Below are positions 1 to 36,137 of a stretch of 36,137 nt of DNA, one piece after another. The position numbers were made by a program, and so were the translations under genes. The DNA comes from Nocardioides sp. (lineage in GTDB: Bacteria > Actinomycetota > Actinomycetes > Propionibacteriales > Nocardioidaceae), in the NCBI GenBank assembly GCA_025936915.1, contig JAICSK010000006.1, forward strand, positions 1-36,137, written 5' to 3'. The notes under the pieces are model-generated. The model had not been told where the DNA came from. It did no database searches and worked only from the letters and a program-made list of their open reading frames with translations. Numbering within the stretch: the stretch's first letter is position 1; every line of letters starts with the position of its first letter.

Positions 1-651
<651 letters not shown>

Positions 652-682
652 GGATGGCCATGAACGGCCACGAAGGGCCATG

Positions 683-690
683 AAAGGAGA
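683..690 (+). promoter_or_regulatory. Ribosome binding site that sets the sufS start
   Basis: AAAGGAGA lies 4 nt before the ATG at 695. An in-frame ATG at 680 precedes this Shine-Dalgarno sequence and has none of its own, so 695 is the better start for sufS. Confidence 0.7.
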
Positions 691-694
691 GGTG

Positions 695-1960
695 ATGGAG
701 GGTCTGCTGCCTGACCTCGAGGTCGTCCGCAAGGACTTCCCGATCCTGTCGCGCCCGATGGCCGACGGTCACCCGCTGGTCTATCTCGACTCGGCGAACA
801 CCTCCCAGAAGCCACAGGTGGTGATCGACACGATGGTCGACCACCTCGAGCGTCACAACGCCAACATCGCCCGGGCCATGCACCAGCTGGGCGCCGAGGC
901 GACGGCGGCGTACGAGGACGCCCGCGACAAGGTGGCGGCGTTCCTCGGCGCGCCGGACCGCGACGAGGTGATCTTCCTCAAGAACGCCACCGAGGCGCTC
1001 AACCTCGCGGCCAACACCCTGGCCTGGCCGGGGGAGCGGCAGGTCGGTCCCGGTGACGAGGTCGTGATCACCGAGATGGAGCATCACTCCAACATCGTCC
1101 CGTGGCAGCTGCTCACCGAACGCACCGGTGCCACGCTGCGGTGGTTCGGGATCACCGAGGACGGCCGGCTCGACCTCTCCGACATCGACGAGCTGGTCAC
1201 GGAGCGCACGAAGGTCGTCTCCTTGGTCTGGATCTCCAACATGCTCGGCACCGTCAACCCGATCGGCGCGATCGCGCGTCGTGCCCACGAGGTCGGCGCC
1301 CTGGTGGTCGTCGACGCCTCGCAGGCGGCACCGCAGCTGCCGATCGACCTCGCGGCGATGCCCGAGGAGGAGCGTCCCGACCTGCTGGCCTTCACCGGCC
1401 ACAAGGTGGTCGGCCCCACCGGCATCGGTGTCCTGTGGGGTCGTCGGGCCGTGCTCGACCAGCTGCCGCCGTTCCTCGGTGGTGGCGAGATGATCGAGAC
1501 GGTGACGATGGAACGGTCGACGTACGCCCCGATCCCGCACAAGTTCGAGGCCGGTACGCCGCCGATCGTCGAGGCCGTGGGTCTCGGCGCGGCGGTCGAC
1601 TACCTGTCGGTGCTCGGGATGACGAACGTCCACCGGCACGAGCAGGTCGTCACGGCGTACGCGCTCGAGGGGCTGCAGTCCGTGCCGGGTCTGAGAGTCT
1701 TGGGTCCGCTCGACGCGGCACAGCGTGGGGGAGCGATCTCGTTCGAGATCCCCGGCGTCCACCCGCACGACCTGGCGACCGTGCTCGACACCCGCGGCAT
1801 CGCCGTCCGGGCAGGCCACCATTGCGCCAAGCCGGCCCACGCGAGGTTCGGCGTGCAGAGCTCGACCCGGATGTCGTCGTACCTCTACACGACGCCGGCG
1901 GAGATCGACGCGCTCGTCGACGGCCTGGAATACACCCGCAGCTACTTCAAGTTGAGCTGA
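695..1960 (+). CDS. sufS: SufS, group II cysteine desulfurase
   Basis: PLP enzyme that takes sulfur from L-cysteine and passes it to SufU for cluster assembly. The 421-residue length is normal for SufS. The PLP-binding lysine is K237 in TGHKVVGPTG. The catalytic persulfide cysteine is C377 in AGHHCAKPAHARFG, which corresponds to the RAGHHCAQP motif of the family. The N-terminus (DFPILSR..YLDSANTSQKP) and EMEHHSNIVPWQ are also typical of SufS rather than IscS. It starts 43 bp after sufC and ends 5 bp before sufU, consistent with one operon. The start at 695 is chosen from the Shine-Dalgarno position. Confidence 0.96.
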   Translation: MEGLLPDLEVVRKDFPILSRPMADGHPLVYLDSANTSQKPQVVIDTMVDHLERHNANIARAMHQLGAEATAAYEDARDKVAAFLGAPDRDEVIFLKNATEALNLAANTLAWPGERQVGPGDEVVITEMEHHSNIVPWQLLTERTGATLRWFGITEDGRLDLSDIDELVTERTKVVSLVWISNMLGTVNPIGAIARRAHEVGALVVVDASQAAPQLPIDLAAMPEEERPDLLAFTGHKVVGPTGIGVLWGRRAVLDQLPPFLGGGEMIETVTMERSTYAPIPHKFEAGTPPIVEAVGLGAAVDYLSVLGMTNVHRHEQVVTAYALEGLQSVPGLRVLGPLDAAQRGGAISFEIPGVHPHDLATVLDTRGIAVRAGHHCAKPAHARFGVQSSTRMSSYLYTTPAEIDALVDGLEYTRSYFKLS

Positions 1961-1965
1961 ACGAG

Positions 1966-2430
1966 ATGACCACCGATCTGGATTCCCTGTACCAGGAGAT
2001 CATCCTCGACCACTACAAGAACCCCCACCACAAGGGACTGCGGGAGCCCTTCGAGGCGGAGGTTCACCACGTCAATCCGACGTGCGGTGACGAGGTGACC
2101 CTTCGGGTGCACCTCGGCGACGGCCCGGGCGGCACGACCGTCGAGGACGTGTCCTACGACGCCCTCGGCTGCTCCATCTCGCAGGCGTCGGCCTCGGTGC
2201 TGACCGACCTCGTGATCGGCAAACCGGTCGACGACGCGATGCGCATCCACGACGAGTTCCTGACCCTGATGCAGGGCAAGGGCCAGGTCGAGCCGGACGA
2301 GGAGGTGCTGGAGGACGGCGTCGCGTTCGCCGGCGTCGCCAGGTTCCCTGCCCGGATCAAGTGCGCCCTGCTGTCCTGGATGGCCTGGAAGGACGCGACC
2401 ACGACCGCCCAGCTCGAGGAGGCCCAGTGA
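1966..2430 (+). CDS. sufU: SufU, zinc-dependent sulfurtransferase
   Basis: SufU accepts the persulfide from SufS and relays sulfur to SufBCD in Gram-positive bacteria. The protein has 154 residues, the usual length, and begins SLYQEIILDHYKNPHHKG, the classic IscU/SufU opening. The zinc ligands expected in the family are present: C40 and D42 (NPTCGDE), C69 (GCSISQASAS) and C133 (RIKCALLSW). The ATG at 1966 follows the sufS stop by 5 nt, suggesting translational coupling. The longer frame upstream is only an overlap with sufS. The stop overlaps the start of the next gene in a GTGA. Confidence 0.96.
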   Translation: MTTDLDSLYQEIILDHYKNPHHKGLREPFEAEVHHVNPTCGDEVTLRVHLGDGPGGTTVEDVSYDALGCSISQASASVLTDLVIGKPVDDAMRIHDEFLTLMQGKGQVEPDEEVLEDGVAFAGVARFPARIKCALLSWMAWKDATTTAQLEEAQ

Positions 2431-2801
2431 CCACCCACCCCGTCGACCACGGCGACCTGCCCGACGTACCCGAAGCATCCCCTGGGGGCGCCACGACGAC
2501 CGTCGAGGACGTCACCGAGGCGATGAAGGACGTCGTCGACCCCGAGCTCGGGATCAACGTCGTCGACCTCGGCCTGGTGTACGGCGTGCACATCGACCAG
2601 GACACCAACGCGGTCATCGACATGACCCTGACCTCGGCCGCGTGCCCGTTGACCGACGTGATCGAGGACCAGACCAACACCGCACTGGAGGGGATGGTCA
2701 ACGACGTCCTGATCAACTGGGTCTGGATGCCGCCCTGGGGTCCCGACAAGATCACCGACGACGGCCGGGAGCAGCTACGCGCCCTGGGGTTCAACGTCTG
2801 A
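2427..2801 (+). CDS. sufT: SufT-like MIP18/DUF59 protein
   Basis: A 124-residue MIP18-family protein that ends the Suf operon. Members of this family help mature Fe-S proteins, and SufT is the usual name when encoded in suf clusters. Visible family motifs are VTEAMKDVVDPELGINVVDLGLVYGV (split here by no insertion), TLTSAACPLTD with the conserved cysteine, and the WMPPWGPDKITDDGREQLRALGF tail. The GTG start overlaps the sufU stop by 4 nt, so it is probably coupled. The first ~30 residues are a poorly conserved acidic/proline-rich extension. It converges with the cupin gene, leaving 12 bp between stops and no obvious terminator. Confidence 0.9.
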   Translation: MTTHPVDHGDLPDVPEASPGGATTTVEDVTEAMKDVVDPELGINVVDLGLVYGVHIDQDTNAVIDMTLTSAACPLTDVIEDQTNTALEGMVNDVLINWVWMPPWGPDKITDDGREQLRALGFNV

Positions 2802-2813
2802 GGCTGCCTCGGC

Positions 2814-3197
2814 TCACGCGGGGTCGGGCCCGTCGACGTTGACCGTCAGCGGGCCGCTGCCCGAGCGGCTGAGGATCTCCTGGGAGCGGGTCGCGCCGGC
2901 GTTCACCTCGCGGTGCACCAGATGCTTCGGGATGTGCAGGAAGTCCCCGGGTCCCCCCTCGAGCATCTGCGTCCCGCCGGGGCCGAACTCGATCCGGACA
3001 TGACCCTCCACGATGTAGACCGACGTGTCGTGGTCGCCGTGGTGGTGCCAGCCCGACGCCACCCCCGGCTCGGTGCGCACCAGCCCCGACCAGAGACCGT
3101 CGACGGAGATGGCCTCCTCGCGAGTCTTGCCCGGTGTCGGGTCGGCGACGCGACGTTCGGCCGGGTGGACGCAGGTGACCTCTGCGGAGTGGCACAT
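2814..3197 (-). CDS. Cupin domain protein
   Basis: Single-domain cupin of 127 residues. Cupin motif 1 is visible as GWHHHGDHDTSVYIVEG with several potential metal-binding histidines and a glutamate. Motif 2 is PGDFLHIPKHLVHREVN. Such small beta-barrel proteins may be metal-dependent enzymes or ligand-binding regulators, and the substrate cannot be told from sequence. The start at 3197 begins MCHSAEVTCVHPAERRV and has no strong Shine-Dalgarno. It lies downstream of the lipoprotein gene on the same strand with a 32-bp gap. Confidence 0.8.
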   Translation of the reverse strand: MCHSAEVTCVHPAERRVADPTPGKTREEAISVDGLWSGLVRTEPGVASGWHHHGDHDTSVYIVEGHVRIEFGPGGTQMLEGGPGDFLHIPKHLVHREVNAGATRSQEILSRSGSGPLTVNVDGPDPA

Positions 3198-3229
3198 GGC
3201 GCATCATCGCGCGCAGACGGCGCCCGGCG

Positions 3230-4108
3230 TCAACGATCGGACAGGATCTTCCTCAGCGCGAGGTCCACGGCGTAGCCGCCGCCGAGCGCGGGCTGGGCGG
3301 CGCCGTCCGCGGTGACGCCGATGAACCCACACCCCGACGCCGCGACATGGAAGACGGGGTCGGGAGTGCCGCCGATGAAGTGCAGACGGTCGCGGGCGCC
3401 GTCGTCGTTCGGGCAGTTGATGGCCCCGAAGGCGTTGATGGGTCGTTCCTCGTCCAGGAGGCGCGCCAGCTCTCGGACCGCCGCTCCCGTCAGGCGGAGG
3501 TGCTCCGGCCTGGCTCCGGCCCGGGCGATCCGGAACCCCACCACTGCCGTGGCGTCCTTCGGCACCCGTTCGTCCGCGGTGCGCTGGGGGAGCCAGGTCG
3601 CCAGGGCGTCGACCCGGACGACGGCGTGCGAGTCGTCCAGCGGGTACACCGCGACCTGCTCGTCGAGGTTGTTGTAGAGCCGGGTGGAACGACCGTCGTA
3701 CTCGAGCCCCTCGGAGGTCAGTCCGTCCGGACCGCCGCTGCTCGACGTGCCTCCCGAGCTGTCCAGGCCGGGGGGTGGGTGGCTCGAGAACCAGGACACC
3801 GCCTGGTCGAGAGCGAAGGGGACCACGTAGACGCGGTGCCGATCGACGAGGTTCTCGTCCATCGGTCTGCTCTGCAGTCCCTTCCCGTGAGCCTCCTGCG
3901 CGGTGGCCGCGCGGGTCCCGGACGGCAGGGGTGCTCGGGAGAGCACGCGCTCGACCACTCGGGCGGTCACTTCGAGCGGCGTCTGTGCCGTGGACGCGCC
4001 GGCTGGCCTGGTCGGATCCGACGCCGTGTCCGACGGACTCGCGGTCGTGCGTGAGCCACAGCCGACGAGGAGCGCCGATGCGGCCACCGTGAGCACGATC
4101 CGGTTCAT
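3230..4108 (-). CDS. Predicted lipoprotein, unknown function
   Basis: A 292-residue secreted protein with a lipoprotein signal: the positive N-terminus MNR is followed by a hydrophobic stretch and a lipobox ending at C17 (ALLVGC). After the cysteine comes a Ser/Thr/Pro-rich linker to about residue 45, then a globular part with two later cysteines (AINCPND and AASGCGF) that could form a disulfide. A Ser/Gly-rich loop is present near residues 118-130. The start is supported by GGGGAGGAG just upstream of the ATG at 4108. I do not recognise a defined family. It is encoded downstream of a lipid-anchored lytic transglycosylase, so an envelope role is plausible but unproven. Confidence 0.8.
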   Translation of the reverse strand: MNRIVLTVAASALLVGCGSRTTASPSDTASDPTRPAGASTAQTPLEVTARVVERVLSRAPLPSGTRAATAQEAHGKGLQSRPMDENLVDRHRVYVVPFALDQAVSWFSSHPPPGLDSSGGTSSSGGPDGLTSEGLEYDGRSTRLYNNLDEQVAVYPLDDSHAVVRVDALATWLPQRTADERVPKDATAVVGFRIARAGARPEHLRLTGAAVRELARLLDEERPINAFGAINCPNDDGARDRLHFIGGTPDPVFHVAASGCGFIGVTADGAAQPALGGGYAVDLALRKILSDR

Positions 4109-4192
4109 GGCTCCTCCCCGCGTGGATTGTCGTCGTACGACGCGGGTGGGACGAGGCGACCCAGGTCACGGTTCCACATCGTTTCGGCGGCC

Positions 4193-5113
4193 TCAGCGGA
4201 GAACGAGCGCGTTCGGGTGCCGTGAGAGCCAGGCACCGACCGCGACGCCGTGTCTCTCGTCGTACCCGACCGGGAGCAGGACGCTGCCGCGAGCGGTGAG
4301 GTAGAGGACGCGCCACTCGTAGAACGCGAGGAACTGCCCCGGGTCTCGGCGCATGACCCCGGCAAGGAGGGTGACCGCACGGGCATAGGCGCCGGAGTCG
4401 TTGTAGTGCAATAGGGCCGCGAGCGGCGCCCGGGCGAACCCGTTGGCGGCGAGGAGCCTGGCGGCCCCGAGCACGGCGTCGTGCGGGTCCTCGATGTCCC
4501 CGCCGGCGCCGTACGCCCGCCAGGTCGCCGGGATGAACTGCATCGGCCCGCGCGCACCGGCGGTCGAGAGTCCGTGGACCCGGCCGAAGTCGGACTCCAC
4601 CATGTTGATCGCGGCCAGGTAGGACCATCCGACGCCGTACCGGCGCTGTCCCTGGTGGTACGCGGTCAGCAGGAGCCGCGCCGGAGCCGGGCGCTCGATC
4701 CGCCACGCCGGAAGGCGGTGGGAGAGCGCATGCGAGCTCGCGGGATACATCGACCGCAGGAGGTGGCCGGCCCTGACCGTCGCGCTCGTGCGCGCGCGCA
4801 CCCGGCCCGGGAGACCGGCCAGCACGCGGTGTTCCAAGCCGGGGTCTCGGCCGAGAGCGCGGAGCACGAGCTGCTGACGCTGTCCGGCCCGGCGCAGATC
4901 CGAGGACGTCGTACGACGGCTGCCGATCGCACGGTCGAGCACGGTCATCTCGTGGGCCAGGCGAGCGGCGCGGCCGAGCCCGGCGGGTGCCGGGCTGGTG
5001 CCCCGGGACTGGCTCGCCGGACCGCTCGCCGCCGGGCTGCTCGAGGCGTGACCGACGCATGCTGTCAGCCCGAGGGCGACCGCCGCCGCCGCGAGCGGAC
5101 GAAGATCGGCCAT
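4193..5113 (-). CDS. Lipid-anchored lytic transglycosylase
   Basis: Predicted peptidoglycan-cleaving enzyme of 306 residues. The start at 5113 gives a short signal with lipobox LGLTAC, so C19 would be lipidated. Residues ~45-125 are an Arg/Leu-rich region. The C-terminal half carries a lysozyme-like SLT fold: YLAAINMVESDFGRVHGLSTAGARGPMQF-type sequence with the likely catalytic E173, followed by IPATWRAYG and a LLHYNDSGAYA segment typical of MltB/SLT_2 relatives. A longer upstream frame is rejected because it is Arg-rich and lacks a signal. A -10 box 7 nt upstream supports this start. It is divergent from the gene at 5233. Confidence 0.87.
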   Translation of the reverse strand: MADLRPLAAAAVALGLTACVGHASSSPAASGPASQSRGTSPAPAGLGRAARLAHEMTVLDRAIGSRRTTSSDLRRAGQRQQLVLRALGRDPGLEHRVLAGLPGRVRARTSATVRAGHLLRSMYPASSHALSHRLPAWRIERPAPARLLLTAYHQGQRRYGVGWSYLAAINMVESDFGRVHGLSTAGARGPMQFIPATWRAYGAGGDIEDPHDAVLGAARLLAANGFARAPLAALLHYNDSGAYARAVTLLAGVMRRDPGQFLAFYEWRVLYLTARGSVLLPVGYDERHGVAVGAWLSRHPNALVLR

Positions 5114-5120
5114 GTCCAGC

Positions 5121-5126
5121 AGCGTA
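5121..5126 (-). promoter_or_regulatory. Leaderless -10 box for lytic transglycosylase
   Basis: On the minus strand TACGCT is followed by 7 nt and then the ATG at 5113. This spacing places transcription initiation at or next to the start codon. Confidence 0.5.
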
Positions 5127-5220
5127 GGTCGGCCGCGCCGCTTCCGTTTGCCCGGACGTCCGGCAGAACGCGAGGCCGTTCCGACGGGAAATCTGAGGCG
5201 CGGCAGGCGGGCCCTGCTGC

Positions 5221-5226
5221 GAGACT
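5221..5226 (+). promoter_or_regulatory. Possible leaderless -10 box for the gene at 5233
   Basis: GAGACT lies 6 nt before the ATG at 5233. It deviates from TANNNT in the first base but keeps the A at position 2 and T at position 6. Confidence 0.35.
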
Positions 5227-5232
5227 GCCCCC

Positions 5233-5976
5233 ATGCACCTCGAGCAGCACCTCGACGGACTGCGGCATGCCGTCGACGCCTTCGCCCGGTCCGCGACGAG
5301 CGCGGGGCTCGAGGCCGCCGTGCCGACCACACCCGGCTGGGAGGTACGCCGCCTGGTCGCCCACCAGGGGATGGTCCACCGCTGGGCGACGGGGAAGCTC
5401 CGGGACGAGCGCGTCGACGTCGATGCCCTCGAGGGCGAGGGGCTGGAGGCGTCGGATCCGGTCGCGTGGTTGCGCGCCGGGAGCCGCGTCCTGCTGGAGA
5501 CGCTCGAGTCCGCCCCCGACGATCTGGTCGCTCCCGTGTTCTTGGCGGATGCGCCCCCGCCCAAGCAGTTCTGGGCGCGGCGGCAGTGTCACGAGACCAC
5601 GATCCACGCCGTCGACGCTCTCTCCGCAGAGCTGGGGCGCTACCCGAGGGCGACCGACACCTGGATCGAGCCCGAGCTCGCCGGTGACGGCATCGACGAG
5701 CTGCTCACCGGCTTCCTGCCGCGTCCCTTCTCCCGGCTCAGGTCGGAGGAACCGCTGACGATCGCGGTCCTCCCCGAGGACACCGACCGGCGCTGGCTGG
5801 TGGCCCTCAGCTCCCAGCAGCCCGTCACCGCACGCGGGCTGGGCGACGAGGAGGCGGACGTCGTCCTCCGCGGATCCGCGGTCTCCCTCTACCTCACGCT
5901 CTGGAACCGCAGCGACGAGGTCGAGGACGAGCGGCTCGCGCTGTGGGCCGAGGGCGCCCGGGTCACCTGGGGTTGA
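5233..5976 (+). CDS. Maleylpyruvate isomerase family mycothiol-dependent protein
   Basis: A 247-residue protein of the MDMPI/DinB-like superfamily, found mainly in actinobacteria that use mycothiol as cofactor. The N-terminal four-helix bundle covers about residues 5-150 and contains the expected zinc-ligand pattern: H44 in AHQGMVH, then E121 and H125 in RRQCHETTIHAVDA. The C-terminal MDMPI_C-like domain runs from about residue 160 (PLTIAVLPEDTDRRWLV) and includes the alpha/beta segment ADVVLRGSAVSLYLTLWNR. The actual substrate is unknown, since most family members are not true maleylpyruvate isomerases. Its stop overlaps the proposed TTG start of the release factor gene. Confidence 0.87.
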   Translation: MHLEQHLDGLRHAVDAFARSATSAGLEAAVPTTPGWEVRRLVAHQGMVHRWATGKLRDERVDVDALEGEGLEASDPVAWLRAGSRVLLETLESAPDDLVAPVFLADAPPPKQFWARRQCHETTIHAVDALSAELGRYPRATDTWIEPELAGDGIDELLTGFLPRPFSRLRSEEPLTIAVLPEDTDRRWLVALSSQQPVTARGLGDEEADVVLRGSAVSLYLTLWNRSDEVEDERLALWAEGARVTWG

Positions 5977-6581
5977 GCGAGGTCCTGGTCCCGACGGCGC
6001 GCGTGGCGCGCTGGATCGGCAACTTCGGTGACCGCCACGGCGGGATGACACTGACCGTGGCCGACGGGGCGCTCCTGGGCGATGCCGAGGACGGGTCGAC
6101 CTTCGCGGCGCGCCTCCCGTTCGCGCAGGAGTACGACGGCCCCGCGGAGCCCGGCGCGTTCGTCGCCGCCCACCGGCCCCCGCCCCGCTGGGGCGTGCTG
6201 CTGGTCCGGAAGGGCGGCTTCGCGGTCGCCCGCCTGCGTGGCGACGTCGTCGAGGAGCACAAGATCGGCCGACGCCACGTCCAGGGCCGGACGAAGGCGG
6301 GTGGCCAGAGTCAGCAGCGATTCGCGCGGCGGCGCGACAATCAAGCCCGGCAGGCTTTCGAGGCGGCCGCCGAGCACGCCGTACGCCTCCTGACCGGAAC
6401 GGCGATGCCGGTCGTCACCGGGGGAGACCACGCCGCCGTCGACGAGGTGCTGGCCGATCCTCGGCTCCGGCACCTGACGGTGACCGGTCCCTGGCTCGCC
6501 GTCCCCGACCCTCGCCGCGCCGTTCTCGACCAGGCCGTCGCCGACGCCCTGGCGGTGCGGATCGACGTCGTGAATGCCTAG
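5973..6581 (+). CDS. acVLRF1 family peptidyl-tRNA hydrolase
   Basis: A 202-residue protein resembling the actinobacterial Vms1-like release factor group, relatives of eukaryotic Vms1/ANKZF1 and of eRF1. These hydrolyse peptidyl-tRNA on split or stalled ribosomal 50S complexes. The GxxQ-type catalytic loop is visible as KAGGQSQQRFARRRDNQ (G110-G111-Q112), preceded by a VEEHKIGRRHVQGRTKAG segment. The opening LVPTARVARWIGNFGDRHGG matches the usual start of the family. I chose TTG at 5973, which overlaps the previous stop (TTGA). An ATG at 5943 would add ten Gly/Arg-rich residues. It converges with the Lrp gene by 4 bp. Confidence 0.8.
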   Translation: MSEVLVPTARVARWIGNFGDRHGGMTLTVADGALLGDAEDGSTFAARLPFAQEYDGPAEPGAFVAAHRPPPRWGVLLVRKGGFAVARLRGDVVEEHKIGRRHVQGRTKAGGQSQQRFARRRDNQARQAFEAAAEHAVRLLTGTAMPVVTGGDHAAVDEVLADPRLRHLTVTGPWLAVPDPRRAVLDQAVADALAVRIDVVNA

Positions 6582-7042
6582 TCGGGGATCGGTAGGGGCC
6601 GACCGGGCACCGGACTGGTGACCACGATCGACGAGACCGTCTGCCCGTGCACCAGGAACCGGTCGAGCACCTCCTCGAGCCCCGCCACGGTGGGCGCGTG
6701 CAGCTTGATCAGGAAGCAGTCCTCACCCGTGATCCGGTGGCACTCGCTCACCTGCTCCGTCTTCACCGCGAGCGCGGCGATCCGGTCGAGCTGACCGGGC
6801 GCCGGACGCAGCCGGACGTACGCCGCGACCGGGAGCCCCAATGCGGCCGGGTCCACCTCCATCCGGAAGCCCGTGATCACTCCGGCCCGCTGCAGCCGCT
6901 GGACTCGCTCGCTCACGGCGGGGGCGGACAGCCCGACCCGTCGGCCGAGCTCGGACATCGACAGCCGCGGATCGGCGTGCAGCTCCCGCAGGAGCCGTCG
7001 GTTGGTCTCGTCGAGCTGATCGTGCAGTTGTAGGTCGGTCAT
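6578..7042 (-). CDS. Lrp/AsnC family transcriptional regulator
   Basis: A 154-residue regulator. The N-terminal winged helix-turn-helix lies at residues ~8-60 (LDETNRRLLRELHADPRLSM, then SELGRRVGLSAPAVSERVQRL). The C-terminal RAM ligand-binding domain begins near residue 68 (GFRMEVDPAALGLPVAAYVRL) and includes the RITGEDCFLIKLHAP strand. These proteins usually sense amino acids. The start at 7042 follows an AAGGTGA Shine-Dalgarno, and the longer frame upstream is rejected. It is divergent from an EamA/RhtA-like exporter, a common arrangement in which the regulator controls the exporter. Confidence 0.92.
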   Translation of the reverse strand: MTDLQLHDQLDETNRRLLRELHADPRLSMSELGRRVGLSAPAVSERVQRLQRAGVITGFRMEVDPAALGLPVAAYVRLRPAPGQLDRIAALAVKTEQVSECHRITGEDCFLIKLHAPTVAGLEEVLDRFLVHGQTVSSIVVTSPVPGRPLPIPD

Positions 7043-7130
7043 CGCAGTCACCTTCGATTCCCAAGGAGAACATGGAGAATGCCTCGGATCAACCCTTCGG
7101 GCCACGGTGTTCGCCTCCGAAGATGGAGTC
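7043..7130. promoter_or_regulatory. Divergent control region Lrp / EamA transporter
   Basis: This 88-bp gap separates the two divergent genes. It contains a direct repeat GGAGAA-CAT-GGAGAA (7065-7079). On the plus strand AAGGAGAACATG reads as a perfect Shine-Dalgarno plus ATG at 7072, but that ATG is out of frame with the transporter. The repeat may be a regulator site rather than a translation signal. Confidence 0.4.
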
Positions 7131-8015
7131 GTGTCCCAGAGCATCCGTGACGAGCTCCGCACGTGCCCGGAGGCTCTCCCCGCCGGCTCGCCATCCGCGG
7201 TCGGCGCGGTCGTCCTCGGCGCCACGTTCCATTACCTCGGCCCGTCGTTCGCCGTCCTGTTGTTCGCCCACGTCGACACCCTGGGCGTCGCCTGGCTGCG
7301 GCTCGCGTCCGCGGCCGCCGTGCTCGGCGTCCGGTGCCGGCCCCTGGCGGTGCTGGGCCGGGCGACTCCGGCCGAGCGACGCACGATGCTCGCCCTCGGC
7401 GGTGTCCTCGCCGGGATGAACGCCGCCTTCTACCTCGCCCTGGACCGCGCTCCGCTCACCACGGTCGCCAGCATCGAGTTCCTCGGCGTGGTCGCGCTCG
7501 CGGCGTACGGCGCCCGGTCCCGCCGCAACACGCTCGCACTGGGGCTGGTCTGCGCCGGCGTCGCCCTCCTCACCCAGGTCAGCCTGGCCGGCAGCGCCGC
7601 CGGACTCGCCTGGGCCGCGGCGAACTGTCTCGGCTTCGTCCTCTACGTCGTGCTCGGCCACCGGATCTCCGGCCCGGGCGGCGTCGACCGGCTCGCCGTC
7701 GCCGGCGTGGTCGGCGCGATCGTGGCCACCCCGATCGGCGTCGTACAGGCGGCACCCGCGTTCGCCCACCCTGCGTGGCTGCTGTGGGGGATCGGGATCG
7801 GCGTGTGCTCGACGGTCATCCCGTACGTCGCCGACCAGTGGGCGATGGCGCGGCTGCCGCGCGCCAGCTACGCGCTGATGCTGGCGCTGCTTCCGGTGAC
7901 GGCCACGCTCTGCGGGCTGCTCGTCCTCGGCCAGGTGCCGAGCCGTCCCGAGCTGGTCGGTATCGGTCTCGTCGGGGCCGCCGTCGCACTGCATCGGCCG
8001 GCGGAGGCGGCGTGA
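7131..8015 (+). CDS. EamA/RhtA-like transporter
   Basis: About 294 residues with roughly ten hydrophobic segments and two EamA repeats. The first contains AVVLGATFHYLGPSFAVLLFA, and the second ends in IPYVADQWAMARLPRASYALMLALLP, both typical of RhtA-like inner-membrane exporters of threonine/homoserine or similar compounds. The exact start is uncertain: GTG at 7131 is used, GTG at 7107 is also in frame, and neither has a good Shine-Dalgarno. The stop overlaps the start of the aldo/keto reductase (TGATG), so the two are likely co-transcribed. The adjacent divergent Lrp gene suggests control by an amino acid. Confidence 0.85.
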   Translation: MSQSIRDELRTCPEALPAGSPSAVGAVVLGATFHYLGPSFAVLLFAHVDTLGVAWLRLASAAAVLGVRCRPLAVLGRATPAERRTMLALGGVLAGMNAAFYLALDRAPLTTVASIEFLGVVALAAYGARSRRNTLALGLVCAGVALLTQVSLAGSAAGLAWAAANCLGFVLYVVLGHRISGPGGVDRLAVAGVVGAIVATPIGVVQAAPAFAHPAWLLWGIGIGVCSTVIPYVADQWAMARLPRASYALMLALLPVTATLCGLLVLGQVPSRPELVGIGLVGAAVALHRPAEAA

Positions 8016-8995
8016 TGCAGTACACCCACGTGGGCCGCAGCGGACTCGAGGTCTCCCGGCTGGCGCTCGGGATGATGAGCTTCGGCGACCGGTCGCAGCG
8101 CGCCTGGCACCTCGACCTCGACCAGGCTCGCCCCGTGGTACGGCGTGCCGCCGAGGCCGGCGTCACGGCGTACGACACCGCCGACGTCTACGACCGCGGC
8201 GTCAGCGAGGAGGTCACGGGACGACTGCTCCGAGAGGCGTTCTCGAGCCGTGAGGACTACGTGCTCTCGACCAAGGTCTACTACCCGATGTCGGAGGCTC
8301 CCGGCGACCGCGGCCTCTCCCGCCGCCACATCCTCGCCTCGATCGACGCGTCGCTGCGCCGGCTGGGCACCGACCATGTCGACCTCTACTACGTCCATCG
8401 CTGGGACCACGACACACCCGTCGAGGAGACGATGGAGGCTCTCGACACGGTCGTCCGCGCGGGGAAGGCGCGGTACGTGGGCGCCTCGAGCATGTACGCC
8501 TGGCAGTTCGCGAAGGCGCAGCACGTGGCGGAGCGCAACGGGTGGCACCGCTTCGTCGCGATGCAGAACCACTACCACCTCGCCTACCGCGAGGAGGAAC
8601 GCGAGATGCTGCCGCTGTGCCTCGACCAGGGCGTCGGCGTGCTGCCGTACAGCCCGCTGGCCCGCGGCTTGCTCACCGGCACGCGGACTCGAGGTGGGGG
8701 CGGCAGCACGACCAGGTCCGGCAACGACCCGGCGGCCGGGACGCTCTGCTCCGACGCCGACTTCGACGTGGTGGACGCACTGACCGAGGTCGCGCGGGAG
8801 ATCGGCCGTCCGCCGGCCCAGGTCGCGCTGGCCTGGCTGCTCGGCCGGCCCGGCGTGGTCGCGCCGGTCGTCGGCGTCACCAAGCCGCGTCACCTCGAGG
8901 ACGCGGTGTCGTCGCTCGACGTCGTCCTGGGCGACGAGGAGTGCGAACGGCTGGAGGCGGCGTACGTCCCGCACACGGTCGTCGGACCGGAGTGA
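8015..8995 (+). CDS. Aldo/keto reductase
   Basis: A 326-residue NADPH-dependent aldo/keto reductase of the voltage-gated K+ channel beta-subunit-like/YajO group. The catalytic tetrad is complete: D54 and Y59 (AYDTADVYDRG), K87 (STKVYY) and H128 (YYVHRWD). The N-terminus YTHVGRSGLEVSRLALGMMSFG and the YSPLARGLLTG strand are typical. The substrate is unknown. The ATG at 8015 shares its A with the stop of the transporter gene, so translation is probably coupled. It converges on the serine hydrolase with only 2 bp between stops. Confidence 0.93.
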   Translation: MQYTHVGRSGLEVSRLALGMMSFGDRSQRAWHLDLDQARPVVRRAAEAGVTAYDTADVYDRGVSEEVTGRLLREAFSSREDYVLSTKVYYPMSEAPGDRGLSRRHILASIDASLRRLGTDHVDLYYVHRWDHDTPVEETMEALDTVVRAGKARYVGASSMYAWQFAKAQHVAERNGWHRFVAMQNHYHLAYREEEREMLPLCLDQGVGVLPYSPLARGLLTGTRTRGGGGSTTRSGNDPAAGTLCSDADFDVVDALTEVAREIGRPPAQVALAWLLGRPGVVAPVVGVTKPRHLEDAVSSLDVVLGDEECERLEAAYVPHTVVGPE

Positions 8996-8997
8996 CG

Positions 8998-10344
8998 TCA
9001 GCGCAGGTGCTCGCCGAAGGCGATCGGCTCGCGGGTGAAGACGTACGTCGCCCAGTTGAGCTTGGTGACCGTGCCGTCTGCATCGCGGGTCACGCGCAGC
9101 AGCTCGCCGCGCTCGCGGCCGGCGATGTCGCGGTAGACGTCGTCGGCGACCTTCACGAAGCGCGAGGCCGCGAGCTTGGCGGCGGCGGGCTTGTCGATGC
9201 GGGCCTTCAGCTCGCCCTGCTCCACCCAGAACACGAACGGCTGGCCCTCGGAGAACCAGCGCCCGAGCAGACCGCGGTACTCGTCCGGGATCTCGGTGCC
9301 GGGCCGCCACGGCTCCTCCTCGACGGGGTCGTGCTCGAGGACGTGCTCGCCGAGCTCGATCGCGAAGGCGTCGGGCGGGACCGGTGCGCTGTTGTTCATC
9401 AGCGCGATCCCGCCGGTGCCGGACTCGCGATGGGTGAAGACGCCGGTGATGTGGCCCGGCATGCCGCCGGTGTGACCGACCCAGGTGTGACCCGTTCCGG
9501 AGCGGATCAGGAAGAAGCCCAGCCCCATCGCCGCGTTCCAGTTGTCGGTGGTGAGCAGGATCTGCGGCTGGCACATCTCCTCGAGCGTGTCCGCCGAGAG
9601 GAGGTCGCCCGGATCGGCCACGAACGCCGACCATCGGGCGAGGTCGGCAGCGGTGCTCGCCAGCCCTCCGCACGGGGCGAGCCCCTTGAGGTCCATCACG
9701 GGCTCCGGCCGCGGCACGTCGTCGTACGGCGCGACGTAGTAACCGCTGACGTGGGTGCCGTCGTCGAAGCCGTTGGTGGTGCGGGTCATCTCGAGCGGCC
9801 GCAGCAACCGTGTGCTGAGGGACTCCTCCCAGGACCGGCCGTCCAGCTCCTCGATCAGCTGGCCGAGCATCGCGTAGACGACGTTGGAGTAGTGCCAGTG
9901 GTCGTGCGGCCGGAGCACCCGCTCGACGTCGTCGAAGTCGCGCCGGAGCTCCTTCGCACTCGGGTTCTCCAGGGTCTCCCAGACGTCGCCCAGCGGCTCC
10001 CGGGCCATCCCGGAGACGTGCGCCAGGCACTGCCGGATCGTGATCGGGTGTGACACCTCGGGCACATGGTCGCCGAGCAGGTCGTCGAGCGACAGCCGGC
10101 CCTCGTCGCGCAGCTGCATCACCATCACCGCGATGAACGTCTTGGTGTTGGACGCGATCAGGAACTGGTCGTCGGCCGCGGGCGCGCGGTCTCCGCCGAC
10201 GTCGGCGACACCGACACCTTCGCCCCAGAGCAGGCTGCCGCCACGCGTCACGCCCGCGAACAGCCCGGGCACGCGGCCTTCTCGTTGCTTGCCGACGGCG
10301 ATCCGGCGCAGGGCGCGGGTGGTGGAGTCCAGGAGCGGGGCCAT
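8998..10344 (-). CDS. Beta-lactamase family serine hydrolase
   Basis: A 448-residue class C beta-lactamase/DD-peptidase-like hydrolase. The nucleophile motif SxxK is S65-N-T-K68 (FLIASNTKTF), the YxN-type motif is HYSNVVYAMLGQL, and the third box is GHTGGMPGH in place of KTG. The region after about residue 330 (EIPDEYRGLLGRWFSEGQPFVFWVE) resembles the lipocalin-like C-terminal extension seen in many of these esterases. No signal peptide is evident, so it may be cytoplasmic. The start at 10344 is preferred over 10368, whose extra eight residues look spurious. It lies 20 bp downstream of the MarR-like gene on the same strand, so the two may form an operon. Confidence 0.9.
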   Translation of the reverse strand: MAPLLDSTTRALRRIAVGKQREGRVPGLFAGVTRGGSLLWGEGVGVADVGGDRAPAADDQFLIASNTKTFIAVMVMQLRDEGRLSLDDLLGDHVPEVSHPITIRQCLAHVSGMAREPLGDVWETLENPSAKELRRDFDDVERVLRPHDHWHYSNVVYAMLGQLIEELDGRSWEESLSTRLLRPLEMTRTTNGFDDGTHVSGYYVAPYDDVPRPEPVMDLKGLAPCGGLASTAADLARWSAFVADPGDLLSADTLEEMCQPQILLTTDNWNAAMGLGFFLIRSGTGHTWVGHTGGMPGHITGVFTHRESGTGGIALMNNSAPVPPDAFAIELGEHVLEHDPVEEEPWRPGTEIPDEYRGLLGRWFSEGQPFVFWVEQGELKARIDKPAAAKLAASRFVKVADDVYRDIAGRERGELLRVTRDADGTVTKLNWATYVFTREPIAFGEHLR

Positions 10345-10364
10345 GGAGGCGACGCTACCGCCCG

Positions 10365-10841
10365 TCACTCGTCGAGATGGAGCTCCTTGCGACGAGCGAG
10401 CCAGCGGTCGTTGATGCCATGCAGCTCGTCGAGGAGGAACCGCATGAACTCACGGGAGACCTCCAACCGGTGGTGGGCTGGATCGTCCGCCGGGAGATCC
10501 TCGATGCCCCGATCGAGGGCCGCGATCATGGGTGCATAGATGGCGTCCGCCTGGAGCAGCGTGTCGTGCCACGCCTCGTCGTCCACCACGAAGACGTCGC
10601 GGCGAGAGCCGCGCTCGCGCTCGCGGCGGACCATGCCCACCCCGTCCAGATACTTCACCGCGCCCGAGACCGCGGCCGGGCTGACCCCGAGGGTCTCGCC
10701 GATCTCGGCGGCGGTCATCCGGCCGTCCTCGTCGACCAGCACCGCCGCGAAGATCCGTGACGGAAGGCGGGCCAGACCGGCGGAGGTGAGCGCTCCGCCC
10801 AGGCGCTCGACGAAGGCGGCCCGCTGCTCGGGGGTCGACAT
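10365..10841 (-). CDS. MarR/GbsR-like transcriptional regulator
   Basis: A 158-residue winged-helix regulator. The HTH is visible at residues ~40-75 (MTAAEIGETLGVSPAAVSGAVKYL), followed by the wing VRRERERGSRRDVFVV and a long helical tail (EFMRFLLDELHGINDRW). This layout matches MarR/GbsR-type regulators found beside actinobacterial ABC drug exporters. It is divergent from such an exporter, and a palindrome sits between the two promoters, which supports autoregulation and exporter control. The ATG at 10841 is the first codon of a probable leaderless mRNA. Confidence 0.87.
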   Translation of the reverse strand: MSTPEQRAAFVERLGGALTSAGLARLPSRIFAAVLVDEDGRMTAAEIGETLGVSPAAVSGAVKYLDGVGMVRRERERGSRRDVFVVDDEAWHDTLLQADAIYAPMIAALDRGIEDLPADDPAHHRLEVSREFMRFLLDELHGINDRWLARRKELHLDE

Positions 10842-10847
10842 GCCGTC

Positions 10848-10853
10848 ATTCTA
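10848..10853 (-). promoter_or_regulatory. Leaderless -10 box for MarR-like gene
   Basis: Minus-strand TAGAAT is followed by 6 nt and the ATG at 10841. A -35 region 17 nt further upstream would overlap the palindrome at 10858-10875. Confidence 0.5.
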
Positions 10854-10857
10854 ATGA

Positions 10858-10875
10858 TTTCAGAAGTTATTGAAA
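10858..10875. promoter_or_regulatory. Candidate operator TTTCA-N8-TGAAA
   Basis: An 18-bp inverted repeat with perfect 5-bp arms lies in a locally AT-rich patch between the divergent MarR-like and ABC transporter genes. It covers the -35 regions expected for both leaderless promoters, so one bound regulator could block both directions. Confidence 0.45.
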
Positions 10876-10881
10876 CTTGTG

Positions 10882-10887
10882 TAGCGT
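10882..10887 (+). promoter_or_regulatory. Leaderless -10 box for ABC ATPase gene
   Basis: TAGCGT lies 7 nt before the GTG at 10895. It supports the GTG rather than the in-frame TTG at 10877 as the start. Confidence 0.5.
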
Positions 10888-10894
10888 GGGTGGC

Positions 10895-11812
10895 GTGAAC
10901 GACGCGATCATCGAGATCCGGGGACTCGTCAAGACGTTCGGCACGACCAGGGCCCTCGACGGACTGGACCTGACCGTCACGCCGGGGGAGGTGCACGGCT
11001 TCCTCGGACCCAACGGCGCCGGCAAGTCGACCACGATCCGGGTGCTGCTCGGGATGCTGCGCAAGGACGCCGGCGACGTCCGGCTGCTGGGTGGCGACCC
11101 GTGGGCGGACGCCGCCCGGCTGCACCGGCGGCTCGCCTACGTGCCCGGTGACGTGAACCTGTGGCCCAACCTCACCGGCGGGCAGGTGATCGACCTGCTC
11201 GGCCGGCTTCGCGGCGGACTCGACGAGGACCGCCGGCGGGAGCTGATCGAGCGGTTCGAGCTGGACCCCACCAAGAAGGGCCGGAGCTACTCCAAGGGCA
11301 ACCGGCAGAAGGTGGCACTCGTGGCGGCGCTCGCCACCGACGTGGAGCTGCTCGTGCTCGACGAACCCACCTCGGGACTGGACCCGATCATGGAGTCGGT
11401 CTTCCAGGAGTACGTCGAGCGGTTCCGCGCCGACGGCGGGTCCGTCCTGCTGTCGAGCCACATCCTGGCCGAGGTCGAGCGCCTGTGTGACCGGGTGAGC
11501 ATCATCAGAGCCGGCCGGTGCGTGGAGAGCGGCACGCTCGCCGAGCTGCGTCACCTGACCCGCACGTCGGTGGTCGCCGAGCTGGCGCGGCCGGTCACGG
11601 GACTCGCCGAGCTCCCGGGCGTCCACGGCGTCGACGTCGAGGGGTCACGGGTGAGCTTCGAGGTGGACACGCCGCGGCTCGACGCCGCCATCGGGCTGCT
11701 CCACGGGGTCGGCATCCGGTCACTGACCGCGACCCCACCCACGCTCGAGGAGCTGTTCCTGCGCCATTACGGCGACGACATCGCGACCGAGGAGGAGGCC
11801 GAGGTCTCGTGA
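10895..11812 (+). CDS. ABC exporter ATP-binding protein
   Basis: A 305-residue ATPase of an ABC-2 type exporter. Walker A is GPNGAGKS (38-45). The signature is the divergent [15 protein letters not shown], typical of drug-export ATPases of the DrrA/CcmA group. Walker B is [13 protein letters not shown], and the H-loop is [16 protein letters not shown]. The C-terminal ~80 residues form the accessory domain seen in this group, ending in [16 protein letters not shown]. It pairs with the permease that starts in its last codon (GTGA overlap). The divergent MarR-like regulator suggests induction by a toxic or antibiotic compound. Confidence 0.93.
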
Positions 11813-13380
11813 CCGGGGCGACGATCTTCCTCCGCGCCTTCCTCCGCCGTGACCGGTGGCACTACTTGTGGTGGGCGGTCGGCGCGACGCTGCTCTACTA
11901 CAGCCAGGCCGTCAGCGTGAAGGGGCTGTACACGACCCAGGCTCAGTTCGACAAGGCGGCACGGAGCATGGAGGGCAACACCGCCTTCATCGCGATGGCC
12001 GGTCCGGCCCGTGCCCTGAACACCATCGGCGGGCAGGTGGTGTGGCAGGCCACGGCGTTCGGGGCGATCGTGGCAGGGCTGATGAGCATGTTCCTGGTGG
12101 GCCGTCACACCCGGGCCGAGGAGGAGAGCGGCCGCGACGAGCTGCTGCGGGCCTCGGCCGTCAGCCGGCACGCGTCGCTGACGGCGACGCTCGTCGACGC
12201 GCTGCTCGCCAACCTGGTGCTGGGCGTCCTGGTCGCGGCGAGCCTGGTGGCGTTCCCGCTCGACGCGACCGACTCGATCGCGGTCGGCGCCGGGTTGACG
12301 CTGTGCGGCTGGTTCTTCACCGGCACCGCGCTGGTGGCCGCCCAGCTGACCTCGTCCACCCGGAGCATGTACGGCGTCGCCGGGTCGGTGATCGCCGTCG
12401 CCTACGGGCTGCGCGCGATCGGCGACGTCGGCAACCCGGTGCTCTCGTGGCTGTCGCCGATCGGCTGGTACCAGGGGATGCACGCCTTCTCCGGGCTCCG
12501 CTGGTGGCCGGCCCTCCTGCTCCTCTCATTCGCCACGGCCGCGACCGGCACGGCGTACGTGCTGTTCGGGCGGCGTGACTTCGGCAGCGGGCTCTGGGCC
12601 GCCCGACCGGGTCCGGCCCGGGCCGAGCCCGCTCTGAGCAGCGCGTTCGGCTTCGCCTGGCGGCTCCAGCGTGGCTCCGTGCTCGGCTGGACCGGTGGCG
12701 TGGCGCTGATGGGACTGGCCTACGGCTCGATCGGCAACGACGTGGGCACCCTGATCGGAGACTCGAAGACGTCACGAGACGTGTTCGTCCAGGGCGCCGG
12801 CGGGCTGGTCGACGGGTTCTACGCCGTGGCGATCGCGACGGTGGCGCTGATCGCTGCCGGGTTCACGGTGTCGTCCGCTCTCCGCCCGAAAGGCGAGGAG
12901 GACGACGGCCGGGTGGAGGCGCTGCTCGCGACCGGGCTCTCGCGTCGCCGCTGGCTGCTGGCGCAGGTCGCCACCACCGTCGTCGGAACGGTGGTGGTCC
13001 TGGCCGGCGGCGGGCTCGGCCTGGGGCTGGGCTATGCGATGGTGACCGGCGACGGTGGCCGGATCGCGCCGTTCCTGCTCGGATCACTCGGGTACGTCGC
13101 CCCGGCGCTCGTGCTGGCCGGCCTCGCCCGCCTGCTGTACGGCGTGGTGCCGCGGTGGGCGGTGCTCGCCTGGGTGGGCGTCGGGCTCGGGGTGGTGATG
13201 GTGTTCTTCGGGCCGGTGCTGCACCTGCCGGGGTGGGTGCAGGGCCTCTCGCCGTACCACCACCTGGCGCTGGTGCCCGCCGAGCCCTTCCGGTGGACGC
13301 CGTTCCTGGTGCTGCTCGCGATCGCCGCGGGATTCAGTCTGACGGGCCTGGCGGCCTTCGCGCGCCGCGACGTGCACTGA
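11809..13380 (+). CDS. ABC exporter permease (polyketide antibiotic-type)
   Basis: A 523-residue membrane protein with about twelve hydrophobic segments in two similar halves. It resembles actinobacterial permeases annotated as polyketide antibiotic exporters. The cytoplasmic motif [18 protein letters not shown] in the first half is echoed by [19 protein letters not shown] in the second, which supports internal duplication. The GTG start overlaps the ATPase stop by 4 nt. It probably forms the channel of a homodimer-energised exporter with the preceding ATPase. The substrate is unknown. Confidence 0.88.
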
Positions 13381-13393
13381 GCGTCGCCTCTGC

Positions 13394-13399
13394 CAGGAT
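13394..13399 (+). promoter_or_regulatory. Possible leaderless -10 box for the gene at 13407
   Basis: CAGGAT lies 7 nt before the ATG at 13407. It keeps the conserved A2 and T6 and favours 13407 over the ATG at 13398 as the start. Confidence 0.35.
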
Positions 13400-13406
13400 G
13401 TGCCGC

Positions 13407-14306
13407 ATGTGGGAGCCCGATCCCGCCTGGCACGCCGTGACCGGCGGCACCGGGACCTCGACCGTCGGCGTCTGGCGCACGGAGCGCGAGGGCCGGCCGC
13501 TGGTCGTGAAGCGCCTGGCCGTGCCGGGCCCCGACGACCCGCCGGAGTTCTCCGAGCCGCACCACTTCGCCTACTGGCGGCGCGAGGCGGACGTCGCCGT
13601 CAGCGGCGTCACCGCCGCGTCACCGGGACTGCGCGCCACGCCGACCGACGTGCGCGAGGACGACGAGGGGATCACGCTCACCAGTGAGTGGGTCGAGGAC
13701 GCCGCGCTGAACGGGTTGTACGTCGCCCACGCGATGGGCCGGTTCGCCGGGGCCGACGTCGGCCGCCACCGCTGGCTGGCCGTCGGCCAGCTGCGAGACC
13801 GGATGCGGCGGGTCGAGCTCCGTGGTGGGTGGCCGACCCTGGCCCGGACGACGGTGGCCGACGTGGCCGACCGGCTCTGGAACCGGCGCGAGACTTTGCT
13901 GCGCGAGCTCGACGCGATCCCGCAGGTGCCGCAGCACGGCGACCCTGCCGCCCAGAACCTCCCCGGCCGCCACGGGGACGACGTGATCGCCATCGACTGG
14001 AGCACGCTCGGACACGGTCCGGTCGGGGCCGACCTGGGGTTGTTCCTGCAGAACGCGCGCGAGGACGCCGAGCCGTTGCTGGACGCGTACTTGATGGGGC
14101 TCCCCGACGGGCTCGCGACCGGCGAGGAGGTCTGGCTCGGGATGCGGGTCAGCGCCGCGTACACCGCCCTCTCGCGGGCCGAGTGGGCGCTGGCCCGGGT
14201 TGCCCACGGTGAGGGCGCGCTCGCGGCCAAGTACCGCCACCCCGCGGTCGCGCCGTACCTCCGGACGCTGCAGCGGCAGTTCCCGCTGATCGAGTCGCTC
14301 CTGTGA
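13407..14306 (+). CDS. Phosphotransferase (APH-like kinase fold)
   Basis: A 299-residue protein with an aminoglycoside phosphotransferase/choline kinase-like fold. The N-lobe has the strand-lysine RPLVVKRLAVPG. The catalytic loop is QVPQHGDPAAQNLPGR, equivalent to the HGDxxxxN brenner motif, and the metal-binding aspartate lies in VIAIDWSTLGHGPVGADLG (DFG-like position). Such proteins phosphorylate small molecules, but the substrate cannot be read from sequence and resistance is not implied. The GTGA overlap with the next gene suggests coupling. Confidence 0.82.
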   Translation: MWEPDPAWHAVTGGTGTSTVGVWRTEREGRPLVVKRLAVPGPDDPPEFSEPHHFAYWRREADVAVSGVTAASPGLRATPTDVREDDEGITLTSEWVEDAALNGLYVAHAMGRFAGADVGRHRWLAVGQLRDRMRRVELRGGWPTLARTTVADVADRLWNRRETLLRELDAIPQVPQHGDPAAQNLPGRHGDDVIAIDWSTLGHGPVGADLGLFLQNAREDAEPLLDAYLMGLPDGLATGEEVWLGMRVSAAYTALSRAEWALARVAHGEGALAAKYRHPAVAPYLRTLQRQFPLIESLL

Positions 14307-15178
14307 GCCAGGAGGCCGGACCTACGTCCGCGCAGCGTGCGTGGACCGAGCAGCTGGACTCGCGCGGGTCGGTGGAGTTCTTCCGATCACGCCGCAAGCT
14401 GCTGCGGTTCGTCCTGGTCCTCCTGGTCTTCGTGCTGATCGGCGTGGTGATGGTGACGACCGCGAGCAATGCCCGCGATCGTCTGATCGGAGCGGCATGC
14501 CTGACGATGTTCGGGCTCGGACTCGCGATGGTCCTCGGCATGTGGTTCCAGCGCTCGGCGATCCTGACGGTCGATCGCGCCGGGGTGCACGTGCCGCGTC
14601 GTACGCCCGTCGACATCCCTTGGGGGAGCATCGTCGAGCTCGGCACCTGGAAGGTCAACAAGTGGGGCGCCACCCAGCTCCTCCTCCGGACGACTCCCGA
14701 GCTCTTCGACGAGTGGCTGCGACGGATGCCGGCGTGGCAACGCACGCTGTTCCGCACCGGCCAGCGGACCTCGCGCCGCAACTGCGTCATCCTCCAGTTC
14801 CTGGCCGTGCCCGAGGTGGAGCTCGGGACCTGGATCGACGAGCTGTCCGACCGGCTGGCCCCCGCCGTACACGACCTGGTGCTGGTCCCCGAGGACCACG
14901 CCTCGCCCTTGTTCAGCACCGCCACCTGGCGTCCGGTCTCGCTGGAGAAGCTGCGTCTGTCGTCGGAGCTCACCACCGCGCTGCGCGAGTTCGCCGACCG
15001 CGCCGCGCCGGTCGCCGAGGAGATCGACGAGGGCGGCACCCCGGGCGCGGCCTGGGGCTACCTCGCGGGGGAGGGCCGCGAGCTCTGCACCCGCGCGCAG
15101 CGCGAGCTCGGCGCCACGGCGTCAGTCGTGTGGTTCGAGGACGTGCCGCGCGAGAAGGACGAGGAGTCGCTGGTCTAG
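14303..15178 (+). CDS. Membrane protein with PH-like domain, unknown function
   Basis: A 291-residue protein with two transmembrane segments at residues ~34-54 (LLRFVLVLLVFVLIGVVMV) and ~62-82 (IGAACLTMFGLGLAMVLGMW). They are followed by a bacterial PH-like stretch (ILTVDRAGVHVPRRTPVDIPWGSI, then VELGTWKVNKWG) and a helical C-terminal half rich in acidic and basic residues. No enzyme motif is seen. The GTG start overlaps the phosphotransferase stop by 4 nt. The stop shares a CTAG with the stop of threonine synthase on the opposite strand. Confidence 0.75.
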   Translation: MSQEAGPTSAQRAWTEQLDSRGSVEFFRSRRKLLRFVLVLLVFVLIGVVMVTTASNARDRLIGAACLTMFGLGLAMVLGMWFQRSAILTVDRAGVHVPRRTPVDIPWGSIVELGTWKVNKWGATQLLLRTTPELFDEWLRRMPAWQRTLFRTGQRTSRRNCVILQFLAVPEVELGTWIDELSDRLAPAVHDLVLVPEDHASPLFSTATWRPVSLEKLRLSSELTTALREFADRAAPVAEEIDEGGTPGAAWGYLAGEGRELCTRAQRELGATASVVWFEDVPREKDEESLV

Positions 15179-16389
15179 GTCGGCGGCACCCGTCCGTCCC
15201 GCGGCAGGACAGGAACGTCGATGTCGATCGTCTCCGGGTACTTCAGCCCCGCTCCGGTGTTGAGCACGACCACCTGCTCGTGCTCGGCGATCCAGCCGCT
15301 CTCGCGGAGCTCGCGGGTGGCCGCCAGGCACGCGGCGCCCTCCGGGCAGATCCAGGTGCCCTCGGCCGCTGCGAGCGCATGCAGCTCGCCCAGGATCGCC
15401 TCGTCGCTGACGGCCACGGCCGTGCCCCCCGTCTCGCGCGTCGCCCGGAGCACGAGGAAGTCGCCGAGCGCCTTCGGGACGTTGATCCCGAAGGCCAACG
15501 TGTGCGTGCCCTCGCGCAGGGTGCTCTCGTCGAGACCGGCGTGGAACGCGTCGACGATCGGCGGGCACCCGGTGGCCTGGACGGCCACGAGCCGCGGCAC
15601 CGTCTCGCCGATCCAGCCGAGCTCCTGCATCTCCAGCATCGCCTTGTGGATCCCGATGATCCCGACGCCGCCACCCGCGGGGTAGAGGATCACGTCGGGC
15701 ACCCGCCAGCCGAGCTGCTCCGCGATCTCGTAGCCCATCGTCTTCTTGCCCTCGATCCGGTAGGGCTCCTTCAGGGTCGAGACCTCCTGGTATCCGCTCC
15801 GCTCCTCGAGCGCCGCCTTCACCAGGGCGCCCGCGTGGTTGATCAGGCCGTCGACCAGATAGAGCTCCGCGCCGGCCGCCACGCACTCACGTCGCGTGAT
15901 CTCCGGTGCGTCGGCCGGCATCACCACGAGGCTGCCGAGGCCGGCGCGTGCGGCGTACACCGACCAGGCGGCTCCGGCGTTCCCGTTCGTCGGCATCGCC
16001 ACCGCCTTGACGCCGAGCTCGCGGGCGCGGGAGACGCCGACGGCCGCTCCGCGGGCCTTGAACGTGCCGGTCGGGATCAGCCCCTCGTCCTTCATCAGCA
16101 GACGGGGCACGCCGATCGACCCGCCGTACGCCGGCAGGGGCAGGAGCGGCGTCATGCCCTCGCCCAGGGTCGTGACGTGCGCGGGATCGCGCACGGGGAG
16201 TATCTCGTGGTAGCGCCAGAGATCGGCCGGCCGCGTCGCGATCTCCTCCCGGGCGACCTCGGCGCGCACCCGGTCGAGGTCGTACCGCGCGAGCAAGGGC
16301 GCCCCGATCTCGCTCAGGCCCTGCACCACGTCGGCGTCGTACGACGTGCCGGTGCGCGAGCACTCGAGGTGGGACAGGTGGGAGAACAA
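15175..16389 (-). CDS. thrC: Threonine synthase-like PLP enzyme
   Basis: A 404-residue fold-type II PLP enzyme. The PLP lysine is K111 in IPTGTFKARGAAVG, the substrate loop TNGNAGAAWSVYAARAG follows, and the phosphate-binding loop is LYPAGGGVGIIG. The opening HLECSRTGTSYDADVVQGLSE is characteristic of threonine synthases, which convert O-phosphohomoserine to threonine. A threonine dehydratase-like role is less likely. It begins at TTG 16389, 10 bp after the stop of the upstream YpfJ-type gene, so they are probably one transcript. No better in-frame ATG or GTG exists nearby. Confidence 0.87.
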   Translation of the reverse strand: MFSHLSHLECSRTGTSYDADVVQGLSEIGAPLLARYDLDRVRAEVAREEIATRPADLWRYHEILPVRDPAHVTTLGEGMTPLLPLPAYGGSIGVPRLLMKDEGLIPTGTFKARGAAVGVSRARELGVKAVAMPTNGNAGAAWSVYAARAGLGSLVVMPADAPEITRRECVAAGAELYLVDGLINHAGALVKAALEERSGYQEVSTLKEPYRIEGKKTMGYEIAEQLGWRVPDVILYPAGGGVGIIGIHKAMLEMQELGWIGETVPRLVAVQATGCPPIVDAFHAGLDESTLREGTHTLAFGINVPKALGDFLVLRATRETGGTAVAVSDEAILGELHALAAAEGTWICPEGAACLAATRELRESGWIAEHEQVVVLNTGAGLKYPETIDIDVPVLPRDGRVPPT

Positions 16390-16399
16390 CGGCCGCGGT

Positions 16400-17380
16400 C
16401 TACTCGACGTTCTGGCCGTTGAAGGTGTTGCAGGCGTCGAGCGTGCCGTTCTGGAAGCCGACCTGGAACCAGTGGACGCGCGCGGCCGAGGAGCCGTGTG
16501 TCCACTGCTCGGGGTTGACCGTCCCGGTCGTGGTCTTCTGGATGGTGTCGTCGCCGACCGACTTGGCCGCGGCGATCGCCTCCTGGATGTCCTGGTCGGT
16601 GAGGTCCTGGATCAGCACGTTCCCCTGGCTGTCCTCGGTCTTGGTGGCGCTCCGGGCCCACATGCCGGCGTAGCAGTCGGCCTGCAGCTCGAGCCGGACG
16701 GAGTCGCTGTTGGGACCCTGCTGGGTCTTCACCTTGCGAAACGTGCCGAGGAGGTTCTGGATGTGGTGGCCGAACTCGTGGCCGATCACATAGGGCTCGA
16801 CGAACGCCCCGGACGGTCCGTGCAGCTGTTGCTGCAGGATGTCGTGGAAGAACGTCGGGTCGAAGTAGATCGTCTGGTCGTTCGGGCAGTAGAAGGGCCC
16901 CATGTCCGACGACGCCTGGCCGCAGCCGGTCGTGGTGGAGGCGCTGAACGTCATGATCGCGTGCTCGGGCTGGAACCTCGTGTTCGGTGCCTGCTGCGCC
17001 AACGTGTTCTGCCAGTAGTCGACCAGAGAGTTCTCCACCGCCACGACGCCGCACGTGGTGGGGTGCTCGTTGGCGTCCTGACCCGTCTTGCAGTTCTGGT
17101 ACGACGTGGACTCGCCCTGGAAGCGGCTGGTCGTGTAGCCGCCGAGACCGCCGCCGGAGACCGCACCGGTCAGGTCGACGCCGGCGCAGGCCTTGAGCAG
17201 CACGATCACCACGAGGATCGCGACCAGACCCATGCCACCGCCGGCCTTGGTGCCACCGGGGAGGGGGATCCGCATCCCGCCGCCACCCATGCCGCCGCCC
17301 ATGCCGCCGCCCGCACCACTCCCGCCACCGCCGTCGCGGACACGGCTCGTGTCCAGCCGAGCCTTGGGGTTGAACCGCAT
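16400..17380 (-). CDS. ypfJ: YpfJ-type neutral zinc metallopeptidase
   Basis: A 326-residue membrane-anchored protein of the YpfJ/zinc metallopeptidase family. The zinc motif HExxH is at H201-E202-xx-H205 (VIGHEFGHHIQNLLG), with the downstream LELQADCYAGMWA acidic ligand region. A single transmembrane helix lies at about residues 50-66. Before it is a cytoplasmic Gly/Met-rich tract (17-50) with GGGM repeats. Several cysteines in the outer domain (e.g. NCKTG, TTCGV, TGCGQ, FYCPND) could form disulfides. The biological substrate is not known. It is divergent from the ABC-F gene. Confidence 0.88.
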   Translation of the reverse strand: MRFNPKARLDTSRVRDGGGGSGAGGGMGGGMGGGGMRIPLPGGTKAGGGMGLVAILVVIVLLKACAGVDLTGAVSGGGLGGYTTSRFQGESTSYQNCKTGQDANEHPTTCGVVAVENSLVDYWQNTLAQQAPNTRFQPEHAIMTFSASTTTGCGQASSDMGPFYCPNDQTIYFDPTFFHDILQQQLHGPSGAFVEPYVIGHEFGHHIQNLLGTFRKVKTQQGPNSDSVRLELQADCYAGMWARSATKTEDSQGNVLIQDLTDQDIQEAIAAAKSVGDDTIQKTTTGTVNPEQWTHGSSAARVHWFQVGFQNGTLDACNTFNGQNVE

Positions 17381-17448
17381 CGGAACTCCTCGCTGTCGAC
17401 GGGCCGTGGACCTGGGGATGGGGCAGCAGGGGCCTGAGCAGGCCGCCC

Positions 17449-17454
17449 TAGACT
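17449..17454 (+). promoter_or_regulatory. -10 box for ABC-F gene
   Basis: TAGACT lies 10 nt before the ATG at 17465, giving a very short or absent leader. Spacing is slightly longer than at the other leaderless genes here. Confidence 0.4.
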
Positions 17455-17464
17455 AGCCAGCCTG

Positions 17465-19063
17465 ATGATCAGTGCCCAGGAGCTCGAGGTTCGAGCCGGG
17501 GCGCGGTTGCTGATGCACGACGTCTCCTTCCGGGTCGGGCCGGGAGACAAGGTGGGGCTGGTCGGGCGCAACGGAGCGGGCAAGACGACCCTGACCCGGA
17601 TCCTCGCCGGCGAGGGCCTGCCCGCGTCGGGGCAGGTGACCGCGACCGGCTCCGTCGGCTACCTCCCGCAGGACCCACGCACCGGCGACCCGGACGTCCC
17701 GGTGCGCGAGCGCATCCTCTCCGCGCGCGGCCTCGACGCCGTCGTACGCCGGCTCCGCGCCGCCGAGGACGAGATGGGCAGCGAGGACCCCGACACCCGC
17801 GAACGGGGGATGAAGCGCTACGAGCGGGCGGACGCCGAGCTCCACGCCGGGGGCGGCTACGCAGCGGAGGCCGAGGCGGCCCGGATCGCGGCGTCGCTCG
17901 GCATCGAGGAGCGGCTGATGACCCAACCGCTGCGCACCCTGTCCGGCGGCCAGCGACGACGCGTCGAGCTCGCCCGGATCCTGTTCTCGGGAGCCGAGAC
18001 GCTGTTGCTCGACGAGCCGACCAACCACCTCGACGCCGACTCGGTGATCTGGCTGCGCGAGTTCCTCAGGGCCCACAAGGGCGGTCTGGTCGTGATCAGC
18101 CACGACACCGCCCTGCTGGAGCAGACGGTGACGAAGGTGTTCCATCTCGACGCCAATCGGCAGGAGATCGACGTCTACAACATGGGGTGGTCGGCGTACC
18201 TCTCCCAGCGCGAGACTGACGAGCGTCGGCGCAAGCGTGAGCGGCTCAATGCCGAGCGCAAGGCCGACGCCCTGCTCGAGCAGGCCAGCAAGATGCGGGC
18301 CAAGGCGACCAAGGCGCAAGCCGCCCACAACATGATGCGCCGCGCGGAGAAGATGCTGAGCGGGGTCGAGGCGCAGCGGCGGTCCGACCGGGTCGCGCGG
18401 ATCGCGTTCCCCGAGCCCGCGCCCTGCGGACGAACACCGCTCACGGCGTCGGAGCTGTCGAAGTCCTACGGCTCGCTGGAGGTGTTCACCGACGTCGACC
18501 TCGCGATCGACAAGGGCTCGCGGGTCGTCGTACTCGGGCTGAACGGCGCCGGGAAGACGACGTTGCTGCGGATCCTGGCTGCCGTCGACAAGCCCGACAC
18601 CGGCGAGGTCACACCGGGCCACGGGCTCAAGCTCGGCTACTACGCGCAGGAGCACGAGACCCTCGACACCTCACGCACGGTGCTGGAGAACATGCGCACG
18701 GCGGCGCCCTCCCTCACCGACACCGAGACCCGCACGGTGCTGGGCTCGTTCCTGTTCTCCGGCGAGGACGTCGACAAGCCGGCCCGCGTCCTGTCCGGCG
18801 GCGAGAAGACCCGGCTGGCGCTGGCGATCCTGGTCGTCTCGAGCGCCAACGTGCTGCTGCTGGACGAGCCGACCAACAACCTCGACCCCGCCTCCCGTGA
18901 AGAGGTGCTCGCGGCGATCCGTGGCTACCAGGGCGCGATCGTGCTGGTCACCCATGACGAGGGCGCCGTTCGCGCCCTCGACCCCGACCGCGTGCTGATC
19001 CTCCCCGACGGCGTCGAGGACCTCTGGAACGACTCCTACGCCGACCTGGTGTCCCTGGCGTAA
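17465..19063 (+). CDS. ABC-F family ATPase
   Basis: A 532-residue tandem ATPase without membrane segments. The first domain has Walker A GRNGAGKT (34-41), signature LSGGQRRR (~160) and ETLLLDEPTNHLD. The linker at ~230-310 is rich in Lys/Arg and coiled (RRRKRERLNAERKADALLEQ and onward), as expected of the ribosome-probing interdomain linker. The second domain has Walker A GLNGAGKTT (~358), signature LSGGEKTR (~443) and LLLDEPTNNLD. ABC-F proteins bind the ribosomal E site and act in translation control or antibiotic protection, and sequence alone does not decide which. It is followed by tandem palindromes at 19090. Confidence 0.93.
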   Translation: MISAQELEVRAGARLLMHDVSFRVGPGDKVGLVGRNGAGKTTLTRILAGEGLPASGQVTATGSVGYLPQDPRTGDPDVPVRERILSARGLDAVVRRLRAAEDEMGSEDPDTRERGMKRYERADAELHAGGGYAAEAEAARIAASLGIEERLMTQPLRTLSGGQRRRVELARILFSGAETLLLDEPTNHLDADSVIWLREFLRAHKGGLVVISHDTALLEQTVTKVFHLDANRQEIDVYNMGWSAYLSQRETDERRRKRERLNAERKADALLEQASKMRAKATKAQAAHNMMRRAEKMLSGVEAQRRSDRVARIAFPEPAPCGRTPLTASELSKSYGSLEVFTDVDLAIDKGSRVVVLGLNGAGKTTLLRILAAVDKPDTGEVTPGHGLKLGYYAQEHETLDTSRTVLENMRTAAPSLTDTETRTVLGSFLFSGEDVDKPARVLSGGEKTRLALAILVVSSANVLLLDEPTNNLDPASREEVLAAIRGYQGAIVLVTHDEGAVRALDPDRVLILPDGVEDLWNDSYADLVSLA

Positions 19064-19089
19064 CCCGGAGGCCGGTGCTGGCTGCCCAT

Positions 19090-19191
19090 GCGGTTTGGCA
19101 CCAAACCGCAAGTCTTTGCACAGACGGCATGCGGTTTGGCACCAAACCGCAAGTCATTGCACAGACGGCATGCGGTTTGTCACCAATCGGT
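19090..19191. repeat. 41-bp tandem repeat of 20-bp palindromes (2.5 copies)
   Basis: Two copies of the inverted repeat GCGGTTTGGCACCAAACCGC (9-bp arms around CA) start at 19090 and 19131. A third, degenerate copy starts at 19172 (GCGGTTTGTCACCAATCGGT). The period is exactly 41 bp. The 21-bp stretch between palindromes is nearly identical in both intervals, with one T/A change. Each unit can form a strong hairpin. The array sits 26 bp after the ABC-F stop and just before the promoter of the next gene. There is no T-tract, so a simple terminator is not obvious. It may be a REP-like element or a regulator-binding array. Confidence 0.85.
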
Positions 19192-19209
19192 GTGGTCGGT
19201 GGAGGTTCC

Positions 19210-19215
19210 TAGACT
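19210..19215 (+). promoter_or_regulatory. Leaderless -10 box for enoyl-CoA hydratase-like gene
   Basis: TAGACT lies 7 nt before the ATG at 19223. It sets that ATG as the start instead of in-frame codons inside the tandem repeat. Confidence 0.55.
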
Positions 19216-19222
19216 GCACAGC

Positions 19223-19990
19223 ATGACTCCGGAGGAGCTCGGTGCGGCCGGGCTGCGGTACGACGTCAGCGGCGCCGTCGCGACGGTCACGTTGAGCCGG
19301 CCCGACGTACGCAACGCCCAGACGCCGACGATGTGGCGAGCCCTGGCGGGAATCGGGGAGGAGATCCCCGACGACGTGCGGGTGGTCGTGGTGCGGGGCG
19401 AGGGGGTGAGCTTCTCGGCCGGTCTCGACCGGGCGATGTTCGGTTCCCTGATGGAGCTCGCGGCGCTTCCCGACGACGAGGTCTCCGAGACGGTCGACGG
19501 GTTCCAGCAGGGGTTCACCTGGCTGCGCGACCCGCGGTTCGTGTCGATCGCGGCCGTGCAGGGGCATGCGATCGGCGCCGGCTTCCAGCTGGCCCTCTCG
19601 TGCGATCTCCGCGTCCTGACCGACGACGCCCAGCTCTCCATGAAGGAGCCGGCGCTCGGCCTGGTGCCCGATCTGACGGGAACAAAGCCGCTGGTCGAGA
19701 TCGTTGGCTACGCCAGAGCACTGGAGATCTGTGCCACCACCCGGCTGGTCGGTGCGGCCGAAGCGCTGGAGATCGGGCTGGCGACGCTGGTCTGCCCCGT
19801 GTCCGAGCTCGACGGCGCGCTGTCCGACCTGGTCGGAGCGCTGACTGCTCCGGCAGCCGGCGCGGTGCGGGAGACCAAGGCCCTGTTGCTGGCGGCGTCC
19901 GGACGCTCGCTGGACGAGCAGCGGAGGCTCGAGCGCGAGGCACAGATCCGCCGGTTCCGGGAGCTCGCGGCACTGATGACGAATGCCTGA
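19223..19990 (+). CDS. Enoyl-CoA hydratase/isomerase family protein
   Basis: A 255-residue crotonase-fold protein. The oxyanion-hole motifs are present: SFSAGLDRAMF and GHAIGAGFQLALSCD, followed by MKEPALGLVPDLTGT. By eye the first catalytic glutamate of classic hydratases (GGGCE) is replaced by glutamine (GAGFQ), while the second (in KEPALG) is kept. It may therefore be an isomerase or another crotonase activity. Helical C-terminus ends RRFRELAALMTNA. The start at 19223 follows a leaderless -10 box. An ABC exporter gene follows 15 bp downstream. Confidence 0.88.
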   Translation: MTPEELGAAGLRYDVSGAVATVTLSRPDVRNAQTPTMWRALAGIGEEIPDDVRVVVVRGEGVSFSAGLDRAMFGSLMELAALPDDEVSETVDGFQQGFTWLRDPRFVSIAAVQGHAIGAGFQLALSCDLRVLTDDAQLSMKEPALGLVPDLTGTKPLVEIVGYARALEICATTRLVGAAEALEIGLATLVCPVSELDGALSDLVGALTAPAAGAVRETKALLLAASGRSLDEQRRLEREAQIRRFRELAALMTNA

Positions 19991-20005
19991 GCGGAAGGGA
20001 AGACC

Positions 20006-21898
20006 ATGTCGATGATGGGCGTCTCGGCGTGGCGCACCCTGCACTCCGACCGCGGCATCCTCGAGAACAAGATCGAGCGCCGCACCCTGCGGCGGGTGAT
20101 CGGGTTCTCCAAGCCGCACCGCAGACTGATCGGCCTCTTCCTGGTCGGCACGGTCCTCGACGCGGGGCTGGTCGTCGTACCTCCTCTGCTGATGAAGAGC
20201 CTCGTCGACAGCGGGATCCGCCGGCACGACCTCGCGGTGGTCGTCTGGCTGGCCGTGGGCATGGCCGTCGCCGCCGTCGCCGACGCCCTGCTCGGGCTGT
20301 TCACGGGCTACCTGTCGAGCCGGATCGGGGAGGGCCTGATCTTCGACCTGCGGACGAAGGTGTTCGCCCACGTCCAGCGCCAGTCGCTGGCCTTCTTCAC
20401 CCGGACCCAGACCGGCGCGCTGGTCAGTCGGCTCAACTCCGACGTGATCGGCGCGCAGAGCGCCTTCACCTCGACCCTGTCCGGCACCGTCTCCAACCTC
20501 GTCTCGGTTGTCGTCGTCGGCGTCACCATGCTCTTCCTGAGCTGGCAGGTGACCCTGCTCTGTCTGCTCCTGTTCCCGTTGCTGCTGGTGACGTCGCGCT
20601 GGGTGAGCGGCCGGATGGCCGCGTTGACCCGTGACCGGATGAACGGCAACGCCGACATGGGCACCTCGATGACCGAGCGGTTCAACGTCGGCGGCGCGAT
20701 GCTGCTCAAGCTGTTCGGCCACCGCGAGACCGAGGACGCGCGCTTCGCCGAGAAGGCCGCGACCGTGCGCGACCTCGGCATCCGCATTTCCTTGCTGACC
20801 CGGTTCTTCTTCGCCGCCATGACGTTGGTCCCGTCGCTGGCGACCGCCCTCGTCTACGGCGTCGGTGGCTACCTCGCGGTCCAGGGGCACCTGTCGGTCG
20901 GCACCCTGATCGCGCTCGGGACGCTGTTGCTGCGGCTGCTCGGCCCGCTCCAGGGTCTGTCCAACGTCCGGGTCGACGTGATGACGGCCCTGGTCAGCTT
21001 CGACCGGGTCTTCGAGGTCCTCGACCTGCCCTCCCTGATCCAGGAGAAGCCCGACGCGATCGCGCTGCCCTCCAGCGCATCGTCCCTGGAGTTCGACGAC
21101 GTCTCCTTCACCTACCCCCGTGCCGACGAGATCTCGCTGGCGTCGCTGGAGAACGTCGCCCGCACCGAGTCGCGCGACACCGGAGAGGTGCTCCACCACC
21201 TCTCCTTCTCGGCCGAGCCCGGGCAGATGATCGCCCTGGTCGGCCCGTCCGGAGCCGGCAAGACCACGGTCACCCACCTGGTCGCGAGGCTGTACGACGC
21301 GACCACCGGCACCGTCCGCGTCGGCGGGCACGACGTCCGGGACGTGACCTTGCAGTCACTGGAGGACGTCGTGGGCTACGTGACCCAGGACGCCCACATG
21401 TTCCACGACACCATCCGGGAGAACCTCCTCTACGCCCGCCCTGCCGCCACCGAGGACGAGATCTGGGCTGCCCTGTCGGCGGCCCAGATCGCGCCGCTGG
21501 TGACCTCGCTGCCCGACGGGCTGGAGACCGTGGTCGGCGACCGCGGTTACCGGTTGTCCGGGGGTGAGCGGCAGCGTCTGGCGATCGCCCGGCTGCTGCT
21601 CAAGGCGCCGTCGATCGTCGTCCTCGACGAGGCCACCGCCCACCTCGACAGCGAGTCCGAAGTGGCGGTGCAGCGTGCGCTCGACGCCGCCCTGGCCGGC
21701 CGCACCTCGCTGGTGATCGCCCACCGCCTCTCGACCGTGCGCGACGCCGACCTGATCCTGGTCCTCGACTCGGGTCGGATCGTGCAGCGCGGATCCCACG
21801 CCCAGCTGCTCGCCCAGGGCGGGCTCTACGCCGACCTCTACCGAACCCAGTTCCTGCCCGACGTCCGACCCCTGGCCACCGCTGCCGGGGACGAGTAG
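20006..21898 (+). CDS. ABC transporter, fused membrane and ATPase domains
   Basis: A 630-residue half-transporter of the multidrug/lipid exporter type. The membrane domain spans about residues 38-330 with six helices, including LIGLFLVGTVLDAGLVVVPP and the intracellular loop RLNSDVIGAQSAFTSTLSG. The ATPase domain has Walker A GPSGAGKTT, Q-loop GYVTQDAHMFHDTI, signature LSGGERQRLAIARLLL, Walker B IVVLDEATAHLD and H-loop IAHRLSTV. An insertion of about 20 residues with a SLENVARTESRDTGEVLHH sequence precedes Walker A. It most likely works as a homodimer. Shine-Dalgarno GGAAGGGAAG supports the ATG at 20006. Confidence 0.93.
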   Translation: MSMMGVSAWRTLHSDRGILENKIERRTLRRVIGFSKPHRRLIGLFLVGTVLDAGLVVVPPLLMKSLVDSGIRRHDLAVVVWLAVGMAVAAVADALLGLFTGYLSSRIGEGLIFDLRTKVFAHVQRQSLAFFTRTQTGALVSRLNSDVIGAQSAFTSTLSGTVSNLVSVVVVGVTMLFLSWQVTLLCLLLFPLLLVTSRWVSGRMAALTRDRMNGNADMGTSMTERFNVGGAMLLKLFGHRETEDARFAEKAATVRDLGIRISLLTRFFFAAMTLVPSLATALVYGVGGYLAVQGHLSVGTLIALGTLLLRLLGPLQGLSNVRVDVMTALVSFDRVFEVLDLPSLIQEKPDAIALPSSASSLEFDDVSFTYPRADEISLASLENVARTESRDTGEVLHHLSFSAEPGQMIALVGPSGAGKTTVTHLVARLYDATTGTVRVGGHDVRDVTLQSLEDVVGYVTQDAHMFHDTIRENLLYARPAATEDEIWAALSAAQIAPLVTSLPDGLETVVGDRGYRLSGGERQRLAIARLLLKAPSIVVLDEATAHLDSESEVAVQRALDAALAGRTSLVIAHRLSTVRDADLILVLDSGRIVQRGSHAQLLAQGGLYADLYRTQFLPDVRPLATAAGDE

Positions 21899-21902
21899 CC
21901 CG

Positions 21903-22547
21903 TTGCCACCCGACGACGCGACGATCGTCGACTGGCTGGGTCGGGATGCGAGCGACCCGGCCGAGGTCGCCGAGCAGTACGACGCGTGGGCGCTGACCTA
22001 CGACGGCGAGCTCGCGGACTGGTCCTACCAGGCTCCCGGGGTCGTCGCCGACACCGTCGTCAGCCGATCGCCCCACGCAGCCTCCGTGCTGGACGTCGGG
22101 TGCGGCACCGGCCTGGTCGGCCGCGAGCTCCGCGGACGAGGCTTCACCGGGCGCCTCGCCGGGCTCGACCTGTCACAGACCTCGCTCGACCTCGCCGGGC
22201 AACGCGGTGTCTACGACCGGCTCGAGCGCGCCGACCTCCAGCAGCGACTACCGCTGGAAGACGACATCGTCGACGCGGTCGTCTGCGTGGGTGTGATGAC
22301 CTATCTGCCCGACGTCGAGCGGGTGTGGCGGGAGCTGGCCCGCGTAACCGGGCCCGGAGGTGTCGTGGTCGTGACCCAGCGCGAGGATCTCTGGCACGAC
22401 CGCGCCTGCCCGGCCATCGCCGACCGACTGCAGGATGCCGGGGTGTGGACACCGGTCGAGATCACCGGCCCGGCGCCCTACCTGCCTCTCGGCTACGGGG
22501 GTCCGCCGGAAGTGCGGTGCTACTACCTGACCGCGGTCGTGGGTTGA
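21903..22547 (+). CDS. SAM-dependent methyltransferase
   Basis: A 214-residue class I methyltransferase. SAM motif I is ASVLDVGCGTGLVGREL, motif II is around RLAGLDLSQTSLDLA, and the post-motif region AVVCVGVMTYLPDVERVWREL is typical of Williams-Beuren (WBSCR27)-like small-molecule methyltransferases. The N-terminal DPAEVAEQYDAWALTYDGEL also fits that group. The substrate is unknown. The TTG at 21903 lies 4 bp after the ABC transporter stop, so they may be co-transcribed. Confidence 0.87.
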   Translation: MPPDDATIVDWLGRDASDPAEVAEQYDAWALTYDGELADWSYQAPGVVADTVVSRSPHAASVLDVGCGTGLVGRELRGRGFTGRLAGLDLSQTSLDLAGQRGVYDRLERADLQQRLPLEDDIVDAVVCVGVMTYLPDVERVWRELARVTGPGGVVVVTQREDLWHDRACPAIADRLQDAGVWTPVEITGPAPYLPLGYGGPPEVRCYYLTAVVG

Positions 22548-22551
22548 CCCC

Positions 22552-22557
22552 TAGGTT
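22552..22557 (+). promoter_or_regulatory. Leaderless -10 box for SDR gene
   Basis: TAGGTT lies 6 nt before the ATG at 22564. Confidence 0.5.
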
Positions 22558-22563
22558 CGGGAC

Positions 22564-23319
22564 ATGGACCTGGGACTGACCGACCGCGTGTACCTCGTCA
22601 CCGGCGGAGCGCGCGGGCTCGGTCGGGCGACGGCCGATGTGCTCGTCGCCGAGGGTGCCCGGGTGGTGCTCTCGGGCCGCACCGAGCAGACGCTGGCGGC
22701 GGCGGCGCGCGACCTCGGCGACCACGCGGCGTACGTCGTGGGCGGCAACGCCGAGCCGGATCTCCCGGGTCGGCTGATCGCCGAGGCCCGCTCGCAATGG
22801 GGTCGCCTCGACGGCGCACTGGTCAGCGTCGGTGGACCACCGGCCGGCAGCGTGGCGAGCACGACGGACGAGCAATGGACCGCGGGGTTCGCGTCGGTGT
22901 TCCTCGGAGCGGTCCGGGTCGCACGCGAGGTGGCGGCCGAGCTACGGGAGGGCGGAGCGATCGCGTTCGTGCTCTCGACCAGCGTCAAGGGACCGCTCAC
23001 CGAGATGGCGGTCTCCAACGGCCTCCGGCCCGGCTTGGCGATGGTCGCCAAGCAGCTCGCCGACGAGCTCGGGCCCCGTGGCATCCGGGTGAACGGCCTG
23101 CTCCCCGGACGCGTCGGCACCGAGCGGGTGGCCGAGCTCGACGCGCTGCAGGACGATCCGGTGGCAGCCAGGGCGCGCGCCGCCGAACGGATTCCGCTGC
23201 GGCGTGACGGCGAGCCGTCAGAGTTCGGCCGGGTCGCTGCGTTCCTGCTGAGCCCCGCCGCGTCGTTCGTCAGCGGCGCCATGGTCCCCGTCGACGGTGG
23301 CGTGCTCCGGGCCCTCTGA
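22564..23319 (+). CDS. Atypical SDR family oxidoreductase
   Basis: A 251-residue short-chain dehydrogenase/reductase fold. The Rossmann glycine motif is TGGARGLG near the N-terminus, and the end SPAASFVSGAMVPVDGG is standard for SDRs. The usual NNAG is replaced by SVGGPPAG, and the YxxxK active site aligns with SNGLR in MAVSNGLRPGLAMVAKQL, so the catalytic Tyr and Lys both appear absent. This matches a divergent SDR subgroup rather than a classic reductase. The last 102 bp overlap the 3' end of SURF1 on the other strand. Confidence 0.85.
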   Translation: MDLGLTDRVYLVTGGARGLGRATADVLVAEGARVVLSGRTEQTLAAAARDLGDHAAYVVGGNAEPDLPGRLIAEARSQWGRLDGALVSVGGPPAGSVASTTDEQWTAGFASVFLGAVRVAREVAAELREGGAIAFVLSTSVKGPLTEMAVSNGLRPGLAMVAKQLADELGPRGIRVNGLLPGRVGTERVAELDALQDDPVAARARAAERIPLRRDGEPSEFGRVAAFLLSPAASFVSGAMVPVDGGVLRAL

Positions 23320-24111
23320 CCCACCGGGGCCGGCCGGGCGCTTCGCCGGTTGCTGGGCGCGTCGCAGCTCGCCGCGACCTGTCGCCTCCTCCCAGGCGAG
23401 GTAGCCGTACCCGAACAGGGCCAGGATGCCGAAGAACCACCACTGGAGTGCATAGAAGAAGTGCGGTCCGTTGCTGAGGTCCGGCGGGTCGGCCTTCGTC
23501 AGCGGTGTGGCCGGCCTCGGCGACTCGGTGAGCAGCTGGACGAACCCGCCGTACGTCGGGATCCCGATCGCGGGCTCGATCTGCGTGCTGGAGATGGCGC
23601 GGGTGGACGCGTCGATCACCTGGGCGGCTCCGCCCCCGGCGTTCGGCCGCACCCAGCCCGTGATCGTGACCTGGCCCGACGGTGGTGGAGGCACCTGCGA
23701 CGCATCCGTCGCACCCTGGTTGGACGTGGAGAGCCAGCCCCGGTCGACGAGCAGAGCGGTGCCGGAGGCGGTGACGAGCGGGACGACGACGTCGACGCCG
23801 GCGTTGCCGTCACGGGTCTGGTACCGGACGATCACGGTCTTGGAGGGGTCGTAGGTGCCGGTGGCCGAGACGACGGCGTACTGCTCGGTGTCGGGCGGGT
23901 TCACCGCGTGCCGGAGGACCTGGTCCACCGGGGTGGGCGCGGCCCTCTCATTGGCCCGGATGATCGCGTTGCCCGTCTTCTTGCCCTCGAGACGGTGCCA
24001 CTGCCAGCGCCCGAGCAGCAGACAGGCGTAAGCGAGCATGAGCACGGTCAGCAGGAGCACCAGCCACCGCCTGCTCACCAGGAAGCGGAGACGGCTGGCA
24101 GGAACGGGCAC
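23218..24111 (-). CDS. SURF1 family cytochrome oxidase assembly protein
   Basis: A 297-residue inner-membrane protein that helps assemble cytochrome c oxidase. The first transmembrane helix is at ~15-33 (WLVLLLTVLMLAYACLLLGRWQW, with the conserved LGxWQ-type end), and the second is at ~220-238 (FYALQWWFFGILALFGYGYL). Between them lies the periplasmic domain with GTYDPSKTVIVRYQTRDG and LLVDRGWL, both SURF1 hallmarks. The C-terminal ~55 residues are a Gly/Gln/Glu-rich tail, about 33 of them encoded in the overlap with the SDR gene. GTG start with a leaderless -10 box. It is divergent from moaA. Confidence 0.92.
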   Translation of the reverse strand: MPVPASRLRFLVSRRWLVLLLTVLMLAYACLLLGRWQWHRLEGKKTGNAIIRANERAAPTPVDQVLRHAVNPPDTEQYAVVSATGTYDPSKTVIVRYQTRDGNAGVDVVVPLVTASGTALLVDRGWLSTSNQGATDASQVPPPPSGQVTITGWVRPNAGGGAAQVIDASTRAISSTQIEPAIGIPTYGGFVQLLTESPRPATPLTKADPPDLSNGPHFFYALQWWFFGILALFGYGYLAWEEATGRGELRRAQQPAKRPAGPGGSEGPEHATVDGDHGAADERRGGAQQERSDPAEL

Positions 24112-24117
24112 CGTTCG

Positions 24118-24123
24118 AGGCTA
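24118..24123 (-). promoter_or_regulatory. Leaderless -10 box for SURF1 gene
   Basis: Minus-strand TAGCCT is followed by 6 nt and the GTG at 24111. The moaA -10 box lies only 16 bp away on the other strand, so the two promoters overlap. Confidence 0.5.
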
Positions 24124-24139
24124 TCCGCCGGTCCCACCG

Positions 24140-24145
24140 TAGACT
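24140..24145 (+). promoter_or_regulatory. Leaderless -10 box for moaA
   Basis: TAGACT lies 7 nt before the ATG at 24153. That spacing favours 24153 over the ATG at 24147, which would be only 1 nt away. It leaves no room for a molybdenum-cofactor riboswitch. Confidence 0.55.
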
Positions 24146-24152
24146 CATGGGG

Positions 24153-25154
24153 ATGACCATGCAGCGACCGTTGGCCGACGCGTACGGCCGAGTGGCGACC
24201 GATCTCCGGGTGTCGCTCACCGACCGCTGCAACCTGCGCTGCTCCTACTGCATGCCGGCCGAGGGGCTCGACTGGATGCCGCACGACGAGGTGCTCACCG
24301 ACGACGAGGTCGTCCGGCTGATCACCATCGGCGTACGACGGCTCGGGGTCCGCGAGGTCCGGTTCACCGGTGGTGAGCCGTTGATCCGTCGAGGCCTGGT
24401 CGACATCGTCCGACGTACCCGCGCCCTCGACGACGGCCTCGAGCTCTCGGTCACGACGAACGCGCTCGGACTCGAGCGCAACGCCCAGGCACTGGCGGAG
24501 GCGGGCCTCGACCGGGTCAACATCAGCCTCGACACCCTCGACCCGGCGCGCTTCGCGACCATCACCCGACGCGACCGCCTCGACGACGTGCTGCGCGGCG
24601 CCAAGGCGGCGCACAACGCCGGGCTCACGCCGGTGAAGATCAACGCCGTGCTGCTCCGGGGGGTCAACGACGACGACGCGTGCGACCTGCTGCACTGGTC
24701 CATCGACCACGAGTACGAGCTGCGCTTCATCGAGCAGATGCCGCTCGACGCCCAGCATGACTGGCACCGGGAGCAGATGGTCACCGCCGACGAGATCTTC
24801 GCGAAGCTTGCCCGGGAGTTCACGCTGACCCCGGCGCGCGAACCTCGTGGCAGCGCCCCGGCCGAGCTGTTCCTGGTCGACGGGGGGCCGGCGACCGTCG
24901 GCGTGATCGCCTCGGTCACCCGGCCGTTCTGCGGTGACTGCGATCGGGTCCGGCTGACGGCAGACGGTCAGGTGCGCAACTGCCTGTTCGCCCGCGAGGA
25001 GTCAGACCTCCGGGCCGCGATGCGGTCCGACGCCAGCGACGACGAGCTCGCCGACCGCTGGGTGGCCGCGATGGCGCGGAAGCTGCCGGGTCATGGGATC
25101 AACGACCCGTCGTTCCTCCAGCCCGACCGGCCGATGTCGGCCATCGGCGGCTGA
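24153..25154 (+). CDS. moaA: MoaA, GTP 3',8-cyclase
   Basis: Radical SAM enzyme that performs the first step of molybdenum cofactor synthesis, converting GTP to 3',8-cyclo-GTP. The 333-residue protein has the radical SAM cysteines C26, C30 and C33 (DRCNLRCSYCMP). The second cluster is bound by C260, C263 and C277 (FCGDCDRVRLTADGQVRNC). The essential C-terminal double glycine is present (MSAIGG). RFTGGEPLIRRG is the GGEP motif. No other moa genes are nearby. A hairpin 57 bp downstream could end transcription. Confidence 0.97.
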   Translation: MTMQRPLADAYGRVATDLRVSLTDRCNLRCSYCMPAEGLDWMPHDEVLTDDEVVRLITIGVRRLGVREVRFTGGEPLIRRGLVDIVRRTRALDDGLELSVTTNALGLERNAQALAEAGLDRVNISLDTLDPARFATITRRDRLDDVLRGAKAAHNAGLTPVKINAVLLRGVNDDDACDLLHWSIDHEYELRFIEQMPLDAQHDWHREQMVTADEIFAKLAREFTLTPAREPRGSAPAELFLVDGGPATVGVIASVTRPFCGDCDRVRLTADGQVRNCLFAREESDLRAAMRSDASDDELADRWVAAMARKLPGHGINDPSFLQPDRPMSAIGG

Positions 25155-25210
25155 TCAACGCCCCTCGTACGGTCGAGCCCGTCGAGACCTCACCTGCCGC
25201 CTCTGTTCGT

Positions 25211-25236
25211 CTTCGGCCTCGCCGGCCCGGCCGAAG
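25211..25236 (+). terminator. Hairpin downstream of moaA
   Basis: CTTCGGCC (25211-25218) and GGCCGAAG (25229-25236) form a perfect 8-bp stem around a 10-nt GC-rich loop. No U-tract follows on the plus strand, so termination strength is uncertain. Confidence 0.45.
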
Positions 25237-25244
25237 CGGCGCCC

Positions 25245-25296
25245 AAATAACGACGAGTGCCAGACAGCCACGGGGGAAGCTTTCCGGCACTCGTCG
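25245..25296 (-). terminator. Long hairpin with T-rich tail, minus strand
   Basis: Perfect 11-bp arms CGACGAGTGCC (25251-25261) and GGCACTCGTCG (25286-25296) flank a 24-nt loop. Read on the minus strand the hairpin is followed by TTATTT (25250-25245), which fits an intrinsic terminator for the DUF3099 transcript or for a small RNA from this gap. The minus-strand loop contains CCCCC. Confidence 0.55.
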
Positions 25297-25385
25297 GTGC
25301 ACGTCGGCTCGGGGAACCCGACGGACACGGGGGCGATTGTTGCACGGCCGAGTGGGGAGCTCCAACCCCGGATCGCAGCGAATTT
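25297..25385 (-). other. Structured non-coding stretch, possible 3'-UTR RNA
   Basis: No gene is visible between the DUF3099 stop and the long hairpin. On the minus strand this stretch can form CGTCGG (25323-25318) pairing with CCGACG (25307-25302) around a C-rich loop, and GTGCA/TGCAC flank a larger domain. Runs CCCC and CCCCC appear in unpaired positions. With the terminator hairpin this could be a 3'-UTR-derived small RNA, but the call rests only on visible complementarity. Confidence 0.25.
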
Positions 25386-25709
25386 TCATTCGGAATCCGC
25401 GCCCGGAGGCAGCTGCTTGTCCTGCGATGAGTCGTCGCGCAGCTCGAATCCGTCCGATTTCGTGCTGGCGGCGTTCGCCATCACGACGGCGACGTACGGC
25501 AGGAACACCGCGCCCACCACGAAGATCCACGGCAGCCACCCAGGTCCCGCGTGGGTCATCGCCAGGACCGCCACGGCGACGAAGCACAGCGTGCGCACAC
25601 CCATCGTGATCACGTAGCGCTTCTGGCGCGACGCGATGTCCGCACCGGCGCCGGCGGACGCCGTCGTGATGCGGACCGGGACGTCGGTCCCGCGCTTCGG
25701 ACGCGTCAT
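25386..25709 (-). CDS. DUF3099 membrane protein
   Basis: A 107-residue small membrane protein of the actinobacterial DUF3099 family. After a basic start (MTRPKRGTDVPVRITTASAG), the family motif region ASRQKRYVITMGVRTLCFVAVAVL leads into two hydrophobic helices (about residues 38-56 and 63-82), followed by an acidic, polar C-terminus (DGFELRDDSSQDKQLPPG). The function is unknown. The ATG at 25709 is preceded by a -10-like box, and the longer upstream frame overlaps the dodecin gene antisense. It is divergent from dodecin. Confidence 0.85.
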   Translation of the reverse strand: MTRPKRGTDVPVRITTASAGAGADIASRQKRYVITMGVRTLCFVAVAVLAMTHAGPGWLPWIFVVGAVFLPYVAVVMANAASTKSDGFELRDDSSQDKQLPPGADSE

Positions 25710-25714
25710 ACTCC

Positions 25715-25720
25715 ACCATA
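25715..25720 (-). promoter_or_regulatory. Possible leaderless -10 box for DUF3099 gene
   Basis: Minus-strand TATGGT is followed by 5 nt and the ATG at 25709. Confidence 0.35.
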
Positions 25721-25761
25721 AGTCCGCCACGGCTTCGCGGCGGTGCCAGGTCGGCGGCCCG

Positions 25762-25767
25762 TAGAGT
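25762..25767 (+). promoter_or_regulatory. Leaderless -10 box for dodecin gene
   Basis: TAGAGT lies 8 nt before the ATG at 25776 and supports that start over an upstream in-frame codon. Confidence 0.5.
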
Positions 25768-25775
25768 CCACGCCC

Positions 25776-25988
25776 ATGAGCAACCGCACCTATCGCGTGA
25801 CCGAGATCGTCGGGACCTCGCCGGACGGGATCGACGAGGCCATCCGCAACGCCGTACGCCGGGCCAGCACGACCCTGCGACACGTGGACTGGTTCGAGGT
25901 GACCCAGGTCCGCGGTCAGATCAAGGACGGCGACGTCGAACACTTCCAGGTCGGGATGAAGATCGGTTTCCGGCTCGAGGACGAATGA
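25776..25988 (+). CDS. Dodecin, flavin-binding protein
   Basis: A 70-residue dodecin, a small protein that assembles into a hollow dodecamer storing flavins. Family features are the opening YRVTEIVGTSPDGIDEAIRNAV, the flavin-stacking tryptophan W39 in HVDWFEVTQVRG, and the end VEHFQVGMKIGFRLED. The length is exactly what is expected. It has its own probable leaderless promoter, and fabG follows after 16 bp with a separate one. Confidence 0.94.
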   Translation: MSNRTYRVTEIVGTSPDGIDEAIRNAVRRASTTLRHVDWFEVTQVRGQIKDGDVEHFQVGMKIGFRLEDE

Positions 25989-25991
25989 CGC

Positions 25992-25997
25992 TAGCGT
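25992..25997 (+). promoter_or_regulatory. Leaderless -10 box for fabG
   Basis: TAGCGT lies 7 nt before the GTG at 26005, directly after the dodecin stop. Confidence 0.5.
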
Positions 25998-26004
25998 CGG
26001 CGCC

Positions 26005-26715
26005 GTGAGCGAGCCCCGATCCGTCCTGGTCACCGGCGGCAACCGCGGCATCGGTCGCGCGATCGCCGAGGCGTTCCTCGCTCTCGGCGACCAGGTCGCG
26101 GTCACGTCGCGCTCGGGGGGTGGCCCAGACGGTGCGCTGCACCTGACCTGTGACGTGACCGACGCCGCGGCCGTGGAGCAGGCCTTCGTCGACGCCGAGT
26201 CCGCGCACGGTCCGGTCGAGGTGTTGGTCGCCAACGCCGGGATCACCGCCGACACCCTGATCCTGCGGATGTCCGAGGACGACTGGGGTTCGGTGATCGA
26301 GACCAACCTGACCGGCACGTTCCGGCTCGCCAAGCGGGCGGCCAAGGGGATGCTGCGGCTACGCCGGGGGCGGATCATCCTCATCTCCTCGGTCGTCGGG
26401 CTCACCGGGCAGGCCGGCCAGGTCAACTACGCGGCATCGAAGTCGGGCCTCGTCGGGATCGCGCGCTCGCTGACCCGCGAGCTGGGGTCGCGTTCGATCA
26501 CGGCGAACGTCGTCGCACCCGGCTTCATCGAGACCGACATGACGGCCGTGCTCTCCGACGACCAGAAGACCAGCATCATGAACCAGGTCCCCCTCCAGCG
26601 CTACGGCACGGTCGACGAAGTGGCCTCCGCGGTCACCTGGCTGGCGTCTCCGGGCGGGTCCTACGTCTCCGGCGCGGTGATCCCGGTCGACGGCGGCCTC
26701 GGCATGGGTCACTGA
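26005..26715 (+). CDS. fabG: FabG, 3-oxoacyl-ACP reductase (MabA-like)
   Basis: NADPH-dependent ketoreductase of type II fatty acid synthesis. The 236-residue protein has the cofactor motif TGGNRGIGRA, the NAG motif LVANAGITAD, and the catalytic Y142 and K146 (NYAASKSGLVG) with the active-site serine in ILISSVVG. The end SPGGSYVSGAVIPVDGGLGMGH is typical of FabG. It is followed 10 bp later by fabI, the same order as mycobacterial fabG1 (mabA)-inhA, so the pair probably acts in chain elongation together. Confidence 0.95.
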   Translation: MSEPRSVLVTGGNRGIGRAIAEAFLALGDQVAVTSRSGGGPDGALHLTCDVTDAAAVEQAFVDAESAHGPVEVLVANAGITADTLILRMSEDDWGSVIETNLTGTFRLAKRAAKGMLRLRRGRIILISSVVGLTGQAGQVNYAASKSGLVGIARSLTRELGSRSITANVVAPGFIETDMTAVLSDDQKTSIMNQVPLQRYGTVDEVASAVTWLASPGGSYVSGAVIPVDGGLGMGH

Positions 26716-26725
26716 AAGGAACGAG

Positions 26726-27499
26726 ATGGGCGGCATCCTCGACGGCAAGCGGATCCTGGTCACCGGCGTGACCATGGACTCCTCGATCGGCTTCTCGGTG
26801 GCGAGGGTCGCCCAGGAGCAGGGCGCGACCGTGCTGATCTCCAACTTCGGCCGCGCCCTCGGCATCACCCGCCGGATCGCCAAGCGGCTGCCGACCGAGC
26901 CACCCGTCCTGGAGCTCGACGTCACCGACGAGGCCCACCTCGACGGTCTCGCCGACGCCGTGCGCGAGCACGTCGACGGGCTGGACGGGGTCGTCCACTC
27001 GATCGCCTACGGCAACCCCGAGACCATCCTCGGCGGGAAGTTCCTCGACGGCCCCTGGGACGACGTCGCACGGGCGGTCGAGGTGTCGGCGTACTCGCTC
27101 AAGGCGCTGGCGATGGCATGCCGACCGCTGATGGGGCCGGGCGGCTCGATCGTCGGCCTGACCTTCGACGCCACCATCGCCTGGCCGGCGTACGACTGGA
27201 TGGGGGTGGCCAAGGCCGCCCTCGAGTCGACCTCGAGGTACGTCGCGCGCGATCTCGGCCCGCAGGGCATCCGCTGCAACCTGGTCAGTGCGGGGCCGAT
27301 CAAGAGCCTGGCCGCCAAGGCGATCCCGGGGTTCGAGGACCTCGAGTCGATGTGGAACGACCGATCCCCCCTCGGCTGGGACGAGAAGGACCAGGAGCCG
27401 ACCGCCAAGGCCATCTGCGCGCTGCTCTCCGACTTCTTCCCGGCGACGACGGGCGAGATCGTCCATGTGGACGGTGGCTACCACGCGATGGGCGCCTGA
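26726..27499 (+). CDS. fabI: FabI/InhA-type enoyl-ACP reductase
   Basis: NADH-dependent enoyl-ACP reductase, the last step of each fatty acid elongation round. The 257-residue sequence begins GGILDGKRILVTGVTMDSSIGF, very close to InhA. The catalytic pair of the YxxMxxxK motif is Y156 and K163 (AYDWMGVAKAALES). HSIAYG corresponds to the InhA cofactor loop containing the NADH-contacting serine. The protein is somewhat shorter than InhA (269), lacking a short loop near the substrate-binding helix. A Shine-Dalgarno (AAAGGAACG) precedes the ATG. A strong hairpin lies just downstream. Confidence 0.95.
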   Translation: MGGILDGKRILVTGVTMDSSIGFSVARVAQEQGATVLISNFGRALGITRRIAKRLPTEPPVLELDVTDEAHLDGLADAVREHVDGLDGVVHSIAYGNPETILGGKFLDGPWDDVARAVEVSAYSLKALAMACRPLMGPGGSIVGLTFDATIAWPAYDWMGVAKAALESTSRYVARDLGPQGIRCNLVSAGPIKSLAAKAIPGFEDLESMWNDRSPLGWDEKDQEPTAKAICALLSDFFPATTGEIVHVDGGYHAMGA

Positions 27500-27505
27500 C
27501 CACCT

Positions 27506-27535
27506 CGGAGAAGCCCCCGGGCGGTGGGTTCTCCG
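27506..27535 (+). terminator. Terminator hairpin after fabG-fabI
   Basis: CGGAGAAGCCC and GGGTTCTCCG can pair as a stem of about 11 bp (one G-U, one base offset at the loop) starting 7 bp after the fabI stop. The tail is CCGTTCTC, with little U. This is the best-formed terminator-like hairpin on the plus strand here. Confidence 0.65.
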
Positions 27536-27634
27536 CCGTTCTCGGCGCACGAGCCGTGGAAAGGCCAGTCCCGACGAGCTGCTGTCAGGCCCCTTCCACC
27601 GCGACCGGCCATCGCCCTCGGTGTCACGGCGCGC

Positions 27635-28330
27635 ATGATCGAGGGGGGCCGATTCACCCGGGTGTTCCCGCCGGTCTACCGGCACCGCGACCACGAGATG
27701 TGCTTCGACGACCAGATCGCAGCCGCGCGGGGGGCTCTGCCGGAGACGGCCCGCCCCACCGGGGCCACGAGGCTCCGGATGTCGGGTCTCGACACCCGGG
27801 TCGGCCTCACCCCTCCGCTTGGTCGTACGAGGGGGCTCTTCCGGGCATCTTCCTGCATCGCACCGTCTCCTTGCCGCCCGGCGACGGCATCGGGGTCACG
27901 CCGGCGGCGGCCTTCCTCGCCTACTGCGCGACCGGCACGACCATCGATGCGACCGCTGCGGGGGACAGGTTGCTCCGTCGCCACCACATGGACGGTGACG
28001 AACTTCGCGCCCTGGTGTCGAGCCAGCCATGGCGGACGGGGCTGCCGAGGCCGCTTGGGTCCTGGACCATGATCCGCTTCGCCGGGCCTGCCGACGCCGG
28101 AGCCGAACGCGCCGGTCGCGTTGGGAGACGTCGTGGTGCACGTGGACCTCGCTATCAGCTCTACCGACGCCACGACCTCCTCCTCGTGCAGCGCACCAAG
28201 GAGACGCTCGGGCATCCCCGGGCACTGGTGCGACGGGTGCACGAGGCCCTGGTCTCCCGCGGGTACGACGGGCCCGCCCCCGGACCTAGGCCCCGGCTGG
28301 GAGTGCCTGTTCGCGCGACTCAGCCGCGTC
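27635..28330 (+). pseudogene. Frameshifted relic of a DUF559/AbiEi-like protein
   Basis: No single frame covers this stretch, but successive frames read as pieces of one protein. Frame A from 27635: GGRFTRVFPPVYRHRDHEMC, then ALPETARPTGATRLRMSGLDTR. Frame B from about 27840: GIFLHRTVSLPPGDGIGVTP and AAAFLAYCATGTTIDATAAGDRL, to SSQPWR. Frame C: AAEAAWVLDHD, then DVVVHVDLAI. Frame B again: YQLYRRHDLLLVQRTKETLG, to EALVSRGYDGP. The pieces resemble a family common in Nocardioides with an AbiEi-like N-terminal part and an endonuclease-like (DUF559/Vsr fold) C-terminal part. At least four frame changes argue for decay, not sequencing error. The family match is from memory of typical members. Confidence 0.7.
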
Positions 28331-28426
28331 GTACCCCGCAAGCGAGGGCTCCGGGCGGTTGGCAAGCCACCCTTTCGCTGCCGAGTTCAGTGGAAAGGTC
28401 ACCGCTGCGGGCGCCGGTGACTTCGG

Positions 28427-28432
28427 TAGCGT
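28427..28432 (+). promoter_or_regulatory. Leaderless -10 box for N-M ligase gene
   Basis: TAGCGT lies 6 nt before the GTG at 28439. Confidence 0.5.
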
Positions 28433-28438
28433 GCCCGC

Positions 28439-30136
28439 GTGACCTCCCTCGTCGAGCTGCGGGTCCTCGAGGGCCCGAACCTCTATTTCCCGCGCGCGGC
28501 GATCAAGGTCACCCTCGACATCAGCCCCCTGGCCTCGGCGCCGACGGCGACGGCCGAGCGGCTGGCGCGTCGGATCGGGCTCGCCGGTGCCCGGCCGGGG
28601 GAGCCGGACACCGGGTTCCGCCAGCGGTTCGCGCTCCGGGCGGTGGCGCGACTGGTACGCGAGATCGCGCACGAGTCGGGCACGGTGCGGTTGGCGGTCC
28701 GGGTCCGGCCGACCAGCGACCCGCACCTGATCGTCGTCTCCTATCCCTGGCGACACCGCGACCGCGCTCAGGCGATGGGACGCGCCGTCGCGGACGTGCT
28801 CGACGCCGTTCCCGGTGAGGACGTCGAGGAAGCCGTCGGTCACGCCGCCGAGCGCGTCCTCGCCTCGCCGGAGGGCGAGGAGCCGCACACGATCACGCCG
28901 ACGATCCCGGTCGTGGCGGTCACGGGCACCAACGGCAAGACCACGACCAGCCGGATGATCGCCCACGTCGCGCGACGCGCCGGCAAGGTCGTCGGCTGGT
29001 CGAACACCGACGGCATCTATCGCGACGGCGAGCTGATCGAGGCCGGTGACTACTCCGGCCCGAGCGGTGCGGCCCGGGTGCTGGCCCTCCCGGGGGTGCA
29101 GTTCGCGGTGACCGAGACCGCTCGTGGCGGCATCCTGCTCAAGGGCATCGGGCTCACCCGCAACGACGTCTCCGTGGTGACCAACGTGAGTGCCGACCAC
29201 CTGGGCCTGCAAGGCATCGACACCCTCGACCAGCTCGCCGAGGTCAAGGCGGTCGTGCCGCGCATCACTCGTCGACGAGGTTGGGCGGTGCTCAACGGCG
29301 ACGACCCTCGCGTGTACGCGATGCGCACCGTCATCCACGCCCGCCCGTGGGTGTTCTCCCGTGACCCGAACTCCCCGGCGATCCGCGAGACCCTCGACGC
29401 CGGCGGCCGGGCGACCACGGTCATCGACGGCTGGATCTCGGTGCTGCGGCCGCGACGGGACCCCGATCCGCTGATCGAGCTGGTCGACGTCCCGATGACG
29501 CTGGCCGGCCTCTCGCGCTTCAACGTCGAGAACACGCTGGCCGCGGCGTCGGCGTCGCTCGCCATCGGGATCGAGCGGACAACCGTGGTGGACGGGCTCG
29601 CGTCGTTCCGTCCGGACGCCGAGCACAACCCCGGCCGGATGAACATCTTCACGGTCCCGGTCGGTGGGGGAGAGACCTCGGTCGTGATCGACCTCGCCCA
29701 CAACGAGGCCGGCCTGGAGGCGTTGCTCGAGATCATGGCCGGCGTACGACGGGCGGGTTCGCGGCTGCTCCTCGGGCTCGGGGCGGTCGGCGACCGGACC
29801 GACGAGCTGATCGGCCGGCTCGGGGAGATCGGGGCGATGGGTGCGGACGTGGTCGCCATCGGGCACAAGCAGCGCTACCTCCGCGGCCGGAGCATGGAGG
29901 AGCTCGAGGGGCTGCTGCGGGACGGCGCCGAACGCGTCGGCGTCACCGACGTCGCGGCGTACCCGACCGAGGTCGCGTGCCTCGCCGCGCTCGTCGACCG
30001 AGCCCGTGACGGCGACGTCGTCGGGCTGATGTGTCACGCCGAGCGGCAGGACGTCTACGACTGGATCGCCGCGCACGGCGGCACCGCCGACACGCCGCAG
30101 CGTCTCGGCGAGAAGGTGCGGGCCGGGCAGGCCTGA
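28439..30136 (+). CDS. Cyanophycin synthetase-like Mur ligase lacking ATP-grasp domain
   Basis: A 565-residue protein. Residues ~4-135 look like the N domain of cyanophycin synthetase: LRVLEGPNLYFPRAAIKVTL at the start and LIVVSYPWRHRDRAQAMGRA near its end. The Mur-ligase M domain follows directly: P-loop GTNGKTTT with K167, TDGIYRDGELIEAGDYSGPS, VTETARGGILLKG, and NVSADHLGLQGIDTLDQLAE. Its C-terminal part has IDLAHNEAGLEALLEIMAG and ends in VGLMCHAERQDVYDWI. In CphA1 an ATP-grasp domain of over 300 residues separates these parts, and here it is absent. It should still couple ATP hydrolysis to amide bond formation on a carboxylate, but the substrates are unknown. A conventional CphA relative is encoded at 34663-36137. 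The stop is 1 bp from the HxlR stop. Confidence 0.85.
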   Translation: MTSLVELRVLEGPNLYFPRAAIKVTLDISPLASAPTATAERLARRIGLAGARPGEPDTGFRQRFALRAVARLVREIAHESGTVRLAVRVRPTSDPHLIVVSYPWRHRDRAQAMGRAVADVLDAVPGEDVEEAVGHAAERVLASPEGEEPHTITPTIPVVAVTGTNGKTTTSRMIAHVARRAGKVVGWSNTDGIYRDGELIEAGDYSGPSGAARVLALPGVQFAVTETARGGILLKGIGLTRNDVSVVTNVSADHLGLQGIDTLDQLAEVKAVVPRITRRRGWAVLNGDDPRVYAMRTVIHARPWVFSRDPNSPAIRETLDAGGRATTVIDGWISVLRPRRDPDPLIELVDVPMTLAGLSRFNVENTLAAASASLAIGIERTTVVDGLASFRPDAEHNPGRMNIFTVPVGGGETSVVIDLAHNEAGLEALLEIMAGVRRAGSRLLLGLGAVGDRTDELIGRLGEIGAMGADVVAIGHKQRYLRGRSMEELEGLLRDGAERVGVTDVAAYPTEVACLAALVDRARDGDVVGLMCHAERQDVYDWIAAHGGTADTPQRLGEKVRAGQA

Positions 30137-30137
30137 C

Positions 30138-30650
30138 TCACCGCAGCGCCAACGGCTCGAGCAGCCGGTGCGGCTGCCGGAGCGCGACCGAGACGGCGTC
30201 GTCACGCAGCGTCGGGTCGGCTCCCGGGCCGGGGCGCGCCTCGACGTCCCGCGGGGCGGGGTGTCGTCCACATGCCTCGCAGCGCCCGTCCGGACCGAGG
30301 TCGCCGCAGCCGACGTGTCGGTAGAGGCGTCGCGGGGCTCCCGGCGTCGTCAGCCGGTCACCCCACTGGAGCAGGGCGAACATCGCGGGCCAGAGCGCGA
30401 TGCCCGTCTCGGTGAGCTCGTACGACGGGTGGCCCGACCCGGTGCGGGTCAGGAGCCCGTCGGCCACCAGCGCCTCGAGCCGGGCGCTGAGCACGGCGCG
30501 CGAGATGTCGAGGTGTGCCTGGAAGTCGGTGAACCGGCGTACGCCGAGGAAGCAGTCGCGCAGGATCAACATCGTCCAGCGCTCGCCCACGATCTCGAGC
30601 GCTCGCGCCAGCGAGCAGTCCTGCCGCGCGTAGTCGGTGCCGAGGGGCAT
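30138..30650 (-). CDS. HxlR family transcriptional regulator
   Basis: A 170-residue winged-helix regulator. The HxlR core is at residues ~10-105: DCSLARALEIVGERWTMLIL, then RDCFLGVRRFTDFQAHL, ISRAVLSARLEALVADGLL and SYELTETGIALWPAM. A C-terminal extension contains HVGCGDLGPDGRCEACGRHP, a three-cysteine plus histidine cluster that may bind a metal, then a low-complexity tail. It is divergent from an MFS transporter gene. A long imperfect inverted repeat between them is the likely operator, suggesting it represses itself and the transporter. Confidence 0.9.
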   Translation of the reverse strand: MPLGTDYARQDCSLARALEIVGERWTMLILRDCFLGVRRFTDFQAHLDISRAVLSARLEALVADGLLTRTGSGHPSYELTETGIALWPAMFALLQWGDRLTTPGAPRRLYRHVGCGDLGPDGRCEACGRHPAPRDVEARPGPGADPTLRDDAVSVALRQPHRLLEPLALR

Positions 30651-30675
30651 CTTCGGTCCTCCCGCCGAGATCGGC

Positions 30676-30731
30676 TTGGTCTGGTGGTCGAACTCTATGC
30701 TACGGTACCTTAAGTTCGATCATCAGACCAA
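30676..30731. promoter_or_regulatory. Inverted-repeat operator between HxlR and MFS genes
   Basis: Left arm TTGGTCTGGTGGTCGAAC (30676-30693) and right arm GTTCGATCATCAGACCAA (30714-30731) are 18-bp inverted copies differing at two positions. The 20-bp spacer is relatively AT-rich (TCTATGCTACGGTACCTTAA) and includes TATGCT, a possible -10 box. The position between divergent genes and the arm length fit a repressor site, most likely for HxlR. Confidence 0.65.
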
Positions 30732-30742
30732 ATGGAGATGTC

Positions 30743-32143
30743 GTGACCCACGCCCGTCGTACCCGACTCAGCGCCACGCTCGGGACTCTCGCCGTCCTGG
30801 TGGCGTTCACCGCCCCGCTGGCCAACCTCAACCAGACGGCCGCCGGTCTCGGCGCCGGACCGTCGGGCCGCACCTGGATCCTCAGCTCGATGAGCATCGG
30901 ACTCGGTGCGTTCCTGCTGACGGCCGGCCGCGTCTCCGACGACTTCGGGCGACGCCGGACGTTCGTCGCGGGTGCGTTCGTGCTGGCGCTCGGATCGGTG
31001 GTCGCCGCGGCCACGCCGGACGTCGCGGTGTTCGTGCTCGCCCGCATCGTCCAGGGAGTAGGTGGAGCCGCCGTCGTCGCGGCCGGCCTCGGGATGCTGG
31101 CCACGGCGTTCCCCGACCCGCTCGCGCGCGCCCGGGTGACCGGCCTCTGGGGAGCCAGCGTGGGCGCCGGCATCGCGCTGGGTCCGGTGCTGTCGACGTG
31201 GCTGGGTCGCTGGCACTCCTGGCGGGACGTGTACGCCGTGCTGGCCGCAGCGGGACTGGCGCTCGCTCTCACCGCGACCGGGTGTCCCGAGTCCCGTGCC
31301 GCCCACCGCGCCCCGCTCGACGTACCGGGGGTGACGCTGCTGGCACTCGGGACCGGCGCGCTCCTCGCTGGCCTGACCGAGGGCCGCGCGGGCTGGGAGC
31401 AGCCACTGGTCGTGTTCCTGCTGGCGGCCGGAGTCGCGCTGCTGGGGGCGTTCGTCGTCACGGAGCGGCGGTCCGACCACCCGATGATCGACCTCTCCCT
31501 GTTCCGTCGTCCCGCCTTCGCGGCGGTCACGGTCGCGGCTCTCGCCAACGGTGGAGGCATCATCGCGCTGCTCTCCTTCGTCTCCGGGTTCGCCGGCATC
31601 GCGCTGGGACTCCCGCCCACGACGGCGGCCTGGCTGATGCTGGCGTGGTCCGGCCCGAGCGTGGTGGCGGCCCTGGCGGCACGTCGGCTGCCGCACCACT
31701 GGACCGGACGCGCCCGCATGGGGATCGCGCTCGTGGTCATCGCGGTCGGACAGCTGCTGCTCTGGGACGTCGGCACCGGCAGTGGTCCCTGGCGGTTCGT
31801 CCCGGGCCTGCTGCTGGCAGGGGTGGCGTCGGGCGTGCTGAACGCCGCACTGGGCCGGGAGAGCGTCGCGAGCGTGCCGCCGGACCAGGCGGGCCTCGGC
31901 AGCGGGGCCAACAACACGGCTCGCTATCTCGGGTCCGCCGTCGGCGTGACGGTGGTGGCCGTGGTCGCCGCACCGTCCGGAGCAGTCACACCGGCCGCTC
32001 TCGTGGACGGATGGAACCGCGCCGCCCTGGTCACCGCCGCGGTCTCGTTGGTCGGAGCCCTGGTCGTCCTCCTCGTCGGAGAGCGCAGGGCTGTCGCGGT
32101 GCCGGCCGAAATCCGTTCGCCCCAGGAGGCGGACGTTGCCTAG
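30743..32143 (+). CDS. MFS transporter (DHA2-like, drug efflux type)
   Basis: A 466-residue membrane protein with about 13-14 hydrophobic segments. MFS motif A is seen as GRVSDDFGRRRTF between helices 2 and 3, and motif C-like sequence is GASVGAGIALGPVLSTWLG in helix 5. The N-terminal loop with LNQTAAGLGAG and the overall length match the DHA2 14-helix drug:proton antiporters. A Shine-Dalgarno GGAG lies 5 nt before the GTG at 30743, so unlike many neighbours it has a leader, which includes the operator. Divergent HxlR regulator suggests inducible efflux. Substrate unknown. Confidence 0.9.
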   Translation: MTHARRTRLSATLGTLAVLVAFTAPLANLNQTAAGLGAGPSGRTWILSSMSIGLGAFLLTAGRVSDDFGRRRTFVAGAFVLALGSVVAAATPDVAVFVLARIVQGVGGAAVVAAGLGMLATAFPDPLARARVTGLWGASVGAGIALGPVLSTWLGRWHSWRDVYAVLAAAGLALALTATGCPESRAAHRAPLDVPGVTLLALGTGALLAGLTEGRAGWEQPLVVFLLAAGVALLGAFVVTERRSDHPMIDLSLFRRPAFAAVTVAALANGGGIIALLSFVSGFAGIALGLPPTTAAWLMLAWSGPSVVAALAARRLPHHWTGRARMGIALVVIAVGQLLLWDVGTGSGPWRFVPGLLLAGVASGVLNAALGRESVASVPPDQAGLGSGANNTARYLGSAVGVTVVAVVAAPSGAVTPAALVDGWNRAALVTAAVSLVGALVVLLVGERRAVAVPAEIRSPQEADVA

Positions 32144-32146
32144 GGT
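32141..32146 (+). promoter_or_regulatory. Leaderless -10 box upstream of the Erm region
   Basis: TAGGGT lies 7 nt before the ATG at 32154. That ATG opens a 25-codon frame, not the methyltransferase frame. The box overlaps the MFS stop codon. Confidence 0.5.
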
Positions 32147-32153
32147 CTCGGGC

Positions 32154-32231
32154 ATGGGCATGTACATGGTGATGGTCCGTCGTGGCCGCGGCCCCGCCGC
32201 GGCGGTGGGGATGGCATCCGCTCGAGCCTGA
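32154..32231 (+). CDS. Possible 25-aa leader peptide of the Erm-like gene
   Basis: This frame starts at the ATG set by the leaderless -10 box and reads MGMYMVMVRRGRGP, then an Ala-rich tail, stopping at 32229-32231. It overlaps the first 50 bp of the methyltransferase in another frame. Residues 9-12 (RRGR) include an Arg-x-Arg motif of the kind that stalls ribosomes with macrolides in known erm leader peptides. Alternatively it is the original N-terminus of the enzyme separated by a 1-base frameshift. Confidence 0.35.
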   Translation: MGMYMVMVRRGRGPAAAVGMASARA

Positions 32232-32682
32232 GTGGGCCGAACGCCTGGTCGCCTCTTCACCGGTGACGCGCGGCGACGTCGTCGTCGACCTCGGCGCAGG
32301 TGACGGTGCCCTGACCTGCCCGCTCGCTCGGACCGGCTGCCGGGTGCTGGCCGTCGAGCTCCACGCGGGACGCGCGGCCGCGCTGCGTGAGAGGTACGCC
32401 GGCAGTCGGGTCGCGGTGATCCAGCTCGACGTCGTCGACTTCCGCTGGCCGGGCCACCCGTTCCGGGTGGTCGCCAACCCGCCGTACGCCGGCATCAACG
32501 CCCTGGTCCGGCGGCTGCTCGCCGTACATCAGCTGCGCTCGGCCGACCTCGTCGTGGCCGAGGGAACCGCACGTGGACTGCTCCGGCGACATCCGGCCCG
32601 GCTCGAGCCGGGGCCGCGGATGCCTCGCGAGGCCTTCCGCCACCCGCCGCCCACCCCCGCCCGCGTGGTCCGGATCCGCTGA
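32182..32682 (+). CDS. Erm-like rRNA adenine N6-methyltransferase (short)
   Basis: A 166-residue member of the Erm/KsgA methyltransferase family. The N-terminal RWGWHPLEPEWAERLV segment is typical of actinobacterial Erm-like proteins. SAM motif I is VVVDLGAGDGALT (33-45), and the adenine-binding catalytic motif is N99-P-P-Y102 (VVANPPYAG). The end PREAFRHPPPTPARVV corresponds to the RxxFxPPPxV family motif. It is shorter than classic Erm enzymes (about 250), lacking part of the region between NPPY and the C-terminal motif and any extra C-terminal domain. The only in-frame start is GTG 32182, with no Shine-Dalgarno. Activity on 23S rRNA is inferred from family only. Confidence 0.75.
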   Translation: MAAAPPRRWGWHPLEPEWAERLVASSPVTRGDVVVDLGAGDGALTCPLARTGCRVLAVELHAGRAAALRERYAGSRVAVIQLDVVDFRWPGHPFRVVANPPYAGINALVRRLLAVHQLRSADLVVAEGTARGLLRRHPARLEPGPRMPREAFRHPPPTPARVVRIR

Positions 32683-32687
32683 GAGGT

Positions 32688-32729
32688 GGACCAGTCAGAT
32701 GGGGGCAGACTGGCTCATCCGATTGGTCC
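32688..32729. promoter_or_regulatory. Inverted repeat, likely MocR-type operator
   Basis: GGACCAGTCAGATG (32688-32701) and CATCCGATTGGTCC (32716-32729) are 14-bp inverted arms with two mismatches, 14 bp apart. The right arm ends 10 bp before the -10 box at 32740, so it covers the -35 region. The GGACCA/TGGTCC half-sites resemble sites bound by MocR-type regulators, and a MocR gene follows downstream. Confidence 0.5.
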
Positions 32730-32739
32730 GGATCCGGCC

Positions 32740-32745
32740 TAGAGT
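32740..32745 (+). promoter_or_regulatory. Leaderless -10 box for AhpD-like gene
   Basis: TAGAGT lies 6 nt before the ATG at 32752. Confidence 0.55.
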
Positions 32746-32751
32746 CGAGCC

Positions 32752-33243
32752 ATGACCACCACCCAGGACACCCGACACCGGATCCCCACCCGCCTCGACG
32801 TCGACGCCGCCGTACCGGCGTACAGCAAGGCCATGGCCCACCTCGACACCACCGCGACCCGCGAGCTCGACCGCGTCGGGTTCCCGGCGGGACTCCGCGA
32901 CCTGCTGCGGCTGCGCGCCTCGCAGATCAACGGGTGTGCGTACTGCGTCGACATGCACAGCAGGGACGCCGCGTCGGCCGGCGAGCCGGACCAGCGCATC
33001 CAGGCCGTGTCGGTCTGGAACGAGTCGCCGTTCTTCACCGAGCGCGAGCGCGCTGCCTTCCGCTTCACCGAGGTCGTGACCCGCGTGGCCGAGACCCACG
33101 TGCCGCCGGAGGAGTACGACGCCGTGGCGGCGCACTGGTCGCCCGACGAGGTCGGCGCCCTGCTCGCGCTGATCGTCACCATCAACGCCTGGAACGGCCT
33201 CGCCGTCGCCTCGCGTGCGTGGGAGCCGGTGCTGGCCGACTGA
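32752..33243 (+). CDS. Carboxymuconolactone decarboxylase/AhpD-like protein
   Basis: A 163-residue all-helical protein of the CMD/AhpD superfamily. The redox CxxC motif with following histidine is present as GCAYCVDMHSRDAASAG, typical of alkylhydroperoxidase AhpD-core proteins, which act as thiol reductants or peroxidases. RASQINGCAYC and the helix LIVTINAWNGLAVASRAW complete the fold. It probably works as an oligomer. The MocR gene begins 13 bp downstream on the same strand, so they may form an operon controlled by the operator at 32688. Confidence 0.92.
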   Translation: MTTTQDTRHRIPTRLDVDAAVPAYSKAMAHLDTTATRELDRVGFPAGLRDLLRLRASQINGCAYCVDMHSRDAASAGEPDQRIQAVSVWNESPFFTERERAAFRFTEVVTRVAETHVPPEEYDAVAAHWSPDEVGALLALIVTINAWNGLAVASRAWEPVLAD

Positions 33244-33256
33244 GCCTCCCCGACAC

Positions 33257-34696
33257 GTGGACCTGCAGGTGAGCCTGGACGGTCCGGGCGACGCCGACAC
33301 CAGGGTCGTCCGGATCTACCAGGCGTTGCGCGAGGCGGTCGTCGACGGCCGCCTCGCCGCCGGCGACCGGGTGCCGGCGACGCGCGACCTGGCCGGACAG
33401 CTCGGGGTGGCCCGGGGCACGGTCACGTCGGCGTACGACCGGCTGACCGCCGAGGGCTTCCTCGAGAGCCGGCCCGGCTCGGGCACCTACGTCGCCGACG
33501 TCGTGCTCGGGGCGGCGAGGCCCACCCGTCGCCGAGCCCGAGCGGGAGCGGTGCGCCCGCTGTCCCTCTGGGACGTCGACCCCGGGCCTGCCGCGACACG
33601 CAACCGGCGCCTGCACGACCTCTCGATCGGGCTGCCGGATCCCGGCCTCTTCCCGCTCGAGACGTGGCGCCGGCTGGTGTCGACCCAGCTGCGACGGTCG
33701 CGGCTGGAGGAGGCGACGTACGGCGGGCGTGGCTCGTGGCGCCTGCAGCACGAGATCGCCCGGATGCTCGGTCTGTCCCGCTCGGTCGTGGCCTCCGCCG
33801 ACGACGTCGTCGTCACCGCGGGCGCCCAGCAGGCGATCGACCTGGTGGCGCGCGTCCTCGTCGCCCCGCGGACGGTCGTCGCGGTCGAGGATCCCGGGTA
33901 CGCCGCCGTGCACCGGCTCCTCGAGACCCACCGGGCCGCCGTCCGCGGCGTACCTGTGGACGAGGAGGGACTGGTGGTCGACGCCCTGCCGCCCGAAGCC
34001 CGGCTGGTCTATGTCACACCGTCGCACCAGTTCCCGACCGGCGTCACGCTGTCGATGGCGCGCCGTACCGCCCTGTTGCGCTGGGCCGCCGAGCACGACG
34101 CCGTCATCGTCGAGGACGACTACGACAGCGAGTACCGCTACTCGCAGCAGCCACTCGAGCCGCTGCAGAGCCTCGACCGCGACGGCCGGGTCGTCTATGT
34201 CGGCACCTTCTCGAAGTCGCTGCTCCCGGCGCTGCGCACGGGCTACCTGGTGCCGCCGCGGTCGCTCACGCCCGCACTGCGCGAGGCGAAGCGGGTCACG
34301 ACCTGGGAGGGCGACCTGACGACGCAGGGCGCGCTCGCGGAGTTTCTCGCCGAGGGCCACCACGCCGCGCATGTACGCCGGGCGACCCGCGTCTACCGCG
34401 AACGCCGGGCCGTGGTGCTCGACGCCTTGTCCCGGCTCGACGAGGTGCTCGACGTCGTCCCCTCGGTGGCCGGGCTTCACGTGTGCACGACGTTCCGCGA
34501 CGCGGGAGCCGACGACCGTGCCGTCGTCCGTCGCGCGGCCGCCCGCGGCGTACGGGTCGAGGCGCTCTCGGACAGGTATCGAGACCAGCCGTCCCGTCCT
34601 GGGATCTCGATCGGGTTCGCCGGGATCGACGTCGCGGAGATCCCCGACGCGATGGGCCGGCTTCAGGAGGCCGTGCTGGGCTCGGCCGGGGTGTAG
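33257..34696 (+). CDS. MocR-type PLP-dependent GntR regulator
   Basis: A 479-residue fusion of a GntR winged helix and an aminotransferase-like domain. The HTH is at ~15-80 (IYQALREAVVDGRLAAGDRV, then PATRDLAGQLGVARGTVTSA and YDRLTAEGFLESRPGSGTYV). The aminotransferase fold follows with YGGRGSWRLQHEIARML, EDPGYAAVHRLLE, TPSHQFPTGVTLS, EDDYDSEYRY and the PLP-lysine motif VGTFSKSLLPALRTGYLV. These proteins regulate transcription with PLP as ligand, often for vitamin B6 or amino acid genes. GTG 33257 is chosen because the extra residues upstream overlap the AhpD gene. Its last 34 bp overlap the cphA stop region on the other strand. Confidence 0.92.
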   Translation: MDLQVSLDGPGDADTRVVRIYQALREAVVDGRLAAGDRVPATRDLAGQLGVARGTVTSAYDRLTAEGFLESRPGSGTYVADVVLGAARPTRRRARAGAVRPLSLWDVDPGPAATRNRRLHDLSIGLPDPGLFPLETWRRLVSTQLRRSRLEEATYGGRGSWRLQHEIARMLGLSRSVVASADDVVVTAGAQQAIDLVARVLVAPRTVVAVEDPGYAAVHRLLETHRAAVRGVPVDEEGLVVDALPPEARLVYVTPSHQFPTGVTLSMARRTALLRWAAEHDAVIVEDDYDSEYRYSQQPLEPLQSLDRDGRVVYVGTFSKSLLPALRTGYLVPPRSLTPALREAKRVTTWEGDLTTQGALAEFLAEGHHAAHVRRATRVYRERRAVVLDALSRLDEVLDVVPSVAGLHVCTTFRDAGADDRAVVRRAAARGVRVEALSDRYRDQPSRPGISIGFAGIDVAEIPDAMGRLQEAVLGSAGV

Positions 34697-36137
34697 TCGG
34701 GGTCGGCGGCGGGGGCGTCGGGAGTGTCGCCCGACCCGGCCTGGGCCTGGTTGGACCAGTCCTCGAGCTCGGTCATCACCCGACCGTGCTGGTCGACGCA
34801 GATCACGACGAGGTCGCCGGGGTTGGCGCGGGCCAGGGCGTGCCGGACGGCCGCGATCTCCTCGAGCACCACCTCGACCTGCTTGCAGCGGGAGCCCGCG
34901 GCCATCGCCTTCTTCACGCCGTCGGTCACGAGGCCCGACGTCTCGCCGCGCTCACGACGGCGCAGGTTGTCGTCCTCGCGGACGATCACGACGTCGAAGT
35001 GCTCGGCCGCGACCGCGCCGAGCTCGCGCATGTCCTCGTCGCGGCGGTCGCCGGCGGTGGCGATGACTCCGATCCGGGACAGCCGGCCGAGCTCCGACGT
35101 CGCCGAGAGCGAGTCGCCGACCCGGTCGACGAAGTCGCCGAGCATCCGCATGCCGGGTGCGTTGTGGCAGTAGTCGACGACGACGTGGACACCGTTGACG
35201 TCGACCTCGTTGAGCCGGCCGGGGGAGAGGTAGTAGTTGGTGGAGAACGTGCGCAGGCCCTGGCGGATGTCGTGCAGTGGAGCCCCGGCGGCGAAGGCCG
35301 CGGCCGCGGCGGCCAGGGAGTTCTGGACGTTCATCCGGGCACGGCCGTTGAACGTGGCGGGCAGGAGGTGGGTCCAGGCGAGCTGCATCTCGCGGCGTCC
35401 GTGCTTGACCACGATCATCTCGCCGCGATCGGAGGGGTTGAGCACCAGTGCCTTGCCACCACGGCGGCAGTGGGCGTCGATCATCTCCCGGACCTCGGAG
35501 CCGGGCTCGTCCATCGAGAACCACACCACCTGGCCCGAGCACCGGCGTCGCATCTCGCGCACCAGCGGGTCGTCGGCGTTCAGCACGGCGTGACCGTCGC
35601 GAGGGACCGCCTCGACCACGACCGCCTTCACGTCGGCCAGCTGCTCGACGGTGTCGATGCCGCGCATGCCGAGGTGGTCTGGCTGGACGTTGAGCACGAC
35701 GGCCACGTCGTTGCGCTCGTAGCCGAGGCCTTCGCGGAGGATGCCGCCGCGGGCCACCTCGAAGACGGCGAAGTCGACGCGGGGGTTCTGCAGCACCATG
35801 CGGGCGCTGCGCGGGCCGGACGCGTCGGCCTTGATCAGCAGCCGCTCGTCGATGACGACACCGTCGGTCGACGTCATCCCGACCTTGCGGCCCATCCCCT
35901 TGAAGATGTGGCTGATCATCCGGGCCGTCGTCGTCTTGCCGTTGGTGCCGGTGACCGCGACGATCGGGATGCGCGAGGGAGCACCGGGCGGGAACAGCAT
36001 GTCGACGACCGGCTTGGAGATGAACTGCGGCTCACCGATCGTCGGATGCGTGTGCATCCGGAAGCCGGGTGCGGCGTTGACCTCGCAGATCGCCCCGCCA
36101 GTGTCGCGCACGGGCTCGGTGATGTCGGGGCAGACGA
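34663..36137 (-). CDS. cphA: Cyanophycin synthetase CphA (5' part outside window)
   Basis: Visible part is about 490 codons, open to the window edge. It begins inside the last part of the ATP-grasp domain (DITEPVRDTGGAICEVNAAP, then GFRMHTHPT). The Mur-ligase M domain follows: IPIVAVTGTNGKTTTARMIS, STDGVVIDERLLIKADASGP, FEVARGGILREGLGYERNDV and VLNVQPDHLGMRGIDTVEQL. The C-terminal domain has VVVDYCHNAPGMRML, ATAGDRRDEDMRELG and VICVDQHGRVM. This order fits CphA1, which makes the arginine-aspartate storage polymer cyanophycin. The C-terminus is a Pro/Asp-rich tail. No cyanophycinase gene is seen in the window. Confidence 0.9.
   Translation of the reverse strand, partial: VCPDITEPVRDTGGAICEVNAAPGFRMHTHPTIGEPQFISKPVVDMLFPPGAPSRIPIVAVTGTNGKTTTARMISHIFKGMGRKVGMTSTDGVVIDERLLIKADASGPRSARMVLQNPRVDFAVFEVARGGILREGLGYERNDVAVVLNVQPDHLGMRGIDTVEQLADVKAVVVEAVPRDGHAVLNADDPLVREMRRRCSGQVVWFSMDEPGSEVREMIDAHCRRGGKALVLNPSDRGEMIVVKHGRREMQLAWTHLLPATFNGRARMNVQNSLAAAAAAFAAGAPLHDIRQGLRTFSTNYYLSPGRLNEVDVNGVHVVVDYCHNAPGMRMLGDFVDRVGDSLSATSELGRLSRIGVIATAGDRRDEDMRELGAVAAEHFDVVIVREDDNLRRRERGETSGLVTDGVKKAMAAGSRCKQVEVVLEEIAAVRHALARANPGDLVVICVDQHGRVMTELEDWSNQAQAGSGDTPDAPAADPDYTPAEPSTAS

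Follow-up and report, generated by a model that had tools for sequence, protein, structure and literature searches.

Cyanophycin, an industrially interesting polymer, serves bacteria as a store of nitrogen, and to our knowledge its synthesis has been ascribed to a single enzyme, CphA1 (or CphA2). The single active site of CphA2 is the G site, its M domain being out of use. In the accessible part of PMC10206079, CphA2 is described as polymerising beta-Asp-Arg with one active site. According to the accessible part of PMC9262961, the CphA N domain cleaves cyanophycin through a Cx19HxxEH motif, which makes CphA1 primer-independent and is present in 83% of CphA1 sequences at nr70, the motif not being strictly defining; the same source reports that a D585-H586 double mutant of SuCphA1 has an inactive M site and that E607 contacts cyanophycin. 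In TeCphA1, ATP and Mg are contacted by K499, T500, T522 and E558, and phosphate by R731 and H748 (PMC9427784, accessible part).

We studied a window of 36,137 nucleotides from a Nocardioides genome, this being the whole stretch of DNA analysed. An ORF with a GTG start at positions 28439..30136 (+ strand, stop included) encodes a 565-residue N-M cyanophycin-synthetase-like ligase, named NM here and identified by domain searches, relatives and fold. It comprises a CphA-type N domain lacking the HxxEH peptidase motif (residues 1-146, 28439..28876, +; predicted fold, hhalign and motif scan) and a CphA-type Mur-ligase or M domain (residues 152-565, 28892..30133, +; Pfam, NCBIfam and fold), with the core at about 152-398 and the lid at about 399-565. 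A chance or artefactual ORF was rejected because of the coding GC3 (codon-position GC 0.749/0.508/0.924), the relatives of 46-87% identity whose alignments span nearly the full length, and the conserved synteny. A large antisense ORF (28286-30271) was set aside, as its GC maximum lies at the wrong codon position. Simple ORF calling gave no gene in the ~0.9 kb between fabI and NM (27500-28438), where two ORFs tested had no Pfam match.

The first-pass annotation had proposed an N-M architecture without the ATP-grasp domain, and the domain searches, the N-domain fold and hhalign all upheld it. ATP-grasp families had no match in NM at E<=5; two complete CphA proteins included in the same search as controls matched several of them. 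About 146 residues precede the M domain in NM, which leaves no room for an ATP-grasp G domain, and in the NM rows checked the P-loop begins after 133-180 residues, again with no space for one. A G-domain remnant was sought in three actinobacterial NM rows and not found, the scores falling within those of shuffled sequences. The M domain had been described as complete and Mur-ligase-like, with a P-loop (TGTNGKTTT, residues 162-170, 28922..28948, +, from sequence and alignment), a description confirmed by several lines of evidence, including the fold. Pfam found only PF08245 and PF02875 (Mur ligase middle and C-terminal domains), and the best NCBIfam model was TIGR02068, cyanophycin synthetase, with 371 bits over residues 153-533 against a full-length cut-off of 850; the score for the MurE model TIGR01085 was below its cut-off (91 vs 257 bits). 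The closest solved sequences were CphA1 M domains (SuCphA1 M domain, E=2e-67), and the M domain was ~40% identical to that of the partner CphA (see below).

The N region had been estimated at about 135 residues resembling the CphA N domain; the likeness held in both fold and hhalign, but the domain ends at about residue 146. PF18921, the Pfam model of the CphA N domain, gave no match to NM even at E<=5, so the single-sequence evidence for this domain is weak. Profile alignment with hhalign related the NM N domain to CphA N with P=7e-5 when close relatives were used and P=4e-8 with diverse relatives, the latter aligned end to end, and the same profile had no match to the G domain (P=0.11) or the M domain (P=0.87) as controls. 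The AlphaFold2 model of whole NM (pLDDT 87.2) aligned over residues 2-549 with residues 1-872 of SuCphA1 (7txv; 522 residues, Z 39.0, rmsd 4.0), which places it on the N and M domains of one and the same CphA1 chain; the best MurE row had Z 25.6. The structure comparison proposed at first reading was also made with the N domain folded alone (pLDDT 94.6): the 11 best rows were all CphA1 or CphA2, at Z 11.6-8.9, above a background that began at 6.1 with the next row. The rows listed for the domain alone held CphA and unrelated proteins and no MurE. The HxxEH motif was absent from all NM sequences scanned (0/80 named and 0/59 from a second set, the two sets overlapping). Because the motif is absent, the N domain looks like one that would grip the cyanophycin chain instead of cutting it. 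The partner CphA carried the full Cx19HxxEH in 69/69 named complete sequences and in 19 of 20 others with an N region.

Compared with CphA1 (TIGR02068; 7lg5, 7txv and 7wae), NM has the same N fold, M fold, ATP-site residues and polymer context; it differs in having neither the G domain nor Cx19HxxEH, in its altered acceptor pocket, and in a TIGR02068 score far under the full-length cut-off. We class it apart from CphA1 proper since several tests of CphA1 membership came out negative. With CphA2 (7ta5, 8fxh/8fxi) it shares the N fold (Z 9.2-10.7), a derivation from CphA and a single biosynthetic site, but NM retains M and has no G. With MurE it shares the M-domain fold and the P-loop, and differs in its CphA-type N domain, in its TIGR01085 score and in the tree, where MurE is distant. 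Deinococcus deserti and Legionella adelaidensis also have G-less genes (annotation 'Mur ligase family protein') that combine an N domain matching PF18921 with M and have no ATP-grasp match; they differ from NM in that they lost G separately and that the Legionella one keeps HxxEH. NCBIfam holds no equivalog for the N-M architecture, and no N-M protein is described in the open-access literature as far as its accessible text goes, including PMC10206079, PMC9262961, PMC9427784, PMC10687191, PMC5574706, PMC11915815 and PMC9123174; no earlier characterisation of the architecture thus came to light in either source. Judged by sequence and model, NM is best regarded as a family of CphA-related ligases that lack G.

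A tree of 81 M domains was built, for which 32 NM and 40 CphA were hand-picked for spread, the NM rows being drawn from those extracted (80 named and 62 others); L146_C and L201_MurE were left out, their extracted pieces lacking the P-loop. The 32 NM M domains formed one clade (support 100/99) that was not nested among the CphA1s, and the MurE rows branched far away. This clade and the family-specific residues described below agree with the earlier suggestion of a distinct family. A recent origin of NM as a piece of the cphA next to it was ruled out, since the NM M domains cluster apart from the actinobacterial CphA. Three alphaproteobacterial N-M genes were sister to NM with weak support (93/42), and the tree did not settle the fork between three CphA rows of family f20, NM plus the alphaproteobacterial N-M genes, and the other CphAs. 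The f20 rows (L176, L177 and L179) come from genomes without NM; they branch apart from other CphAs and their M domains are unusual.

The search for N-M genes covered Actinomycetota genomes and public plasmids. The three alphaproteobacterial genes lie on plasmids of Shinella and two Ruegeria in the co-directional order cphB-cphA-N-M, with 13-15 bp from cphA to N-M; the same order was found in a record labelled Roseateles, which is marked UNVERIFIED and is 94% identical to that of Shinella. Some other alphaproteobacterial plasmids carry cphA-iaaA-cphB without N-M. A general rule that N-M replaces the isoaspartyl peptidase in operons was dropped, as the Legionella operon carries both. For the alphaproteobacterial proteins the N domain is less certain than for NM, because its profile had no hhalign match to CphA N (P=0.10) and matched NM N over a short length only (P=3e-4). 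Two of these proteins were tested for traces of G and retain about 35 residues resembling its start: against two of three references 0/300 shuffles scored as high, and against the third 229 and 15 of 300 did. This stretch suggests that the ancestor of the alphaproteobacterial N-M was an N-G-M protein that lost an internal part. More G-like sequence is retained in the G-less genes of Legionella and D. deserti. These comprise a CphA-like gene on an L. adelaidensis plasmid (L189:4353-6221), which keeps HxxEH and precedes genes for cyanophycinase and isoaspartyl peptidase, the sequence read around it containing no cphA, and one on a D. deserti plasmid (L188:3996-6170), in which, as in a gene of a Deinococcus taeanensis plasmid (L187:3672-6188), the G domain is degraded or mostly missing. 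Because the M domains of the Deinococcus and Legionella genes fall among true CphA1s, the sequences indicate repeated loss of the G domain, that in Deinococcus being independent of NM.

The reading that we favour, with a little more than even confidence, is that NM is an active ATP-dependent Mur-type amide ligase that acts on the cyanophycin made by the partner CphA1 and probably adds a residue other than Arg. The N domain would hold the chain, which it would no longer cleave; the M domain would bind ATP-Mg and phosphorylate the C-terminal Asp at its side-chain carboxyl; and an incoming amino acid would then attack the acyl phosphate with its amino group. Without a G site for the backbone, NM could add only a side group or a cap and could not lengthen the Asp backbone. 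The first-pass annotation had supposed that an N-M protein would attach a single kind of residue, perhaps to extend or cap a polymer; addition to, or capping of, cyanophycin is probable for NM because its ligase part seems to work and it is found with a full CphA. NM would then be a second ligase conserved beside CphA1 in much of Actinomycetota and matched by a similar gene in certain cph operons of Alphaproteobacteria. If this is true, N and M can function together in the absence of G, and these bacteria modify or cap their cyanophycin in a manner so far undescribed.

The residues of the ATP and catalytic sites are those of a functional M domain. In the alignment, K167, T168, T190 and E226 of NM correspond to K499, T500, T522 and E558 of TeCphA1, and Asp253-His254 (29195..29200, +) to D585-H586 of SuCphA1; all six were kept in 32/32 NM and 3/3 alphaproteobacterial rows, and R400 and H421, the equivalents of R731 and H748 of TeCphA1, were invariant across a 37-row alignment (A1). 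Because these residues are conserved, ATP binding and activity are to be expected of NM. Their retention, together with the ~40% identity to the M domain of the partner, is what would be expected if NM merely repeated the CphA1 M reaction in trans, placing Arg or Lys on unfilled Asp side chains and so speeding or repairing synthesis. We consider this rather unlikely, since S542, R778 and D781, three positions invariant in 37/37 CphA, are replaced in NM and the acceptor loop differs in length and charge; moreover, the partner CphA has an M site of its own that looks intact, with the D585/H586 equivalents in 37/37. Position S542 is Ser in CphA and Gly in 32/32 NM and 3/3 alphaproteobacterial rows. 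The donor-side motif changes from GPxSA to GPxGA. R778 was found in 0/32 NM, where T, S, Q and G are listed instead, and D781 is replaced in NM. Position E607 holds Arg, Lys, His or Gln in 31/32 NM. The altered acceptor loop HKQRYLRGR (residues 476-484, 29864..29890, +) is one residue longer than the CphA1 type EDxxxRGR, with an invariant Tyr before RGR in 32/32 NM and 3/3 alphaproteobacterial rows; gap placement in this alignment is ambiguous. A net negative charge of the loop was found in 0/32 NM, 26/40 CphA and 2/3 alphaproteobacterial N-M. The change of pocket is therefore not uniform: the three alphaproteobacterial rows keep an acidic residue (D or E) at D781, and two of their three loops are net negative.

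In MurE, the diamino acid to be added is bound by the Arg of the GDR motif together with the DNPR loop. We take the corresponding residues of MurE and CphA1 to link the loop of NM to Arg specificity, and by analogy infer that the common Arg residues of NM may still grip the alpha-carboxyl, with an altered side-chain pocket around them. As the pocket equivalent to the Arg pocket of CphA1 appears rebuilt, the incoming amino acid is probably other than Arg. A more specific version, which we regard as clearly unlikely, is that NM makes an unrecognised form of cyanophycin in which an acidic amino acid, most likely Glu, replaces Arg on the C-terminal Asp, giving a cap or mixed side chain that a carboxypeptidase-G2-like enzyme could remove. 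The hints for it are the replacement of the acids expected to hold Arg, the near-invariant Arg536 (30044..30046, +; 31/32 NM and 3/3 alphaproteobacterial N-M rows by alignment), and an M20 neighbour. In 5 of 18 distant loci, where simple ORF calling merged or missed some genes, an M20 carboxypeptidase-G2-like gene adjoins NM or lies within three genes of it, reading away from NM. These loci belong to two unrelated families, one with G459 and G486 and the other with G614, G682 and G719 (L220, L225, L233, L234 and L235); no such neighbour was found at NM in the other lineages among the 18. The best NCBIfam model for the three M20 proteins tested was PRK06133, glutamate carboxypeptidase, at 300-323 bits (cut-off 349), and one M20 neighbour of NM matched CPG2 (1cg2) at 8e-43.

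The relation to cyanophycin was examined through the partner gene. A CphA had been reported nearby, and it is indeed there: a cphA faces NM at 4.5 kb, and its 3' part (34663..36135, -), coding for the end of the G domain and the M domain, runs off the contig end, while contig C214 of this assembly carries the 5' part, which codes for N and the greater part of G, with cphB upstream. A MocR-type GntR/aminotransferase gene (33215-34696) overlaps the 3' end of this convergent cphA by 34 bp. NM was present in 25/58 genomes of relatives, 30/394 of the class and 24/396 of the phylum; four of the last 24 were already in the other samples, and in three (G585, G624 and G486) NM matched in pieces or partly. 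This gives 72 distinct NM genomes. The suggested search for co-occurrence of N-M and full CphA in actinobacteria, a direct TIGR02068 search of all 72, found CphA in 71: 69 above the cut-off and two (G000 and G575) with CphA split across contigs. The one NM genome in which that search found no CphA (G662) is 67% complete. In the genus of the window, 22 of 37 sampled genomes had neither NM nor CphA, and a re-search of 18 of these with the CphA family found CphA in 0/18. CphA does not need NM, since 7 of 37 CphA-bearing genomes of the class sample lack it.

A set of 80 named loci, collected by NM alone, consisted of 78 records of Nocardioidaceae and related groups and of actinomycete MAGs, plus Knoellia. 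The N part of cphA was found in the flank of 72, convergent with NM in 72/72, and cphB lay upstream of cphA in 68 of these, the remaining four stopping at the locus end. Two more loci had only the M part of cphA in the flank. Six had no cphA piece there: five belong to genomes with a full CphA elsewhere, and the sixth is a 2.9 Mb MAG in which a genome search found no CphA. The genome samples and the named loci are not independent, because the sets overlap (G349 = G812 and G183 = G809 by coordinates). A mirror-tree comparison of NM and CphA gave r=0.94 over 71 loci, which says little beyond shared descent, and chromosomal linkage by itself would in many cases cause the joint loss of NM and cphA. 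In Nocardioides sp. Soil805 the two are unlinked, with NM far from the ends of a 2.16 Mb contig and a different large contig carrying cphA; this pair and the 71/72 genomes strongly support the idea, raised at first reading, that NM is a partner for CphA.

The same data bear on the possibility that NM ligates a substrate unrelated to cyanophycin, such as a cofactor or cell-wall precursor, and merely travels with the cph locus. The changed donor-side motif would fit such a substrate, as would the unrelated genes that sit between NM and cphA in some loci. We find it quite improbable in view of the CphA-type N domain, the near-complete co-occurrence with the Soil805 pair, and the 18 distant loci, in which the NM/cphA/cphB group recurs across families amid otherwise differing genes. 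In Nocardioides and its allies, fabG-fabI are upstream of NM and a serB-like gene is found beyond cphB; the latter was named from its own sequence and from the accessible part of PMC10687191, which describes serB near cphA in Tetrasphaera.

We infer, then, that an active NM takes cyanophycin as its substrate in the order of steps given above, with an acceptor other than Arg. That NM is instead a non-catalytic subunit or scaffold in a mixed complex with CphA1 is very improbable: N and Mcore do form part of the CphA1 tetramer interface (PMC9427784, accessible part), and a TPR_5 domain is found at the C terminus of some NM, but a dead subunit should have lost some of the six catalytic and ATP positions kept in 32/32 rows or the two kept in 37/37. 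Scarcely credible is a role as primer maker joining Arg to free Asp as beta-Asp-Arg to start new chains, which would suit the M-type site being the only site of NM and the smallest CphA1 primer being (beta-Asp-Arg)-Asp (PMC9262961, accessible part), but which looks unneeded because the partner CphA carry the motif that gives primer independence, and which is at odds with the altered Arg pocket.

Two further observations concern variation among these proteins. The NM of Knoellia and of families f36 and f43 (L118, L119, L139 and L145) have a C-terminal extension of about 150 residues, which in L118 matches TPR_5 at 4e-30. Among the seven class-sample genomes with CphA and without NM, three (G067, G091 and G109) encode a second full CphA in which the ED of the loop is replaced by PS (L180-L182), and this second CphA may stand in for NM.
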